Assembly: GCA_021740915.1 (NCBI GenBank) | Contig: JAIOYW010000004.1 | Span: 186,001 to 250,000 of the forward strand | Source: Ignavibacteriales bacterium | GTDB taxonomy: Bacteria > Bacteroidota > Ignavibacteria > Ignavibacteriales > Melioribacteraceae | DNA length: 64,000 nt | Direction of reading: 5' to 3' | Shown: positions 1 to 64,000 of the stretch, piece after piece | How the letters are laid out: every line of letters begins with the position of its first letter | Position numbering within the stretch: position 1 is the stretch's first letter | Notes under the pieces: generated by a model | The model's input: the letters and a program-made list of their open reading frames with translations, nothing else | What the model was told of the DNA's origin: nothing | Database searches by the model: none | Translations under genes and position numbers: made by a program

Positions 1-1185
1 ATCTATATCGAGCGAATCTTCCCCAATGACGGTTTCAGCGGTTTCCAAACCAAAGGTAAGGTAACCCCTGTCCTGATAAAGGGAGGAAACATCTGTCTGT
101 TTCTCATTAAATCTTAAGTTCTGATTAAATTTCTCCAGATCATATATGTCGCCTTTTTCGAAATCCAGCCGTTCGGACAAAACATCACTTTTAAATACGG
201 TATTTCCGCTCCAGCTAATATTTCTCACTTTATATTGAGGACCTTCATATACATTCAAAAGAACGTCAACATATTTCTTGTCTTCGCTGTATGAAAGAGA
301 ATCCTCTTCAATTCTAAAATCGCGGTAACCGCTTTTCCGGTAGAAATTTTCTACCGCGGCTTTATCCTTTTCAAAATCCTCTGTCTTAAAATTAGCAGAT
401 GACCAGAATCTCCACCAACGGTCCTCTTTTGTTTCAGCAAACTCATCCTTAATGTCATCTGAATCAAAAGCCTTGTTCCCTAAGATTTTAATTTCACGCA
501 CTGTAACCTCATCCCCTTCTTCGATCTTCCACATAAGCAGCGTTCGGGATGTTATTTTCGGAATAATATTCGATGGTTTATCCGGGTCAAAATCATAAAC
601 TGTCTCATATTCCTGAGTAAGATCAGTTTTTAATCGCCATGTAACAGTAATTCCATCATCAGAAGTATCTGCAGCAAAAAATTCATAATGATGAGGAGTT
701 ATTTCAGCATTGAGATAACCTTCCTCTTCATATAGAGCTTTAATTTTATTCTTTATTCTGAAAAGTTCCTGTGGTTTCAAAGTCTGACCGGGAATAAGTT
801 CGGCTTCCTTAAGGATTTCATCTTCATCAATTTCATCCTCGCCTTCAATAACAACCTTTTCAACCCTGTCGTGTTCTTCAACTTTAATCATCAGAAACAC
901 ACCATTATCAACACGTTTATCGATTACGATCTGAACATCCTTAAATATATTGAGTGACCATAATCGGTTTACGGCTTTTTGTAGCTGATCTCCGTTAGTC
1001 TGAACTTCATCGCCTACACGTAGCCCACTGCTTGCTATTACAGTTGATGCATCAGCAGATCTGTTCCCTTCCACAGCAATTCCGAGTATTTTATAAGATA
1101 CTGTCGTCAGCTGTGCTTGAAGCGGAAATGTAAATAATAATAAAAGGAATGCGGTTTTAAGCGCTTTGGGAAAGTTTAGTAACAT
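1..1185 (-). CDS. bamA: Outer membrane protein assembly factor BamA, N-terminal part (partial)
   Basis: The frame starts at ATG 1185 and stays open to the window edge, so only the first 395 or so codons are present. It begins with a signal peptide (MLLNFPKALKTAFLLLLFTF, then an Ala-Gln cleavage region). Repeated POTRA-like units follow, with the usual pattern of a beta strand, an 'EGN'-type turn and two helices, for example IAVEGNRSADASTV, VVIEGEDEIDEDE and IKILGNKAFDSDD. The barrel lies beyond the edge. Known role of the family: inserting beta-barrel proteins into the outer membrane, with POTRA domains in the periplasm. The gene overlaps the end of uppS by 29 bases, a common arrangement. TamA or another Omp85 protein is possible, but the serial POTRA repeats and the uppS link favour BamA. 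Confidence 0.88.
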   Translation of the reverse strand, partial: MLLNFPKALKTAFLLLLFTFPLQAQLTTVSYKILGIAVEGNRSADASTVIASSGLRVGDEVQTNGDQLQKAVNRLWSLNIFKDVQIVIDKRVDNGVFLMIKVEEHDRVEKVVIEGEDEIDEDEILKEAELIPGQTLKPQELFRIKNKIKALYEEEGYLNAEITPHHYEFFAADTSDDGITVTWRLKTDLTQEYETVYDFDPDKPSNIIPKITSRTLLMWKIEEGDEVTVREIKILGNKAFDSDDIKDEFAETKEDRWWRFWSSANFKTEDFEKDKAAVENFYRKSGYRDFRIEEDSLSYSEDKKYVDVLLNVYEGPQYKVRNISWSGNTVFKSDVLSERLDFEKGDIYDLEKFNQNLRFNEKQTDVSSLYQDRGYLTFGLETAETVIGEDSLDID

Positions 1186-1990
1186 TATGATTTTTCTTTG
1201 GTTTTCTAGTTAACTGCTCGCTTACTAAGCCAAATCGTCTTTCTCTGCTCTGATAATCTTTTATTGCCAAAGCTAAATCCTTGAAACCGAAATTAGGCCA
1301 CAAAACATTGGTTATATATAACTCTGAATATGCTATCTGCCATAAAAGGAAATTACTGATCCTGTTTTCACCACCACTTCTGATGAGCAGATCCGGATCA
1401 GGTGTATCGCTAAAACACAAATTTTCAGAAACGATCTGATCGGTGATATTTGAAATATCTATTTCACCGTTTTTTACTTTACCGGCGATTTTCTTAACAG
1501 CCTCGGTAATATCCCACCTTCCGCTATAGCTGAGCGCAAGATTAAGAGTCATCTGAGTGTTGTTTTTTGTTTTTTCCATAGTTGCCAGAAGCTCATCCTG
1601 AACAGATAATGGTAAGCTACTTAAATCACCTTTTGCTGTAACTTTTATGTTGTTTCCGTGAAGTTCTTCGGTTTCATTCCGAAGACTCCTGACGATAAGC
1701 CGCATAAGAGTATTGACTTCGTCTTCAGGTCTTCTCCAGTTTTCTTTTGAAAAAGTGTAAATAGTAAGATGTTTTATTCCGATATGCACACACGTTTCAA
1801 CAATCTCACGAACTGTCTCAACACCACGATGATGACCTGCTACTCTTGGTAATCCTCTTTTCTTTGCCCATCTGCCATTACCATCCATGATAATCGCAAC
1901 ATGTTTTGGTACATCAGTATCAAAATTAATTAATCCGTCAATAATTTTCTTATCGGCATCTCTTAATCGTCTTTCCAAACTAAAACTCAA
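1157..1990 (-). CDS. uppS: Isoprenyl (undecaprenyl diphosphate) synthase
   Basis: This cis-prenyltransferase condenses isopentenyl diphosphate units onto farnesyl diphosphate to make the C55 lipid carrier for peptidoglycan and O-antigen sugars. Family motifs are clear: IIMDGNGRWAKKRG with the catalytic Asp near residue 36, GVETVREIV, YTFSKENWRRP, and the C-terminal DLLIRSGGENRISNFLLWQ that binds diphosphate and Mg. At 277 aa it is slightly longer than the usual 245-255, owing to an N-terminal extension. The frame has no ATG before the catalytic motif and an in-frame stop just upstream, so a TTG at 1990 is the most likely start. bamA follows with a 29-base overlap, so the two are probably co-transcribed. 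Confidence 0.95.
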   Translation of the reverse strand: MSFSLERRLRDADKKIIDGLINFDTDVPKHVAIIMDGNGRWAKKRGLPRVAGHHRGVETVREIVETCVHIGIKHLTIYTFSKENWRRPEDEVNTLMRLIVRSLRNETEELHGNNIKVTAKGDLSSLPLSVQDELLATMEKTKNNTQMTLNLALSYSGRWDITEAVKKIAGKVKNGEIDISNITDQIVSENLCFSDTPDPDLLIRSGGENRISNFLLWQIAYSELYITNVLWPNFGFKDLALAIKDYQSRERRFGLVSEQLTRKPKKNHNVTKLSQSA

Positions 1991-2636
1991 GAAAAATTAA
2001 TAAAGAATATGAAAAATAAGTTTCACTGCTCTAAATGTCAAGGTAACTTATATTCACATTGCTCTTCAATTGTTCCAGTTTGGGCAGGTAATATTTAATC
2101 ACCCCCTCAAATACTTCAGGATTATTATCTGGAAATTAGATTTCTGTGCCTGCCGATCGTTTAGTATTAAAGCATTTAACAATAATAACGCCAATATGGA
2201 TAAATATTGATCAGTCGTAATTTTGATGAAAATGTACCAATGGTATCGAGTAAAAATAATTTGAAATCAATATATGAAATAGTATTTAATGCCAGCTATG
2301 ATTATATATTTATCAAAATATGAAGAATAAAAATGGGAAATATTCTCCAGGCCTGAATCATTACCATACTCCTGTCTTATAAAAACTGGTTTGATTTTAG
2401 AAAACACCTGGTGTAATCAAATAATCCGGCAATGATACTAAGGGTTATCACCTGCAAAGAAAGTTATGAGGGGAAAAGCTGCCTGGGGTAGTAACATCAT
2501 TTTATATTATTTCAAATAATATTTTACTGCAAAATCGGGATGCAGGATATGCATATAATTAAAACAATCGAAATCAGAAATAATACTCCAAATATCAGCA
2601 GGATAAAATTCCTGATCAAAAAAAACTATGAAAACG
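1991..2636. other. 646-base gap without a convincing gene
   Basis: AT-rich region between uppS (read away from it) and the end of the lexA operon. Short open frames exist on the minus strand around 2030-2270 but are broken by stops and lack start signals. One ends in a plausible-looking stretch (VIKYYLPKLEQLKSN, near 2045-2100), which could be the tail of a decayed gene. I see no strong hairpin, tandem repeat or RNA gene. The uppS promoter should lie at its low-coordinate end, but no clear box is visible. Confidence 0.5.
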
Positions 2637-3017
2637 TCAATTTCTCCCGGGTAACTGAACAAGTTTTATCTGCTTCCGGATAATTGGGTCTAACTGCATC
2701 AATACTGTTTTTGCTTCAAATAATTCAGTTGAACTCACCCCAACAAACAATTTTATTTCATTGGCCGAATACCGGCTATTCCTCATTGTAAGAAATTTCA
2801 GCTTTTCGGGTAATTTCTTATCGTTAAGATCCTCCTTTGTAATAATTAGCCCGATAGCAATTTTTTTCTTATATCTTGCAACTGCGTCAACTTCGTATCT
2901 GCCAATTTTATCAGGCTCCGGCAGGTATTTTCCAAATCTGCGTGAAATTGTGAGATAACCATTTCTCCAAAAATGGCTGACAATTTCATCGACATTTTCT
3001 CTGTGGTGATAAATCAT
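2637..3017 (-). CDS. Small hypothetical protein with a restriction-endonuclease-like pattern
   Basis: A 126-aa soluble protein I do not recognise with certainty. The predicted order is an N-terminal helix (ENVDEIVSHFWRNGY), a basic hairpin, a strand with Glu42-Val-Asp44 (RYEVDAVARYK), a second strand IAIGLIITK, a helix, then IKLFVGVS and a last helix. This order and the EVD pair recall the PD-(D/E)XK nuclease fold. The E-x-K half of the motif is not present in usual form (GLIITK instead), so the protein may be inactive or only a look-alike. The start is well supported: AGGAGGA at 3022-3028 lies 5 bases before ATG 3017 and overlaps the stop of the upstream WYL-like gene. That places it as the third gene of the lexA operon. 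Confidence 0.7.
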   Translation of the reverse strand: MIYHHRENVDEIVSHFWRNGYLTISRRFGKYLPEPDKIGRYEVDAVARYKKKIAIGLIITKEDLNDKKLPEKLKFLTMRNSRYSANEIKLFVGVSSTELFEAKTVLMQLDPIIRKQIKLVQLPGRN

Positions 3018-3026
3018 TTTATCCTC

Positions 3027-3278
3027 CTATTTTGCAAGAATCAGCAGCATTCCAAAAAGTTTTTTTCTTGATACATTTTTAATAATTTTAATATTGATCA
3101 TCTTTGAAAACTCAAATGCCTGAATTTCTCCGTTAGCTAAATTCCTGGCATAAAGATATTTTTTCTCGCCTTTGTGCAATTCTATCGAATCAGGTTCAAC
3201 TTCAAAATGCTCTAGATTATAAAGAAATTTAATTTTTTGATAATTATTTATAGCAGCCTGAAGAATTTCGGTTTTCAT
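3027..3278 (-). CDS. Small WYL-domain-like protein
   Basis: An 83-aa protein whose middle matches the shape of WYL domains: IKFLYN, then VEPDSIELHKGEKKYLYARN, then QAFEFSKMINIKII. WYL domains are Sm/SH3-like folds that bind nucleic-acid or nucleotide ligands and usually sit in longer transcription regulators. Here there is no helix-turn-helix, so it is a stand-alone domain, and the W-Y-L triplet itself is degenerate (Y-L-Y-A-R). The start at ATG 3278 has a purine-rich GGGGGA 5 bases upstream. It lies 16 bases after the lexA stop and 9 bases before the next gene, so all three genes should share the lexA promoter. A function in the DNA damage response is inference from position only. Confidence 0.7.
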   Translation of the reverse strand: MKTEILQAAINNYQKIKFLYNLEHFEVEPDSIELHKGEKKYLYARNLANGEIQAFEFSKMINIKIIKNVSRKKLFGMLLILAK

Positions 3279-3294
3279 TTTTCCCCCGGAATAA

Positions 3295-3924
3295 TTAATT
3301 AAACATCCTTATGACAGCGACTACCTTGCCAGCTATTGAAAAGTCCTCCCTCCCGGTTACAGGAATCGGCTCGTAATTTTTATTTTCCGGCATCAGATAG
3401 TATTCACCATCTTTTTTGAGAAAGCGTTTCAAGGTGGCTTCATCCTGGAGTTTAGCAACAACAATATCTCCGTTCTGATATTTTTCCTCACTGTTCGCTA
3501 TAACAATATCCCCTTCGAAAATGCCGGCATCGATCATACTATCACCTCTGACTTTAAGTCCAAAGCACTTTGCTGCATTTTTCAAAAGAAAATTGTCTAT
3601 CATTATCCGCGTATCTACATTTTCCTCAGCAAGCAAAGGATAGCCTGCTGCTATTCGTCCAATGACTGCAATTTCTGTAACATTGCTTTCATTCTTTTCG
3701 GAATATTTGTTTTGCTGGACTGATATTGTTCTGCTGAGATTGTTACCGGTTTTTAGAAACCCTTTCCTGACGAGAGAGTCAACATGTGTTTTAGCACCAT
3801 TCACCGAAGACATATTAAATTGTGTGGCAATTTCACGCAGCGTAGGAGCGTAATTATTGTCCCTGATAAAATCTTCAATGAAGGTTAGAATTTCAATTTG
3901 CCTGAGTGTTAATTCTTTTTTCAT
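3295..3924 (-). CDS. lexA: LexA repressor
   Basis: SOS regulator that self-cleaves when bound to RecA filaments. Domains: winged helix at residues 1-65 (LTLRQIEILTFIEDF, then the recognition region REIATQFNMSSVNGAKTHVD) and an S24-type protease domain at 85-205. The cleavage site is Ala93-Gly94 (RIAAGYP). Catalytic Ser129 lies in VRGDSM and Lys166 in EATLKRF. I place the start at ATG 3924 (209 aa), not at the upstream in-frame start at 3984. The longer form would translate through the promoter and both operators, and 209 aa is close to the usual LexA length. The gene appears autoregulated and leads an operon with the WYL-like and nuclease-like genes. Confidence 0.95.
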   Translation of the reverse strand: MKKELTLRQIEILTFIEDFIRDNNYAPTLREIATQFNMSSVNGAKTHVDSLVRKGFLKTGNNLSRTISVQQNKYSEKNESNVTEIAVIGRIAAGYPLLAEENVDTRIMIDNFLLKNAAKCFGLKVRGDSMIDAGIFEGDIVIANSEEKYQNGDIVVAKLQDEATLKRFLKKDGEYYLMPENKNYEPIPVTGREDFSIAGKVVAVIRMFN

Positions 3925-3932
3925 AATAATAC

Positions 3933-3946
3933 TGTAATTTTGTACA
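3933..3946 (-). promoter_or_regulatory. LexA operator 2 (imperfect)
   Basis: TGTAATTTTGTACA matches the dyad TGTAC-N4-GTACA with one mismatch. It lies about where transcription from the lexA promoter should start, 26 bases from the perfect copy and 8 bases before the lexA start codon. Binding here by LexA is inferred. Confidence 0.7.
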
Positions 3947-3951
3947 GCACT

Positions 3952-3980
3952 AATATACTGTACAAAAGTACACTTGTCAA
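3952..3980 (-). promoter_or_regulatory. lexA promoter, sigma70-like
   Basis: On the minus strand, TTGACA (3975-3980) and TATATT (3952-3957) are separated by exactly 17 bases. This is a near-perfect vegetative promoter, and it drives lexA and probably the two small genes behind it. The perfect LexA dyad fills the spacer. Confidence 0.85.
3959..3972 (-). promoter_or_regulatory. LexA operator 1 (perfect dyad)
   Basis: TGTACAAAAGTACA is a perfect TGTAC-N4-GTACA palindrome lying wholly between the -35 and -10 boxes of the lexA promoter, where a bound repressor would exclude RNA polymerase. The assignment to LexA is by position and symmetry; it gives a candidate SOS box for this organism. Confidence 0.82.
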
Positions 3981-4042
3981 GCAAAAATGTATTTTTTTAT
4001 GTATAATTTGGTTTTAGAAGTATGATCTGACTAAGTTTGAAA

Positions 4043-7000
4043 TTAACTAGTAGGATCGGGAATTTCAAGAGGAATGATCAATTCGAACTCAGAACCCTCG
4101 CCCAGCTTACTTCGAAGTATCAAATCTGCATTGAGAATTTCAACATAGTTTTTTACTATAGATAATCCTAAACCAGAACTGGCTTCACCTGCGGTAGGAA
4201 CAGCCGAGAGTTTTGTGAAAGGTTTGAATATTTTTTGTTTATCATCTTCCGAGAAACCAGGACCGCTATCCTTGACAATCAGGCTGACTTTATCCGGAAG
4301 TATCGTTATTTTAACTTTAATTTCTTTGCATATCGGAGAATATTTAATTGCATTACTGATAAGATTCTCCAATATTTCATCAAACAGAGTACGATCTGTA
4401 ATTGCATTAATCTCCTGCTGATCCGGACATTCAAAAACAAGGTTCTGCTGTTTTTTTATAGCGGTGCGATTAAAACTTAATACTATTTTCCGTGCTTCCT
4501 TTACAATATCAAACGATTCTTTTTCGCAACTTATATAATTTCCTTCGAGCCTGCTATATGTAAGAATCTGGCTGATAAGCTCGTACATCCTTTCGGCTGC
4601 CTCACTTATATAAGTTACCATTTCTTTATCTTCCGCATTCAGTTCACCGTCCTCAAGGAGAGCCGTTGCGAAACCATCTACAGCGAATGCCGGATTTTTC
4701 AGATCATGGGATACGATTCTTAAAATCTCAAGTTTCTGACGATCCGCCTCTTCAGCCTTGCTCCGTAATAATTTTTCTTCCTGTACAGCTCTTTCAGCCT
4801 GCTCTTTTGCTGCCCTCAAACTTGATGTACGTTCGTCCACCATTGCCCTGAGCGTTTCTTCTCGTCGTTTGATAAGGATAAATTTTGATCTGAAGAAGAG
4901 AATAATAACAGATAGGGAAAATGCAAAAAGCAAGATGTAAAACCAGCCGGTTTCAATAAATTTGGCTTCAACAGAAAACTTTATTGCTGCGGCTTTTAAT
5001 GAAGTTCTGCCTGAAGAATTTCTTGCAAGTACCTCAAAAGTATAGTCGCCATATGGCAATTTTGTGAACCTGACTTCACGGCTTTTCCCAATCTCTATCC
5101 ATTCAGGACCAATTTCCTTTAGCCGATACTTAAAGTCCATATCGTCAATTGTGCTGAAAGTAGGAGCAGTAAAAGATATCCTAAAAGTAGGATGCTCAGG
5201 AGGCAGGATAATTTTATCATTGGCGGAATAAATTGAATCAGCGGTAAAAAGATTTTCCACATATACAACAGGCGGACCCTGGTCCTTAGGTAAAGAACTG
5301 ATATCGATAATTACCGGACCATTAAATGATGGAAACCAAAGGTTCCCATCTTCATCACGCATCCAGCTGGGCTGGCATCCGCCATTAAATTCAACATTTT
5401 TAAGGCCGGATTCGGGACCGTAAGAAACAGAATTGATTTTAGAAGTTTTACCGGTAAGAAATGCATTTAAATCTGACTCACTTACCCTGAAAATCCCATT
5501 ATTGGTAGTGAACCAAAAATTACCAAGAAAATCCTCAGTAATTGCTGATATGATATTACTAAAAAGTCCGTTACTACTCGTGATTTTGAAATATTTTTCA
5601 TTTACTTTCACCCTCAATCCATTTCCATAAGTGCCGACCCACAGACGATCCCTGGAGTCGAGGTACAGAGCCCTGGCTCGCTCAGCCTCAGCTTCCGGCA
5701 CATAGGTAAAAGTATTGCCTTCATAAAATAAAAGCCCTGTTGTTGATGCAATCCACAATCTGCCTGATTTGTCTTCAAGAAAGAAATTATAAAAATTGTT
5801 TTTATGACCTAGAGGATAGAAAAACTTGAATTCATTATTTTCTAAGCATGTAATTGCATTTACAGATCCAAACCAGATACGTTCTTTATTGTCTGTATAT
5901 GCAGAAAGGAAATTGAGTGAAGTCTTACCATAGAACTCTTCCAAGTGTCGGTGAAATTTAATTCCGTCAAATCGAAAAATGCCGTTTCCATTGGTGGCAA
6001 ACCATATCTGGTCTTTCTGATCGGAGGTAATTCCCCAAACCGGAGTACTATGGATTTCATTTCCAGCGTAATTCTGAATTCCATCGCGGCTGATACTTGA
6101 CAAACCGATATTTTGTCCTGTCCAGATTGTTCCATCCCTGGTTCTATAAATAGGATAGGTATTCAACTCACGATCTCCAAAGTCTTTATCAAGCGTGTAA
6201 AGGAACCTTTTTCGAATATGGTAGAGTCCGTCAACTTCAGTTCCTATCCACCATTCATTAGCATTATCCGAAAAAATTTGCGGAAAACGGGATAACGGAA
6301 TAACATCTTTTTCTGCGACTACTCTCAACCGCCCATTCCTGATAATCACTATCCGATTATCAGTTAATCTTCCTAATAATTCATTAGCGTTCCCATATAT
6401 TCGGGCAAAGTCATATTCCTCAAAAAGAGTAACGGCTGAAGGAATATTGTCGAAGCACGTTGCATACTTCAATTTGCCTTTATCAGCAAACCAAATTCCC
6501 TCATCATTATGGTGCATGTAAAGTTGAGGTTCATCATCAATTTTTTGAACCCTGATGATTTTCATATCATAGACTAATATATTTTTATAGTCGGCGCTGA
6601 TAATAATTGAATCATTATAATTCATCATAAAAGGGAAAAAATGGTTTTCCCCTTTTTCAGGTTCTTTATCGCTCAAATATAACTGATGGAATTCATCTCC
6701 ACTATATGTGAGAATTTTATTATCACCTCTTATATACTTGTTATTAAGACTGTCAACAATAAGACATGCAAGAAATTGATTTTTGGATGGCACTGACTCC
6801 GTTAAATCATGGAATTTTTTTCCGTCAAAAACAACAAGTTTTCCTAAATCGGTTGATATCCATACTTTATCTTCCCGGTCAACACGGAGATAGGTGATCC
6901 GGTCAGACCCTAAAACAGGATACTGTTTAGAGGAATATATATTAAAATTGACACCATCGAATCTTACAAGACCGCCATATGTAGCAAGCCAGAAAAACCC

Positions 7001-7207
7001 TTTGCTATCCTGATCTATTTTATTTATTGAGTTTTGAGGTAATCCGGAACTTGAATTCCATGATGAAAAGATATAGGATTCTGACGGTTTTAATTCTTTT
7101 AATTGGCTGAGGATTTCTGGTTGTGCAATAAAAATTGAGGGAATAAAAATAAGTAAGCAAATAAAATATTTATTAAAAGATTTTATTGTCTGAGAAAATA
7201 TTAACAT
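4043..7207 (-). CDS. Propeller sensor histidine kinase (first of a tandem pair)
   Basis: 1054 aa. The order is a signal sequence, two sets of 'two-component regulator propeller' repeats (short units such as GFFWLATYGGLVRFDG and RLWIASTTGLLFYEG) up to about residue 640, a Y_Y_Y immunoglobulin-like domain to about 745, one membrane helix near 755-774, a coiled coil, then HisKA and HATPase_c. Phosphorylated His834 lies in SHDLKNP, the N box is NLISNAIKYS, and the G boxes are DSGPGFS and GLGLSIV. It should sense an external ligand and phosphorylate a separate regulator. No receiver or DNA-binding domain is fused, unlike the hybrid systems common in Bacteroidetes, and no regulator gene is adjacent. 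An upstream TTG is possible, but ATG 7207 follows an AGG-rich stretch and gives a good signal peptide. Confidence 0.9.
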   Translation of the reverse strand: MLIFSQTIKSFNKYFICLLIFIPSIFIAQPEILSQLKELKPSESYIFSSWNSSSGLPQNSINKIDQDSKGFFWLATYGGLVRFDGVNFNIYSSKQYPVLGSDRITYLRVDREDKVWISTDLGKLVVFDGKKFHDLTESVPSKNQFLACLIVDSLNNKYIRGDNKILTYSGDEFHQLYLSDKEPEKGENHFFPFMMNYNDSIIISADYKNILVYDMKIIRVQKIDDEPQLYMHHNDEGIWFADKGKLKYATCFDNIPSAVTLFEEYDFARIYGNANELLGRLTDNRIVIIRNGRLRVVAEKDVIPLSRFPQIFSDNANEWWIGTEVDGLYHIRKRFLYTLDKDFGDRELNTYPIYRTRDGTIWTGQNIGLSSISRDGIQNYAGNEIHSTPVWGITSDQKDQIWFATNGNGIFRFDGIKFHRHLEEFYGKTSLNFLSAYTDNKERIWFGSVNAITCLENNEFKFFYPLGHKNNFYNFFLEDKSGRLWIASTTGLLFYEGNTFTYVPEAEAERARALYLDSRDRLWVGTYGNGLRVKVNEKYFKITSSNGLFSNIISAITEDFLGNFWFTTNNGIFRVSESDLNAFLTGKTSKINSVSYGPESGLKNVEFNGGCQPSWMRDEDGNLWFPSFNGPVIIDISSLPKDQGPPVVYVENLFTADSIYSANDKIILPPEHPTFRISFTAPTFSTIDDMDFKYRLKEIGPEWIEIGKSREVRFTKLPYGDYTFEVLARNSSGRTSLKAAAIKFSVEAKFIETGWFYILLFAFSLSVIILFFRSKFILIKRREETLRAMVDERTSSLRAAKEQAERAVQEEKLLRSKAEEADRQKLEILRIVSHDLKNPAFAVDGFATALLEDGELNAEDKEMVTYISEAAERMYELISQILTYSRLEGNYISCEKESFDIVKEARKIVLSFNRTAIKKQQNLVFECPDQQEINAITDRTLFDEILENLISNAIKYSPICKEIKVKITILPDKVSLIVKDSGPGFSEDDKQKIFKPFTKLSAVPTAGEASSGLGLSIVKNYVEILNADLILRSKLGEGSEFELIIPLEIPDPTS

Positions 7208-7586
7208 TCTTAACCTGATCCTCAATAACAATTATAATCGTTGATTATGTAGATTATTATGAAACCTTATTACAAATTACGATTTTAAACGAAAAGATGC
7301 ATCTTCGTTGTTAATTTTTTAAATAAATTTTCACCCGGATAATCTATTTTAAAAAGGATTAAACCAGATGATAGATAAATTAGCGGAAATAATTAGAATT
7401 TTAACTTGATATTTGCAATCAAACAAAAAAAATCAGGGAAAATGCCATGATAACGGAAAGAGTGCGAAAAAGATCTTTCTGAAATAACCGATCATTGGAA
7501 ATCTTGGGTAAAAAACCAGCTCATAATATTACAGAATCAGTGTCTATTTCCTGAATATCCAATTAAAAAACTGACCGCACAGAAAA
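7208..7586. other. Intergenic region between the two kinase genes
   Basis: About 380 AT-rich bases. I see no gene, no clear terminator for the upstream kinase and no obvious operator. Its length suggests that the second-listed kinase does not simply read through and that the 4043-7207 gene has its own promoter here. Confidence 0.5.
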
Positions 7587-10500
7587 TTAGAGGCTTCTGG
7601 GAAAACGCACCTTGAACTCTGCTCCGTTACTCGTTGAAGTAATAAGTTCCAGATTAGCGCTAACCATTTCAACATACTTTTTAACAGCGGATAAACCCAA
7701 GCCTGTACTCGATTCTCCGGCAGTCGGGAGTGCGGAGAGTTTTGTGAATGGTTTAAATATCTTTTTTAAATCTTCAGCGCTGAAACCAGGACCAAAATCT
7801 TTAACAGAAACTTCTATAACTTCGTCGTCTTCTGAAAGGGTTACAACAATTTCCTTAGCCGTGCCAGAATATTTTATCGCATTACTTATCAAATTTTCAA
7901 AAATTGCTCTGAAAATCAATTTATCTGTGTATATTTTTGAATCATTTTTGATATTTGCAAAAAATTTAAGTTCTTGATTTTTCTTCACACTACGCAACTT
8001 AAAACTTGTAATAATATCTGTGAGTTCAGTTTTAGAGTCAACAACCTCCGCATGTATAAAAATATTCCCGCTTTCAAATCGACTATAAGCCAGTATTTGT
8101 TCAATTAATTCTTTCATGCGCTCACCGGATTCCCCGATCATCTGAATTGATGCCTTTGCATCCTCAGATAATGCTTCATCCTCCATCAAAAACTCTGCAA
8201 AGCCTTGCACAGCAAAAACCGGATTTTTTAAATCATGTGATACTATTCTTAGTATCTCGTTTTTCTGTCTGTTTTCTTCCTCGGCTTTGGCTCTTAACTC
8301 TCTCTCTTCCTGCGCTAATAGTTCGGCTGTTTCTTTTGCTATTTTAAGACTTAATGTTCGGTCATCAACTATTTTCTGAAGTTCTTCTTCTTTTTTCTTC
8401 TCGTTTCGAAGTTTATATATAAAAACAATAATAGCGAGCATAAACAATGATATGAATATCACCAGATAAAAATAAGGTGTATCAATAAATCTGGAATCAA
8501 TCGACAATTTAACCATAGCTGGCATTTTCGATTTCAGACCATCATAATTCTCTGCAATTACTTCAAAAGTAAAGTTACCAAATCCCAGTTTTTGATATGT
8601 AACACTACGATTTATACCGGCTTCAATCCAATCCTTATCAAGTTCCTTGATACGATATTTGAATGTGACTGCACCAGGTGATGAAAAAGAAGGCGACGCA
8701 AAATTGATAGTAAATTTTCCATAATCCGGGGGCAGCAGGATATCATCATAATCATATAAAACAGAATCTTTCCATTCTATGTTATCAATAACAATATTTG
8801 GTTCAATGGGCATTTCGGGTAATTTATCCGGATCAACCACAATCGGTCCGTTGAATGAAGGAAACCATAAGTTTCCATCCAAATCCTGCATCCAGCTCGG
8901 CTGACAACCGCCGTTGAATTCGATATTATCTAAACCGTCATTTACTCCATAACTGATACAATGAATTCGTTGGATTTTTTCTTCAAAATATTTATCTATT
9001 TCCTTGTTTTTTACTCTAAAAAGACCATTGTTGGAAGTAAACCAGAAGTTTCCCTTTTTATCTTCTGTAACTGCAGAAACAATATTACTAAATAGTCCCT
9101 GCTTTTCAGTGATGTGATAATATCTATCGTTTATCCTGATCGTTATTCCGTTCCCGTATGTACCAATCCACAGGCGTTCCTTACAATCAAAATATAAATT
9201 CCTTGCTGATACGGCATTTGCCTCTTTCACAAATGTAAACGCACCCTTTTCAAAATAAAAAAGACCCGCGGATGAAGCAATCCAAAGTCTTCCATTCTGA
9301 TCCTCAAGAAAATTATTAAAATGATATTTTTGATCCTTTAACGGTTCATATACTTTGAAACCCGTTGAATCATGGGATACAATTATACCAAGCGACCCAA
9401 ACCATTGCCTGCCTCTGGAATCGGTGTATGCCGAAAGAAATGTACCTGGAATACCCGGAATTGAATCTCTGTTATATTCAGTGAAACGCCTTCCATCGTA
9501 TTTATGTATATAACTGCCGTTAGCAGCTATCCAAATATTGCCGGAATTATCTTCTGTGATTCCCCATGCAGAGCGCATCTCCTTCGAAAAGCCATATGAA
9601 ATCAATCCTGTATCTGTCAACTGATAAAGACCCGGATTCTGTCCGAACCAAATTGAGTTGTTTTTTGAGCGGAATACGGGGTATTGATTCTGGTATTTTA
9701 ATCCGAAAGTAGCATCAACAGTATATAGAAATTTCCTTTTAATGTGAAACAACCCATTTACCTGTGATCCGATATAAAAATTTCCCGGGTTAATGACAAG
9801 AAATGCTGCTGTTCCGAAGATTTCAGTATTTGTTTCTCTAGTGATGGTTTCGAATCCGTTTTTTGTGAATTCTATTAAAGACCCGTTATTAAGCAGTCCT
9901 AACTTCACATTATCATCAACGAAGATTGACGCAAAAGATTTTTCAGGGAAAAGTGTGACTGCGTTATCCAACTTATCAAAAGAACTTGCGAATTTTAATT
10001 GCCCCTGGTGATTGAACCAGATACCTTCATTGTTTATAAAGGAATTAAACACTTCGGATAGAATTTTCGATTTTTTCTGGGACTTTAATTCTTTCCCTCT
10101 ATAGATTAGAGACAGATAGTTCTTCGTACAAACTATAAGCGTGTCACGATGAACTGTAAGATTTTCGAAAAAATGCGAATCAAAACCTTCTGAAATATTT
10201 CCGGCAAGTTGAATCTTATCCATTTTTGAATTCGAGAAGTAATACACATTTTTATCTGTAAAAAAATAAATATTACCGAGAGAATCCTCAATCTTTGGAA
10301 GAATAAAAGTACATATCTGATCAAAATAATGAGTATAATCAATCATCCGGTTATTCGCCAGCACCAGCAGATTTCCCTGATCATTCGCTATCCATATTCT
10401 GTCATCCCTGTCAACCAGCACCTCAATAATTCGGTCTGTTCTGAGCATAGGATACTCTTTGACGTTGTAAATTTTGAAGTTTACGCCATCAAACCTGACA

Positions 10501-10736
10501 AGTCCCCCCATTGTTGCAAGCCACAAGAAACCTTTTTTGTCTTTTGCAATCCGGTTAACAGAGTTTTGGGGAAGCCCGTTGCTGGAATTCCATGATGTAA
10601 TAAGGTAATTCTCCGGATTCTCCAATTTCCTGAATCTGCCAAGAATAGTAGGCTGCGCAAAAAGATTACTGTGTTCTAAAAAAAGGAACAAAAAGAATAT
10701 TATTGAAAAAAAGAAAATTCTATATTTGTAATTCAT
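7587..10736 (-). CDS. Propeller sensor histidine kinase (second of a tandem pair)
   Basis: 1049 aa and collinear with the neighbouring kinase along its whole length: signal peptide ending in LFAQPTILG, propeller repeats (GFLWLATMGGLVRFDG, RLWIGTYGNGITIR), a Y_Y_Y domain, a membrane helix near 755-777, a coiled coil and a kinase core. The phospho-acceptor is His834 in SHDLKNP, with N box NLISNAIKYS and G boxes DFGPGFS and GLGLSAV. The strong likeness, including a block KIFKPFTKLSALPTAGE near the F box that both share almost unchanged, shows a tandem duplication. The propeller loops and middle regions differ more, so the ligands may differ. No response regulator is attached or adjacent. ATG 10736 is preferred over the TTG one codon earlier. 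Confidence 0.9.
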   Translation of the reverse strand: MNYKYRIFFFSIIFFLFLFLEHSNLFAQPTILGRFRKLENPENYLITSWNSSNGLPQNSVNRIAKDKKGFLWLATMGGLVRFDGVNFKIYNVKEYPMLRTDRIIEVLVDRDDRIWIANDQGNLLVLANNRMIDYTHYFDQICTFILPKIEDSLGNIYFFTDKNVYYFSNSKMDKIQLAGNISEGFDSHFFENLTVHRDTLIVCTKNYLSLIYRGKELKSQKKSKILSEVFNSFINNEGIWFNHQGQLKFASSFDKLDNAVTLFPEKSFASIFVDDNVKLGLLNNGSLIEFTKNGFETITRETNTEIFGTAAFLVINPGNFYIGSQVNGLFHIKRKFLYTVDATFGLKYQNQYPVFRSKNNSIWFGQNPGLYQLTDTGLISYGFSKEMRSAWGITEDNSGNIWIAANGSYIHKYDGRRFTEYNRDSIPGIPGTFLSAYTDSRGRQWFGSLGIIVSHDSTGFKVYEPLKDQKYHFNNFLEDQNGRLWIASSAGLFYFEKGAFTFVKEANAVSARNLYFDCKERLWIGTYGNGITIRINDRYYHITEKQGLFSNIVSAVTEDKKGNFWFTSNNGLFRVKNKEIDKYFEEKIQRIHCISYGVNDGLDNIEFNGGCQPSWMQDLDGNLWFPSFNGPIVVDPDKLPEMPIEPNIVIDNIEWKDSVLYDYDDILLPPDYGKFTINFASPSFSSPGAVTFKYRIKELDKDWIEAGINRSVTYQKLGFGNFTFEVIAENYDGLKSKMPAMVKLSIDSRFIDTPYFYLVIFISLFMLAIIVFIYKLRNEKKKEEELQKIVDDRTLSLKIAKETAELLAQEERELRAKAEEENRQKNEILRIVSHDLKNPVFAVQGFAEFLMEDEALSEDAKASIQMIGESGERMKELIEQILAYSRFESGNIFIHAEVVDSKTELTDIITSFKLRSVKKNQELKFFANIKNDSKIYTDKLIFRAIFENLISNAIKYSGTAKEIVVTLSEDDEVIEVSVKDFGPGFSAEDLKKIFKPFTKLSALPTAGESSTGLGLSAVKKYVEMVSANLELITSTSNGAEFKVRFPRSL

Positions 10737-10871
10737 CAATAATTGCTGGATTTTGGAAATTAAATTAGTTTTTTTTCAAAGCAACCGCAATATCGGTCAA
10801 TTGAGCTATTTATCGAATGGCATGTTTTATCCAAAATGTGTCTCTCTAACAGATTATGCCATGTTTCGAGA

Positions 10872-10907
10872 CAAAAAAAAATCCGGTGCCCCTAAGGATA
10901 CCGGATT
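10872..10907 (-). terminator. Intrinsic terminator of ilvE
   Basis: Arms AATCCGGT (10880-10887) and ACCGGATT (10900-10907) form a perfect 8-bp stem. Read on the minus strand it is followed by nine T's. It lies 27 bases after the ilvE stop codon. Confidence 0.88.
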
Positions 10908-10933
10908 CTAAATTTACAAATTAATTGACTGAA

Positions 10934-12004
10934 TTAATCTATAAAAGTGATCCAGCCAAATCTGTCCTCGATTCGACCATACTGGATGTCCGTGATTTCT
11001 TTATATAATTTCCTGCCAAGTTCGCCTGCTTCCTCTTCAGAAAACTGTAAGAGTATATCTCCATATTTGAGGCGCCCGATAGATGATATTACAGCAGCGG
11101 TTCCACTGCCGAATAACTCCATCAGCCTGCCTGATTTATAGCCTTCAATAACTTCCTGAATAGCTATTTTTCTTTCTGTAACGTTATATCCCCAATCCTT
11201 CAGAATCTGAATTACAGAATTGCGCGTTACCCCAGGCAGAATCGACCCGCTCAGTGCGGGAGTAGCAACTTCGTCTTTGAAATGGACGAACATGTTCATA
11301 GTGCCAACTTCTTCAATATACTTTTGCTCGATTGCGTCGAGCCATAAAACCTGTGTAAAGCCCTGCTCTCTTGCTTCCTTTTGGGCCGCAAGGCTCGCAG
11401 CATAATTTCCGGCTGCTTTACACTCTCCAACGCCCTTTCTCACGGCTCTGACGTATTTGTCCGTCGCCATAATCGGCACAGGTTTGAATCCTTCGGGATA
11501 ATAAGGGCCCACCGGACTTAAAATGACAATCAGCTTGTAAGTTTCTGATGGTCTTACACCGAGATAAGGATCGGTTGACATCATCATCGGACGAATGTAT
11601 AAAGCGTGTCCGGGTTTTCTGGGTATCCAGTCCCGATCAATACTTATAAGCTCTTTTATAGCATTTAGAACAAATTCGCCGTCAAATTCCGGCATAATTA
11701 GCCGTTTTGCAGAATTGTTCATTCGCTCCATATTTTTTTTAGGGCGAAAAAGTGCTACCCGTCCATCATCTCTGATATAGGCTTTTAATCCTTCGAATAT
11801 CTCCTGCCCGTAATGTAAAGCCATCGCTGCAGGATTAACCGAAATTGGGCCATATTTTTTTATTGCTGCTTTGTACCAGCCACCCTTTGCTTCATCATAA
11901 TCCATTTCAAACATATGGTCTGAAAACATTCTTCCAAAAAGTAATTTTTCTGGTAATTCAACTTTTGATTCTCGTTTTACTATTTGATAATCGATACTTA
12001 TCAT
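10934..12004 (-). CDS. ilvE: Branched-chain amino acid aminotransferase
   Basis: PLP enzyme of fold type IV that transfers amino groups between glutamate and the keto acids of Leu, Ile and Val, the last step of their synthesis and the first of their breakdown. At 356 aa it belongs to the longer class II (eukaryote-like) branch. PLP-binding Lys196 lies in GECKAAGNYAAS, the Arg/Tyr substrate region is ALYIRPMMMSTDPYLGVRPS, and phosphate contacts lie in SGSILPGVTRNS and LFGSGTAAVISS. The start ATG 12004 has CGGAGC 9 bases upstream. It is preceded by a short Ile/Leu-rich leader and an intrinsic hairpin and followed by its own terminator, so it appears to be a single-gene unit with attenuation control. 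Confidence 0.95.
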   Translation of the reverse strand: MISIDYQIVKRESKVELPEKLLFGRMFSDHMFEMDYDEAKGGWYKAAIKKYGPISVNPAAMALHYGQEIFEGLKAYIRDDGRVALFRPKKNMERMNNSAKRLIMPEFDGEFVLNAIKELISIDRDWIPRKPGHALYIRPMMMSTDPYLGVRPSETYKLIVILSPVGPYYPEGFKPVPIMATDKYVRAVRKGVGECKAAGNYAASLAAQKEAREQGFTQVLWLDAIEQKYIEEVGTMNMFVHFKDEVATPALSGSILPGVTRNSVIQILKDWGYNVTERKIAIQEVIEGYKSGRLMELFGSGTAAVISSIGRLKYGDILLQFSEEEAGELGRKLYKEITDIQYGRIEDRFGWITFID

Positions 12005-12042
12005 ACAATGCTCCGATAATAAATCAATGGTCTGTTAATGTT

Positions 12043-12074
12043 TAAAATAAAAATGCCCGGTGAAAACCGGGCAT
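12043..12074 (-). terminator. Leader terminator (attenuator hairpin) upstream of ilvE
   Basis: Perfect 9-bp stem ATGCCCGGT / ACCGGGCAT (12053-12061 and 12066-12074) with a GAAA/TTTC loop. On the minus strand it is followed by TTTTTATTTT. It sits between the leader peptide and ilvE, with its 5' arm touching the leader stop codon. On the RNA, the 5' arm core CCCGGT could instead pair with ACCAGGG of the leader ribosome site (12149-12155, one bulged A), a possible antiterminator. Confidence 0.82.
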
Positions 12075-12142
12075 CAAAAATCACTAAAGGTCATAATAAT
12101 GCCAAGAATATTAAGAATAATATATAGATTAATCCCTGACAT
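12074..12142 (-). CDS. ilvE leader peptide (22 aa, Ile/Leu-rich)
   Basis: A short frame from ATG 12142 to TGA 12074, preceded by GGGAG 5 bases upstream. The peptide begins MSGINLYIILNILGIIMT and ends FSDF. Nine of its 22 residues are Ile or Leu, including runs I-I-L, I-L and I-I. An intrinsic terminator follows directly, then ilvE 69 bases later. This is the classic layout of transcription attenuation for branched-chain amino acid genes, where a ribosome slowed at Ile/Leu codons decides whether the hairpin forms. An in-frame ATG at 12163 would lengthen it to 29 aa, but the ribosome site favours 12142. A small membrane peptide unrelated to control is the main alternative. Confidence 0.72.
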   Translation of the reverse strand: MSGINLYIILNILGIIMTFSDF

Positions 12143-12184
12143 TTTTCTCCCTGGTGAATGCATAATTGCTAAAATCCCTATATA

Positions 12185-12212
12185 AAGATAAAAAAAAAGG
12201 GGGAATTATCAA
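12185..12212 (-). promoter_or_regulatory. Candidate promoter of the ilvE leader
   Basis: Minus strand TTGATA (12207-12212) and TATCTT (12185-12190) with a 16-base spacer. Transcription would begin near 12178, giving a leader of about 36 bases before the leader-peptide start. Only moderate matches to consensus. Confidence 0.4.
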
Positions 12213-12271
12213 TAATTCGGATATTTGATTATATTAGTTATATAGTGTAAATAGGAAGGGTAAGGTCATAA

Positions 12272-13105
12272 ATGAATTTTAGCAGAATCGGACTGGCAGT
12301 CACTTTTTCGCCGACCGGAGTAGCACTTTTATCTGAAGCATACAGACTCTCTAAACTGCTTGAGGCAGATCTTGTCCTTATCCATGTTGGAGAGAGGGGT
12401 GAATCACTTGAAAACAAACTGAAAGAAATGATCATAAAAGCTGGTATAAGCGATGGTAAATATGATCTCATCTGGGCAAAGGGAGACCCCGTCAGGGCAA
12501 TACTCAGTGCAGTGTCAGAAAATAATATTGATTTGCTGCTTATGGGTGCTCTCGAAAAAGAAAAGTCAATCAATTATTACCTCGGTTCAATCGCACGAAA
12601 AATAATGAGAGAAACAGTAAGTTCTATTTTGATTTTCACATCGCCATCAGAGAACCCGGAGGAATTTGGAGAAATTTTTGCTGTAACCAACTATTTGGAA
12701 GGATGTGAGAAAGTCATTTCTACGGCTTATAACCTTGCTAAAGTCGGAAAAAGTCCGAGTCTGACCGTTATAAGAGAGTTTCAATTGCCAGGTCTCGGCA
12801 TTACTGTTTCTGATTCCGGCGATCTTGAGGAAATTGAAAAAAATCGCGAAAGGTGGATCGCTGAAGAAAAGGAAAAATTGAATTTTTTTCTGCTCGAGCT
12901 TAATATCTCCGATCCAGACATAAAAAAAGTTGTGTTGTTCGGCAAAGAAGGCTGGGTGGCTAATGAATACGCTAAAGAAAAAAATGCAGGTTTACTTGTA
13001 GTTAGTGCTCCAAAAAGAAAACCTGGATTCTTTGACCGGATCTTCACTCATGATTTTGAGTTTACTATTAAAGAATTACCCAAAAGACTTCTGATAATTA
13101 AATAG
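12272..13105 (+). CDS. Tandem universal stress protein (UspA family)
   Basis: 277 aa with two Usp-like alpha/beta halves. The first (residues 1-125) has the strand IGLAVTFSPTG, then LEADLVLIHVG, NNIDLLLMGA and the loop GSIARKIMRETVSSILIF that resembles the nucleotide-binding G-x(9)-G-S/T region. The second half is more diverged and ends NAGLLVVSAPKRKPG with ELPKRLLIIK. ATG 12272 has AAGGT 7 bases upstream. Usp proteins bind ATP or dimerise and often act with transporters. The antiporter gene starts one base after this stop, so the two are co-translated and the protein may regulate that antiporter (inference). Confidence 0.85.
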   Translation: MNFSRIGLAVTFSPTGVALLSEAYRLSKLLEADLVLIHVGERGESLENKLKEMIIKAGISDGKYDLIWAKGDPVRAILSAVSENNIDLLLMGALEKEKSINYYLGSIARKIMRETVSSILIFTSPSENPEEFGEIFAVTNYLEGCEKVISTAYNLAKVGKSPSLTVIREFQLPGLGITVSDSGDLEEIEKNRERWIAEEKEKLNFFLLELNISDPDIKKVVLFGKEGWVANEYAKEKNAGLLVVSAPKRKPGFFDRIFTHDFEFTIKELPKRLLIIK

Positions 13106-13106
13106 T

Positions 13107-14786
13107 ATGGAAAATCTGGGTTCATCGGAAGTAACACGTTTTTTGATTGCTATTTCAATTATGCTTTTTCTTGGCAGAACTTTTGGAGAACTATTCCGCC
13201 AGATTAAACAGGCAAGCGTTATTGGAGAAATTATTGCCGGTATTCTTTTAGGCCCAACGCTTCTGGGTTCATTTTTCCCGGAATTTCAGGATTGGCTGTT
13301 TCCTACATCCGGTGTACTCGCAATTGCAATTGATTCGATAACCACTCTTTCGGTAATATTCCTTTTATTAGTTGTCGGGTTCGAAATTGATCTTTCGATA
13401 GTCTTACAACAGGGTAAAGCGGCTCTGATTATCGGACTGACAGGGATGATGGTACCCTTTATTATAGGTTATGGAGTTGCTTTCGGTTTCCCGCGGATCT
13501 TTGGCGGAGACGAAAACTCCAATTATATTTTCTTCTTTTTCATAGGCATTTCACTTGCCATTTCTGCGCTGCCCATCATCGCCCGCACATTGATGGATCT
13601 TAATCTTTTCAAATCGAAACTCGGCATGACCATCATGGCGGCAGTAATTTTTAATGACTTTGCAGGCTGGCTCGTGTTCTCTGTTTTTCTCAGTCTTATC
13701 GGGACAAAATCGCATTCGCTTGAGATACATAACACAATCTTGGTGACTTTGCTTTTTGTGATGTTTTTATTGACCATCGTCAGAAAAGGTATCCACAAAT
13801 TTTTACCATGGATTCAGAGTCGGCTCTCCTGGCCTGGAAGTACAATAAGTCTTCTTATGATTCTGACACTATTATCAGCAGCTTTTACAGAAGTGATTGG
13901 AATTCATGCCATTTTCGGAGCATTTATTTTTGGTATTGCAGCAGGAGATTCAGTTCATCTTAAAGAAAGAACAAGAGAAATCCTAAATCAGTTTGTGACA
14001 AACATTTTCGCGCCTTTATTTTTTGTTTCGATAGGTTTACAATTCAATTTTATTCAGTCTTTTGACCCGGTAATCGTTGCTGCTGTCCTTATTTTCGGCA
14101 GCCTTACCAAAATTATCGGTTGCGGACTGGGTTCAAGAATTGCAGGTTTTGGAAAATCTGAGAGCTTAACAATAGGGTTTGCAATGAACGCAAGAGGACT
14201 TCTGGAGATTGTGCTGGCTCTTGTTGCTTTTAATGCGGGGATTATTACAAGTGAATTAATTGTTGCTATTGTTATTCTTGTGCTTTTTAGTTCTGTAACC
14301 TCCAGCCCGGCGGTTAGTTATTTCGCAGGTTCAGTGAAAATCTTTTCAATTAAAGATCTGCTGGATGTAAGGAATGTTATTTTCACAGACATCAGAGATA
14401 AAAAAAATCTGATAAGAGAAATGTGTAATGCCGCGGCTCAGAAAACAAAACTCAGACCAATCGAATTATTCACTCTCGTCTGGGGAAGAGAAGAACAATT
14501 GCCGACAGGAATACAAAATTATCTTGCTATTCCTCATGCAAAAGTTGATATCCAGAGACCCGTGCTGCTTATCTATATATTAAAGGAAACTATTGACTTC
14601 CAGGCATTCGATGATAAAGGTTCAAGAATCATCTGCCTGCTCCTCTCACCGGCTAATAATCCTGAAATTCAATTAAATATGCTGGCTCAGTTAGCCGAGA
14701 TTTTCAAAGATCTGAGTTTCTCTCAAAAAGTCCTCGAAATGAAAACTCCTTCTGAACTGATTTCGTTTATCCGGGAACATATTTAA
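13107..14786 (+). CDS. CPA2-type cation:proton antiporter with C-terminal PTS EIIA-like domain
   Basis: 559 aa. Residues 1-400 hold about 12 membrane helices of the Na+/H+ exchanger (KefB/NapA) family. Markers include GEIIAGILLGPTLLG in the first half, and FNDFAGWLVFSVF and GFAMNARGLLEIVLAL in the second; the acidic residue in the FNDFAGW helix is expected to bind the cation. Residues 415-559 look like a PTS IIA domain of the fructose/nitrogen class, with His477 in AIPHAKV at the phospho-acceptor position, then LLLSPANNPEIQLNML. It probably exchanges K+ or Na+ for protons across the inner membrane, with EIIA-like control. No PTS EI, HPr or sugar permease is in the window. Its ATG begins one base after the Usp stop. 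Confidence 0.9.
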   Translation: MENLGSSEVTRFLIAISIMLFLGRTFGELFRQIKQASVIGEIIAGILLGPTLLGSFFPEFQDWLFPTSGVLAIAIDSITTLSVIFLLLVVGFEIDLSIVLQQGKAALIIGLTGMMVPFIIGYGVAFGFPRIFGGDENSNYIFFFFIGISLAISALPIIARTLMDLNLFKSKLGMTIMAAVIFNDFAGWLVFSVFLSLIGTKSHSLEIHNTILVTLLFVMFLLTIVRKGIHKFLPWIQSRLSWPGSTISLLMILTLLSAAFTEVIGIHAIFGAFIFGIAAGDSVHLKERTREILNQFVTNIFAPLFFVSIGLQFNFIQSFDPVIVAAVLIFGSLTKIIGCGLGSRIAGFGKSESLTIGFAMNARGLLEIVLALVAFNAGIITSELIVAIVILVLFSSVTSSPAVSYFAGSVKIFSIKDLLDVRNVIFTDIRDKKNLIREMCNAAAQKTKLRPIELFTLVWGREEQLPTGIQNYLAIPHAKVDIQRPVLLIYILKETIDFQAFDDKGSRIICLLLSPANNPEIQLNMLAQLAEIFKDLSFSQKVLEMKTPSELISFIREHI

Positions 14787-14867
14787 TTTACCTCGTAAAA
14801 TATCACATCTTTTTTTGTAAAATTGATATAATTTTTAATATTTTTAGTTGGAGTATTATGAAAGGAA

Positions 14868-15638
14868 ATGATCAGATTATTTGAAAAAATAGGTCAAAAA
14901 ACTTTAGAAGTTCTGGAGGAGATTGGAGAAGTAATTATTCTTCTTCTTAATATTTTCAGATTTTCCCCCTCTATAGCCAAAAACAGAAAACTTTTACTGT
15001 TCCAAATGGAACATATAGGAGTTAATTCACTCCCTCTCGTGGTGATAATTGCAGTTTTTACTGGAGCAGTTGCTGCCTGGCAGGCAGCATATCAATTGCA
15101 GGGCTTAGCGCCTCTCTCATTCCTTGGAACTGCCACAAGCCGGGCAATAATAACTGAACTCGGTCCCGTTCTTACAGCAATCGTAATTGCCGGAAGAGTT
15201 GGCGCTTCAATATCGGCAGAACTCGGTTCTATGAAAGTAACCGAACAAATTGATGCACTTGAAACAATGGGCATAAGTAGTGTCAGGTATCTTGCCGTTC
15301 CACGTTTTTTTGCCACAATCACCATGCTGCCAATTCTTGTAATTTTTGCGAATGTAATAGCTGTTTTCGGTGCCTACCTTATTTCAAATTATTTTCTTGG
15401 TGTATCCTTCGACGTATTTTTTTATTCGGTTAAACGATTCTTTTTCTTTGGTGATCTCATTTTTGGTATGATCAAGGGCATGATTTTTGGAGGTGTAACT
15501 GCTTTAATCGGCTGTCACATCGGTTTTAAAACTGAAGGAGGGGCAGAAGGTGTAGGGAACTCCACTATTCGTTCTTTTGTTCTTAATTCTGCATTAATCC
15601 TTGTTCTGGATTATTTTCTCTGGAGCCTTATATTTTAA
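14868..15638 (+). CDS. mlaE: MlaE-type lipid ABC transporter permease
   Basis: 256 aa, matching the MlaE/YrbE family that spans the inner membrane and moves phospholipids together with an MCE protein (MlaD) and an ATPase (MlaF). Visible family traits: VFTGAVAAWQAAYQL, then the long motif ITELGPVLTAIVIAGRVGAS with AELGSMKVTEQIDALETMG (coupling to the ATPase), and five to six hydrophobic segments. The gene starts at ATG 14868 after AAAGGA. Usually mlaF and mlaD follow directly; here the next genes are a sugar transferase and an unknown protein, so the permease is separated from its partners. Confidence 0.92.
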   Translation: MIRLFEKIGQKTLEVLEEIGEVIILLLNIFRFSPSIAKNRKLLLFQMEHIGVNSLPLVVIIAVFTGAVAAWQAAYQLQGLAPLSFLGTATSRAIITELGPVLTAIVIAGRVGASISAELGSMKVTEQIDALETMGISSVRYLAVPRFFATITMLPILVIFANVIAVFGAYLISNYFLGVSFDVFFYSVKRFFFFGDLIFGMIKGMIFGGVTALIGCHIGFKTEGGAEGVGNSTIRSFVLNSALILVLDYFLWSLIF

Positions 15639-15645
15639 TAATTTT

Positions 15646-16467
15646 ATGAAAAAACAGAATTTGCGAATTACAGAAATCGCAGAAAGAATTACCGCTTTGT
15701 TATTGATTATCAGCCTTTCTCCTCTGCTTTTTTTAATTTTTGTTATTCTTTTTTTTGATCTGAAAGAATTACCGCTTTTTATTCAGAGTAGAGGTCTTAC
15801 GCTTAGACGTTCACGATTCCGGATAATAAAATTCAGGACCATCAGAAGTAAGGACTTAATTAACTCAGACAGATATCCTGATGATGATATTTTCTTCAAA
15901 AACCATTTGATTCCACATATCTCAGGTTTTTGCAGCATTCTAAGACTTACCGGACTTGACGAACTTCCTCAGTTATGGAATGTCATAAATGGTACAATGA
16001 GTTTTGTCGGTCCAAGACCATTAATGGTAAGTGATTTAAAGATAATGAAAAGGAAATTTCCTGCCTATTATAAATTACGCAATACGCTCAGTTCAAAACC
16101 TGGAATTACGGGGCTTTGGCAGGTAGCAGGAATTAGAAGCCTTGGCATCTCAAATCTTATACAGCTTGAACTCGTTTATGACAGATACCGTTCATTTTAT
16201 ATGGATATCAGGATTATTCTCGCAACTTTCCCCGTTTTTCTTTTCGCAAAAAATTCTGATTCTATCCTTAAAAAGAATCTCTCTTATTTTGAAAAAATTA
16301 TTAAAAATTATTCTCAAAAGAGCATTTTGAAGGGTATGTTAAGCAATTCAAATGCTCTCAATTATTATGAAATTTCCAGATCAGTCATAGATAAAGATGG
16401 GAATATTTCATTTACCACTGATTACAACGAGACAAAAAAGCGTTTAAGTTTTCCTGAGGATAATTAG
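15646..16467 (+). CDS. Bacterial sugar transferase (polyprenyl-phosphate phosphosugar transferase)
   Basis: 273 aa from ATG 15646, chosen over an earlier in-frame start inside mlaE. One hydrophobic segment at about residues 14-37 is followed by the catalytic region of the PglC/WcaJ family: FIQSRGLTLRRSRFRIIKFRT, then LRLTGLDELPQLWNVINGTM with the Asp-Glu pair, FVGPRPLM and KPGITGLWQV. It should move a sugar-1-phosphate from a nucleotide sugar to undecaprenyl phosphate at the inner membrane and so begin a surface glycan. The C-terminal 80 residues beyond the core are unusual. No glycan cluster surrounds it; a membrane permease precedes it with only 7 bases between. Confidence 0.9.
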   Translation: MKKQNLRITEIAERITALLLIISLSPLLFLIFVILFFDLKELPLFIQSRGLTLRRSRFRIIKFRTIRSKDLINSDRYPDDDIFFKNHLIPHISGFCSILRLTGLDELPQLWNVINGTMSFVGPRPLMVSDLKIMKRKFPAYYKLRNTLSSKPGITGLWQVAGIRSLGISNLIQLELVYDRYRSFYMDIRIILATFPVFLFAKNSDSILKKNLSYFEKIIKNYSQKSILKGMLSNSNALNYYEISRSVIDKDGNISFTTDYNETKKRLSFPEDN

Positions 16468-16481
16468 GTTACAACTCTCTC

Positions 16482-16868
16482 ATGATTCCTGAAATACAAG
16501 TAACCAGCAGATCTGAAGAACAGCAGACAGAAATAAAGCCCCCAAAAGAAAAAATTCGAATTTCTATGCCTGATAATTGGTGGTGTACAATAACTACCTA
16601 CGATGCCAGCCTAACCAAACCAGACAGTAAAATATTTCCTTTATCACAGGATTCTGCCTTAAATACAGATAATTTGAATCTACCTGAATCCTCCGCTCAA
16701 AACATTGAAGATCAACAAATCAGTAAAAAAAGTATTGAAATGCCGGATATCAAAGTTGTAAAAAAAAGAAGTGAAGTTTTGCTTTTATTTGCTGCATTAA
16801 TCACATCCGGGTTAATAATTTGGCTGATTTCAATTTTACTTTCATCCATTCATTTAAAAGGTAACTAA
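16482..16868 (+). CDS. Hypothetical tail-anchored membrane protein
   Basis: 128 aa, no family recognised. The first 100 residues are hydrophilic and include a Trp-rich patch ISMPDNWWCTITTYDA and low-complexity Ser/Asn/Gln stretches. Residues about 101-123 form one strong membrane helix (LLLFAALITSGLIIWLISILL) close to the C terminus, so the bulk probably faces the cytoplasm. It lies 14 bases after the sugar transferase and 2 bases before the nitroreductase, so it belongs to the same transcript. A role beside the membrane sugar transferase is possible but not shown. Confidence 0.65.
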   Translation: MIPEIQVTSRSEEQQTEIKPPKEKIRISMPDNWWCTITTYDASLTKPDSKIFPLSQDSALNTDNLNLPESSAQNIEDQQISKKSIEMPDIKVVKKRSEVLLLFAALITSGLIIWLISILLSSIHLKGN

Positions 16869-16870
16869 TT

Positions 16871-17503
16871 ATGGAATTTTCAGAAGTTGTTTCCCGCAGA
16901 GCAAGTATAAGAAAATTTAAGGATGTTCCAGTCAGTAAGGATCACATTCGGAGAATGGTTGAGATTGCAGGAATGGCTCCAAGTATCAATAATTCCCAAC
17001 CATGGCATTTTACTGCTGTAACAAATAAAACAGTACTTAAACAGATTTCGGCTGCCGTTAGTCAAAAGATTAAAAATGTTTTTCCTGTTGGTGAATCCGA
17101 AAAAGCTGCTGCACTAAGAAACAAAATTGAAAAATTCAGCACATTTTTCGAAAATGCTCCGCTCCTATTTGCACTCTCAACATTAGAATATACGGCGGAA
17201 GCAGATGGATTGGATACTCAATCGGGAATCAGTCACGAAAACATCAATCAGATGCGTAATTATCCTAATATTCAGACCATAGGTGCCACAATAGAAAATC
17301 TGCTGCTGGCAGCAGTGGATCTGGGATACGGCGCCTGCTGGCTTTCAGGCCCGATGGTGGCTAAAACTGAAATAGAAAGTATTCTCCGAATAGAATTGCC
17401 GATGGAACTTTCAGCTTTTGTTGCCGTCGGAGTCCCATTTGAGGAGACTCATAGCAGAAAAGAAAAGAAATCAGTGGATAAAATTCTCAGTATTATCGAT
17501 TAG
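16871..17503 (+). CDS. Nitroreductase-family FMN oxidoreductase
   Basis: 210 aa. The N-terminal signature EVVSRRASIRKFKDVPVSKD and AGMAPSINNSQPWHFTAV forms the FMN phosphate and ring site; the second half has TIGATIENLLLAAVDLGYGACWLSGP and GVPFEE. These enzymes are FMN-bound homodimers that use NAD(P)H to reduce nitro compounds, quinones or, in some members, halogenated or flavin substrates. The substrate cannot be read from the sequence. It ends the plus-strand run that starts at 12272 and its stop overlaps the convergent dehydratase gene by 11 bases. Confidence 0.9.
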   Translation: MEFSEVVSRRASIRKFKDVPVSKDHIRRMVEIAGMAPSINNSQPWHFTAVTNKTVLKQISAAVSQKIKNVFPVGESEKAAALRNKIEKFSTFFENAPLLFALSTLEYTAEADGLDTQSGISHENINQMRNYPNIQTIGATIENLLLAAVDLGYGACWLSGPMVAKTEIESILRIELPMELSAFVAVGVPFEETHSRKEKKSVDKILSIID

Positions 17504-18473
17504 CTGTTGACCAAGGTAAACTCTCAAGGTCAACGTTTCCACCGCTCAGAATGACGGAGACAGTTTTACCTGTAAACACCTCACGATTTTCCATGATCGC
17601 TGCAAATGGCACAGCCGAGGATGGTTCGATAATAATTTTCATCCTTTCCCATATCATTCTCATTGCGGTGATAATCGAATGCTCTTCGACTGTCATAATT
17701 AAATGTAAACGATCTCTTAGAATATTAAATGTTTTATCGCCAAGTGAAGTCAATAATCCGTCGGAAATAGTCTTCGGGTTAACGGAGGGATAAATAACTC
17801 CATCTCTTATCGAACGAAAAGCATCATCTGCGCCCTTCGGTTCACAGCCAATTACGGAGATTTTATCTCCAAAGTATTCTGCTGAAAGTACAGAGCCGCT
17901 TAACAAGCCTCCCCCGCCAACGGGAGCCAGTAAAAAGTCAGAATTCCCGATCTCCTCAATAATTTCTTTTGCTGCTGTAGCCTGTCCTGCAATAATTGTA
18001 TAATTATTATATGGATGCACAAAAATTGCCCCTGTTTTAGCAATCACTCCCTCAAGAGTTGTTTCTCTGGCTTCCAGAGTAGGGGCACAGTAAATGATTT
18101 CAGCGCCATATGAAGCAACTACTTTTTTCTTAATCTCGGGTGCAGTTTCTGGCATCACAATATAGGCTCTCGCCCCGGATGATCTTGCTGCTAATGCGAG
18201 CGCAGCAGCATGGTTGCCTGATGAATGTGTTGCAACTCCATTTTTAAGATCTTCCTTATTAAGAGACAGTAAAGCATTGCTTGCCCCCCTGTATTTGAAT
18301 GCACCGACCTTCTGGAGGTTTTCGCACTTAAAGTATATCCGGCAGCCCATCTCCTTATTAATAGCTGATGATTCAAGAACAGGTGTTTTATGAATGGCTT
18401 CTTTTATTCTTAAATGAGCATCCTTAATATCAGATTTTGTCGGAATATTTCTTAGAAAATGAGAATTTATCAT
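17493..18473 (-). CDS. Threonine/serine dehydratase or serine racemase (PLP)
   Basis: 326 aa, fold type II PLP enzyme. Lys60 in VGAFKYRGASN carries the cofactor, SSGNHAAALALAA contacts the substrate carboxylate, and VGGGGLLSG holds the PLP phosphate; SGGN near the end binds the pyridine nitrogen. It lacks the C-terminal ACT-like domain of the biosynthetic threonine deaminase IlvA, so a catabolic threonine/serine dehydratase or serine racemase is more likely. ilvE lies 5 kb away but not in the same unit. The gene faces the nitroreductase gene and overlaps it by 11 bases. Confidence 0.9.
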   Translation of the reverse strand: MINSHFLRNIPTKSDIKDAHLRIKEAIHKTPVLESSAINKEMGCRIYFKCENLQKVGAFKYRGASNALLSLNKEDLKNGVATHSSGNHAAALALAARSSGARAYIVMPETAPEIKKKVVASYGAEIIYCAPTLEARETTLEGVIAKTGAIFVHPYNNYTIIAGQATAAKEIIEEIGNSDFLLAPVGGGGLLSGSVLSAEYFGDKISVIGCEPKGADDAFRSIRDGVIYPSVNPKTISDGLLTSLGDKTFNILRDRLHLIMTVEEHSIITAMRMIWERMKIIIEPSSAVPFAAIMENREVFTGKTVSVILSGGNVDLESLPWSTANR

Positions 18474-18585
18474 TTTATGCTTTTCAATTTCAGTATATTA
18501 AATTTTCATAATTTATTTTTTCATGAGTAAATTTAATCGTTTTTATGGTATGATGGTCATTATTTATGACTTGTGGAGTGAAAAA

Positions 18586-19584
18586 ATGGTAAAAAAAATT
18601 CTTGCTGGCTTCTTAATTCTATTTATTGTTTTCTCGTGTTCAAATAATGAAAATGATTTTTCTTTAGTTATTCATGGAGGAGCCGGCAGTATTTATGAAG
18701 GCAGGTACTCTGCTGAAGAAGAGCAGGCATTCAGAGAAAAATTGACCGAAGCTCTTGCTGCCGGTCATAATATTCTGTTGAGCGGCGGAACCTCTAATGA
18801 TTGCGTTGAAGCTGTGGTTAGAATTATGGAGGACTCGCCTCTTTTTAATGCTGGGAAGGGAGCCGTTCTTAACGCTAAAGGCAACTGTGAACTCGATGCA
18901 TCTTTTATGGATGGATCCACCGGGAAAGCTGGAGCTGTCGGCGCAGTCTCTATTGTCAAGAATCCAATATCGCTTTCGAGAAAAGTGATGGAAAAATCTA
19001 AACACGTTTTCCTTGTTGGCAAAGGGGCAGAAGAATTTGCGAGAGAGAATAAGCTTGCGATTGTTGATAATTCTTATTTCATCACTGAAGAAAATCGAAT
19101 TGAATTACAGAAAATGCAGTCAGAGAAAAGTTCAGTCCTCAATCCTTCCGGGAAGCATGAAAAACTTTTCAGCACTGTTGGCTGCGTCGCGCGCGATAAA
19201 TTCGGGAATATAACAGCAGGCACTTCGACCGGTGGGATGATGAATAAAAAATTCGGGCGTCTTGGCGATGTCCCGGTAATTGGAGCCGGCACTTATGCAG
19301 ATAATAATTCCTGTGGTATTTCCGCAACCGGGCATGGTGAATTTTTTATACGAAACGTTGTTGCTTACGATATCTCTGCACTAATGCGTTATAAAGGACT
19401 ATCTCTTGATGAAGCCGCTGAGTTTGTTGTTAACAAAAAACTTGTCAGTCAGAAAGGAGCAGGCGGAATTATTGGAATTGATAAAGATGGTGAAATAGTA
19501 ATGAAATTTAATACCAGCGGAATGTTCCGTGGTTATATTACACAGGACGGTCTACCGAAAGTATATCTGTATAATGAAAAATAA
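18586..19584 (+). CDS. Isoaspartyl peptidase / L-asparaginase (Ntn hydrolase), lipoprotein
   Basis: 332 aa from ATG 18586, which has TGGAGTG upstream and gives a lipoprotein signal with Cys18 (LFIVFSCSNN); a longer in-frame start at 18523 would bury this signal. The enzyme class is clear from VIHGGAGSI, the GKGAVLNAKGNCELDASFMDG block and the nucleophile Thr197 in FSTVGCVARD, with TSTGGMMNKKFGRLGD and ATGHGEFFIR lining the site. Proteins of this type cleave themselves before Thr197 into alpha and beta subunits and hydrolyse beta-aspartyl peptides or asparagine. Lipid anchoring places it at the cell envelope, so it may process external peptides. A terminator follows directly. Confidence 0.92.
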   Translation: MVKKILAGFLILFIVFSCSNNENDFSLVIHGGAGSIYEGRYSAEEEQAFREKLTEALAAGHNILLSGGTSNDCVEAVVRIMEDSPLFNAGKGAVLNAKGNCELDASFMDGSTGKAGAVGAVSIVKNPISLSRKVMEKSKHVFLVGKGAEEFARENKLAIVDNSYFITEENRIELQKMQSEKSSVLNPSGKHEKLFSTVGCVARDKFGNITAGTSTGGMMNKKFGRLGDVPVIGAGTYADNNSCGISATGHGEFFIRNVVAYDISALMRYKGLSLDEAAEFVVNKKLVSQKGAGGIIGIDKDGEIVMKFNTSGMFRGYITQDGLPKVYLYNEK

Positions 19585-19587
19585 TGT

Positions 19588-19618
19588 AAAAAAGCCCCAA
19601 GTTTAATGGGGCTTTTTT
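19588..19618. terminator. Bidirectional intrinsic terminator
   Basis: AAAAAAGCCCCA (19588-19599) and TGGGGCTTTTTT (19607-19618) form a 12-bp stem with A and T tracts on both sides. It serves the asparaginase gene on the plus strand and the amylase gene on the minus strand. Confidence 0.92.
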
Positions 19619-19652
19619 ATGGAAAATCATATCTCCAAATTACATCTCCTGA

Positions 19653-22490
19653 TTATCTTAATAACATCATCTTTTTGGCAGAAATAAATCCCTCACTCTC
19701 AATCCGGTAAATATATGCCCCACTGGCAACAGGATTACCTGAATTATCTTTCCCGTCCCACAATAAAGAATGAACTCCTGTGTTTTTCTCAGCACTCAGA
19801 AGTGTCCTGATCTCCTGTCCAAGAACATTGAAAACTTTCACAGAAACAAAACCAGAGGATCCAAGGCTGAAGGATATTCTTGTTTCCGGGTTAAATGGGT
19901 TTGGATAATTTTGGGAAAGATCATAAGAAATCTCTGCCAAAGTTTCTCTATCGTTCCCAAGCAGAATACCTTCCTCAGGGGTAGGAAGTTTCACAGTGGA
20001 ATATATTCTGAATTCCCCGGGTTGCAGAGCAATTGGATCTGATGTATTTGTTATGTTAACACTATCCCCTGAGAAAAAGTTATACCATTTACCCGGGGTC
20101 TGGAACGCGGGATTAATTGATCCCTGAACTACATCAAAGTTTCCTATGATGTTTATATCCATTGAAGAATGATTCAACTGAAGTTTTTTTAATTTAGGAG
20201 TTGCATCAAAATAATAATCTGAAGTCTCAAAAACATCATACTCTTTCCTGATATTAATCAGCTCCTGGAAAACCCTTAATAGATAGTGCCTTTCGTAATC
20301 ATTGAGATAGTCCCAGCGGGGCGGTTTGGGCGTAAGCCTGTCGGCATCCGTTCCGGAAGGCCAGTTGATTGAGTAATCATATCCAAGTTCCCCAAACTGC
20401 CATAACATTTTAGGACCAGGTACTGTGAAAAAGAACGCGGCAGCAAGCTTAATCCTATCAAGAGCAGTCGCAAGATTCTTAACACTGTAATTTCCTGAAG
20501 AATTGCCATACTGAAGATTCTTAAAAACAAGACGTTCTTCGTCGTGGCTCTCCATATAGGTCACAAGATTAGGTTCGCTCCATCCCCTCTGCTGATAAGA
20601 ACCCCAGCTAAGATTCGAATTATAACCCATTGTCGCTTCGTTGTATTCATAATTCATATTACCCCAGAGCATCATTCCGTTATTCGAAAGTTCTTTCTCT
20701 TCGGAATTATCTGCAAAGTGTTCGAGAATTATAAAGGCATCGGAGGAAACACTTCTTATATGAGTTGAAATCCGTTTCCAGAGATTTATTCTCGACTGAT
20801 CGTAATTTCCCCAAAGTCCGACGTTATCTCCGCTATATACCTGTGTGAAACCTTTTGAAAGATCAAACCGGAATCCATCAATTTTGAATTCAGTCAGCCA
20901 ATAAGAAGTCACCCTGTCAACTAATTTTTTCGTTTGACCCGATTCATGGTTAAAATCATATCCCACGTTAAAGGGATGCCTTGCGGTAACGTTCAGCCAT
21001 GGATTTTGTGCGGTTGGCGGTCCATAGCTTCCGGATGAATAAAGCCTGACAAACGGAGACTGTCCGAAAGTATGATTCAGAGCAATATCTATAATTACAG
21101 CAATCCCCCTCAAATGGCATTCATCTATGAACTCCTGAAATTTTTCCTTTGTCCCGTAATACTTATCAACTGCGAAGTAAAAGGAAGGATTATATCCCCA
21201 GCTCTCATTACCCTCAAACTCATTGATCGGCATTAATTCGATTGCATTCACACCGAGGCTTTCGAGATATGAAAGAGTATCTATTAAAGTCTGATAATTA
21301 TGCTCGGTAATAAAATCCCGAAGTAGCAATTCATATATAACAAGATCAGTTTTTTTTGGTTTCTGAAAATCAGTTACCTGCCAGTTATATGGCTGGCTTC
21401 CCGGTATCAGGACACCAACAGCTTCAGTTGTTTTTCCTTTAGGATATGGTTTAAGCCCGGGATAAGTCGTTGAACTGATGTAATGATCATTATAAGGGTC
21501 CAAAATCTTTTCTGAATAAGGATCTGCAATTCTCAGATTCCCATCGACAAGATACTGGAAACCATATTCTTCTCCCGGCTGCATCCCTGTAATTTCAATC
21601 CAATATGTAGAATCATCGGGGGTCCGTTTCATAAAATAGGCCGGATCAGCTTCCCAGTTATTGAAATCACCAATTACAAAAACGAATTCCTTAAATGGAG
21701 CAAACAATGACAAGGTAGCTGAATTTCCTGAAGTATAAGTGATTCCTTCGCGAATCCCATTTGGCAAGGGCTCAGTTACAATATCCGGGACTATTACGTA
21801 ATAAAAAGAATCAGCGGCAAACATATTGCCATTTTCATAAGCAACAACTTTGACCCATTTTTTGCCATTTTCAGTTACAATAAGATCATAATTAAGTGAA
21901 TCGTTGCTCACCTGATAAATCAGGTTTCCATTGACCAATAATTCAAGAGAGGTTGTAGTTTCTGAAGCAACGGCTGAAACGTTTATAGTATCACCAATTT
22001 CAGCAAAATATGGCTGGAAAGAAGGAGTGATTATACTCACACCAAGATATAAGGGGAGAAAAATATCGCCGCCAGCGGATGTTTTCCCTTCCTTGTAGCT
22101 GCCTCCAACCAGTTCTCCGCTCCGGAAAACAAAAGCCATTTCGAGTATTTCCTCGTTGGCTGGAACGTTATAATATCCCCGGATAGATGGTGTAATCCTA
22201 AGCACCCATTTATCGTTACCAAGGGATTCAAGTTTAGTTTCGGGCGAATTCTGTCCCCAATTAGTTTTTACATATTTCCAGTCGCTGGGTCCGGAACTAA
22301 GATTTGTGATGACCCCGGTATGGGCATAAACTGTACCGGTATAGCCCATCAATCCCTGATTCCCTTCGGATGCGTCAAAAATTATTTCAACGGAATCTCC
22401 TGAAGTAAGATAAACGGGATTCCAGTTAAGCAATTGTGCCTGAAGAGATATTGCTGTTATTAATGCAGCAAATAATAATTTCAAATTCAT
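19653..22490 (-). CDS. Secreted GH13 alpha-amylase-family enzyme with T9SS sorting domain
   Basis: 945 aa. Signal peptide at 1-18, N-terminal beta domains to about 240, a CBM48/E-set-like domain around 255-340 (VFVIGDFNNWEADPAYFMKR), then a GH13 barrel. Catalytic residues are in place: region I IIDIALNH (468-473), nucleophile Asp543 in GFRFDLSKG, acid/base Glu590 in FIILEHF and Asp650 in MESHDEER. From about residue 853 comes the type IX sorting domain (LSQNYPNPFNPETRISF, ending SAKKMMLLR), which sends the protein through the outer membrane. It should act on alpha-glucans such as starch or glycogen outside the cell; debranching or amylase activity cannot be told apart. A receptor-like gene lies 77 bases upstream and may serve the same substrate. 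Confidence 0.93.
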   Translation of the reverse strand: MNLKLLFAALITAISLQAQLLNWNPVYLTSGDSVEIIFDASEGNQGLMGYTGTVYAHTGVITNLSSGPSDWKYVKTNWGQNSPETKLESLGNDKWVLRITPSIRGYYNVPANEEILEMAFVFRSGELVGGSYKEGKTSAGGDIFLPLYLGVSIITPSFQPYFAEIGDTINVSAVASETTTSLELLVNGNLIYQVSNDSLNYDLIVTENGKKWVKVVAYENGNMFAADSFYYVIVPDIVTEPLPNGIREGITYTSGNSATLSLFAPFKEFVFVIGDFNNWEADPAYFMKRTPDDSTYWIEITGMQPGEEYGFQYLVDGNLRIADPYSEKILDPYNDHYISSTTYPGLKPYPKGKTTEAVGVLIPGSQPYNWQVTDFQKPKKTDLVIYELLLRDFITEHNYQTLIDTLSYLESLGVNAIELMPINEFEGNESWGYNPSFYFAVDKYYGTKEKFQEFIDECHLRGIAVIIDIALNHTFGQSPFVRLYSSGSYGPPTAQNPWLNVTARHPFNVGYDFNHESGQTKKLVDRVTSYWLTEFKIDGFRFDLSKGFTQVYSGDNVGLWGNYDQSRINLWKRISTHIRSVSSDAFIILEHFADNSEEKELSNNGMMLWGNMNYEYNEATMGYNSNLSWGSYQQRGWSEPNLVTYMESHDEERLVFKNLQYGNSSGNYSVKNLATALDRIKLAAAFFFTVPGPKMLWQFGELGYDYSINWPSGTDADRLTPKPPRWDYLNDYERHYLLRVFQELINIRKEYDVFETSDYYFDATPKLKKLQLNHSSMDINIIGNFDVVQGSINPAFQTPGKWYNFFSGDSVNITNTSDPIALQPGEFRIYSTVKLPTPEEGILLGNDRETLAEISYDLSQNYPNPFNPETRISFSLGSSGFVSVKVFNVLGQEIRTLLSAEKNTGVHSLLWDGKDNSGNPVASGAYIYRIESEGFISAKKMMLLR

Positions 22491-22567
22491 TCCCTTCTCT
22501 TCCTTTAATAAATTATTAAAACACTATATTTTTATAACAATACAAATTAAGTCAAAGTTTACAATCG

Positions 22568-24598
22568 TTAATCAAATAGAGTCCAGAAAAATCCAATTCT
22601 GATAGAAAATCCTCTTCCCGGATAATAAGGCAATAAAAAGTACTTATTTCCTGTAATGTTTTCAGCAATAAAAAAAATGGTTGCGTCTTTTTGAATCTCA
22701 CCAAAAGCAAAAAAGTCCAGCGAGTATCCCCCTCCTTCAGGTGAGGATTTGAGAGCTGTAATTGAACCGTCAGCAGATTTTGAAAAATGGACTGGAAAAG
22801 CATTTTCAAAATCGTAAAAATAGTATTTTGTCCTGCCGGAATAATTAAAACTCAGCCCAGTTTTCAAATCAAGATTTCCGTTAAAAAGGCTATCCCTGTA
22901 ATATATACTTGATCTCAATGTTACTCGTGGACTAAAATGATCAAACATATCGGAAGTACCAGGAATATGCTCAAACTCAATACCGGCAAAAACAGGTTTC
23001 AATGCAATTTTTGTTTTAAAACCAATGCCATGATAATTGCGTGAAATCAGCGAAAAACCATCCAACTCAGTGGAAATCAGTGAATTGTTTTCATTAAAAT
23101 AAGCGTATGGGGCATTCATTCTATGTCTGTTGAATACTGTTGCACTCATTTCAATTGAGGATGATACAAATCCGGCTTCAAATACCTGAGCAGAATGCGT
23201 CTCTGATTTTTGCTCAACAGAATAAATACTTTCGATAAATGAATTATCTCTGACAATATACGATGATTCAAAAGAAAGAAAAATATTCCGGGATAAGGAA
23301 TACGAAGCTATGATGCCCAAAGCAGGATAACCCTGTTTGTTTTTTAATAATTGCTTATAAGATCCGCCAAGCTGGAATCCGCCCAATTCAAAAGAAACAG
23401 CGCCGCCGCCAAATAATAAGTTATCTCCAAATGAGTATTGCCCACGCTCTAATTTATTTTTTTCGTAACCACCGGCTAATATGAAATCAAAAAATGAATA
23501 TTTCAACCTGCTTCGGTATGAGGTACCAAAACTCGCGGATTTAGTGTCACGAATATTTACATTAAAATAAGGAATGGCGGTCCTTTCGTTTTGCCTGAAT
23601 TCCTGTAATCCTTTCGAGAAATAAAGATTCAGCTCTGATGAAAAATATTCTGATAATTCTGCGATAAACTTAACACCACCTTCATTTCTGAAAGTTTTCA
23701 TGTATCTTGAAGAAAGCCCGTTTGCCTCAGGAAAAAGAACAGGCGCCTGCAAATTATCGTACATTAACTCCTCAGCATCTTCCTCGCTGAGATATTTTCT
23801 GAGGCTGTCCATATATACGCCCCCGTTCAGTTTAATATTAGCACGGGAAAAAAGGTAACTTCCCTTTAACGAAAATTTATCATTGACGAAATACTGAATA
23901 GCCGTCCGAAAATTCCATTGTCCATATTCTGAATTTTCAAATCTCCCATCTGCCGAATAGTTTGTAATCTGGAACTTTCCGATGATCCTCGGACTCAGGA
24001 ACATCCCCAGAGAAAGATCTACGGCATCTTCGCCATCGGGACCCTGAAAATAATTTATTTCTGTTATTGGTCTTCCAGGGATACGATCAAATTCATCAAT
24101 CAAAATCGCAGCAGGATAGTTCGAGGGTGTATAGATATATGAGTAGTGCCCTCCTGGAAGAGTCATAGAATCTAAGAGTCCGGGTGAGAACTGATAGTAT
24201 CCGGGAATTCCTGAAATCATGTCATAATTGCCCATCCCGTTAAAAACAAGCCCAATATCTCTGCCTGCCAATCCGCGGTATGTTAATATGGAAGGAGTTC
24301 CGAAAGCAAAATAATTTTTGATACCTACTCCTGGTAAAGTAGCCGCAATATCCTCAAATCCCCGGAATGCTGTTTTTCTTAGATCATTTTTTGTGAACAG
24401 ACCTGAACTTGAAAATGATGGCGACTTATAAAAAACAGGATTAAGCGTATCTGCTTTTGATTCACCAGACTTGACATTTTTTGATTGATTTTGAACCGAA
24501 TCCTGTTTTGTAACTGTGGAGTCACTCAAAGAAAAGTATGCAGAAAAATTACCTGGCGCTAAAAAACTAAGAATAAGAAAAAAAACCTGTTTTTTCAT
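22568..24598 (-). CDS. TonB-dependent-receptor-like outer membrane protein
   Basis: 676 aa with a hydrophobic signal sequence. Residues 70-165 look like a plug domain (DLRKTAFRGFEDIAATLPGV, then the RGLAGRDIGLVFNGM strand pair). The rest alternates polar and aromatic residues in beta strands and ends with a barrel-closing strand, FSIRIGFFWTLF, whose final aromatic is near the C terminus. It has no N-terminal carboxypeptidase-like domain and is shorter than SusC (about 1000 aa), and no SusD partner is present. No clear TonB box can be seen, so transport by TonB is not certain. It precedes the amylase gene in the same direction with a 77-base gap. Confidence 0.75.
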   Translation of the reverse strand: MKKQVFFLILSFLAPGNFSAYFSLSDSTVTKQDSVQNQSKNVKSGESKADTLNPVFYKSPSFSSSGLFTKNDLRKTAFRGFEDIAATLPGVGIKNYFAFGTPSILTYRGLAGRDIGLVFNGMGNYDMISGIPGYYQFSPGLLDSMTLPGGHYSYIYTPSNYPAAILIDEFDRIPGRPITEINYFQGPDGEDAVDLSLGMFLSPRIIGKFQITNYSADGRFENSEYGQWNFRTAIQYFVNDKFSLKGSYLFSRANIKLNGGVYMDSLRKYLSEEDAEELMYDNLQAPVLFPEANGLSSRYMKTFRNEGGVKFIAELSEYFSSELNLYFSKGLQEFRQNERTAIPYFNVNIRDTKSASFGTSYRSRLKYSFFDFILAGGYEKNKLERGQYSFGDNLLFGGGAVSFELGGFQLGGSYKQLLKNKQGYPALGIIASYSLSRNIFLSFESSYIVRDNSFIESIYSVEQKSETHSAQVFEAGFVSSSIEMSATVFNRHRMNAPYAYFNENNSLISTELDGFSLISRNYHGIGFKTKIALKPVFAGIEFEHIPGTSDMFDHFSPRVTLRSSIYYRDSLFNGNLDLKTGLSFNYSGRTKYYFYDFENAFPVHFSKSADGSITALKSSPEGGGYSLDFFAFGEIQKDATIFFIAENITGNKYFLLPYYPGRGFSIRIGFFWTLFD

Positions 24599-24862
24599 CG
24601 GAGATTCGTTAAAATTTTAATTTTTAAGTTACCAATCCTTTTTAAAAAAAGTCAATGAACAGACCTGTTTTCGGGATTATTTGCCTTTTTGCTTAAAAAA
24701 AACACTGTAAGATATAAATTTATTGACTTCTGAGCGATCATGCTATTGCGAAATTCAATAAAATTTCTTATTTATCATTTAAATATATATAGATCATGTT
24801 TTTCAGGGCTTATTATTCACATAATTAACATTAATTATTCATCAACAAACACAAGAGGTACC

Positions 24863-25156
24863 ATGGGTAAACCAATGACCAAAGGCGATATTGTCGGTGC
24901 ATTAGCCGAGAAAATGAGCGCCACAAAGCGTGCTTCATCAGATTTTCTGGATGCACTTGTTGAGCTGGCTTATACCGAAGCTAAAAATGATTTTACAATT
25001 CCCGGCCTTGGCAAAATAACAGTTGTTGAGCGCCAGAAGAGGAAAGGTCGCAACCCATCAACCGGGAAAGAAATTACTATTCCTGCTAAAAAGGTTGTAA
25101 AATTCAAAGTGTCCAAAAAATTACAGGATGCTGTGTTTCCTCCAAAGAAAAAATAA
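24863..25156 (+). CDS. HU/IHF-family DNA-binding protein
   Basis: 97 aa from ATG 24863, reached after the AGAGGTACC ribosome site; the longer frame from 24740 has no support. Helices MTKGDIVGALAEKMSATKRASSDFLDALVELAYTE are shortened here to the key pattern: two N-terminal helices, then FTIPGLGKITVVERQKRKGRNP and STGKEITIPAKKVVKFKV, the DNA-binding beta arm with its conserved GRNP tip and Pro. It should bend DNA as a dimer in the nucleoid. It is a single-gene unit with a weak terminator behind it. Confidence 0.95.
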   Translation: MGKPMTKGDIVGALAEKMSATKRASSDFLDALVELAYTEAKNDFTIPGLGKITVVERQKRKGRNPSTGKEITIPAKKVVKFKVSKKLQDAVFPPKKK

Positions 25157-25169
25157 ATCAACTTTATTT

Positions 25170-25202
25170 GGGCAGTCCTGTGAAGCGGGGCTGCTCTGTT
25201 TT
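25170..25202 (+). terminator. Probable terminator of the HU gene
   Basis: GGGCAGTCC (25170-25178) pairs with GGGCTGCTC (25188-25196) through nine pairs, two of them G-T wobbles, followed by TGTTTTC. The T tract is short, so efficiency is uncertain. Confidence 0.45.
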
Positions 25203-25723
25203 CAGCCTTTCGAACTATCCGTTTTTTTTCTGCCTCTCGTTTTTTCTGCAATCTCTTTCATACGATCAAGCAATTCAGAATATAATTGTTCATCAATATT
25301 TTTTAATATCATTGTCAGCAGACTCTTATTATCTTTAATCATGCGGCTGATCCCAATTACATCGTCATCGGCTGTTCTTAGATAAAATGGTCTGCTTGGT
25401 GTTGCATCGAAAATGCCGCCTCTTATTTCCCTGATTTCCTGAAGCTTAATCTCAATTTTCCTCTGTGAAAATGCAAAGTCGTGACAAATCATTTTTTCAG
25501 AGTCAAGGTCTATTTTACCTGGGAAAAGAGAATAATTCCTGAGATAGAAAGCATTTACAACAAAGATCATAATTCCATTAAATACTATTCCAATCCAGGC
25601 TTTCCAACTTTCCTCCAGCATCAGAACAGATGCTGCAAGATATCCTGCAAAAGCAAGAGTCAGTGGTATATTGAGGTAGAAAAAAATAAATTTCCCTAAA
25701 AATCCGTATTTGTATGTTTTCAT
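25202..25723 (-). CDS. Membrane protein with PH-like (bPH) domain
   Basis: 173 aa from ATG 25723 (an in-frame start at 25780 adds 19 residues). Two membrane helices at about residues 13-33 and 41-60 are followed by a soluble region with strands such as GKIDLDSEKMICHDFAFSQR and KLQEIREIRGGIF, then FYLRTADDDVIGISRM, the pattern of bacterial PH-like domains found in YcxB/YdbS-type membrane proteins. The C terminus is a basic tail (KTRGRKKTDSSKG). No function is known for this arrangement. It faces the HU gene and stands alone. Confidence 0.6.
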   Translation of the reverse strand: MKTYKYGFLGKFIFFYLNIPLTLAFAGYLAASVLMLEESWKAWIGIVFNGIMIFVVNAFYLRNYSLFPGKIDLDSEKMICHDFAFSQRKIEIKLQEIREIRGGIFDATPSRPFYLRTADDDVIGISRMIKDNKSLLTMILKNIDEQLYSELLDRMKEIAEKTRGRKKTDSSKG

Positions 25724-25835
25724 AGAATGATATATTTGTATGACAATCTCAAATATAATCGATTTATTAATTCGAAACACAATTTAGCTTTGATAATCCC
25801 AGGATCAAATTAAAAATCTAAAGACGGAACACAAA

Positions 25836-26300
25836 ATGAAAAAATTTGCTTTCTATTTTATATTATTCACTATCACTGCATCGGTTTTAAAAGGCAGCGA
25901 ACAAATCCGAAGTTTTGAAGAACTCTTAGCTGCACTTAAAAATGGAAAACAGATCAGAGCAGTAATACATTACGCCAAATGTATTCTTATTGTTGATGGT
26001 GAAGAGGAATCAGCTCCTGATGCAATCGGTGGAATGCAGTTGAATACATTCGAGTACTTTGCCCGAATGTCTGTTAGAAATGAGAAGGCATTTATTTCTG
26101 CTTCTGAAACTGTTTTAATCTCACATCCTTTTTATGGCTTTGTAAATAATTACGGAAAATTAAGGATTTACGAAGATGGGGCAGTAGAAATAGTAGTAAG
26201 GTATCTCGATCCGAAAACATATGAAATAAAAATGGATGAAACATTCAAAACAACAATTAACAATGGCACAGAAGATGGTGCGGCATATTTTTATTTCTAA
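25836..26300 (+). CDS. Secreted VirK-like protein
   Basis: 154 aa with a signal peptide at about residues 1-20. The mature protein follows the VirK-family pattern: RSFEELLAALKNGKQIRAV, a conserved Cys in YAKCILIV, IGGMQLNTFEYFA, and a beta-rich C half ending in GTEDGAAYFYF. VirK proteins are small periplasmic or exported proteins of unclear function. Not all positions fit and the family is diverse, so the name is provisional. No operon partner on the plus strand. Confidence 0.6.
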   Translation: MKKFAFYFILFTITASVLKGSEQIRSFEELLAALKNGKQIRAVIHYAKCILIVDGEEESAPDAIGGMQLNTFEYFARMSVRNEKAFISASETVLISHPFYGFVNNYGKLRIYEDGAVEIVVRYLDPKTYEIKMDETFKTTINNGTEDGAAYFYF

Positions 26301-26418
26301 CACTGTAAAGATTCTTGGAATATGTTTTCAGAAAATTGAAAACTTGACCCTTCTGCCAGATAAATTCGCTTTCGAATATGCTTTTTTCAACAAATTCTAA
26401 AATATATAAAAGAAGGAT

Positions 26419-26448
26419 AAAAAAAATCCCGGCTCGCACCGGGATTTT
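26419..26448 (-). terminator. Intrinsic terminator of the ABC exporter operon
   Basis: AAAATCCCGG (26423-26432) and CCGGGATTTT (26439-26448), a perfect 10-bp stem with loop CTCGCA. On the minus strand it is followed by a run of T's; it begins 4 bases after the permease stop. It can also act weakly for the VirK-like gene on the plus strand. Confidence 0.9.
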
Positions 26449-26452
26449 AATA

Positions 26453-27721
26453 CTAATTTTTATATCGAAGCCATTTGGCAACTTCAGCCCAGGAAGGTTT
26501 TTTCCCTGTCCTTAGTATCCCGACCCTATAGATTTTTCCGGCAAACGGGAATATTAGAAACATCACGGCAATATTTAAAAAGATACTGACAGCAAACTGC
26601 CATAACGGTACATCAACAAGTGTCATCCTGCTCGGCATCACAATGATCGAAGAGAATGGGAACATAGAACTGACTGTTGCAAGTGTATTATTCGGATTGT
26701 TAACCATTGAGAAAGTGATGAAAAACGGTATAATAATAAGCATCATTATTGGCAGATTACCAGATTGTGCGTCCTGTGGATTATCAAAAATTGCCCCAAG
26801 AGTAGCGTACAAACCGAGAAAAAGAACTAACCCGACCAAAAAATTAACAAGAAAATACAACAGATGCCCTGCGGTAATAGAAAGAATCAGTTCAGGAGGT
26901 AATACAAATATCGATGTGGAGATTATCACCAGCACCGGAGAAAGCCATATTGCCATCTGGACTACACCAATAAGAGCGCTGCCTAAGATTTTTCCCGCCA
27001 TCAACTCGCTCGTTGATACGCTTGCAAGAATAACTTCAACAATTCTTGAAGATTTTTCTTCAAGAACAGAGGTTATCATCGATTGTCCGGTAAACAAAAG
27101 ACTGAAATAGAGTAAAAATGCAAAAAGAAATGAGAGTATCCTGTTCCCAACACCTTCTTCTTCAATTTTTTCATCTTCTGTGATCCTGAAACCATCCATA
27201 TTGACGCGGCTCATCGCATAATTAAGGTCGCCCTGTGATAACTCTTTCGATGAGAAATAATTATCAATCAGCACACTATTAACCGCAGAAGTTATTTTCC
27301 CTTCGACACTCCGGCTGTTTGGATTAGTAGAATAATATTTCAATTTTTTGTCAATCGTTGCTGTTGGAGGCACCTGGACAATCCCGGAGAGTTTTCCGCT
27401 GAGCATATCAGGTTTGGCATTTTTTAGCAATTCCTCAAATGTCGAAGTATCGGAAACCACTACTCTAATCTGATAACTTCCGTCTTTCACGAAATCCCGC
27501 TGATCAAACTCTTTCTGTAATTTTTCAGCAAAATTGGCGTCAGGAACGGCAACCTGCAGGAATGTGTTTTCATCTCCTTCCATTTTGATGAACACAGTTT
27601 GCAAAGCTATCATTCCGAACATCATTACGGGAATGAGCAAAGTTGCAATAATAAAAGATTTGCTTAGAAGTTTTTCCCGTATCTCACGTTTTATTACAGC
27701 TAATGTTCTGTTATTAAGCAT
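26453..27721 (-). CDS. ABC-2 exporter permease (NatB-like)
   Basis: 422 aa from ATG 27721, one base after the stop of the ATPase gene; the longer frame reaching 27823 lies inside that gene. One membrane helix near residue 20-42 (KSFIIATLLIPVMMFGMIAL), a long external loop of about 150 residues, then five further helices. The ABC-2 signature EEKSSRIVEVILASVSTSELMAGKILG is shortened here; its core is KSSRIVEVILAS. This layout matches NatB and YhaP permeases that extrude sodium or small toxic molecules. The substrate is unknown. Translation is coupled to the ATPase. Confidence 0.9.
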   Translation of the reverse strand: MLNNRTLAVIKREIREKLLSKSFIIATLLIPVMMFGMIALQTVFIKMEGDENTFLQVAVPDANFAEKLQKEFDQRDFVKDGSYQIRVVVSDTSTFEELLKNAKPDMLSGKLSGIVQVPPTATIDKKLKYYSTNPNSRSVEGKITSAVNSVLIDNYFSSKELSQGDLNYAMSRVNMDGFRITEDEKIEEEGVGNRILSFLFAFLLYFSLLFTGQSMITSVLEEKSSRIVEVILASVSTSELMAGKILGSALIGVVQMAIWLSPVLVIISTSIFVLPPELILSITAGHLLYFLVNFLVGLVLFLGLYATLGAIFDNPQDAQSGNLPIMMLIIIPFFITFSMVNNPNNTLATVSSMFPFSSIIVMPSRMTLVDVPLWQFAVSIFLNIAVMFLIFPFAGKIYRVGILRTGKKPSWAEVAKWLRYKN

Positions 27722-27722
27722 T

Positions 27723-28649
27723 TTAGTTTCCCCCCGTTGAAGATAAATCGTCCGCAGTTCCGGCAAGTTCCACAAAAATCTCATGAAGCGAAATATCATT
27801 GGCATTAAATTTTTTGACCACAATATTATGATCGACCAATAATTTCAGTAATTGCTGACTGGAACTCTCATGTTTCAGTTTTACTCCTGTCGAATTTCCA
27901 AAATCCTCGATTTTTTCAACTATTCCGGAATTCCTGAGGAATGCGATATCTCCTTCATAAACAAGACTTACATTCTGCTGGCTGTATCTGTTTTTTATCT
28001 GATCGAGTGCGCCGGATAAAATTAGCTGCCCTTTATCAATCATAGCAATACTATCACACATCTTCTCAGCAAAGTCCATCAGATGAGTTGAAAAAATTAT
28101 TACTTTATTATTCCGTTTCTGCTCAAGGATGATTTCTTTTAAAAGATTCGTATTGATAGGGTCCATTCCCGAAAATGGTTCATCAAGAATAATGAACTCA
28201 GGATCGTGTAAAATTGTTGCGATAAACTGAATTTTTTGTTGATTTCCCTTGGAAAGTTCTTCAACTTTCGCCATTGCTCTGGCTCCGAGTTCAAAACGTT
28301 CAAGATATTCTTTTGCTTTCTTCTCAACGCTTCTGCCCTTTTTTCCTTTTAATTCTGCGAAATAGAGCAGAGTTTCGAGGACTTTCATTTTTTTATACAA
28401 GCCCCGTTCTTCAGGCAGATAACCAACTTTATTCCTGAAATCCTGACCGACTTTAGTTCCCCGAAAAATAACCTCTCCTGAATCCGGGCTGTAAATATCC
28501 ATCATCATTCGAATAGTTGTGGTTTTTCCTGCTCCGTTTCGCCCAATAAGACCGAAGATCCCTCCCTCAGGCACTTCAAAACTGACGTCCCTGACAGCTT
28601 CAATCTTTCCGAACGTTTTCGAAAGATTCCTCACTTCCAATGCCGACAT
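27723..28649 (-). CDS. ABC transporter ATP-binding protein (NatA-like)
   Basis: 308 aa. Walker A GLIGRNGAGKTTTIRM, Q loop region KVGYLPEERGLY, signature variant LSKGNQQKIQF, Walker B FIILDEPFSGMDP and switch His in IFSTHLMDFAE are all intact, so it should hydrolyse ATP. The C-terminal 80 residues after the nucleotide domain form the extra domain seen in DUF4162-type exporter ATPases such as YhaQ and NatA. It powers the permease encoded directly downstream. Start ATG 28649; no clear promoter seen. Confidence 0.92.
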   Translation of the reverse strand: MSALEVRNLSKTFGKIEAVRDVSFEVPEGGIFGLIGRNGAGKTTTIRMMMDIYSPDSGEVIFRGTKVGQDFRNKVGYLPEERGLYKKMKVLETLLYFAELKGKKGRSVEKKAKEYLERFELGARAMAKVEELSKGNQQKIQFIATILHDPEFIILDEPFSGMDPINTNLLKEIILEQKRNNKVIIFSTHLMDFAEKMCDSIAMIDKGQLILSGALDQIKNRYSQQNVSLVYEGDIAFLRNSGIVEKIEDFGNSTGVKLKHESSSQQLLKLLVDHNIVVKKFNANDISLHEIFVELAGTADDLSSTGGN

Positions 28650-28733
28650 AATATTCCCGTTTATTGATTAAAAAACACTTAATAAATTTTCTCAGTAAAT
28701 AAGTGAACTATTTTAGAATGTTAAAATACTAAC

Positions 28734-30455
28734 TTAAATTTTTGTTGCAGGCATTTCCCTGCCACCCTGCAACAAAATTAACGAAATAATATTATTCGAA
28801 TCATCCCTTACAAACTTAAATTTTGCTTCAACACCAATAGATTTGAATATATCCATTTCTTCAGGTACTAACTTAATTGCAGGCTGATTTGTTGCCCTTG
28901 CATATAAATTTCCATTCTTCAAAAAGATAGAAATTGTGAATTCCGGAGCCAATTGAAATTTTCCACCATAGCCCACCATATCTGATTCAGCCAATTTGTA
29001 TGGCAAAAATCCTTCAGTTGTTTCTCCTGAATCCTTTAATCTCCTATATGCTTCCTCATTCGATTTATCTTTTTCAAGCCATTTCCGGAGAAATTCAATC
29101 TCACCTCTTCGATCATAATCAGTTCTTTTTATATCTGCCGCAAGCTTATAATTTTCCGCAAATTCCGGAAATCTTTTTATATTTTCCCTAAGCACCTTAA
29201 TCGCATCATCAGAATACCCGTTATTACTGAGATAATTTGAATATTTTATGAGTTCAGAAGGGCTGAATCCGATATATGCTTTCGCCTCCTCCAGGAGCTG
29301 ATCGACCCTTGACCCGAATTCCGCAGAATCGAGTGGAAGGGAACTTTCGCGCAATGCATAAGACAGGGGCAGCTTCGGGAATTCGGCTTCTGCTCCGTTA
29401 AGAATCCGGAATAATCCCGTCTGCATCTGGCGCATCGGGGCTGAGCCTAAATTGTTCAAAATAATATATACCTGTTTTAACTCAGGGATACGGTATATAT
29501 ATGCAGTAAATCCGTCAATACCCCCTGTGTGATGTTGGATTCCATATTTTGCCCCATTTGAAGGATGCTCCGCCTGCCAAATCTGCCAACCGTAAGCATA
29601 ACCCCACTGAGATGGAGTAAAAATACGGTCAATCAGTTGTGGGCCGGCAAAGTTTTTATCATATAATCCCCTGTCCCATTTATAAAGATCGCCTGAGGCA
29701 GAGTACATTGCCCCGGCAGAAAATGGAGAAGACATATCAATAAAATCACAGTTTTTTATAACCCCCTCCTCATTTTCGTAACCCGATGACCTCAGTGAGA
29801 TAATTTTTTCTGAGTGATCGTAACCGGTTGAAGTCATACCCAATGGTTCTGTAATATACTTTTTAAGGGCATCCTCATATTTCAATCCAGTGACTTGTTC
29901 AATAATGGCGCCGAGTATAAAGTAGCCTGAATTGCTGTAAACATATTCTGTCCCTGGTTCAAAGAACAGATCATCACTGCACATTTTGGTGATGAATTCT
30001 TCAGTTGTGAAAAATTGTCTGCTGAGTTTTCCAAAAAAATCAGGGTTCTCAGTATATCCGGGAATTCCGGACGTGTGAGTTATTAGCTGGTAAACTGTCA
30101 CTTTTTCGGCGATATCTTTTCTGTAATAATCAAGGAATTTTGCAATATTATCATCCGGGGACAATTTGTTTTCTTCAATAAGTTTTGCAATAATGAAGGC
30201 TGTAAACTGCTTCGTAACCGAACCAATCCTGAATTTGTTCTCAATAGTATTGGGGACATTTAGTTCAAAATTCGCTTTTCCATAAGCTTTGTTAAAAACA
30301 ATCCCTGTTGAATCTGCAACCAGAACAACTCCGCTGAATCGTTCGTATTCTGCATACTTTGCAATTAAATCATCAAACTGCTGCTGCTGAGTCTGGGCGC
30401 CCAGAGAATATGCGAGTATAAGAGATAGAAATAAAATGTAGCTTCTGGTTTTCAT
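28734..30455 (-). CDS. Secreted serine hydrolase (class C beta-lactamase family)
   Basis: 573 aa. Signal peptide 1-20 (LILAYSLGAQ). The beta-lactamase/transpeptidase-like domain spans about 25-350 with Ser79-x-x-Lys82 in GSVTKQF, Tyr173-Ser-Asn175 in YVYSNSGYF and the third motif HHTGGIDG near 320. A helical TPR-like stretch at about 390-460 (GYSDDAIKVLRENIKRFPEF) and a small C-terminal beta domain resembling DUF3471 follow. Family members include D-aminopeptidases, esterases and peptidoglycan-modifying enzymes; antibiotic hydrolysis is not implied. It has its own upstream region with several inverted repeats and no close partner downstream. Confidence 0.88.
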   Translation of the reverse strand: MKTRSYILFLSLILAYSLGAQTQQQQFDDLIAKYAEYERFSGVVLVADSTGIVFNKAYGKANFELNVPNTIENKFRIGSVTKQFTAFIIAKLIEENKLSPDDNIAKFLDYYRKDIAEKVTVYQLITHTSGIPGYTENPDFFGKLSRQFFTTEEFITKMCSDDLFFEPGTEYVYSNSGYFILGAIIEQVTGLKYEDALKKYITEPLGMTSTGYDHSEKIISLRSSGYENEEGVIKNCDFIDMSSPFSAGAMYSASGDLYKWDRGLYDKNFAGPQLIDRIFTPSQWGYAYGWQIWQAEHPSNGAKYGIQHHTGGIDGFTAYIYRIPELKQVYIILNNLGSAPMRQMQTGLFRILNGAEAEFPKLPLSYALRESSLPLDSAEFGSRVDQLLEEAKAYIGFSPSELIKYSNYLSNNGYSDDAIKVLRENIKRFPEFAENYKLAADIKRTDYDRRGEIEFLRKWLEKDKSNEEAYRRLKDSGETTEGFLPYKLAESDMVGYGGKFQLAPEFTISIFLKNGNLYARATNQPAIKLVPEEMDIFKSIGVEAKFKFVRDDSNNIISLILLQGGREMPATKI

Positions 30456-30577
30456 ATCTGCTCAAGAATTTATTAAGTGTGCTTATTAGACGAATTAGTA
30501 GAATTGTGGTTCTGTTTATTACGCTGAAGAACACGATTCTTTAACATTTTATTCGATTATTATACCTGTAAACATTA

Positions 30578-30594
30578 TTTCCCTTGCAGGGAAA
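30578..30594. repeat. Inverted repeat TTTCCCT-TGC-AGGGAAA
   Basis: Perfect 7-bp arms with a 3-base centre, 123 bases upstream of the serine hydrolase start. No T tract on either side, so not a typical terminator; the short spacing suits a protein-binding site. Confidence 0.5.
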
Positions 30595-30675
30595 ACTGAG
30601 ATGCAATTTATTTATTGTGTTCACATGATTTGATATTGGCTTCCCCTGAGATTTCTGCAGAATGACTAATAATCA

Positions 30676-30706
30676 ATTCTTAATCAATTTTGGGGCGATT
30701 AAGAAT
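30676..30706. repeat. Inverted repeat, 10-bp arms ATTCTTAATC / GATTAAGAAT
   Basis: Perfect 10-bp arms around an 11-base loop (AATTTTGGGGC). Could be an RNA hairpin or an operator; AT-rich arms and no T tract argue against a terminator. Confidence 0.5.
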
Positions 30707-30779
30707 CTATGATATTCTAAGTAAAAAAAATCTTCGAACAAACTTGACTAAGCGGCATTCATAGTTAAAAAAAGCAATT

Positions 30780-30811
30780 TCCTTTGACGAAGGGTAATCA
30801 TAGTCAAAGGA
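30780..30811. repeat. Inverted repeat TCCTTTGAC / GTCAAAGGA
   Basis: Perfect 9-bp arms around a 14-base centre, about 70-110 bases upstream of the ArsC-like gene. Position fits an operator for that gene or a 5' leader hairpin. Confidence 0.5.
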
Positions 30812-30923
30812 GTTGAATAAACAAAAAACTATATACGGAAATTGGTCTTAGAGTATCAAAAGGAAAGTTTAAGATGTTTCCATGAAAAAAATTAAATTTG
30901 CCATAACAATTTTGGAAAAACTT

Positions 30924-31277
30924 ATGGGCAGTCTGAACATCCAGATATTTGGGACAAAAAAATGCAGCGATACCCGGAAAGCAGAAAGATTTTTCAAGGA
31001 GCGGAGGATCAATGTGCATTTTCGTGATCTTAATGAAAAAGGCATAAGCAAAGGCGAACTTGATAATATTCTAAAAAAAATTAATATTGATGACATTTTT
31101 GATAAAGGCGGAAAAAGGTACAAAGAAAAAAACCTTGATTATATGACATACGATATTTATGAAATTCTGCTTGAAGATCCGCTATTACTAAAAACACCTG
31201 TCGTAAGAAACGGCAATCTTTCAACGGTTGGCTATAGCCCGGAAATCTGGGCTGAATGGCTAAAGAATTCCTCTTAA
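30924..31277 (+). CDS. ArsC/Spx-family protein
   Basis: 117 aa from ATG 30924, chosen because the thioredoxin-like fold starts here (LNIQIFGTKKCSDTRKAERF); ATG 30882 adds 14 residues. Cys14 in the GTKKCSDTRKA motif matches the catalytic Cys of the ArsC family, and ILLEDPLLLKTPVVRNG matches the LLxxPxLxxRP region, although the Arg of the arsenate reductase RP motif is replaced here (K-T-P). The sequence thus resembles YffB/Spx-like members more than true arsenate reductase. No ars genes nearby. It overlaps the convergent HAD gene by 18 bases. Confidence 0.8.
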   Translation: MGSLNIQIFGTKKCSDTRKAERFFKERRINVHFRDLNEKGISKGELDNILKKINIDDIFDKGGKRYKEKNLDYMTYDIYEILLEDPLLLKTPVVRNGNLSTVGYSPEIWAEWLKNSS

Positions 31278-31871
31278 TCTTAGCTGCTCTTTCAGATTAT
31301 CAGCCCCCTGAAAATGGATTGAATCCCATCCGCATTTTCGGGCTGCCAATGCATATTCCTCAATGTCGTCAATAAAAATATGGCTGCTGCTTTCCTCGCA
31401 GGTGTGTTTTTCCACTTCACGGTAAATCGCTTCTTCAGGCTTCACCGAACCGGCTTCATGGGATAAAATATATTTCTCGAAATTTTTCAGAAATTCATAA
31501 TTTTTCCATCCATATTCCATATGAATGGAATTAGTATTTGAAAGCAGGACAAGCCTGAATTTCTGTTTTAGTAGAGGCAGAAGCTCCGATACGCCGGTAT
31601 TCTCAATGAAAATTTCTGAATATATGCTGCAAATTTCCGAAGCGCTCACCTTTTTTTCCGTCCATCCCCGGAGTAAATCAATAAAAAAAGACTCGGAAAT
31701 ATCGCCTCTTTCGAATGAACGGTGCTTAGGATAGTTTTCCTGATACCGGGAATAAAACCTTTCCCCCAGACCTGTTTCTATTTTGTTCAATCTATCAATG
31801 GCAATCTGATAATTAAAAGGTAATAATACATTACCAAGATCAAAAACAACAACTTTTATTCTGTTTTCCAT
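31260..31871 (-). CDS. HAD-superfamily hydrolase (YihX-like)
   Basis: 203 aa. Motif I is VVFDLGNVLLPF with nucleophile Asp11. The second acid of the usual DxD is Gly, as is normal in the YihX/epoxide-hydrolase-N-terminal branch. Motif II is VLLSNTN, motif III Lys in AGSVKPEEAIYREV and motif IV FIDDIEEYALAA. YihX of E. coli removes phosphate from sugar phosphates such as glucose-1-phosphate; the substrate here is not known. The stop overlaps the ArsC-like gene tail to tail. It lies 14 bases upstream of apbE in the same direction, so the two may form a unit. Confidence 0.85.
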   Translation of the reverse strand: MENRIKVVVFDLGNVLLPFNYQIAIDRLNKIETGLGERFYSRYQENYPKHRSFERGDISESFFIDLLRGWTEKKVSASEICSIYSEIFIENTGVSELLPLLKQKFRLVLLSNTNSIHMEYGWKNYEFLKNFEKYILSHEAGSVKPEEAIYREVEKHTCEESSSHIFIDDIEEYALAARKCGWDSIHFQGADNLKEQLRLRGIL

Positions 31872-31885
31872 AAATCAATGAGAAT

Positions 31886-32908
31886 CTATTTTCCAATAAG
31901 AAACTGTTCAAAATCGGGAGTATATTTTTCGATAAATACCTCCCCGCTTTTAATAATCATATAAACCGGAAGATTCAATTTAATTGCGAGTTCATATCCA
32001 TCCTCAGGACCAAGTACGTTCAAAGCGGTGGCCCATCCGTCTGCCAGTGCGCAATCTTTATCTATCACAGTTATACCTACAAGATTATGGCTTACCGGAT
32101 ATCCGGTGATTGGGTCTATTGTATGCGAATAACGCACTCCCTCAATCTCAAAATAGTTGCGATAGTCACCCGAGGTTGCCACAGCCAGATTCGGGAGGGC
32201 GATAATTTCCCGTATTTCCCCGCTATTATCCGGCTGACTGATTCCAATCTGCCAGAATTCCCCCTTTTGATTTTTTCCGGAAGCACGTACTTCACCCCCG
32301 ATCTCAACAAGATAATCTTTGAATCCTTTACGATTCAGGTAGTCACAAACCTTGTCAACACCAAATCCTTTTGCAATTGCCGAGAGATCAATATAAACGC
32401 TGTCGGCATTTTTCATTATTGTTTTGAAATTTGAATCAAAAATCACATTCTGATGACCGACATATTGCTTCAGCCTGGCAATATCGACAGAATCCGGAAC
32501 TTCGAAAGCGCTGCCGGGAGGACCAAAGCCCCAAAGATTTATTAGCGGACCAACCGTTATATCAAAGGCGCCTCCTGATTTTTCCGAAATATCAAAGGCT
32601 TTTTGTAATACTTCAGAGAAGTCATTCGATACATGAATGATGACCCCGGCTTTGGCCAAATTCAATGCACTTATCTCAGAATCCTTCCGATAAGTTGACA
32701 TTTGTCTGTTTACTTCGTTAAGAATGCTGTCAATTTCACTTTTTATGGTCGCAGATTCTGAAATATTATCAGTCGCAATTTTAACCGAATAGGTTGTTCC
32801 CATCGTAGAACCAGGGATATCAATCAGATCATTATCAACTGTACAGGCATTAATACTGTAAAATACTGCAGCAGAGAGGATATAAATTCTCAGAAATTTA
32901 ATCGTCAT
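31886..32908 (-). CDS. apbE: FAD:protein FMN transferase (ApbE), lipoprotein
   Basis: 340 aa from ATG 32908, with GGAG 8 bases upstream; a TTG one codon earlier is less likely. A lipoprotein signal ends at Cys22 (YSINACTVDN), so it is anchored on the periplasmic side. Family motifs: IPGSTMGTTYSVKI, the flavin and Mg site YIDLSAIAKGFGVDKV, VEIGGEVRASG, SHTIDPITGYPV and ADGWATALNVLG. ApbE attaches FMN through a phosphodiester to Thr or Ser residues of proteins such as NqrB/C and RnfG; no such target is encoded in this window. Confidence 0.93.
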   Translation of the reverse strand: MTIKFLRIYILSAAVFYSINACTVDNDLIDIPGSTMGTTYSVKIATDNISESATIKSEIDSILNEVNRQMSTYRKDSEISALNLAKAGVIIHVSNDFSEVLQKAFDISEKSGGAFDITVGPLINLWGFGPPGSAFEVPDSVDIARLKQYVGHQNVIFDSNFKTIMKNADSVYIDLSAIAKGFGVDKVCDYLNRKGFKDYLVEIGGEVRASGKNQKGEFWQIGISQPDNSGEIREIIALPNLAVATSGDYRNYFEIEGVRYSHTIDPITGYPVSHNLVGITVIDKDCALADGWATALNVLGPEDGYELAIKLNLPVYMIIKSGEVFIEKYTPDFEQFLIGK

Positions 32909-32986
32909 CAAAACACTCCACCAGGTTTAAGTTCATTATTAATAAAATCGGAGACTGAAAATCCGACATACTCCAATGAACTTTTA

Positions 32987-33439
32987 CTATGCTGGCATCT
33001 TCCTGAAAAACCTGCGGACTGCTCTGTGGAATTTGTGGATCGATTCAACAGGTTCAAGATACATAAACACACATTCGCCCATAATATAGCTAACCCCGGG
33101 ATTGGAAAGTGAGGCATATTCCGGGGAGGAAATCGTTCCTTGCTGAAACCAGATATTCGAAAATCTGCCCGAGTTCATGATCTCTGTGAAGTTTTGAATT
33201 TTTGAGCATTTCGTGCATATCATTAAAGTTTTAATTTCCTGAGGAATTTCGTCAAGACTGTTAAAACACTTCAACCCATTATAAATATTCAATTTAGGGT
33301 TAACCGGGAAAACTCTTTTACCCGATTTTTTCAATTCCTTAAAAACCATATCGCCGAATTTTTTCCCTGATCCCGATACTCCGACAACAGCAATATTGTC
33401 TTGATGCAGGAAATCAGCAATCTTCTCTGAAGTTTTCAT
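32987..33439 (-). CDS. CoA-binding (YccU-type) protein
   Basis: 150 aa, a single Rossmann domain of the CoA_binding_2 family. The N-terminal loop NIAVVGVSGSGKKFGDMVFKEL shortened to AVVGVSGSGKKFGDMV holds the nucleotide, KRVFPVNPKLNIYNGLKCF is the second strand-loop, and IWFQQGTISSPEY matches the conserved WxQxG segment. Homologues bind CoA or related nucleotides; cellular role is unknown. Its ATG follows the stop of the cytosine deaminase gene directly (TGAATG), so the two are translationally coupled. Confidence 0.88.
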   Translation of the reverse strand: MKTSEKIADFLHQDNIAVVGVSGSGKKFGDMVFKELKKSGKRVFPVNPKLNIYNGLKCFNSLDEIPQEIKTLMICTKCSKIQNFTEIMNSGRFSNIWFQQGTISSPEYASLSNPGVSYIMGECVFMYLEPVESIHKFHRAVRRFFRKMPA

Positions 33440-33877
33440 TCATTCACCTATGTCTTCATTCCAAAGTTCTGATCGGTCCTCGATGAACTTTTTCATCATA
33501 CCGATACATTCTTCATCATTTTCCACTTCAACCTTAACTCCTCTGCTCTTAAGCAGCTCTTCTTCGCCAAGAAAATTAACATTTTCCGCAATTATTACCT
33601 TTGGTATTTCATAGAGCAATATCGCCCCGGAACACATGGAGCAGGGTGAAAGGGTTGTATAGAGAACCGAATTCCGATAAACGGATGCCGGCTGCCTTCC
33701 GGCATTCTCAAATGCGTCCATTTCTCCATGCAGAATAGGGCTCCCTTTCTGAATTCTGCGGTTATGACCCCTGCCTATAATTTTTCCATTATGAACGATA
33801 ACCGACCCAATTGGAATTCCTCCTTCGGCTAATCCTTTTTTTGCTTCCTCAATTGCGGCCTGCATAAATTTGTCCAT
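33440..33877 (-). CDS. Cytosine deaminase, yeast Fcy1-like
   Basis: 145 aa from ATG 33877 (a TTG four codons earlier is possible). It belongs to the zinc cytidine-deaminase superfamily: His50 and Glu52 in HGEMDAFENAGR, Cys79 and Cys82 in TLSPCSMCSGAILLY. The details match yeast cytosine deaminase closely: IPKVIIAENVNFLG, a C-terminal FIEDRSELWNEDIGE helix that closes the active site, and the same length. It is unlike the amidohydrolase CodA usual in bacteria. The reaction would be cytosine to uracil, feeding pyrimidine salvage. tRNA adenosine or guanine deaminase is less likely given the C-terminal match. Confidence 0.85.
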   Translation of the reverse strand: MDKFMQAAIEEAKKGLAEGGIPIGSVIVHNGKIIGRGHNRRIQKGSPILHGEMDAFENAGRQPASVYRNSVLYTTLSPCSMCSGAILLYEIPKVIIAENVNFLGEEELLKSRGVKVEVENDEECIGMMKKFIEDRSELWNEDIGE

Positions 33878-34111
33878 AGTACTCGCCAAGAATTATTAAA
33901 GTGATACTTAAAAATACAAAATGCTTTTGATTCAATTTTCACGCATTTTAATTACTATTATCATGCTTATCTGTTATTAGATGATTCTGATGATTTTATC
34001 AATGCTAAAAGTATTCACTTAAATTCCCGCGGTTTTCATAGGTTGTTGAAAGACACAAGATTTTTGTATGTTTGAAAATCAATCGGGTATTTTATCATCA
34101 GGTAGGATAAG

Positions 34112-35416
34112 ATGAAGAAGGACAAATTATTGGGGTTTCCGTCATTTTTTTTATTAAAAGTTATATGCATTGTATTATTTTCCTGCTTTTTCTCATCGAT
34201 TTCGATTGCCCAGACTCCTAAATGGAAAGTATATAATAAGGATAATTCCAACTTTCCGGGAGGAAATTTCCTCACAAGTAATGCTTATGATATTAAAATA
34301 GACCCGACAGGCAGAATCTGGGTGGCGACCTGGGGCGTTGCGTATTATAACGACACTCTCTGGACACATCTTCATTCGGGTAACTCAGGAATCCCCTCTG
34401 TTGAATTATATACTCTCGAAATCATTGATGATTCCGTCAAATGGTTCGGATGCTGGAATGCAGGTTTGATCAGGTACAAAAACGCCGTTTTCGATACTTT
34501 CACAACTGAGAATTCTCAAATCCCCAATAATTTGGTTTTTGATATTGATCTTGACAGAGAAGGAAACTTATGGATAGCTAGTGGAAGTTCTGTAAGTAAA
34601 TTCGACGAAGTTCAGTTCACAAATTATCAATTGGGTTACACTGCATACACTGTTTTTGCAGACAGAGAGGATAATATCTGGGTTGGAACATACAATGGGG
34701 GACTGAAAAAGTTCGATGGTTTTAACTGGACGACTTATACCAAAGAAAATTCAGGGCTGCCGGATAACATAGTTCTGGAAATCTCAGAGGATGCCTCCGG
34801 AATGATATGGATATGCACCTGGGGTGGTGTATCCGCGTTTGATGGGAATAACTGGACTACTTTCACTGCTCCTTTGGTTCCTTCAAATATAACCCGGTCA
34901 ATTTATATAGATTCTGATGATAATAAGTGGATCGGAACCGAAAATGGTATTGCGAAATACGACAATACATCATGGGTCACAATTACCGGAAGCAGCGCTT
35001 TATTGGAAGGCGGTATTATAAACTCAATGAATATGGACACATATGGAAATCTTTGGATCGGAACGAGTATGATGGGAGTTTATGTCTATAATGAAAATGG
35101 AATTGTAAGCGGAGTTGAAGAATTCTCAGAACATACTGCTGATTTTCATCTTTTTCAAAATTATCCGAACCCTTTTAACCCCGAAACGGTTATTAATTTT
35201 GATTTGAAAAATGATGCTTTTGCAGAAATTAAAGTTTACAATCTCAACGGACAATTAGTATCTGTCCTGCTCGAGTCAGAAAAACCTGCAGGCAGTCATA
35301 CTTTATATTTTAATGGCGCTGGTCTATGTAGCGGCGTGTATTTTTATTCCCTAAGTGTTTTGGAAAATAAAGGTGATCTTAAGCGCGAAGTAAAAAAAAT
35401 GATTTTGTTGAGATAG
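34112..35416 (+). CDS. Secreted propeller-repeat protein with T9SS sorting domain
   Basis: 434 aa. Signal peptide about 1-34 (ISIAQTP). The body contains at least six Reg_prop-type units of about 42 residues, for example GRIWVATWGVAYYNDTLW, GNLWIASGSSVSKFD and DNIWVGTYNGGLKKFDGFNW, enough for one six- or seven-bladed propeller. The last 85 residues are a type IX sorting domain (FQNYPNPFNPETVINFD, ending REVKKMILLR). The same propeller unit is the sensor part of the two kinases at 4043-10736, but here it is exported without a kinase. Function unknown; it could bind an external ligand. Single-gene unit. Confidence 0.88.
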   Translation: MKKDKLLGFPSFFLLKVICIVLFSCFFSSISIAQTPKWKVYNKDNSNFPGGNFLTSNAYDIKIDPTGRIWVATWGVAYYNDTLWTHLHSGNSGIPSVELYTLEIIDDSVKWFGCWNAGLIRYKNAVFDTFTTENSQIPNNLVFDIDLDREGNLWIASGSSVSKFDEVQFTNYQLGYTAYTVFADREDNIWVGTYNGGLKKFDGFNWTTYTKENSGLPDNIVLEISEDASGMIWICTWGGVSAFDGNNWTTFTAPLVPSNITRSIYIDSDDNKWIGTENGIAKYDNTSWVTITGSSALLEGGIINSMNMDTYGNLWIGTSMMGVYVYNENGIVSGVEEFSEHTADFHLFQNYPNPFNPETVINFDLKNDAFAEIKVYNLNGQLVSVLLESEKPAGSHTLYFNGAGLCSGVYFYSLSVLENKGDLKREVKKMILLR

Positions 35417-35677
35417 ATACTGCCAAAATACAGTAATCAACCTGGATTTTCATTTTTACTTACAATTTTAGTTTACTTCAAAGTTCGCAAAGAGGCCGCA
35501 TTATACAAAAGTGTTTTCAATATTGCTTTAGTGTCAAACTCTGTATCCATTGCGGCTTGATCTTCTGCGTATTAGTCTGCATAGTCAGATCAGAATTTAC
35601 CCGCATCGCCAGCTCAAACATTATTGCAGGTTTTATTATATTGCTACAATCTAATTATTAATTGAATTTTGGAAATA
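35417..35677. other. Intergenic stretch with degenerate small repeats
   Basis: About 260 bases with no real gene. Read on the minus strand it has short open frames in two phases and a degenerate direct repeat (GACTATGCA / GACTAATACGCA at about 35570-35590), then CTCTTTGCGAACTTTGAAGT near 35475-35495. The latter recalls the short CTTTGCGAACTTTGCGG-type intergenic repeats scattered in many genomes. I read it as a decayed intergenic repeat. Confidence 0.35.
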
Positions 35678-36334
35678 ATGCAAAATACCGGTTGTGTAAT
35701 TTTCGATCTGGATGGGACTCTACTGGTTTCACACGATACAATTTATTATGCTACAGTAAAAACGCTTGACGAATTAGGAATTGCTTATAAAATGGATAGA
35801 ACAGGATTCAACAATATGATAGGACTTCATTTTCAGGAAATATTCGATGCCTATCAAATTGAAGTTACCGATTTTAATCACTTTATTCATTTATATAAGA
35901 GCCTCTATTTCAATTACATTGATGACTCTTATCTTTATGAAGATGCAAATAATCTTCTTGAGAGATTAAACAACTATGGAATAAAAACAGCTCTTTTAAC
36001 CACTAAATCTCAGGATCAGGCAGATAAAATAACAGAGCATTTCGGAATCTCTCCGCACCTTAATTATATTGTTGGACGAAGGGATAATTTCCCAAATAAA
36101 CCTGATCCCGGTGCAATTCTTCATATCTGCAAAACATTAGGCGTTAATCCGGAAAATACGATTATGGTTGGTGATTCGGAAGTTGATATTGAATGCGGCA
36201 ATGCAGCGGGAGTTATCACATGTGCGATTACTCATGGTTACCGGACAGCTGAAGCCCTAAGAAAAGCAGAACCTGATTACATTGTTAATAACTTGAACGA
36301 GATTGCCGGATTGGCAGGACTTAATACATTATGA
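35678..36334 (+). CDS. HAD phosphatase, phosphoglycolate-phosphatase-like
   Basis: 218 aa from ATG 35678; a TTG at 35669 is the only earlier start. Motif I is VIFDLDGTLL with Asp10 and Asp12, motif II ALLTTKS, motif III Lys in NKPDPGAILH and motif IV MVGDSEVDIECG, all present, with a helical cap between motifs I and II. The closest named relatives are Gph/PpaX-type phosphatases that act on phosphoglycolate or pyrophosphate. The downstream enoyl-CoA hydratase start overlaps the stop (ATGA), so the two genes form a coupled pair. Confidence 0.88.
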   Translation: MQNTGCVIFDLDGTLLVSHDTIYYATVKTLDELGIAYKMDRTGFNNMIGLHFQEIFDAYQIEVTDFNHFIHLYKSLYFNYIDDSYLYEDANNLLERLNNYGIKTALLTTKSQDQADKITEHFGISPHLNYIVGRRDNFPNKPDPGAILHICKTLGVNPENTIMVGDSEVDIECGNAAGVITCAITHGYRTAEALRKAEPDYIVNNLNEIAGLAGLNTL

Positions 36335-37086
36335 ATGAAGGTTACATTAAGATTCAGAAAGAAAACAGAATCGGGACCATTTTCTTTTTCCATCCGAAAA
36401 GTAATTCTCTTACATCCCTTTTGTTAAATGAATTCAGAATTTCTATCGAACAGCTATCTGTCGATAATGATATTAAAGTTATTGTTATCAGGAGTGAAGG
36501 AGAAAAAACATTCTGCGGCGGAGCATCGTTCGATGAACTGGTTTCAATTCAGGACTACAACAGAGGCAAAGAATTTTTTATGGGATTTGCGCGGCTGATA
36601 AACTCAATGAGAAAATCTCCTAAATTTATTATTACCAGAATTCAGGGAAAGACAGTGGGTGGAGGTGTTGGCCTTGCAGCCGCTTCAGATTTTGTTCTGG
36701 CTTTGAGTAACTCTGATGTCAGACTTTCAGAACTTGCTCTCGGCATCGGACCTTTTGTTGTCGGACCCGCCGTAGAAAGGAAAATTGGCAAAGGAGCATT
36801 CAGCCAGATGTCAATTGATTATGATTGGCACTCCGCTGAATGGGCAAAGAAAAACGGATTGTTCAGTGAAGTTTTTTCCTCGATAGAGAAACTTGATGAG
36901 GCAGTTTTTTCGCTGGCAAGCCGTTTAGCCGCCGGAAGCAGTGAAGCAATGAGGGAATTAAAGAGAGTACTTTGGGAAGGCACTGATACCTGGGACACAT
37001 TACTTGAACAGAGAGCAGAAATAAGCGGAAAGCTTGTTCTCTCAGATTTTACGAAAGAATATATAAAGAAATTCAAGTCGAAATAG
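36331..37086 (+). CDS. Enoyl-CoA hydratase/isomerase family protein
   Basis: 251 aa crotonase-fold protein. The first oxyanion-hole peptide is GEKTFCGGASFDEL and the second is IQGKTVGGGVGLAAASDFVLA; LSELALGIGP holds the position of the second catalytic Glu of hydratases (SEL). The first catalytic Glu position is not obvious, so it may be an isomerase, hydrolase or methylglutaconyl-CoA hydratase type. It is translated from an ATG overlapping the HAD gene stop. A link between the two enzymes' substrates is not evident. Confidence 0.86.
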   Translation: MNEGYIKIQKENRIGTIFFFHPKSNSLTSLLLNEFRISIEQLSVDNDIKVIVIRSEGEKTFCGGASFDELVSIQDYNRGKEFFMGFARLINSMRKSPKFIITRIQGKTVGGGVGLAAASDFVLALSNSDVRLSELALGIGPFVVGPAVERKIGKGAFSQMSIDYDWHSAEWAKKNGLFSEVFSSIEKLDEAVFSLASRLAAGSSEAMRELKRVLWEGTDTWDTLLEQRAEISGKLVLSDFTKEYIKKFKSK

Positions 37087-37103
37087 AATAATCGCCAAAT
37101 TAT

Positions 37104-39293
37104 TTATCCGATCTGGGAGTAAGCTTTGGCTTTACGGTATTGTTTGATTAGAGTCTCCTTTAATACTCCGTTTTCCGGTTTTTCAAGTTTCGGATCATCT
37201 GCAATTATGGCGAAGGCATCTTTTCTTGCTTGAACTAAAATATCATGATCCTGAGTAATATCTGCAAATTGCAGCGTTGGCAATCCGGATTGTTTCGTAC
37301 CGAAAATATCTCCCGGACCTCTTAATTTCAGATCTATTTCGGATAATCTGAAGCCATCACTAAAATCTACCATTGACTTCAGCCTGATAGCAGTCTTATT
37401 TTTTTCAATTTCAGCAGAAGAAAGAAAATCGAGGTTTAGATAGGAATCCCCTGACGAACGTATAAAATCTTCTCCGGCGATAAGCACACAATAACCCTGC
37501 CGTTCGCCCCTGCCTACTCTTCCCCTGAGTTGATGCAATTGTGAGAGACCAAAACGAAAAGCATCATTTATGACAATAATATTTGCATCTTTTACATCTA
37601 TTCCGACTTCAATCACTGTCGTCGAGATAAGAACGTCAAATTCTTTCTCTGCAAACCTTCTCATTACATCAGCTTTTTCATTCCATTTCATTCTGCCATG
37701 AATCAAACCAAGTCTGATATCCTTCAACCAGGTTTTCTGGAGTGATTCAAAATGATCCTGGGCTGCTTTGAGCTCTAATTTTTCGGATTCTTCGATAAGT
37801 GGGTAAACAATATAACTTTGATCTCCTTTTTTAAGCCGATCGAGTATGAATTTGTAAACCTCCGGAAGTTTGGATTCAGGTGTCAGTTTGGTGATAATTT
37901 TTTTTCTGCCTTCCGGCAATCGATCGATAACACTGATATCAAAATCACCATAAAGAGTCATTGTAAGAGAACGGGGAATCGGAGTTGCAGTCATCGCTAA
38001 CACATCCGGAGATAAGCCTTTCATTATAAGACGTGCGCGCTGCTCAACTCCAAAACGATGCTGCTCGTCAATAATGACGAGTCCCAGATTGGAAAAACCA
38101 ACTTTTTCTTCAAAAAGTGCGTGTGTTCCAATAATTATTTGTCCTCTGCCATTTCCGATTTCTTTTAAACGCTGATCTTTTATTTTTTTAGACTGTCCGC
38201 CAAGTAGTAATAATATATTCATTTTAAGATCAGAATTTTCGAGTAATCGGCTTATTGTAGAGAAATGCTGATGTGCAAGTATTTCTGTTGGTGCCATCAG
38301 GACAGCCTGGTAACCATTTGTGATGGCAACGAGCATTGCTATAAGGGAAACGACCGTTTTACCGCTCCCAACATCCCCCTGAAGAAGTCTGTTCATCGGC
38401 TCATCTGCTTCCATGTCCTTTCTTATCTCTGATAATACTTTTAGCTGAGCTTCGGTGAGTTTGAATGGCAGAGATGCAATAAAGTTGCGTATCGGTTCCG
38501 GAAAAAAATTAAAAGCGATACCCCTCCGTTGTGATTTCAGTTTATGCTTTCTCCCCGCGACCAGCAATTCAAGATAAAATAGTTCCTCATACTTGAATCT
38601 ATAAATCGCTGATTTTAGATCATTTTCCGAAGCGGGAAAGTGCATCGATCTGACAGCGTTCTGAATCCGGCTAAGTTTATTTTTAGTGATGATCTGATCA
38701 GAAAGAGTTTCCGAAAGTTCTGTTACATAAAGCGTAACTGCATCATAGATTATGTTTCGCAGACTGAGGATCCCAAGATTCGTTTTTTTGAATCGTGCCG
38801 GAATCCGGTAAAACGGAATGATTTTTCCGGTATGCCTGAAGTCCTCATTTTCCTTTTCACTGAATCTGTCAAAATCCGGGTGAACAAACTGAAGGCTGCC
38901 GTAACGAGTTAATGTCGGCTTGGCAGAAACCGCATAAATTTCTCCCGGCTTAAACCGGTCTTTGAAAAACTTGATACCCTGAAACCAGATTGCTTCGAAA
39001 AATCCGATGCGATCAGAAAACTTAACTTTAAATATCTCTCTTTTGAAATATCGGATTGTTTCTGACTCTATAACTTTTCCAATTATAGTTATTTCACCGT
39101 CATATCCGGAGCCAACAACCACACGCGCTTTTCCTGAATCGACAAGATTGCTTCTATCGAGATGTTTTGAAGGGAAATAGTAGATAAGATCGCGGATGGA
39201 ATGAAGACCAACTTCTTCAAAAGCCGCTCTTCTGGATTTGCCGACCATTTTAAGTAAATCGACTGATTGATCAAGCGGATTGGCAACTATCAT
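37104..39293 (-). CDS. recG: ATP-dependent DNA helicase RecG
   Basis: 729 aa, full length. N-terminal wedge/OB domain with the junction-binding region at about 60-160, then superfamily 2 helicase motifs: Walker A LLQGDVGSGKTVVSL, Walker B IIDEQHRFGVEQR, TATPIPRSL, and STTVIEVGIDVKDA, QLRGRVGRGE in the second lobe. The C-terminal RecG segment LRGPGDIFGTKQSGLP is present. It reverses stalled replication forks and branch-migrates Holliday junctions. It is the last gene of the queA-ispD-plsY-gpsA-CYTH-recG run, 4 bases after the CYTH gene. Confidence 0.97.
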   Translation of the reverse strand: MIVANPLDQSVDLLKMVGKSRRAAFEEVGLHSIRDLIYYFPSKHLDRSNLVDSGKARVVVGSGYDGEITIIGKVIESETIRYFKREIFKVKFSDRIGFFEAIWFQGIKFFKDRFKPGEIYAVSAKPTLTRYGSLQFVHPDFDRFSEKENEDFRHTGKIIPFYRIPARFKKTNLGILSLRNIIYDAVTLYVTELSETLSDQIITKNKLSRIQNAVRSMHFPASENDLKSAIYRFKYEELFYLELLVAGRKHKLKSQRRGIAFNFFPEPIRNFIASLPFKLTEAQLKVLSEIRKDMEADEPMNRLLQGDVGSGKTVVSLIAMLVAITNGYQAVLMAPTEILAHQHFSTISRLLENSDLKMNILLLLGGQSKKIKDQRLKEIGNGRGQIIIGTHALFEEKVGFSNLGLVIIDEQHRFGVEQRARLIMKGLSPDVLAMTATPIPRSLTMTLYGDFDISVIDRLPEGRKKIITKLTPESKLPEVYKFILDRLKKGDQSYIVYPLIEESEKLELKAAQDHFESLQKTWLKDIRLGLIHGRMKWNEKADVMRRFAEKEFDVLISTTVIEVGIDVKDANIIVINDAFRFGLSQLHQLRGRVGRGERQGYCVLIAGEDFIRSSGDSYLNLDFLSSAEIEKNKTAIRLKSMVDFSDGFRLSEIDLKLRGPGDIFGTKQSGLPTLQFADITQDHDILVQARKDAFAIIADDPKLEKPENGVLKETLIKQYRKAKAYSQIG

Positions 39294-39297
39294 CAGA

Positions 39298-39777
39298 TTA
39301 TTTATTTTTTAGGGGATTCCCATACAATGCGAGGAGATAATTTGTGAATCTTTCATCCTCGGTTACCTCGCTGCCAAACCATGCCGGGGGTTCAAATTGA
39401 GTACTCTCATCAACCGAATGAAACTCAACTTCTGCAACGAAAAGTCCTGAAAGATTTTCCATAAAAACATCGAGTTCAATTAATTTTCCCTTAAAAGGGA
39501 TATGATATCGATCCTTTATTATTTTCGGCAGGTGCGTTTTATTCCAGTATTCATCAAAAAGATCAGAAGCAACCATTTCTTCTGATTCTTCACGTACTAG
39601 TCCTTTCCCTCTTTTAACAGTTTTAATAAAAACCCCATCTTTTTCTCTGAGGCGAAACCGGTGGTCGGTCTCGTAATCAACATAAACCTGTTTTATTTTC
39701 TTTTTGGGGAAGTCTGCAAAACCTTCGGGCAGATTTTCAATCAGAAATTTACGTTCGATTTCGAGATTATTGCCCAT
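39298..39777 (-). CDS. CYTH-domain triphosphate tunnel protein
   Basis: 159 aa. The N-terminal NLEIERKFLI motif and the alternating charged strands (RFRLREKDGVFIKTVKRG, KLIELDVFMENL, VAEVEFHS) form the eight-stranded tunnel that binds triphosphates and Mg. Bacterial members include inorganic triphosphatases and adenylate cyclases; the substrate is not determined by sequence. It lies 8 bases after gpsA and 4 before recG in the same unit. Confidence 0.88.
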   Translation of the reverse strand: MGNNLEIERKFLIENLPEGFADFPKKKIKQVYVDYETDHRFRLREKDGVFIKTVKRGKGLVREESEEMVASDLFDEYWNKTHLPKIIKDRYHIPFKGKLIELDVFMENLSGLFVAEVEFHSVDESTQFEPPAWFGSEVTEDERFTNYLLALYGNPLKNK

Positions 39778-39785
39778 AGTATTAT

Positions 39786-40790
39786 TTAGTGATAATGCTC
39801 GGGTTTCATATCCCGGGTCATTAATTCGTATGTTGCTTTAATCGGATCCTTGTCCTCAAAAAGAATTTCGTAAACCGCTTTGGCAATGGGAGTTTCGGCA
39901 CCATAAGATTCCGCAAGTTCATAAACAGACCTGCTGGTTTCAACGCCTTCAGCAACCATAGTCATGCTCTTAAGAACCTGTGTCAGTTTAAGTCCTTTTC
40001 CAATCTGCTCCCCGACAAACCTGTTTCTACTGTGCCGGCTCATACAGGTTACAATAAGATCGCCAATACCTGAGAGTCCAGAAAACGTCTCTTTCTGAGC
40101 CCCCATCCTAAGCCCTAGCCTTGTTATCTCAGCAATGCCTCGAGTCATAATCAAAGCTTTTGTATTATCGCCAAATCCTGCACCATCAATAATGCCTGCA
40201 CCTATTGCAATTACGTTTTTTAATGCACCGCCGAGTTCAACACCGACAATATCAGTGGAGGAGTAAACACGGAAATAAGAATTCATAAATGCAGCCTGTA
40301 TCTGCTTTGAGGTTTCTTCATCATCTGCGGCTGCAACAACTGCGGTAGGGATTTTCCTTGCAACTTCTTCGGCATGACTTGGACCGGATAAAACTCCGAT
40401 TGAACCAATAGGCAAATCAGGAAGTTCTTCTCCAATTACCTTGCTGACAGTAAGATGGGTGCCCCGTTCAATACCTTTGGAAACACTGACAAACGTAGTA
40501 TTCCGAAAATTAATTTTTTTCAACTGTTTGAATACGCTTCTCACAAACTGAGTTGGGATTGCGGAAACTATCATGTGTTTGTTTGTGCAAGCTTCACCGA
40601 GATCGTATGTAATTACCAATTCTTTGGGGAGAGGAATTCCGGGAAGATAGTCTTTATTCTCCCTGGTTTTATTCAGAACTTTAGCATAAGCTTTTTTATA
40701 CTCCCAAAGAGTAACATCATGACCGTTATGGTATAGGATTATTGCAAGAGTGGTACCCCAGCCCCCTGCTCCTAATACGGCTATCCTCAT
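39786..40790 (-). CDS. gpsA: Glycerol-3-phosphate dehydrogenase [NAD(P)+]
   Basis: 334 aa. Rossmann motif VLGAGGWGTTLA at the N terminus, VSVSKGIERGT, GPSHAEEV, and the catalytic Lys in LGGALKNVIAIGAGI; GAQKETFSGLSGIGDLIVTC also matches GpsA. It reduces dihydroxyacetone phosphate to sn-glycerol-3-phosphate, the backbone of phospholipids. plsY, which acylates that product, lies 12 bases upstream in the same operon, so the first two steps of phospholipid synthesis are made together. Confidence 0.97.
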   Translation of the reverse strand: MRIAVLGAGGWGTTLAIILYHNGHDVTLWEYKKAYAKVLNKTRENKDYLPGIPLPKELVITYDLGEACTNKHMIVSAIPTQFVRSVFKQLKKINFRNTTFVSVSKGIERGTHLTVSKVIGEELPDLPIGSIGVLSGPSHAEEVARKIPTAVVAAADDEETSKQIQAAFMNSYFRVYSSTDIVGVELGGALKNVIAIGAGIIDGAGFGDNTKALIMTRGIAEITRLGLRMGAQKETFSGLSGIGDLIVTCMSRHSRNRFVGEQIGKGLKLTQVLKSMTMVAEGVETSRSVYELAESYGAETPIAKAVYEILFEDKDPIKATYELMTRDMKPEHYH

Positions 40791-40802
40791 TTGGTTTACC
40801 TT

Positions 40803-41462
40803 TTATTTTTTCTTAAATGATATCCTGTTCTCTTTTCCAGCAAATAATCTTGCAACATTAGCTCTGTGAGTAAATATCACAAGCACAGCTATTGCTATAG
40901 CAAAGGGGAGTATTGTCCCGTAACCTGGGATATCAACATGAAACAGATTCTCCCGGATAATAAGAATAAACGGTATTGAAACGGCAGCCATTATAGAGCC
41001 GAGTGAAATATATTTTGAGAGATAAACGACAACTGCAAAAACAGCTATTGCCAGAAGCATATCAATTGTAATGATAGTGATAAGAAATCCAAGAGCGGTT
41101 GCAATGCCCTTTCCGCCTCTGAATCCGGCAAAGACTGTCCAGATATGCCCCATAACTGCAGCCAATCCGGCAATTATCTGAACAAGTGTAAAATCATCAA
41201 AAGGAGTTTCGTTAACAAATGGAAAATTATCAAGATAAAGCCTTGCGATCAGCACCACTGCAAGGGCGCCTTTCAATGCATCGAGCAGAATAACGATAAT
41301 TCCATATTTCCACCCGAGAACTCTGAAAACGTTAGTTCCTCCGGCATTACCGCTGCCGTGTTCGCGGATATCTATTCCTTTAACTTTTTTGCTTATCAGC
41401 AGGCTTGTCGGAATTGAGCCGACAAGATAGGAAAGTATTGTTACAACAATAAGATTCAACAT
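40803..41462 (-). CDS. plsY: Glycerol-3-phosphate acyltransferase PlsY
   Basis: 219 aa inner-membrane protein with five to six helices. The three family motifs are visible: VGSIPTSLLISK with GSGNAGGTNVFR, GHIWTVFAGFRGGKGIATALG and a C-terminal loop with HRANVARLFAGKE. It transfers an acyl group from acyl phosphate to glycerol-3-phosphate. It sits 52 bases after ispD and 12 before gpsA. The partner PlsX is not in the window. Confidence 0.96.
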   Translation of the reverse strand: MLNLIVVTILSYLVGSIPTSLLISKKVKGIDIREHGSGNAGGTNVFRVLGWKYGIIVILLDALKGALAVVLIARLYLDNFPFVNETPFDDFTLVQIIAGLAAVMGHIWTVFAGFRGGKGIATALGFLITIITIDMLLAIAVFAVVVYLSKYISLGSIMAAVSIPFILIIRENLFHVDIPGYGTILPFAIAIAVLVIFTHRANVARLFAGKENRISFKKK

Positions 41463-41514
41463 TTATTATTCCTGTAATAATAGTTAAGATTTAAACTTAA
41501 TAATAATAATGATA

Positions 41515-42207
41515 CTAAAAAAGGGATTTTTGATGGTTCAGAATAGCTTCGAAAATGAAAAGGTCTTCCTGCGTGGTAATTTTAAAATTTTGAGATGAAC
41601 CATTACATATATATACATCATAAGATGCATTATGTACCATTATGGATTCATCTGTCGGTAAAATATCCTTCTTATATCCTTTCTCATAAGCATCTGCAAG
41701 ATATTTTGCCAGGAATATCTGGGGGGTTTGAATATGGTAGAGATTTTCCCGGGAGACATATTTTTGCACCTTTTCTATTCCGCTGAGAATGGAATCTTTC
41801 ACAGGAACAGCGACAGTAACTGCATTATAAATTTTGGCTGAAGCTATAGCATTATTCAATATCTGAGTCGTTAGAAGTGGACGGGCAGCATCGTGGATAA
41901 CAATCAGATCATTTTCTTCTGATCTGATGGCGGTGAAGCCATTAAATACTGAATCGCATCGCTCTTTGCCTGCATCAACAATCCGGGTAATTTTCGTGAA
42001 TCCTTCCCTTTTAACTATCTCTTCCATTTTCTTATGGAATTCTGCTGATACGGGGATTATTATTTCATCAATAATATCGTTATTATTAAATACTTCAAGG
42101 GTGTATGCAATTATCTCCCTGCCGCTGACTTCAATAAACTGTTTCGGAATATTTCCGCCAAATCTTTTTCCGCTGCCGCCGGCAGGGATAATTGCAAAAC
42201 ACTTCAT
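41515..42207 (-). CDS. ispD: 2-C-methyl-D-erythritol 4-phosphate cytidylyltransferase
   Basis: 230 aa. N-terminal nucleotide loop AIIPAGGSGKRFGGNIPKQF, central VIHDAARPLLT, and AVTVAVPVKDSI, YHIQTPQIF and TDESIM in the substrate pocket match IspD. It forms CDP-methylerythritol in the MEP pathway, which supplies isoprenoids, including the farnesyl chain used by uppS at the start of the window. Its ATG shares one base with the queA stop (TAATG). Confidence 0.96.
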   Translation of the reverse strand: MKCFAIIPAGGSGKRFGGNIPKQFIEVSGREIIAYTLEVFNNNDIIDEIIIPVSAEFHKKMEEIVKREGFTKITRIVDAGKERCDSVFNGFTAIRSEENDLIVIHDAARPLLTTQILNNAIASAKIYNAVTVAVPVKDSILSGIEKVQKYVSRENLYHIQTPQIFLAKYLADAYEKGYKKDILPTDESIMVHNASYDVYICNGSSQNFKITTQEDLFIFEAILNHQKSLF

Positions 42208-43244
42208 TATAAGATCATCATCGCATCCCCGTAACTGAGGAAACGATAGTTATCCTTCATTGCCTTTTTATATGCTTTCATCATAAAATCGTAACCGGCA
42301 AAAGCTGCGACAAGCATAAGGAGTGTAGATTCCGGCTGATGGAAATTTGTGATGAGTTTTTTAGTCACTTTGAAATCATAAGCAGGGAAAATGAATTTAT
42401 CTGTCCAGCCAAAATTCGGTTTTGCGAATCCTTCTGCAGTAACACTTGATTCGAGAGCCCGAACAGTACTTGTGCCCACAACCCAGACATTTTTCTTTGC
42501 TAAAAGTGCTTTGTTGATAGTTTTAGCTGATTCTTCAGGGATTTCAAAATATTCAGAATCCATTTTATGTTTGGTCAGATCCTCAACTTCTACGGCTCGA
42601 AATGTTCCTAAGCCGATATGAAGTATAACCGGGGCAACCTTGACACCTTTTTCCTTAACCTGTTTGATTAGGCTTTCGGAAAAATGCAGACCGGCAGTGG
42701 GTGCAGCAACCGAGCCGTCTGTTTTTGCAAAAACAGTCTGATAATTGCTTCTGTCTTCCGGCAGTGTATCTCTTTTGATATAAGGAGGCAAAGGAGTAAG
42801 CCCCATCGTCTCAATTGCTTTAAAGATATTTTTAGTGTCGTCATTGAATCTGACAGTCCGTCCCCTTGAAGTTGTATTATCTATTACTTCGCACCAGAAA
42901 TTGTCGTTGAAATATATCCTGTTGCCGATACGGACTTTTCGTGCCGGATCAACAATAACATCCCAAATACTTTCATCCTTATTAAGTTCTCTTAACACAA
43001 ATACTTCAATCTTGGCATTAGTCCTTTCCTTATAACCGAAAAGTCTTGCCTGCATAACTTTCGTTTCATTAACAACCAGCACGTCTCCCTTCTGCATAAA
43101 ATCAAGAACATCCGAAAACACTTTGTGTTCAATATTACCGGTTGCCCTGTCCAAAACCATAAGTTTTGCCGATTCCCTTGGTTCTGCAGGAAATTTGGCG
43201 ATCTGAGTTTTAGGCAGATTGTACTTAAAGTCTGAGAGTTTCAT
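42207..43244 (-). CDS. queA: S-adenosylmethionine:tRNA ribosyltransferase-isomerase QueA
   Basis: 345 aa, normal length. Diagnostic stretches: LPKTQIAKFPAEPRESAKLM, DVLVVNETKVMQARLFG, GSVAAPTAGLHFSESL, LHIGLGTFRAV and TNFHQPESTLLMLVAAFAG. It makes epoxyqueuosine in the wobble position of tRNAs with GUN anticodons. ATG 43244 has AGGAG 6 bases upstream, the best ribosome site of this run, and it is the first gene of the queA-to-recG unit. Other queuosine genes are not in the window. Confidence 0.97.
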   Translation of the reverse strand: MKLSDFKYNLPKTQIAKFPAEPRESAKLMVLDRATGNIEHKVFSDVLDFMQKGDVLVVNETKVMQARLFGYKERTNAKIEVFVLRELNKDESIWDVIVDPARKVRIGNRIYFNDNFWCEVIDNTTSRGRTVRFNDDTKNIFKAIETMGLTPLPPYIKRDTLPEDRSNYQTVFAKTDGSVAAPTAGLHFSESLIKQVKEKGVKVAPVILHIGLGTFRAVEVEDLTKHKMDSEYFEIPEESAKTINKALLAKKNVWVVGTSTVRALESSVTAEGFAKPNFGWTDKFIFPAYDFKVTKKLITNFHQPESTLLMLVAAFAGYDFMMKAYKKAMKDNYRFLSYGDAMMIL

Positions 43245-43298
43245 ATTTCTCCTGTTCCATTAGTATTTAAAGCTTTTCTTATCCTGAAAAATTAATCG

Positions 43299-43321
43299 GG
43301 GAACGACGATAAGCCGTTCCC
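43299..43321 (-). terminator. Possible terminator after ppdK
   Basis: GGGAACG (43299-43305) and CGTTCCC (43315-43321) form a 7-bp stem. On the minus strand it is followed by CGATTAATTTTTC, a poor T tract. It lies 19 bases after the ppdK stop and before queA, separating the two runs of genes at least partly. Confidence 0.45.
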
Positions 43322-43339
43322 TCGAAATTATTTCTCAGA

Positions 43340-46108
43340 TTATTTCTTTTTCGGCGATTTTTTCTTCGCTGAAGGTTTAAGCTGATCTTTCAGAGCTGCT
43401 CTTGCTGCTGCAAGTTTAGCAATCGGAACACGGAATGGTGAACAGCTTACATAATTCAGCCCTGTTCTGTGGCAGAATTCAACGGACTCAGGATCACCGC
43501 CATGTTCTCCGCATATACCAACTTTAAGATCCGGATTAACACTGCGACCTTTGGAGGTTCCGATCTCAACCAACTGACCGACACCATTCTGGTCAATCGT
43601 CTCAAACGGATCACTCGGTATAATTTCTTTCTCAACATATGCCGGAAGGAAACTTGCACTATCATCTCTTGAGAGTCCAAGTGTTGTCTGAGTAAGATCG
43701 TTTGTTCCGAAACTGAAGAACTGAGCAACTTCTGCAATCTCATCTGCGGTCAAAGCAGCTCTCGGTAATTCAATCATTGTACCAACGAGATAATCAACTT
43801 TTTTCTTCTTTTCAGCAAAAACTTCTGCTGCAACTGAATTTACAATATTTGCCTGCATTTTGAGTTCATTAACATTGCCAACGAGAGGAATCATGATCTC
43901 AGGTTTTACCTTGATACCACTCTTGCTTACGTCAACGGCTGCTTCGAAAATCGCACGTGCCTGCATCTCAGTTATTTCAGGGTATTTAATTCCAAGACGG
44001 CACCCCCTGAATCCGAGCATCGGATTAAGTTCATGCAGAGCAGCCATTTTCTCCGTTACTTTTTTCGGAGCTACTTTTAATTCCTTTGCAACTTCAGCGA
44101 CTTCTTTTTCATTTGTCGGCAGGAATTCGTGGAGGGGCGGATCAAGTGTCCTGATAGTTACCGGTCGGCCTTCCATCACCTTAAAAATACCAGCAAAGTC
44201 GTCTCTCTGCAGAGGAAGAAGTTTGGCAAGAGCATTTTTCCTGCTCTCCAATGTCTCAGAGAGAATCATCTCACGAACAGCAGTAATCCTTTCACCGCCA
44301 AAAAACATATGTTCTGTTCTGCAAAGTCCAATTCCTTCCGCGCCGAATGCAATAGCATTCGAAGCCTGATCAGGCTGATCGGCATTAGTACGGACACCAA
44401 GTTTTTTAGCTTTGTCAGCCCAAACCATGAGGTCTTTAAAGGTTTTATATATTTTGGAATCCTTCTCGTCCATTTCTTTAGTTATCAAAACTTTGATAAC
44501 TTCTGAGGGCTGGGTTTTGATCTCACCGTATATAACTTCGCCTGTGGTTCCATCGACTGAAAGATTTTCTCCTTCCTTAATAACAATATCTTTACCGTCA
44601 ACAGTCATAATGCCTTTCTTATAGTCAATCTTTAAGGCACCGCAACCGGCTACGCAAACTTTACCCATCTGGCGGGCAACAAGAGCAGCGTGGCTTGTCA
44701 TACCGCCTTTGGCAGTAAGAATACCCTGAGCTGCTGACATTCCTTTGATATCTTCGGGAGAGGTTTCATTCCTGACAAGAATAACATTATGCCCTTTGGC
44801 AGCCATTTCTTCAGCATCCTGAGCGGAGAAAGCAATTTTTCCGCTTGCAGCGCCTGGTCCGGCATTCAATCCTTTCGTAAGATAACGGCCTTCGGCAATT
44901 GCTTTCTGCTTTTCTTTTGGATCAAAGATTGGTCTGAGAAGCTGGTTGAGTTGATTCGGTTCAATCCTAAGCAAAGCTTCTTCTTTGCTGATGAGTTTTT
45001 CACGTACCATATCAACAGCAATCCTGACAGCAGCGAATCCTGTACGTTTACCGACACGGCACTGCAACATCCAGAGTTTGCCCTGTTGAATCGTAAACTC
45101 AATATCCATCATATCTTTATAATGCAATTCGAGTTTTTTACGGAAATCGTCCAACTGGCCGTAAATCTTTTTATTATCCTTTTTCAGTTCTGAAATTGGA
45201 TGTGGAGTCCTTACACCGGCAACAACATCTTCACCCTGTGCATTAAAAAGATACTCACCGTAAAAAATATTTTCTCCGGATGCAGCATCTCTTGTAAAAG
45301 CAACCCCTGTTCCGGAATCTTCACCCATGTTACCGAATACCATTGACTGAACGTTTACTGCAGTTCCCCACTCTTCAGGAATATTATTCAATTTACGATA
45401 CACTTTGGCGCGGTCATTCATCCAGGAACTAAAAACTGCACCGACTGCACCCCAGAGCTGATCCATTGGATTATCCGGGAAATCGTGTCCGGTAATTTTT
45501 TTGATCTGCGCTTTAAATTTTGCAACGAGATCTTTTAAGTCCTCAGCAGTAAGTTCAGTATCGAGTTTAACTTTTTTCTGCTCTTTTTTCATCTCGATAA
45601 TTTCTTCAAATGGATCAGTTGCGTGCTTATCCATTGGTCTGAGTCCAAGAACTACGTCTCCATACATCTGTACAAAACGTCTGTAAGAATCGTAAGCAAA
45701 TCTTGGATTATTTGTTTTTTTGATCATAGCCTCAACTGTAACATCGTTAAGACCCAGGTTAAGTATCGTATCCATCATACCTGGCATTGATGCTCTCGCC
45801 CCGCTTCTTACGGACACAAGAAGAGGATTTTTAGTGTCACCGAATTTTGCACCCATCTCGGTTTCTACTTTTTTCAGTGAATCTTTAATCTCTTTTTCAA
45901 GACTTTTGGGGTACTTCTGCCCGTTCTTGTAATAATAAGTACAGACTTCGGTGGTAATAGTAAAACCAGCGGGAACTGGTAATCCAATATTAACCATTTC
46001 TGCCAGGTTTGCACCCTTTCCACCGAGTAGTGATTTCATATCAGCTTTACCTTCGGCTTTCTTGCCTCCAAAATAATAAACATATTTTGGCAATTTTGGT
46101 GTAGCCAT
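43340..46108 (-). CDS. ppdK: Pyruvate, phosphate dikinase
   Basis: 922 aa from ATG 46108, chosen because GGAGGT lies 6 bases upstream; an in-frame ATG nine codons earlier would put this site inside the gene. ATP-grasp domain at 15-340 ([29 protein letters not shown]), phosphohistidine domain with His473 in [19 protein letters not shown], and a PEP/pyruvate TIM barrel ([15 protein letters not shown], and CGEHGGDP with the catalytic Cys). It interconverts pyruvate + ATP + Pi and PEP + AMP + PPi, giving a route to gluconeogenesis or PPi-linked glycolysis. It lies 29 bases after lpxK, at the end of an envelope gene run. Confidence 0.97.
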
Positions 46109-46137
46109 CTTATGACCTCCGTTATTGTTATTCATTT

Positions 46138-47175
46138 TTAAATTATTAGTGAATTAAATTCTTCTTCGTTTTCGATTTTCAAAGAAATTTTGAGATAATA
46201 GATATCAATATCATCCAGTTCCTTTGAATAACCGTATAATTTTACAGCATCTTTCTGAGTTGTAAGCACAGAGTGGCTGTTTGTCTCGTAAAATTTTTTC
46301 CTTATCAATTGAATATCACCTGGCGTATAGTCCCTATGATCGCCGAAAAGTATTTTATTCTTTATGGAAACACCTGATTTTTCAATCAAGTTCAGAAAAG
46401 AATATGGTCTGGCAATACCACAAATAACAAGGCTTTCCTGACCAAGAAATTCATCAATTGGATAAGATTTATGTGTTTTAAGATCGAAAATTCCTGAATT
46501 CTCATAATAGCAATAAAACACTTTCTTGCCTTCAAAGTGCCTGACCAGATGATCAGGTATTCTCTCCGGTTGTGAAAATTTGCTATTAATCAGTATGATA
46601 TCCGCTCTCCGGGTCTCTTCGAATCCCTCTCTCATAATACCGAGAGGAATAGGTTTCTGATCATTTATGCCGGGACTTGTAATAAATCTCTGATCGATCA
46701 TCAGGATATTAATATCACGGTGAATCCACCTGTGTTGGAAAGCATCGTCCAATACGATCGAATCAACGCCTGTTTCTTTAATTAACCGTTTCGCCCCATC
46801 GACTCTGTTTTCAGATACTGCTGCGGCAACATGACACTCGTCAGCTACCAGAAACATTTCATCCCCGCTTTTAGTTACATCGAGGTTTGGAGAATTCCCT
46901 GTCGTATTCACTAAAAGATAGCCGCGTGTTTTCCTTCCGTAGCCCCTGCTGAGCACTCCGGGAACTTTCCCGTATCTTTTTAATAATTCCAGAAGATAAA
47001 TTGTTGCCGGGGTCTTTCCGGAACCTCCATATGTGAGATTCCCAACCGAAATCACCTTAGCCTGTACTTTTGATACCCTGAATAATCCCTTATTAAATAA
47101 TAGATTACGCAACCTGATAAAAAACGCATATACAGCCGAGAGGGGCAAAAGAAATATGTGAAATACTTTTTTCAA
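46138..47175 (-). CDS. lpxK: Tetraacyldisaccharide 4'-kinase
   Basis: 345 aa. N-terminal membrane-associated helix, then Walker A in [54 protein letters not shown] and [10 protein letters not shown], all LpxK traits. It phosphorylates the 4' position of the lipid A precursor at the inner membrane. The start is a TTG (47175) that overlaps the stop of the DUF374 gene (TTGA). lpxB lies one gene upstream. Confidence 0.95.
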
Positions 47176-47828
47176 TGCACTACTGCCATGTTTTGTAACT
47201 TGATGAGTGTCGATTCACATTCACTGATTTTCTGAGAAACATCCTCAAATGAAAGCTCGCTGCTGAAATAATGTGGTTCTGAATAAATTACGTGAACTTT
47301 ACTGAAAGGATATGGGAATTCAAACTTGTCCCAGCTATTCTGAAAAACTTTTTTTCTTCCATAATCTATTCCCATCAAAACAAGTGGTCTTCCGGTCCTT
47401 TTTGCTGCCACAACACAACCAGGCTTCATCTCACCGGCAGGTCCCCGTGGTCCATCCGGTGTAATCGCAATAGGATGGGCTGAAAGTTCATCGCCGGTCA
47501 ATACATCAAGTGCGTTCTTTCCTCCACGGCTGCTCGAGCCTCTGATAACCTTATATCCCCATCTATTAAGTATATTGGTGAGAATATCACCATCTTTGCT
47601 GGGGCTGACCAATGCGGCAAAATTCCTGCCAGAATGCAGATACCAGCCTGCCAGCATTTTTGTGTGCCAAAATGCAACTATTGGTTTCTCTCCTTCTGAG
47701 ATTAACTTGTTCACTATACCTTTGTTGGTAATCTTGAAACTCAAAGTTCTGCAAACAAAATTCGTGACATAAAATAACAACTTCCTGCCAAGAAAATTCT
47801 TTAACTGTTTTGCATTATTCTCCGGCAT
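47172..47828 (-). CDS. DUF374 lysophospholipid-acyltransferase-like protein
   Basis: 218 aa from ATG 47828, inside the end of lpxB. The DUF374 segment is clear: VAFWHTKMLAGWYL with the acyltransferase-like His, LVSPSKDGDILTNIL, RGSSSRGGKNALDVL and the Glu/Asp-Gly block ITPDGPRGPAGEMKPG. Family members acylate lipid A precursors or related lipids (the LpxL/HtrB-like role in organisms lacking LpxL). Flanked by lpxB and lpxK, so it is very likely the secondary acyltransferase of this lipid A pathway. Confidence 0.88.
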   Translation of the reverse strand: MPENNAKQLKNFLGRKLLFYVTNFVCRTLSFKITNKGIVNKLISEGEKPIVAFWHTKMLAGWYLHSGRNFAALVSPSKDGDILTNILNRWGYKVIRGSSSRGGKNALDVLTGDELSAHPIAITPDGPRGPAGEMKPGCVVAAKRTGRPLVLMGIDYGRKKVFQNSWDKFEFPYPFSKVHVIYSEPHYFSSELSFEDVSQKISECESTLIKLQNMAVVH

Positions 47829-48951
47829 CAATTAACCTGCTGATAATTTTCGCTGCACTTCGGGAAGCGCCTCCCTGCCCAAGTTTTTCTCTTATTACCC
47901 TAAGACCCTTTTTAATTCTTTCATACTCTTCTGTATTGAAGAAAACAGATTTTGTTTCGGAGTAAACATTTTCAGATGTAAGTTGTTCCTGAATAATCTC
48001 TTTAACAACATTTTCACCTGCAATAATATTAGCCATAGCGAGGTTTTTGATTTTGACAAGTTGTTTGCCGATAAAATAGGTAAGAGGACTCGTGGCATAA
48101 ACAACCAAAAATGGATTCCCAATTACAGATGCTTCAAGAGTGGATGTCCCTGATTTGATAATCCCAAAATGGCTGTGATAAAGCAAGTCATAATTCTCAT
48201 TTTTTGCAGTAATCAGATCAAATCCCGGCACAATATCTTTATATATTTTTTCATCAATGTGTGCGGGAGAAACAACCACAGGAACGATATCTAATTCCTT
48301 TCGGAGTTTTTCTGCAGCAACTGAAATGGCAGGTAAAATAGCTTTAATTTCCTGAACTCTTGATCCCGGAAAAAGAGCTAGGATTTTTTTTGCCGGATCA
48401 ATGCCAAGATTTGAACAAAATTCTTCCCTTGAAATAAAATTGTGGGCATTAATTCTGTCAATAAGCGGATGACCTGTATAATCCGAAGGAACGCCGTACT
48501 TTTGGTATATCTCCTCTTCGAACGGAAAAACAACAAGCATCCTGTCCACATACTTCCTGATTTTATGAATCCTGTTAAATCCCCATGCCCAAATCTGCGG
48601 AGCTATGTAATAAATTACTCTGATTCCAGACTTTTTAAACTTTGCAGCCATTCTAAGGTTGAAACCGGGATAATCGATTAAAACCACCGTACGGATGTTC
48701 TCTCTTTGCACAAAATCTATCAGCCGGTTCTGAACTCGCCTTATAAAAGGAAGATGTTTTATTACCTCGGCAAAGCCAAGAAATGCAAGATCTTTCATAT
48801 GGTAAAGCAGATTTAACCCCTCACTCTGCATTTTATCACCGCCGACTCCAAAGAACTCAAAGGAAGAGTTTTCCTTTTTTAATTCTCTTAAAAGCGCCGC
48901 TCCGTGCATATCCCCGGATGCTTCACCAGCTATCAAAAGAATCTTACTCAA
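47815..48951 (-). CDS. lpxB: Lipid-A-disaccharide synthase
   Basis: 378 aa GT19 enzyme. Markers: ILLIAGEASGDMHGAALL at the N terminus, FFGVGGDKMQSEGLNLL, YYIAPQIWAWGFNRI, YTGHPLID, ALFPGSRVQEIKAILP and KSGTSTLEASVIGNPFLVVY. It joins UDP-diacylglucosamine and lipid X. Start is a TTG at 48951 overlapping the methyltransferase stop (TTGA). The gene order lpxB-DUF374-lpxK puts three lipid A steps on one transcript. Confidence 0.96.
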   Translation of the reverse strand: MSKILLIAGEASGDMHGAALLRELKKENSSFEFFGVGGDKMQSEGLNLLYHMKDLAFLGFAEVIKHLPFIRRVQNRLIDFVQRENIRTVVLIDYPGFNLRMAAKFKKSGIRVIYYIAPQIWAWGFNRIHKIRKYVDRMLVVFPFEEEIYQKYGVPSDYTGHPLIDRINAHNFISREEFCSNLGIDPAKKILALFPGSRVQEIKAILPAISVAAEKLRKELDIVPVVVSPAHIDEKIYKDIVPGFDLITAKNENYDLLYHSHFGIIKSGTSTLEASVIGNPFLVVYATSPLTYFIGKQLVKIKNLAMANIIAGENVVKEIIQEQLTSENVYSETKSVFFNTEEYERIKKGLRVIREKLGQGGASRSAAKIISRLIDAGE

Positions 48952-49532
48952 AAATTAACCACGTAGATAATAATAATTAAAAAAGTTACAAGTGAAATAG
49001 CCTGTAATGTCCTTCTTTCAGATCTCAGTCCAGCCGCAAAATTGAAAGGAGGCTGTTCGAGTTTAGTGTTCGAGTATTTTTTTAATGAAGGTATAAGTCT
49101 TGGCACTTTCGATCTGAAGTGGATGTACTCCTCACCAAATTTTTTCTCGAGGAAATCCTCTTCACCTTTAATAATTATTCTGTACTGGACATAAAAGAAT
49201 AAAAGTGCTCCAATCTGGAGGTAAGGGAAAAGCGCCATTGACATAATTCCAACACCGAAATAAATCAGTATATTCCCCAGATAAAGAGGATTCCTGACAT
49301 AAGCAAATGGTCCGGTAACAACAAGATAGGTACCTCCGACATCTCCGGTTGTGCGTGTTTCACTTCCGGCAATTGTTACTCCCCATAAACGAAAAAATTC
49401 GCCAATAAGGATAATTGCAAATCCGCCAACCATCGTATAAATAGTCGGCTCTGCAAGGAAAACCATTACAATTAAAAAAGGAATCGGGGTGTAACTTCTG
49501 TATTTAAATACTATTTTGGAAAAATTTTCCAT
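48948..49532 (-). CDS. Isoprenylcysteine-methyltransferase-like membrane protein (PEMT/ICMT family)
   Basis: 194 aa with about four membrane helices. The family block GPFAYVRNPLYLGNILIYFG, then FLEKKFGEEYIHFRSKVPRLIP, is intact and forms the SAM-binding cap. It is followed by one more C-terminal helix. Members methylate phosphatidylethanolamine, prenylcysteine or undefined lipids. It is placed between a phosphatase gene and lpxB, suggesting an envelope lipid substrate (inference). Confidence 0.8.
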   Translation of the reverse strand: MENFSKIVFKYRSYTPIPFLIVMVFLAEPTIYTMVGGFAIILIGEFFRLWGVTIAGSETRTTGDVGGTYLVVTGPFAYVRNPLYLGNILIYFGVGIMSMALFPYLQIGALLFFYVQYRIIIKGEEDFLEKKFGEEYIHFRSKVPRLIPSLKKYSNTKLEQPPFNFAAGLRSERRTLQAISLVTFLIIIIYVVNF

Positions 49533-49534
49533 AA

Positions 49535-50263
49535 TTAACCCATTTTATACGCTTCTGCTCTTCTCAACTCAGCCTGATGACGTTTCCTGATTTTTTTTCT
49601 GCCTTCCATTTCGGCAAGTTTGACCAGAATGTCAAAAAAATCGTTAAAAGGAGAGAAACTGATTTTATTAATATTACATAATCTTTTGAGCGTCTGTCTC
49701 GCAAATATAAAATCGCAGTATTGTGCCGCACATAAATCCGAATAACCATCGCCTATATAGATCGTAATTTCTTCATCGGAAGAATGTGATAGAATATGAT
49801 TACGCTTACAATTGGCACATTTGCTGCAATTTTCATCGGTATATGGAAATAACGGTATTATCGTACCTTCCGGAGTGATACTGCAGGAATTTGAATAAAC
49901 CGTCATGTGATGTAATCCTGCGTTTCCCAAAATCTTTTTGATATAGAGATCCAATCCGTCACTGACAATAAACACTTCATGCCCGGATCTTTCACAGTGT
50001 TTAAGGAATTCATGAAACCCGGGGCGGAGATTTATCTGATTAAAAAAATCAGTAAATTTTCCGGCATCGTAAGCCGGGACTGTTGCGAGCATTTCTCTCC
50101 AGGATGTGACAGAATCAATATCACCCTTAATCCAGCGGTCGATTATTTGTTTTACTTCCTCAACATCACCGAATTTGAGAAGCATATTCTCACCGACATC
50201 AATATCAGTAACGGTACCATCGAAATCGATAAATATTTTAAATCTGTGCCGGAAGTCCGTCAT
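49535..50263 (-). CDS. MtnX-like HAD phosphatase
   Basis: 242 aa. HAD motif I FIDFDGTVTDIDVG with Asp13 and Asp15, motif II VSDGLD and motif IV YIGDGYSDLCAAQYCD. A Cys cluster CSKCANCKRNHI in the middle is shared with MtnX and related phosphoserine-phosphatase-like proteins and may bind a metal. MtnX acts in methionine salvage, but no other mtn gene is nearby, so the substrate is open. The start overlaps the smc stop (ATGA), so it is translated after SMC. Confidence 0.82.
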   Translation of the reverse strand: MTDFRHRFKIFIDFDGTVTDIDVGENMLLKFGDVEEVKQIIDRWIKGDIDSVTSWREMLATVPAYDAGKFTDFFNQINLRPGFHEFLKHCERSGHEVFIVSDGLDLYIKKILGNAGLHHMTVYSNSCSITPEGTIIPLFPYTDENCSKCANCKRNHILSHSSDEEITIYIGDGYSDLCAAQYCDFIFARQTLKRLCNINKISFSPFNDFFDILVKLAEMEGRKKIRKRHQAELRRAEAYKMG

Positions 50264-53200
50264 TTCTGTATCTCAAAATCCTGACTAAATCTGACAGCAG
50301 CAATCTTTGAAACACCTTCTTCCTGCATTGTAACACCGTAAAGAGTTTCAGCGGCTTCCATAGTCCGTTTATTATGAGTAACAACAATGAACTGAGTATT
50401 ATTGCTGAACTTATCCAATAGATTCGTAAATCTGTCAACATTCGCATCATCAAGCGGAGCATCAACTTCATCAAGGATACAGAATGGAGAAGGTTTAACA
50501 AGATAGATTGCAAATAGCAGTGCTGTTGCTGTAAGAGTTTTTTCTCCGCCGGAAAGCAATTCGATATTCGTAGGACGCTTGCCTCTTGGTTTGGCAACAA
50601 TCTCTATTTTAGCTTCAAGAGGATCCTGATCCTCTTCAATAAGCAGGTCAGCTTCATCATCCTCGCTAAAAAGACTCTGGAAAATTTGCCTGAAATTTGC
50701 CCTTATCTGCTCGAATGTTTCGATGAATATTCGTTGTGCAGTTGTATTAATCTCAGCGATTGTCTCAACAAGGTCTTTCTCAGAATTTATCAGATCATCT
50801 CTCTGCTTAAGCAGAAAATCCATTCTTTCCTTTTCTTTCTCATATTCACCGAAGGCAAGCAGGTTAACCATACCGAAATTTTTCTTGGACTCTTTAAGTT
50901 TGTGTATCTCCTCCTTCTCCAGATCAAGTGGAAAGTTTTCATCATGTTCAAGATTCTGAAAGTCCAGATCGTAGTCGTATTCTTCCTTGAGGTAATCTTT
51001 GACATAACGGAGCCGGTAGCTAATTTCATTAGTTTTAAGATCAATCTGATGAAGTTTGTCAAGATGAGAAATTTTCTCGTTTTTATATCGATCCAACTGA
51101 AGGCTGTTTTCTGACGATTCACTTTTCTTTGTATTCAGCAATTTTTCTATCTCTGCTTCTTCAGCATAAAGAGTTTGTCGTTGCCCATGGATCTCGTCAT
51201 ATTCAAACTTATAATCCTCAATAAGATCGTCAATATTAGTAAGCTCTGAAGTGAGAGTTTCTATCTCCTTTTCCCTTCTGGAAATTCCTGCAAGAATATT
51301 CTGCTTGGCCCTGCCGGCATTTTTGAGTGAGAGATCATTATTCTGCCACAAACCTTTCAGTCTCTCAAGAGCAACTTTCTCCTCATTCAGTCTGCTGATT
51401 GCAGTATTAAAATTTTTCTCAAAAACTCTGAGCTGAGATTCAAGCTCCTTGATAATCTTTTCGGACGCAACTTTTTCCTCACGAACCTGACTTATCTCTT
51501 CCTCTTTAGTGCGGATTTCTTCAGAATTATCTACCATCCGTTCTTTGAACCCTGATAATTCACCTGCTGATTTTTCTATATTCTCTAAGGTTTTCTGTTT
51601 TTCAAATTCAAACTGAGCTATTGATTTTTCGACTAATATCAGATCAGATGAAAACTGTTTCTCTTCTGTGATGATTATTTCGGTTTCAATGCCTGATAAC
51701 TGTTCTTCAATCTCCTTAATCTCAGATCTCACCTGTTCCAGAGTTTTTTCATGACGTGGACGTTCTCCCTTAAGGTTTTGAAGAAGCTGTTTGCGTCCGA
51801 AAACCGTTTCCTCAGGCTTTGGGCGGGATCCGGCTAATACGGTTCCATTCGAATTTATAAAGTCGCCTTCAAGAGTCGTAAAACTAAAATTCGGGTACTT
51901 ATGAAATAACTCGAGTGCATCATTTATAGTTTTAGTAACAACAGTTCCGGCTAAAAGCTGCGAATAATATGGTTTCCATTTTTTATCCGCCTTCACTTCA
52001 CCATCAGCCCATGAAACGAACTGTTTTTCAGATTCCAATTTCTTAAGCAGTCTTTTATCACCAAAATAGCGGAGGCGCTCCAGGAGACTTCTTTTCTTCA
52101 ACTCCTTCCTAAGCAGAACAAAAGCGGCTTTCCCCTGATCGTTTTCTCTAAGATATTTCACTGCCTTCTGAAGCTCAGAACTGTCCTTAATCAGGAGATT
52201 ATTCAGATTGTTTTTTACAGCAGATTCAATTGCATCCCTGAATTTTTCATCAGTTGTTCCTGTATCGGCAAGCAGGACTTTATCAGCAGCTTTCCATGTG
52301 TTATCCTCGAGCAGCTTCTTTAGTCCCTGTGAAATGCCCTCATAATTTGTCAAAAGGTCCTGGAAGAAATCTATCTTATCATTCAGACTACTGAGGAGAG
52401 TTTTTTCCTCATGTTCCTTTTCTTTTAAGCCATTCAACCTATTAGTCAGATCAGTCCTTAACTGAGTTCTCTGCTCAATCTCCTGCCGGAGATTAGTAAT
52501 TTGTTCAACCAGTCCGGATTGTTTCGAAACTTCGATCTGAATATTATGTTCCGCAAGTGAGAGTGACTCTTTTAGTTTTGCTAAATGTGATTCCGTCCTT
52601 TCAATCTCAGCATTCAGCTTTTGGATATCCCGGTGAAGTGTTTTAAGGTCGTTTTCCCTGCTGGCAACCTCTCTTATCTTGACTGCTTCTGAATCGTTCT
52701 TTTCCTTAATCAGGTTACGCTGAGAATCAAAATCTTTTTTCCTTGCTTCAACATCCTCATTAAGATGCGCGATCTCAGTTTCCTTTGCGGAGATCAGTCC
52801 TGATAATTCTTTTTCCTGTTTTACACGATCTTCAATCTCGAATTCAGTTTCTTCAATTTCAATTTTTAATTCTTCTATTTCATCCCGGTACTTAACAATT
52901 GACTTGGAGCCAGATTTTTTTCTTTCTTCTGTGACAGAGATTGCATTATTCAAAGCATGAATTTTTTCAGTTTTGAATGCAACCGATTCTCTTTTTTCCC
53001 TCAGAGTTGATTCAATCCTGATTATTTCATCTTTGATCTCATTTACAATTTTTTGATACTCAGTAATTTTGATATCAAGTTCGGCTTGCTTATGATCTAA
53101 TTCAGATTTTTCAAGTGTCAGAGATTCGAATTGTAAAGCAAAGGAATATGATTCGTTGATCGAGTATTTGATCTCTTTTTCTTTTAGCTCATCAATAAGA

Positions 53201-53850
53201 ATTTTGTACTTTTCAGCACGTTTTGCTTGTTTTTCAAGATTTTTAACTGATTTTTCAACTTCACTGACAATATCGTTCACCCTGGCAAGGTCAACTTTTA
53301 CTTCATCAAGTTTTTTAAGTGAGAGTTTACGGCGAAGTTTATATTTATTTACTCCAGCAGCTTCTTCGAATAGCCTTCTTCGCTCATCTGCTTTACTGCT
53401 GAGTATTGTTTCCACCATCTTCAATTCAATCACCGAATAGGCATTCGCGCCCATACCAGTATCCATAAAAAGACTTGTAATATCTTTCAGGCGGCAAAGA
53501 TTTTTGTTCAGAAGGTATTCGCTTTCACCCGATCTGAAAATTCTTCGTGTAATTGTAACTTCAGAGTATTCACTAGGAAGTTTACCTTTATCGTTGACAA
53601 GGGTAAGTGAAACTTCCGACATACCCATAGGTTTCTTAGTTCTGGAACCGTTAAAAATAACGCTTTCCATTTTATCGCTTCTGAGTGTGCTTGATTTCTG
53701 TTCTCCAAGTACCCAGCGGATTGCATCGACAATATTTGTTTTTCCACAACCGTTAGGTCCCACTATTGAAGTGATACCCTTATTAAAATTCACCTGTGTT
53801 TTATTGGCGAAGGACTTAAATCCCAGTATTTCGAGTTTAGATAGATACAA
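50260..53850 (-). CDS. smc: Chromosome segregation protein SMC
   Basis: 1196 aa. Walker A at 31-38 in IVGPNGCGKTNIVDAIRW, then long coiled coils at about 170-500 and 680-1010, a hinge domain around 510-670, and the C-terminal head with LLSGGEKTLTATALLFAIY and Walker B FCILDEVDAPLDDANVDR. SMC dimers with ScpA and ScpB load onto DNA and fold the chromosome; scpAB are not in the window. The start is a TTG at 53850 behind AGGTG. It sits 12 bases after a GH2-like gene within an envelope gene run, an unusual place. Confidence 0.97.
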   Translation of the reverse strand: MYLSKLEILGFKSFANKTQVNFNKGITSIVGPNGCGKTNIVDAIRWVLGEQKSSTLRSDKMESVIFNGSRTKKPMGMSEVSLTLVNDKGKLPSEYSEVTITRRIFRSGESEYLLNKNLCRLKDITSLFMDTGMGANAYSVIELKMVETILSSKADERRRLFEEAAGVNKYKLRRKLSLKKLDEVKVDLARVNDIVSEVEKSVKNLEKQAKRAEKYKILIDELKEKEIKYSINESYSFALQFESLTLEKSELDHKQAELDIKITEYQKIVNEIKDEIIRIESTLREKRESVAFKTEKIHALNNAISVTEERKKSGSKSIVKYRDEIEELKIEIEETEFEIEDRVKQEKELSGLISAKETEIAHLNEDVEARKKDFDSQRNLIKEKNDSEAVKIREVASRENDLKTLHRDIQKLNAEIERTESHLAKLKESLSLAEHNIQIEVSKQSGLVEQITNLRQEIEQRTQLRTDLTNRLNGLKEKEHEEKTLLSSLNDKIDFFQDLLTNYEGISQGLKKLLEDNTWKAADKVLLADTGTTDEKFRDAIESAVKNNLNNLLIKDSSELQKAVKYLRENDQGKAAFVLLRKELKKRSLLERLRYFGDKRLLKKLESEKQFVSWADGEVKADKKWKPYYSQLLAGTVVTKTINDALELFHKYPNFSFTTLEGDFINSNGTVLAGSRPKPEETVFGRKQLLQNLKGERPRHEKTLEQVRSEIKEIEEQLSGIETEIIITEEKQFSSDLILVEKSIAQFEFEKQKTLENIEKSAGELSGFKERMVDNSEEIRTKEEEISQVREEKVASEKIIKELESQLRVFEKNFNTAISRLNEEKVALERLKGLWQNNDLSLKNAGRAKQNILAGISRREKEIETLTSELTNIDDLIEDYKFEYDEIHGQRQTLYAEEAEIEKLLNTKKSESSENSLQLDRYKNEKISHLDKLHQIDLKTNEISYRLRYVKDYLKEEYDYDLDFQNLEHDENFPLDLEKEEIHKLKESKKNFGMVNLLAFGEYEKEKERMDFLLKQRDDLINSEKDLVETIAEINTTAQRIFIETFEQIRANFRQIFQSLFSEDDEADLLIEEDQDPLEAKIEIVAKPRGKRPTNIELLSGGEKTLTATALLFAIYLVKPSPFCILDEVDAPLDDANVDRFTNLLDKFSNNTQFIVVTHNKRTMEAAETLYGVTMQEEGVSKIAAVRFSQDFEIQK

Positions 53851-53862
53851 TTTTCACCTGTT

Positions 53863-56409
53863 TCAGATAGGATATTTAAAGTGAACTGCGGTATTGATAA
53901 TATAACTTAAAACTGCCCTATCTATTTGCAGATATATAAAAAGTCCTCCGAAAAAAAGAATAAAAAAGCCCAAACCGAAAGAGTAAACCCTGACAGCCGG
54001 AATATCAAAAATTACATATACACCCTTAAGAAGCCGCTGAATTATCCACAAACCAAAGATTATCAGCCCTGCAAAAAAATATAAATTGAACGCTTCGAGA
54101 GAAAGAATTTTGAAGAGTACCAGCTCAAGTGGCAGAATTAATGCGAGAGGCAGAAATGACCAGATGACAACGTAGTAGATTGAAGAAAAGAACACCTTGG
54201 TTTTATTAAACATCGAAGCAGACTTTATCAGAAGACTGCACAAAATGAATAGTATAATGCAGACAATGAAGAAAATAAGACCTGCCTGGTAAGGTTCCCA
54301 GGCTAAATAGCCAGCGAAATTAATCAATTTAGCAGAGCCAAAAGCAATAATCAACTTTTCAAGAAAAAGATTGTCCTTGAAATAATAAGTTACGTTAGTT
54401 GTAAGGAGTGCGAATGAACCCGCAAGAAGCACTGATAAAAGGTGAGTCTGCAAACCTGAGAGTATCCTGAGATCGCGGATATCAGAGAAAAAATTATATG
54501 GACGTATCAAAGCCCTTGTCACATCTTCCCTGAATTTACGCTTCGAATTGACCGTTATTCCAAGTAAAAATGTGAGAATTAACCCTGTAATGATGAAAAA
54601 AAGCGGAGTATCGGAACTTCTTGTACCGATAGGTATCGTTACTTTTTTTGTTTCGTTAAGTTTTGCGGAAATCACCTGGTATGAAATTGTATTCGGGTTC
54701 TTGTCCTTCCTTACAATACCGATCGGATAAGTATTATTCTTATCATAACCGGCAAACATTGATGTATAATCGCCTGTATAATCAGCAAAAGAATTAAGAA
54801 CGAATCCGCCCAGTTGATTGGATATTGCTGCTGAAATTAAATTTTCGAAATATTTCGCCTGAGCTTCATAGGAAAATTCATTCAGATATCCATTAGTTCC
54901 CCTATTATAAACGGGGTAAGTTGCTTCCGAAATAAATATTCTTCCTTTGGGAATTGAAGTATTGAGCATCGATTGTTCCAATGGATTCGCAAACAACTGT
55001 ATTCCATAAAGATCAATCCCCTCCACAATCTGGGATGGACATCCGGGATAGGAAGAATAAGTTATCCTGCTCATCGAATTTTGAAGTGACTTAGAAACCA
55101 TGCCGCTAAACTCAAGATCTTTCAAACTTTCATGATTAAAACCGCTGCCGCATCCAACAGCTGCAACAATCTGAAAGTCAAAGTAAGCTTCTGTAAATCT
55201 TGCAATAAAAGTATTAACCCGCTCCAAAAAATTCTCCCCGCTGTAGATATCTTCAGGAATGTTGTCAAAGGGAATTTCAATAAAAGCGAGCAAACCAATC
55301 TCTGCACATTGTCTTAATAGATGCGGTGAGGGAAGGGCTTTAGCAAACCGGACCGTGTTCATCCCCAAATCTTTGATAAGGCGGAGGTCGGAGATTACTT
55401 TAGAATAATCTGTCTCAAGTGGCGAACTTATATAGGTTACACCCCGAATGGCAAAAGGCTCAGAATTCAGTGCTAATTTTTCATCAATAATTCTCAAATC
55501 AATGAAAGAGAGTTGAGTGCGGGTTCTATCTATTACAATTCCATTCTCAATGATCTTATAATTGCAGAAATAATTTTGAGGATTTGAAGGACTCCATGGG
55601 ATCACTCCCCGGATTTTGTCCTTGAATTTAACAGTTTTTCTTTCACCAATTTTTAATTCAATATTCTGTCCAGGAGATTCATAAATTTTATTTCCGTCGG
55701 CAGTCTCAATGCTGAATGAAAGGATCACTGATTTTGTTGGATCAGCCGACTTACCGGAAAATAAATTTTCTATTACGGAATTTAGTTCAAAATCAAATTC
55801 ACCGGATGCAACGGCAGAAATCTTGTTTTTTTGTTCCGAAATAGCAATAGCAGGCAGTTTTACGGCAAAAATCTCACCCCTTATACCTGCAACATTTTTC
55901 GGAAATAAATGTCTTTGCAGAAGAGGGATCGTAGTTCTTGCATCAAGTTCATGATTGAGAAGAATTGAAATTTTATCGGTTCCATCATACTTGAGGTCTT
56001 CAGAAGGAATTGTTAAATGGAAAGGTGCTTCTCCGCCTGAATGTTTATACAATGAAGCATCATTGATGAAAATCTCGGCAGAATAATTGAGTCCATTAAA
56101 ATATATCTGGTAAGCGCCCGGTTCTTTGCCATTATTTATAAAATCAAGTTTCCGCTCAAAAAAAAGTTCTTCTCCGCCATCAACAAGAACAGGAATACTT
56201 ATACCAGTGACAACATCCTCCGCACCAGGAACAGAGAGTTCCCAATCATCAGTCAAAGGGAATATTGATCGGGTTAAGTAATTTCCAAATAAAACGGAAT
56301 CCTGGAAGATCCGATTTTCGGCGGGAAACTCGTGTATTTTTAATTGAGCAAATTCAGCCGTTGAAAGAATAGAAAGAAAAAGGATAATATTTAGCAGTGA
56401 TCTCTTCAT
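53863..56409 (-). CDS. GH2-like protein fused to a polytopic membrane domain
   Basis: 848 aa. Signal peptide to about 21, a jelly-roll at 40-190 (YQIYFNGLNYSAEIFINDA), an Ig-like domain to 310 and a GH2 barrel from about 315 (LNSEPFAIRGVTYISSP, DLGMNTVRF). The nucleophile-like Glu495 in GRIFISEATYP is kept, but the acid/base position, usually G-N-E, reads GCGSG at 419-423, so hydrolysis is doubtful. After about 600 come six to seven membrane helices (602-621 and others up to 827) that resemble Yip1-like membrane regions. The extracytoplasmic domain is thus tied to the inner membrane. It precedes smc by 12 bases. Substrate and role unknown. Confidence 0.78.
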   Translation of the reverse strand: MKRSLLNIILFLSILSTAEFAQLKIHEFPAENRIFQDSVLFGNYLTRSIFPLTDDWELSVPGAEDVVTGISIPVLVDGGEELFFERKLDFINNGKEPGAYQIYFNGLNYSAEIFINDASLYKHSGGEAPFHLTIPSEDLKYDGTDKISILLNHELDARTTIPLLQRHLFPKNVAGIRGEIFAVKLPAIAISEQKNKISAVASGEFDFELNSVIENLFSGKSADPTKSVILSFSIETADGNKIYESPGQNIELKIGERKTVKFKDKIRGVIPWSPSNPQNYFCNYKIIENGIVIDRTRTQLSFIDLRIIDEKLALNSEPFAIRGVTYISSPLETDYSKVISDLRLIKDLGMNTVRFAKALPSPHLLRQCAEIGLLAFIEIPFDNIPEDIYSGENFLERVNTFIARFTEAYFDFQIVAAVGCGSGFNHESLKDLEFSGMVSKSLQNSMSRITYSSYPGCPSQIVEGIDLYGIQLFANPLEQSMLNTSIPKGRIFISEATYPVYNRGTNGYLNEFSYEAQAKYFENLISAAISNQLGGFVLNSFADYTGDYTSMFAGYDKNNTYPIGIVRKDKNPNTISYQVISAKLNETKKVTIPIGTRSSDTPLFFIITGLILTFLLGITVNSKRKFREDVTRALIRPYNFFSDIRDLRILSGLQTHLLSVLLAGSFALLTTNVTYYFKDNLFLEKLIIAFGSAKLINFAGYLAWEPYQAGLIFFIVCIILFILCSLLIKSASMFNKTKVFFSSIYYVVIWSFLPLALILPLELVLFKILSLEAFNLYFFAGLIIFGLWIIQRLLKGVYVIFDIPAVRVYSFGLGFFILFFGGLFIYLQIDRAVLSYIINTAVHFKYPI

Positions 56410-56522
56410 ACGAAAATAAAAGAATAAAGATTTAAAATATAACTAAAAACGAAGGGGATATCAATTTAGAGAAGAATCAAGCATATTCGTAGAAAATCCG
56501 GGATAGTATGTTAACTTGTTTA

Positions 56523-56542
56523 ACTGATTGCACTTAATCAGT
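56523..56542. terminator. Weak hairpin after rlpA
   Basis: ACTGATT (56523-56529) and AATCAGT (56536-56542) with a 6-base loop, lying 23 bases beyond the rlpA stop. The following TTAAACAAG has no proper T tract, so it may be only a weak terminator or an mRNA 3' structure. Confidence 0.3.
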
Positions 56543-56564
56543 CATTAATCTGCTGGTGATGAAG

Positions 56565-57005
56565 TTATTCTATTGAAAGAATTTCGATTGTAACTTCTGT
56601 CAAACCATCAGTGACCATTCCCAAAGCCTTTGCAGCACCTAATGAAAGATCGAGCAGTCTTGAAGGGTGTCGCGGCATTCTGTCGTTAACTCTGACTACT
56701 GTCTGAAGCCCATTTTTCCGGTTTGTAATTTTGAGCATTAAATTGAATGGAAGGTCTGGTGATGCCGCAGTCAGCCCGTTCATATCGAATATCTCACCAT
56801 TAGCTGTTTTTCTCCCATGAAATTCGTGCGCGTAATAAGAAGCCGTACCTGTCAGAATTTCACCGGGCAAATATCTTACTGCGCTTATTTCAGAATTATT
56901 TATTTCGCTCTCACTATTCGATGTGAACCTTGCTGCCGGGCTGCAGGCTGTTAACACAAGCAGTCCTGCAATCATAAATTTTTCAATTACTTTGCGTTTT
57001 ATCAA
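56565..57005 (-). CDS. rlpA: RlpA-type septal ring lipoprotein
   Basis: 146 aa. Lipoprotein signal ending in VLTACSPAARF. The double-psi beta-barrel has GTASYYAHEFHGRKTANGEIFD, DLPFNLMLKITN and VVRVNDRMPRHPSRLLDLS, which includes the catalytic Asp of RlpA lytic transglycosylases that cleave peptide-free glycan at the septum. No SPOR domain follows, so it is the short form. The only good start before the signal peptide is a TTG at 57005; ATG 56975 would lose the positive n-region. The upstream phosphoesterase ends 12 bases before, so they are co-transcribed. Confidence 0.87.
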   Translation of the reverse strand: MIKRKVIEKFMIAGLLVLTACSPAARFTSNSESEINNSEISAVRYLPGEILTGTASYYAHEFHGRKTANGEIFDMNGLTAASPDLPFNLMLKITNRKNGLQTVVRVNDRMPRHPSRLLDLSLGAAKALGMVTDGLTEVTIEILSIE

Positions 57006-57017
57006 ATCAATCAGTTT

Positions 57018-58157
57018 TTATTTACGAAAATACAGATTAATAAGAACAATTTCAGAAGGGCTACCGGTCCTGACCGGCGGTCCCCAGCCACCAACTCCGG
57101 ACGAAACGTAATAGTGAGTATTTCCCTTTCTTAGATAACCCCAGGACAATTCATATATCATTTCAGTAATAAAATTTGTCGGCCATAATTGTCCATGATG
57201 GGTATGGCCTGAGAGTTGAAGATCAATTCCATTAACGCGGGCACTATCAAGGAAGAAAGGCTGATGGTCGAGTAAAATAATCGGTTTTGATTTGTCAACT
57301 CCGATCAACAACTGATGTAAATCTTTCCTTCGGATTTCGGAAAACCGCGAAGATGTAAGATCCTCTCTACCCACAATATACAGGCCTGGCTCAGTCAGAG
57401 TATAACTGTCACGCAGCAGTTTCACTCCATGTTTTTCGATATAGGAAGATGTCTGTTCAACTCCGCCAATAAATTCATGATTGCCAGTAACACCATAAAT
57501 GCCAAAAGTTGATTTTAATTCCTTTAATGGTTCACCTGCTTTATTCCAGATGATAGAGCCAGTTTTCTGGTCAACGATATCTCCGGGTATTAAAATCAAA
57601 TCAGGGGCTGTTGAATTGATTGCATTTACAATTCTTTTAACCCTCTGATTACCGATAACAGCACTCATGTGTATATCGGATACAACTGCAATTTTAATTT
57701 TTTCTGTACCCGGAATTTCCTTTTCAATATTGATGTCGATTTCTTTAAAGGAGGGACTGATTGCATTCAAATGCCCACCAACAATTACGGTAGAAGAAAT
57801 AAAAACAACTAACAGAAAAAGCAGAAAGCGGTGATGCGGATGACTGCGAAAAGATTTTATATAGTGGTTATTTTTGAGTACCCACCTCAGTAAATCAATT
57901 ATTGCAAGATGTAAAATGATATAGAGCATAAACGCCAGCCAAAATGATCCTATCCAGATAAATGGCAGAGAAAAGCCATAGAACTCAAATCCTTCGAGTG
58001 TTCTGCCAATAGGATAACTTAATATCACGAAAAGCATGAAGTACATAAAATACTTCCTCAGTGAAGGAAAATCACTAAGCGATTGTGAGGCTCTGCGAAA
58101 AATGTAATAGTTTACAGAGGTATAAACAATTAAAACTAAAGCAAAAAATATCAACAC
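57018..58157 (-). CDS. Membrane metallophosphoesterase (YkuE/YaeI-like)
   Basis: 379 aa. Four hydrophobic segments occupy residues 1-125. The calcineurin-like domain follows with metal ligands in VVSDIHMS, IPGDIVD, GVTGNHEF, LLDHQPF and LSGHTHHGQLWP, the full set of five motifs. The best studied relatives remove phosphate from UDP-linked or lipid-linked substrates or act on undefined membrane lipids; E. coli YaeI and B. subtilis YkuE are examples. The start is a GTG at 58157. It heads a two-gene unit with rlpA. Confidence 0.88.
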   Translation of the reverse strand: MLIFFALVLIVYTSVNYYIFRRASQSLSDFPSLRKYFMYFMLFVILSYPIGRTLEGFEFYGFSLPFIWIGSFWLAFMLYIILHLAIIDLLRWVLKNNHYIKSFRSHPHHRFLLFLLVVFISSTVIVGGHLNAISPSFKEIDINIEKEIPGTEKIKIAVVSDIHMSAVIGNQRVKRIVNAINSTAPDLILIPGDIVDQKTGSIIWNKAGEPLKELKSTFGIYGVTGNHEFIGGVEQTSSYIEKHGVKLLRDSYTLTEPGLYIVGREDLTSSRFSEIRRKDLHQLLIGVDKSKPIILLDHQPFFLDSARVNGIDLQLSGHTHHGQLWPTNFITEMIYELSWGYLRKGNTHYYVSSGVGGWGPPVRTGSPSEIVLINLYFRK

Positions 58158-58304
58158 TTAATTGGCCTGTCTCTTTAATTGAAATTAGAACATCTATTCA
58201 ATCTGCAAAGTTCAGAATTCATGCTGATAAATTTCTTGATTTATTAGCTGAGAATAAATTGAGCAGCCCGCTTCAGATTTGAAATTCAAAAATTCGGATT
58301 AGTT

Positions 58305-59768
58305 CTATTGCCTTTTGGATGCTGCAAGTTTGTAAAGATCTAAATATTTTTCTGCAGAACGTTTCCACGAAAATTCTTTTCTCATTCCGTTTAATTGTAT
58401 TTTTTTCCACACAGGCTTATTATTATAATCTTGAATTGACCTTTTTACTGAATGAAGAAGTGCATAACCTGAATAACTCTCGAATGAAAAGCCTGTTCCG
58501 GTATCTTTCCCAAAACTATTCAGTTCGTTCCAGTCCTGAACAGTGTCCGCCAGACCACCCGTTTTTCTGACAACCGGCACAGTTCCATAACGCAGTGAAT
58601 AGATCTGATTAAGTCCACAAGGCTCATAGTGAGAAGGCATAAGAAAGATATCAGCGCCAGCCTCAATAAGATGTGCCAATTCATTATTATACCCCTGATA
58701 GAAATAAAATTTTCTCGGATAATTTTTAGCAACCCGCTGGAAAAGTTCTTCATATTTTGACTCTCCTGCACCAAGAACAACCCACTGTGCATTAAGAGAC
58801 AACAGGTCCCAGATAACCTGTTCAAGCAGGTCAATGCCTTTCTGACTCGCAAGCCGTGTCACTATGCCGATTAATGGAATCGATTCGAGAAATGGGAGTT
58901 TGATCTGGTTAAGTAAATATTCTTTGTTTTTACCTTTTCCAGTCAGGCTATCAATATTATAATGGAAAGGTAAATGCTTGTCGGTATCCGGATCCCAGAC
59001 GTCGTAATCCACTCCATTAAGAATCCCGACAAAACTATCACGGCGAATCTTCAGGTATTCCTGCATGCCAGCCCCGTATTCCTCCGTCATCAATTCGGCA
59101 GCGTAAGTTGGGCTGACAGTATTGATCATTTCAGAGTAGAAAATCGCCGCTTTCATAAAGTTGACCGCTCCATTATGCTGAATCATTCCGTTATCAAATA
59201 ATTCCTGGTTTAATTCACCACGCCAGAGGGTTTCCTTCGAAAATGCACCCTGATAGGCAATGTTGTGAATAGTATAAAGAAATGCTGTTTTGTCAAACAT
59301 TCTATCCCAACTGTAATTATCTTTCACATATAATGGGATAAGACCGGTTTGCCAGTCATTGCAGTGTATTACATCCGGAACAAACTTCAGTCTCTGCAAG
59401 GATTCGATAACTGCCTTCGAAAAGAGCATAAATCTCTCATCCTCATCAAAATCGTTCGTATAAATCTGATGGCGATGAAAATAAGTGGGATGATCAATAA
59501 AAATAATTTCCACGGAAGAACCAGGAAGGAACCCTCTGAAAAGTTTAACTTCCCTGTCATATCCGGCTATTCTTACAGGGAATGAGCCGATAAACCCATC
59601 ATAATGAAGGTTATACTTTCTTTCATCAATGGAATAATATTTGGGCATAAAAACTTTAACATCAACACCAAGTTTGGCTAATTCTACAGGGAGCGAACCG
59701 GCAACATCTGCCAATCCGCCTGTTTTAGCAAAAGGAACTACTTCACTGCTGACGAAAGCTATTTTCAT
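58305..59768 (-). CDS. glgA: Glycogen synthase (GT5)
   Basis: 487 aa. N-terminal KTGGLADVAGSLP (Lys15) binds ADP-glucose, DVIHCNDWQTGLIPLY and LYTIHNIAYQGAF are typical of the first domain, and the second has GIVTRLASQKGIDLL, MPSHYEPCGLNQIYSLRYG and PVVRKTGGLADTVQD. It extends alpha-1,4-glucan chains from ADP-glucose. No glgB or glgC is nearby. It follows the secreted esterase by 12 bases, so the two may share a transcript, although their jobs differ. Confidence 0.96.
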   Translation of the reverse strand: MKIAFVSSEVVPFAKTGGLADVAGSLPVELAKLGVDVKVFMPKYYSIDERKYNLHYDGFIGSFPVRIAGYDREVKLFRGFLPGSSVEIIFIDHPTYFHRHQIYTNDFDEDERFMLFSKAVIESLQRLKFVPDVIHCNDWQTGLIPLYVKDNYSWDRMFDKTAFLYTIHNIAYQGAFSKETLWRGELNQELFDNGMIQHNGAVNFMKAAIFYSEMINTVSPTYAAELMTEEYGAGMQEYLKIRRDSFVGILNGVDYDVWDPDTDKHLPFHYNIDSLTGKGKNKEYLLNQIKLPFLESIPLIGIVTRLASQKGIDLLEQVIWDLLSLNAQWVVLGAGESKYEELFQRVAKNYPRKFYFYQGYNNELAHLIEAGADIFLMPSHYEPCGLNQIYSLRYGTVPVVRKTGGLADTVQDWNELNSFGKDTGTGFSFESYSGYALLHSVKRSIQDYNNKPVWKKIQLNGMRKEFSWKRSAEKYLDLYKLAASKRQ

Positions 59769-59780
59769 TATAAGTCCGTA

Positions 59781-61232
59781 TTATTTAAGTAAAAGTAATT
59801 TTGAAGTTCTTATCTGATCGCCATAATTAATTATTGCAAAATAAACCCCTGATGGCTGTTGTGCGGCATTCCAGAAATACGTTGAACTGATTTCATAATT
59901 AATATATATCTCATCTACCAGTTCACCGTTGACATTGAAAATCCTTAGAATATTTGTTTTATCTGATCCAGCATTGATTTTTAATTGTACACTGTTGTTG
60001 AAAGGGTTTGGATATGCAACTATAGAAAGATCAGCCGGGATTTGAGATTCATCTTCAATTTTAACTGAAACCGGATCGGATGGAAAAAAATACTCTAACA
60101 TAACGTCAGTATTTGCCCGCCATAAACCCCAGCTATGCCCCTCAGGTTTTTCAATCCATTTAAATGAGTAACCTTTTTCTGTCATAATGTCCCTGAACTG
60201 GCGCATGTTCTCAAATAGTGATTCGTACGTTCCCCAGACTGAATAAAAATCAATATCATAGAACGAAGAATCGTTCACAAAATAATTGTAAACCTCATAA
60301 GAATTTGGCCAGAATGCAGCAGAGTGCAGACCTACTTTACCAAACAGGGCTGAATACCTATAGGCAATTAAAGCACTGATATTACCTCCGAAAGAATCTC
60401 CTATCAGCAGCCTTTGAGACCTTTCTTGGATTGTGCTATAAACCGAGTCGATAAAGGGAACTAATTCGAGTGAAAAAAAATCCGCAAATAAATTTCTTTC
60501 GCCGTAAGCATATTCGTTATTTCTATTCGTCGGGATCACAAAAACGGAAATAACAGGCTTTATCCTCCCAATATCCAGCAGATTATCAGCAATATTCCTT
60601 GCGTATGCAAGATTCATATAATCTGATCCATCCTGATAATAAACCACAGGGTATTCAATAAATTCTGAGTAACCTGGAGGCAGATAAATAAAAACCTGGT
60701 AATTTCTGTTAAGCGTATTAGAATGAAATACCTTTGCCTGAATAGTACCGTGCTGTATAGATGTATTATAATTGATTTCCCAGGGTTGTTCATAATCAGG
60801 CATGGCTAATTCAGAATTTGGCCCGAATCCTCCACTGCAGGTTTTTGGATTCAATGGGTCCAGAATCCAGTTGCCTGAATTTATTATAAATTTGTAATCA
60901 AGCCTTGCATCATTCTCATATTCCTGCTGAAGGTAAAAGAGAGTAGTACCGGGAAAATTTGAAAGTTCAGTCATACCGTTCCAGCCATTCATATCTCCAG
61001 CAAGATTTACACTATTAACATTGCCATGATAAATAAATGTAGCTTTTCCACTTTCTCTGAAAGGAATTCCCTCAGGATATATGGCATTAATAAAACTATC
61101 GATTGCTGCTTCTTTCTCTAAGGATGAGTTAAGATTCGAGAGATAAGTGAGAAAATCCCCAACACGATCCTGAGCAATTTTCGGTTGATTGCTTAATAAA
61201 ATTATCAGAATGGATAATATAATTTTTTTCAA
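59781..61232 (-). CDS. Secreted esterase (enterochelin-esterase-like) with CBM-like N domain and sorting domain
   Basis: 483 aa from a TTG at 61232. Signal peptide at 1-20. An E-set/CBM48-like domain at about 50-160 (GNVNSVNLAGDMNGWNGMTE, WILDPLNPKT) is followed by an alpha/beta hydrolase of the esterase D/Fes type: nucleophile in LLIGDSFGGNISALIAY and His in PEGHSWGLW. The C-terminal 85 residues form a sorting domain in which the usual NPFNP core is varied as AYPNPFNNSVQLKI, ending TSKLLLLK. It probably removes acyl groups from carbohydrates or siderophores outside the cell. The CBM-like domain favours a carbohydrate. Confidence 0.88.
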   Translation of the reverse strand: MKKIILSILIILLSNQPKIAQDRVGDFLTYLSNLNSSLEKEAAIDSFINAIYPEGIPFRESGKATFIYHGNVNSVNLAGDMNGWNGMTELSNFPGTTLFYLQQEYENDARLDYKFIINSGNWILDPLNPKTCSGGFGPNSELAMPDYEQPWEINYNTSIQHGTIQAKVFHSNTLNRNYQVFIYLPPGYSEFIEYPVVYYQDGSDYMNLAYARNIADNLLDIGRIKPVISVFVIPTNRNNEYAYGERNLFADFFSLELVPFIDSVYSTIQERSQRLLIGDSFGGNISALIAYRYSALFGKVGLHSAAFWPNSYEVYNYFVNDSSFYDIDFYSVWGTYESLFENMRQFRDIMTEKGYSFKWIEKPEGHSWGLWRANTDVMLEYFFPSDPVSVKIEDESQIPADLSIVAYPNPFNNSVQLKINAGSDKTNILRIFNVNGELVDEIYINYEISSTYFWNAAQQPSGVYFAIINYGDQIRTSKLLLLK

Positions 61233-61474
61233 TTTCTGGTCCTGAAAAGAATCGAATAAGTAAAAATAATAAATTTAATCATTGGAGCAGGACAATACGT
61301 AAAAACCATGACTAAATGGGATATGATGTCGTATTAAACCGACAAAATATTTTCTAATTGTTTGTAAATAACGACATTCAGAAAACAGATCTTAAAAATA
61401 AATGTAAGAACTGTTTAATTAACCCATCTGGCATAATATTTGGGTTACCCTAAGAAAACACTTTCAGGGCTATA

Positions 61475-62710
61475 ATGATTAAAAGAATCGCAATAATATC
61501 TATGCTATTTTCGGTTTCAATATTTTCACAATGGACAAAGGTAAATAACGGTATCTCAACTGTTACGAGCGGAACCGTAGGAATTGTGGAACATAAAGGA
61601 TATCTTGTAACTGCATCCAATGGTCAGACTAAAATTTTCAGATCAGCTGACAATGGTGATTCATGGTCGGCAATTGATCTTCCCTCCGCAGTCACTGTCC
61701 CCGAAATTCTCTTTTCATCGGAAGAAAGGTTATTCCTGGGTTATAACAGGGCTGGGGGAACAGTAATTTATTCTTCTGATTTTGGAGCATCATGGAATGA
61801 TGGAATAAACTGCCCGCAGACTGACAGAGTAACCGCGTTCATTAAATACCAAGGCGATATCTATGTCGGCACGGCATTCGGTGTTGTAAGTAAATCCACT
61901 GATGACGGAAGTAACTGGGTTCAGGTTGCAACTTTGGCAAATATAAGAGCATTTCATGAGCATAATGGGAAACTCTATGCAGCCACAGTTAACGGTGGAA
62001 TTCATCGGTCAACCGATAATGGAAATACTTGGGAAAACATTACAACTACTGTTTCATTCCCTTTTATCAAAGGCATTTGGACTATCGGCAATAATCTTTA
62101 TTTTACAAAATCAACTCTGCCGGCATTTTGGTATTCACCCGATGACGGAGACACCTGGCAGCAATGGAACGATGCTTCATTTGACCATGGCTACAACATT
62201 TACCGGGGGATTAGTTATGGCGGAACAGTTTTTCTGACAACGGCATTGAGCGTGATGTATTCACAGAATCAGGGGGGAAGCTGGACTAACATTTACCAGG
62301 GATTACCTGCGGGCGGCTCGTCAATCACAGGGTTTCTTGCTTCTGATAATTACCTGTTCGTCTCTTACAGCGCATCCTTACCAGGTGAAGGAATATACCG
62401 CTATGATATCTCCACATTAACTTCAGTCGAATCAAACAAAATTTCAGATTCGTATTATCTCTCCCAGAATTACCCAAATCCATTTAATCCGTCAACAAAA
62501 ATTACATTCTCATTACCTGAATCCATGTTCACTACTCTCAGGATCTTTGATTCAATAGGAAATGAAATTGCAATGCCGGTGAAAGGATATCTCTCCGTCG
62601 GAACATACAGTATTAATTTTGAGGGCTCTGCGCTTCCTTCCGGAATATATTTTTACCGGATTGAATCCGGAAACTTTATTCAGACCCGTAAAATGTTGTT
62701 ATTAAAATAG
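61475..62710 (+). CDS. Secreted BNR/Asp-box repeat protein with T9SS sorting domain
   Basis: 411 aa. Short signal peptide (SMLFSVSIFSQW). Repeats contain the Asp-box S-x-D-x-G-x-x-W at least four times: SADNGDSW, STDDGSNW, STDNGNTW and SPDDGDTW, plus two weaker copies, enough for a beta-propeller. No sialidase catalytic residues such as the Arg triad can be recognised, so it is a propeller of unknown ligand. The last 85 residues are a type IX sorting domain (LSQNYPNPFNPSTKITFSL, then QTRKMLLLK). A strong terminator follows. Confidence 0.88.
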   Translation: MIKRIAIISMLFSVSIFSQWTKVNNGISTVTSGTVGIVEHKGYLVTASNGQTKIFRSADNGDSWSAIDLPSAVTVPEILFSSEERLFLGYNRAGGTVIYSSDFGASWNDGINCPQTDRVTAFIKYQGDIYVGTAFGVVSKSTDDGSNWVQVATLANIRAFHEHNGKLYAATVNGGIHRSTDNGNTWENITTTVSFPFIKGIWTIGNNLYFTKSTLPAFWYSPDDGDTWQQWNDASFDHGYNIYRGISYGGTVFLTTALSVMYSQNQGGSWTNIYQGLPAGGSSITGFLASDNYLFVSYSASLPGEGIYRYDISTLTSVESNKISDSYYLSQNYPNPFNPSTKITFSLPESMFTTLRIFDSIGNEIAMPVKGYLSVGTYSINFEGSALPSGIYFYRIESGNFIQTRKMLLLK

Positions 62711-62742
62711 TTTACTTGTTGGTCAGGTAAATTACCTCTGCG

Positions 62743-62768
62743 CCGGGCTGTAAAGCCCGGTTTTTTTT
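62743..62768 (+). terminator. Intrinsic terminator
   Basis: CCGGGCT (62743-62749) and AGCCCGG (62754-62760) with a GTAA loop, followed by eight T's. It ends the BNR-repeat gene. Confidence 0.93.
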
Positions 62769-62850
62769 ATTTTTCCCCGCTGTTTTTTTCATTTTCATTT
62801 TGTACTCTCAAATCCTTGCATTATTTTATTGTTGGAGATGATTTTACATT

Positions 62851-63066
62851 ATGATCGAAAAGAAAATGAATTCATTCGTTTCCCGTTACAAGCGTTCTGA
62901 TGATAGGTATCTTGCGGGAGTTTGCGGCGGTATAGCAGAGTATCATAAAATCTCACCATGGGTTGTCAGGATTCTCTGGACAGTTCTTACTCTACTCTCA
63001 ATAATGATACCGGGATTGATAATTTATATGTTTTTTTGGAGTGGAATGCAGCCTCCAAATGAATAA
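62851..63066 (+). CDS. PspC-domain membrane protein
   Basis: 71 aa. Residues 12-65 match the PspC domain: RSDDRYLAGVCGGIAEYHKI, then SPWVVRILWTVLTLLS and the membrane helix IPGLIIYMFFWSGM. In the phage-shock system PspC senses inner membrane stress and passes the signal on. No pspA/B/F genes are in view. GGAG lies 13 bases before ATG 62851, rather far, so a start five codons on (ATG 62866) is possible. It is the first gene of a small envelope-stress set with the LiaF-like gene. Confidence 0.9.
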   Translation: MIEKKMNSFVSRYKRSDDRYLAGVCGGIAEYHKISPWVVRILWTVLTLLSIMIPGLIIYMFFWSGMQPPNE

Positions 63067-63184
63067 CTCTTTTTCATTTTGTCCGCCATTCACCGAATTT
63101 TTTCCGCAACTCGCCGATTAGCCATTCTATCCATTTATTTTTCAAGTTAATTTTGGATCAGTCAAACAAAAAAATGGAGGAAAT

Positions 63185-63844
63185 ATGCAGCAACGATCCG
63201 GTATGAGAATGGTGACAGGTCTGGCACTGATTATTCTCGGCGTATTATTTTTTCTGGATAATCTATACATTATAGATTTCCCCTTTTATTACATATTCAG
63301 GTGGCAGTCTATTCTCATCTTTATCGGACTGGTCCTGGCTTTAGGTTCCGGGAACCGTTCGACTGGAATTCTTTTAACAGGAATTGGTATAATTGGACTT
63401 ATCCCCGACGCCTGGCCAGCAATATTCGTTCTTTTTGGAATTTACCTGCTTATGAAAAACACCGGACGACTCGGGAACTTCGAGCCGACAAATCTTTCAG
63501 GTCCGAACTCACTGAATGATTCGGCAATTTTTGGTGGAGGGAAGAAAAAATACAACCTGAAACCTATTCAGGGGGGAAAGATTACGAATATTTTTGGAGG
63601 ATCTGAAATTGATCTTTCGGACTCAACCCTGCCTGAAGGCATCGCTATAATAGAGATTTTTGCAATGTTCGGAGGAAGCACTCTGATTGTGCCTGAAGAA
63701 TGGAATGTTCAGGTCGATGTAATGCCAATCCTTGGCGGTTTTTCAGACAAAAGAAGAAATTATGCGCAGGTTGAAAAAGATAGTTCGAAAACATTGCTGA
63801 TCCGCGGGGTTGTGATCTTTGGCGGCGGTGAAATAAAAAATTAA
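63185..63844 (+). CDS. LiaF-like membrane protein (DUF5668 plus C-terminal beta domain)
   Basis: 219 aa. Three to four membrane helices at about 8-95 (ALIILGVLFFLDNLYIIDF, QSILIFIGLVLAL). The C-terminal 105 residues are a beta-solenoid-like LiaF domain with the repeated phrase FGGSEIDLSDSTLPEG, MFGGSTLIVPEEW and VVIFGGGEIKN. LiaF in Firmicutes holds the LiaRS cell-wall stress system inactive. Outside them, such proteins are less understood. GGAGG lies upstream of ATG 63185. The next gene repeats the N-terminal membrane motif, so tandem copies are present. Confidence 0.88.
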   Translation: MQQRSGMRMVTGLALIILGVLFFLDNLYIIDFPFYYIFRWQSILIFIGLVLALGSGNRSTGILLTGIGIIGLIPDAWPAIFVLFGIYLLMKNTGRLGNFEPTNLSGPNSLNDSAIFGGGKKKYNLKPIQGGKITNIFGGSEIDLSDSTLPEGIAIIEIFAMFGGSTLIVPEEWNVQVDVMPILGGFSDKRRNYAQVEKDSSKTLLIRGVVIFGGGEIKN

Positions 63845-63855
63845 CGGAGAATAAA

Positions 63856-64000
63856 ATGAAAAGATTTGACCCTGTAAATATCGTAGGCTATTTGCTGATT
63901 GGAATCGGCGTATTGTTTTTTTTCGATAATCTTGATCTTTTTAACATTGATCTTTCAGATATGATTTTCAGCTTCCCTACAATACTGATAATAATCGGAG
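63856..64000 (+). CDS. Second DUF5668/LiaF-like membrane protein (partial)
   Basis: Starts at ATG 63856, 11 bases after the LiaF-like stop, with GGAGA upstream, and runs off the window after about 48 codons. The visible part (NIVGYLLIGIGVLFFFDNL, then FSFPTILIIIG) copies the first membrane helices of the preceding protein, including the phrase G-V-L-F-F-x-D-N-L. It is therefore a tandem paralogue; whether it carries the LiaF beta domain cannot be seen. Confidence 0.85.
   Translation, partial: MKRFDPVNIVGYLLIGIGVLFFFDNLDLFNIDLSDMIFSFPTILIIIG

Follow-up and report, generated by a model that had tools for sequence, protein, structure and literature searches.

A putative leader-peptide attenuator upstream of ilvE in Melioribacteraceae, associated with loss of branched-chain amino acid biosynthesis and possibly inverted in its logic

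Known leader-peptide attenuators

For biosynthetic operons, attenuation by leader peptides is a long-established textbook mechanism. In Escherichia coli, the ilvL, ivbL, leuL, thrL, hisL, trpL and pheL elements place a small leader peptide, enriched in the amino acids concerned, and an intrinsic terminator in front of an amino acid metabolism gene, and all classical amino acid attenuators keep more than 20 bp between the leader stop and the terminator (PMC4824070). A branched-chain leader peptide has also been described outside the Proteobacteria, namely the Leu-rich leader of Staphylococcus aureus ilvD, which is backed by reporter and mutant evidence; it belongs to a biosynthetic ilv-leu operon, is induced by starvation and has a predicted antiterminator (PMC5794164). 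According to a survey from 2010, leader-peptide attenuation had been known only in Proteobacteria and Actinobacteria before the Firmicutes cases reported in the survey itself (PMC2965389). Our literature search found no report of a comparable element in Ignavibacteria. Vitreschak et al. (2004) reportedly mention attenuators in the Bacteroidetes/Chlorobi group.

Different arrangements exist in other E. coli systems. In tnaC-tna, a leader peptide switches on a gene for the breakdown of an amino acid that is in ample supply, using nascent-chain stalling and Rho rather than an intrinsic terminator and codon supply. In pyrBI, the pyrL frame reaches and overlaps the terminator, no antiterminator is present, and UTP is sensed via RNA polymerase pausing, with the coupled ribosome blocking the terminator hairpin (PMC5021804).

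The element described here precedes ilvE in the window, i.e., the whole stretch of 64,000 nucleotides that was analysed (positions 186,001 to 250,000 of contig JAIOYW010000004.1, assembly GCA_021740915.1), which comes from a member of the family Melioribacteraceae, phylum Ignavibacteriota. It shares its parts with the E. coli amino acid leaders, but in those the stop codon lies 21 to 62 nt before the terminator and an antiterminator is present, whereas in Melioribacteraceae the stop touches or passes the stem and no antiterminator is detectable. Also unlike in classical attenuators, the gene behind the leader is mostly found in genomes without the biosynthetic pathway. The layout is closer to that of pyrL, except that Ile/Leu/Val codons would here set the speed of the ribosome, and the proposed outcome resembles that of tnaC-tna in that an abundant amino acid would turn a catabolic gene on.

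The ilvE leader region in the window

All features discussed for the window lie on its minus strand. The putatively regulated gene, ilvE (10934-12004), encodes a branched-chain aminotransferase of 356 aa, and the class II assignment made in an earlier sequence-only reading was borne out by profile scores (TIGR01123, 393.8 bits; PRK13357, 472.6 bits). Upstream of it, a frame of 22 codons (MSGINLYIILNILGIIMTFSDF followed by TGA; 12074-12142), six of them for Ile and three for Leu, runs from an ATG at 12142-12140 to the TGA at 12076-12074 and is preceded by the Shine-Dalgarno (SD) sequence AGGGAG (12147-12152); Ile/Leu/Val-rich frames occupy the same place in relatives. A second in-frame ATG further upstream (12163-12161) would extend the frame to 29 codons, but it lacks a good SD sequence. 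The TGA overlaps the first bases of an intrinsic terminator, GATGCCCGGTTTTCACCGGGCATT (12075-12052), and only touches the foot of its stem. This hairpin (GATGCCCGGT-TTTC-ACCGGGCATT) has 10 bp and a free energy of about -16 kcal/mol, and is followed by TTTATTTT, with the U-rich tail extending to about 12041. The gap between the TGA and the ilvE start codon (ATG at 12004) is 69 nt. The sequence-only reading had placed the frame, its SD sequence, the nine Ile/Leu codons, the terminator and the gap correctly in every coordinate.

The upstream neighbour is divergent and ilvE forms a single-gene unit; thus, the terminator ends no other unit and belongs to the leader of ilvE itself. A possible promoter (TTGATA-16-TATCTT, 12185-12212) is a weak match to the consensus and carries no indication of function. 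A possible 12-bp hairpin (AUGUCAGGGAUU / AAUAUUCUUGGCAU) within the leader and over its start codon (approximately 12099-12142) appeared in the minimum free energy fold, and folding of the leader region of the window was not significant compared with shuffled sequences. Covariance models for Rfam leader families, T-boxes and riboswitches gave no match near the gathering score at 11900-12300, and Rfam models gave no match in 20 related loci.

Taken alone, the combination of leader and terminator in the window is only moderately unlikely by chance and is therefore suggestive. When the 140 nt upstream were shuffled with dinucleotide composition preserved, a frame that was as rich in Ile/Leu and extended to the terminator arose in 4.5% of the shuffles with any start codon, 1.9% with ATG, and 0.26% with ATG plus an SD sequence. 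Of the 91 terminators across 800 kb of this genome, 11, including that of the window, had an Ile/Leu/Val-rich frame at the same position, and a scan of these 800 kb for other attenuators returned only background-like matches. It is the recurrence in relatives that makes the leader significant.

Recurrence in related genomes

A terminator was found upstream of ilvE in 28 of 67 Melioribacteraceae ilvE regions, and 26 of these 28 were preceded by a frame in which Ile, Leu and Val made up at least 40%, compared with the background of 11/91 (p = 4e-22). The leaders, such as MTFNIINILLIIV*, MKKILEINIIILGFIVIII* and MIDTIFNIELILLV*, span many genera and are unrelated to one another in peptide sequence. 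Because of this recurrence across genera, a leader peptide with an attenuating terminator before ilvE, as the sequence-only reading had suggested, is well supported by comparative sequence evidence. Elsewhere in the order, a terminator was present in 16 of 50 ilvE upstream regions from other families, and only four passed the leader test.

A very improbable explanation is that there is no regulation at all and that an ordinary terminator near ilvE is accompanied by a chance frame. The single-window frequency given above (4.5% with any start codon) is not tiny, but the element recurs in relatives and the gene upstream is divergent, both of which argue against a chance origin.

Association with the loss of branched-chain biosynthesis

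No ilvB, ilvC or leuA (acetolactate synthase, ketol-acid reductoisomerase and isopropylmalate synthase) scored above cut-off in the genome of the window, which is estimated to be 100% complete; therefore, the organism is very probably a branched-chain auxotroph. In place of the biosynthetic operon of classical attenuators, ilvE stands alone here. The genome has a VorB-type 2-oxoacid oxidoreductase (555 bits; curated cut-off 399) beside a 2-oxoacid dehydrogenase complex, in a cluster that encodes VOR-like 2-oxoacid:ferredoxin oxidoreductase subunits, lipoyl synthase, E2, a fused E1 alpha-beta and lipoamide dehydrogenase (L334, 9927-19057, on G000:C31). As a separate observation, hisG was not found in the assembly of the window (G000), and the organism may be auxotrophic for histidine as well.

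By defining auxotrophs as genomes without ilvC (or ilvB) over the curated cut-off, a strong association with the leader was observed: the ratio of auxotrophs to prototrophs was 23/3 among genomes with the leader and 6/34 among the others (Fisher 3e-9), and 18/3 versus 4/29 among genomes at least 90% complete (p = 7e-8). The link persisted when genus-by-state combinations were counted (p = 0.002), and correlated evolution of leader and auxotrophy gave a better fit on the ilvE tree (p = 5e-4; a gene tree built by a quick method). Tree-based independent pairs leaned in one direction (about 3.4 to 0.1) and are too few for significance. The sequence-only reading had taken absence of the short frame or of its Ile/Leu codons in relatives as evidence against an attenuator. 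By automatic criteria the leader is absent from 41 of 67 regions, mostly in prototrophs, and present in 23 of 29 auxotrophs.

The exceptions by automatic criteria are three prototrophs with a leader and six auxotrophs without one. Individual closely related cases agree with the association: in the prototroph locus L032, the leader ATG is out of frame, whereas the frame is intact in its near-identical auxotroph sister L035; in L034, another prototroph, the terminator has decayed; and G008 is a prototroph without a leader. Since the element is found mainly in genomes without branched-chain biosynthesis, ilvE in the leader-bearing auxotrophs is probably not biosynthetic and would instead serve catabolism.

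Search for an antiterminator and position of the leader end

A helix that excludes the terminator is a defining part of trp/ilv-type attenuators. The sequence-only reading had proposed such an antiterminator between ACCAGGG and CCCGGT, which amounts to -6.2 kcal/mol in the window. The best pairing of the leader and SD region with the 5' half of the terminator in the window reached -8.0 kcal/mol, compared with -8.8 +/- 1.9 for shuffled sequences. When the pairing of the leader with the 5' half of the terminator was scored as a duplex against shuffled sequence, Melioribacteraceae leaders gave a mean z of -0.17 (24 leaders), a test of signal that does not prove absence, and -0.20 with the SD region included (26 leaders), whereas seven E. 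coli amino acid leaders gave -2.8 and pyrL +0.5. Nascent-RNA pairing of the terminator 5' arm likewise yielded no antiterminator signal. In neither the window nor its relatives did antiterminator pairing exceed that of shuffled sequences.

The first leader search required the stop to lie at or beyond -20 relative to the stem, and an unconstrained re-run was made to check for selection bias. The best unconstrained frames ended at or beyond -20 in 24 of 27 cases and past +9 in 11; in the three exceptions, the leader was a close second (L010 and L158) or ranked lower (L173). By comparison, the stops of the seven E. coli amino acid leaders are at -21 to -62, and that of pyrL is at +47. Because the frames end at or in the terminator and no antiterminator signal was detected, the layout is pyrL-like; in the window, the overlap of stop and stem departs from the classical spacing of more than about 20 nt. 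The leaders start 50-90 nt upstream of the stem, and 258 of 274 Ile/Leu/Val codons are placed so that a ribosome stalled on them would not cover the stem. In about ten of 24 leaders, the window's not among them, the terminator is immediately preceded by a strong hairpin (45-nt fold, Stouffer z -8.2), and this hairpin is possibly an RNA polymerase pause.

Studies in E. coli have shown that a translated frame ending a few nucleotides upstream represses a terminator almost fully, that release occurs beyond about 27-30 nt, and that slower translation leads to more termination (PMC4824070).

Proposed mechanism and alternative explanations

Given the stop position, the E. coli terminator data and the stall positions of the codons, the simplest reading is that arrival of the ribosome blocks the terminator. 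We infer that the leader is translated and coupled to transcription. The transcript would begin upstream of the leader, and a ribosome would trail RNA polymerase across the Ile/Leu/Val codons. With ample charged tRNAs, it would reach the end of the frame at the terminator 5' arm, no hairpin would form, and ilvE would be transcribed. With Ile, Leu or Val scarce, it would stall upstream, the terminator would form, and transcription would halt before ilvE. In an auxotroph that retains a VorB-type oxidoreductase, such a shut-off would prevent IlvE from diverting amino acids in short supply to the oxidation of 2-oxoacids. For a leader-peptide attenuator on single-gene ilvE whose logic is inverted relative to trp/ilv attenuators, with the direction deduced from the layout, we consider the chances about even. 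The fuller proposal, in which the ribosome itself acts as the antiterminator, shortage of Ile, Leu or Val turns off a stand-alone ilvE with a catabolic role, and lineages that lost branched-chain biosynthesis repeatedly acquired or retained the element, is held more tentatively, at slightly below even chances.

Several observations weigh against this proposal. In L015, L016 and L018, the stop lies 13-17 nt before the stem, a distance that a ribosome positioned there could hardly span. In addition, ribosomes fail to repress E. coli terminators that lie less than 100 bp into a coding region, except where a pause brings ribosome and polymerase into step (PMC4824070), which counts against an inverted response given the leader starts described above and a pause hairpin in only about 10 of 24 leaders. 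The three prototrophs with a leader, the six auxotrophs without one, and the codon changes between close leader pairs, which show no preference for retaining Ile/Leu/Val, also speak against it.

The foremost alternative is the classical one, in which stalling at Ile/Leu codons favours an antiterminator and ilvE is read in starvation, so that an auxotroph could regenerate its branched-chain amino acids by using scavenged 2-oxoacids or branched acids. A leader peptide with a terminator is its hallmark, a helix of -8.5 kcal/mol is possible in the window between GGCAUUA and UGAUGCC at the foot of the terminator, the leader hairpin could serve as a 1:2 helix, and both IlvE and VOR are reversible. 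However, antiterminator pairing is similar to that of shuffles in the window and the family and was found in E. coli leaders by the same test, the leader ends crowd the terminator, and the element is mostly missing from prototrophs, where induction by starvation would be most useful. This explanation is thus disfavoured and regarded as unlikely, although it keeps an appreciable share of our belief. The starvation-favoured readthrough of the sequence-only reading is unsupported on the same grounds, and the inverted readout is the best supported explanation.

It is also conceivable, but quite improbable, that the attenuator senses general translation or the leader start, and that the Ile/Leu/Val codons merely reflect a short AT-rich hydrophobic frame. 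About 12% of the terminators in the genome of the window have such a frame by chance, the leader start codon in the window can be paired, and close pairs keep Ile/Leu/Val codons no more than expected: of 29 codon changes counted across six pairs of closely related leaders, 13 stayed within Ile/Leu/Val, similar to the random 51%, in a weak comparison with one pair mis-registered by an indel. On the other hand, 26/28 versus 11/91 is far over background and involves many genera and unrelated peptides.

The ilvE leader is spread over many genera of a family in Ignavibacteriota and tracks the loss of a pathway rather than its presence. If the inverted proposal is true, the same parts have been rewired from making more when starved to ceasing to burn when starved, and this would have been achieved without an antiterminator, by shifting the stop codon to the terminator.

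A second RNA element upstream of ilvE

The ilvE upstream regions of another family in the order contain a conserved RNA of about 70 nt. It has two hairpins, whose loops are rich in C (TACCCCCC and GCCCTCC), as well as a U-rich tail, and lies 66-95 nt before ilvE (loci L177, L178, L180, L181, L183, L187, L200, L209, L214, L216, L220, L221 and L225). The element is no leader peptide and lacks an Rfam match, a TTGACA/TATGTT-like promoter precedes it in some loci, and exact copies of its terminator usually occur once per genome, with 4-5 copies in two genomes. This RNA may act in cis as an attenuator or be a small RNA.

Within Melioribacteraceae, the terminators before ilvE in L012, L040, L041, L048, L051, L166 and L173 have the CCCTCC loop of this two-hairpin element, and in several read-through leaders that loop is translated as P-S-(T/A)-G-H. 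In L167, the ilvE upstream region of the auxotroph G135, the leader position is seemingly taken by a GC-rich inserted repeat (CTTGCCTACCCGCTACGACG...GCAGGCAGGC).
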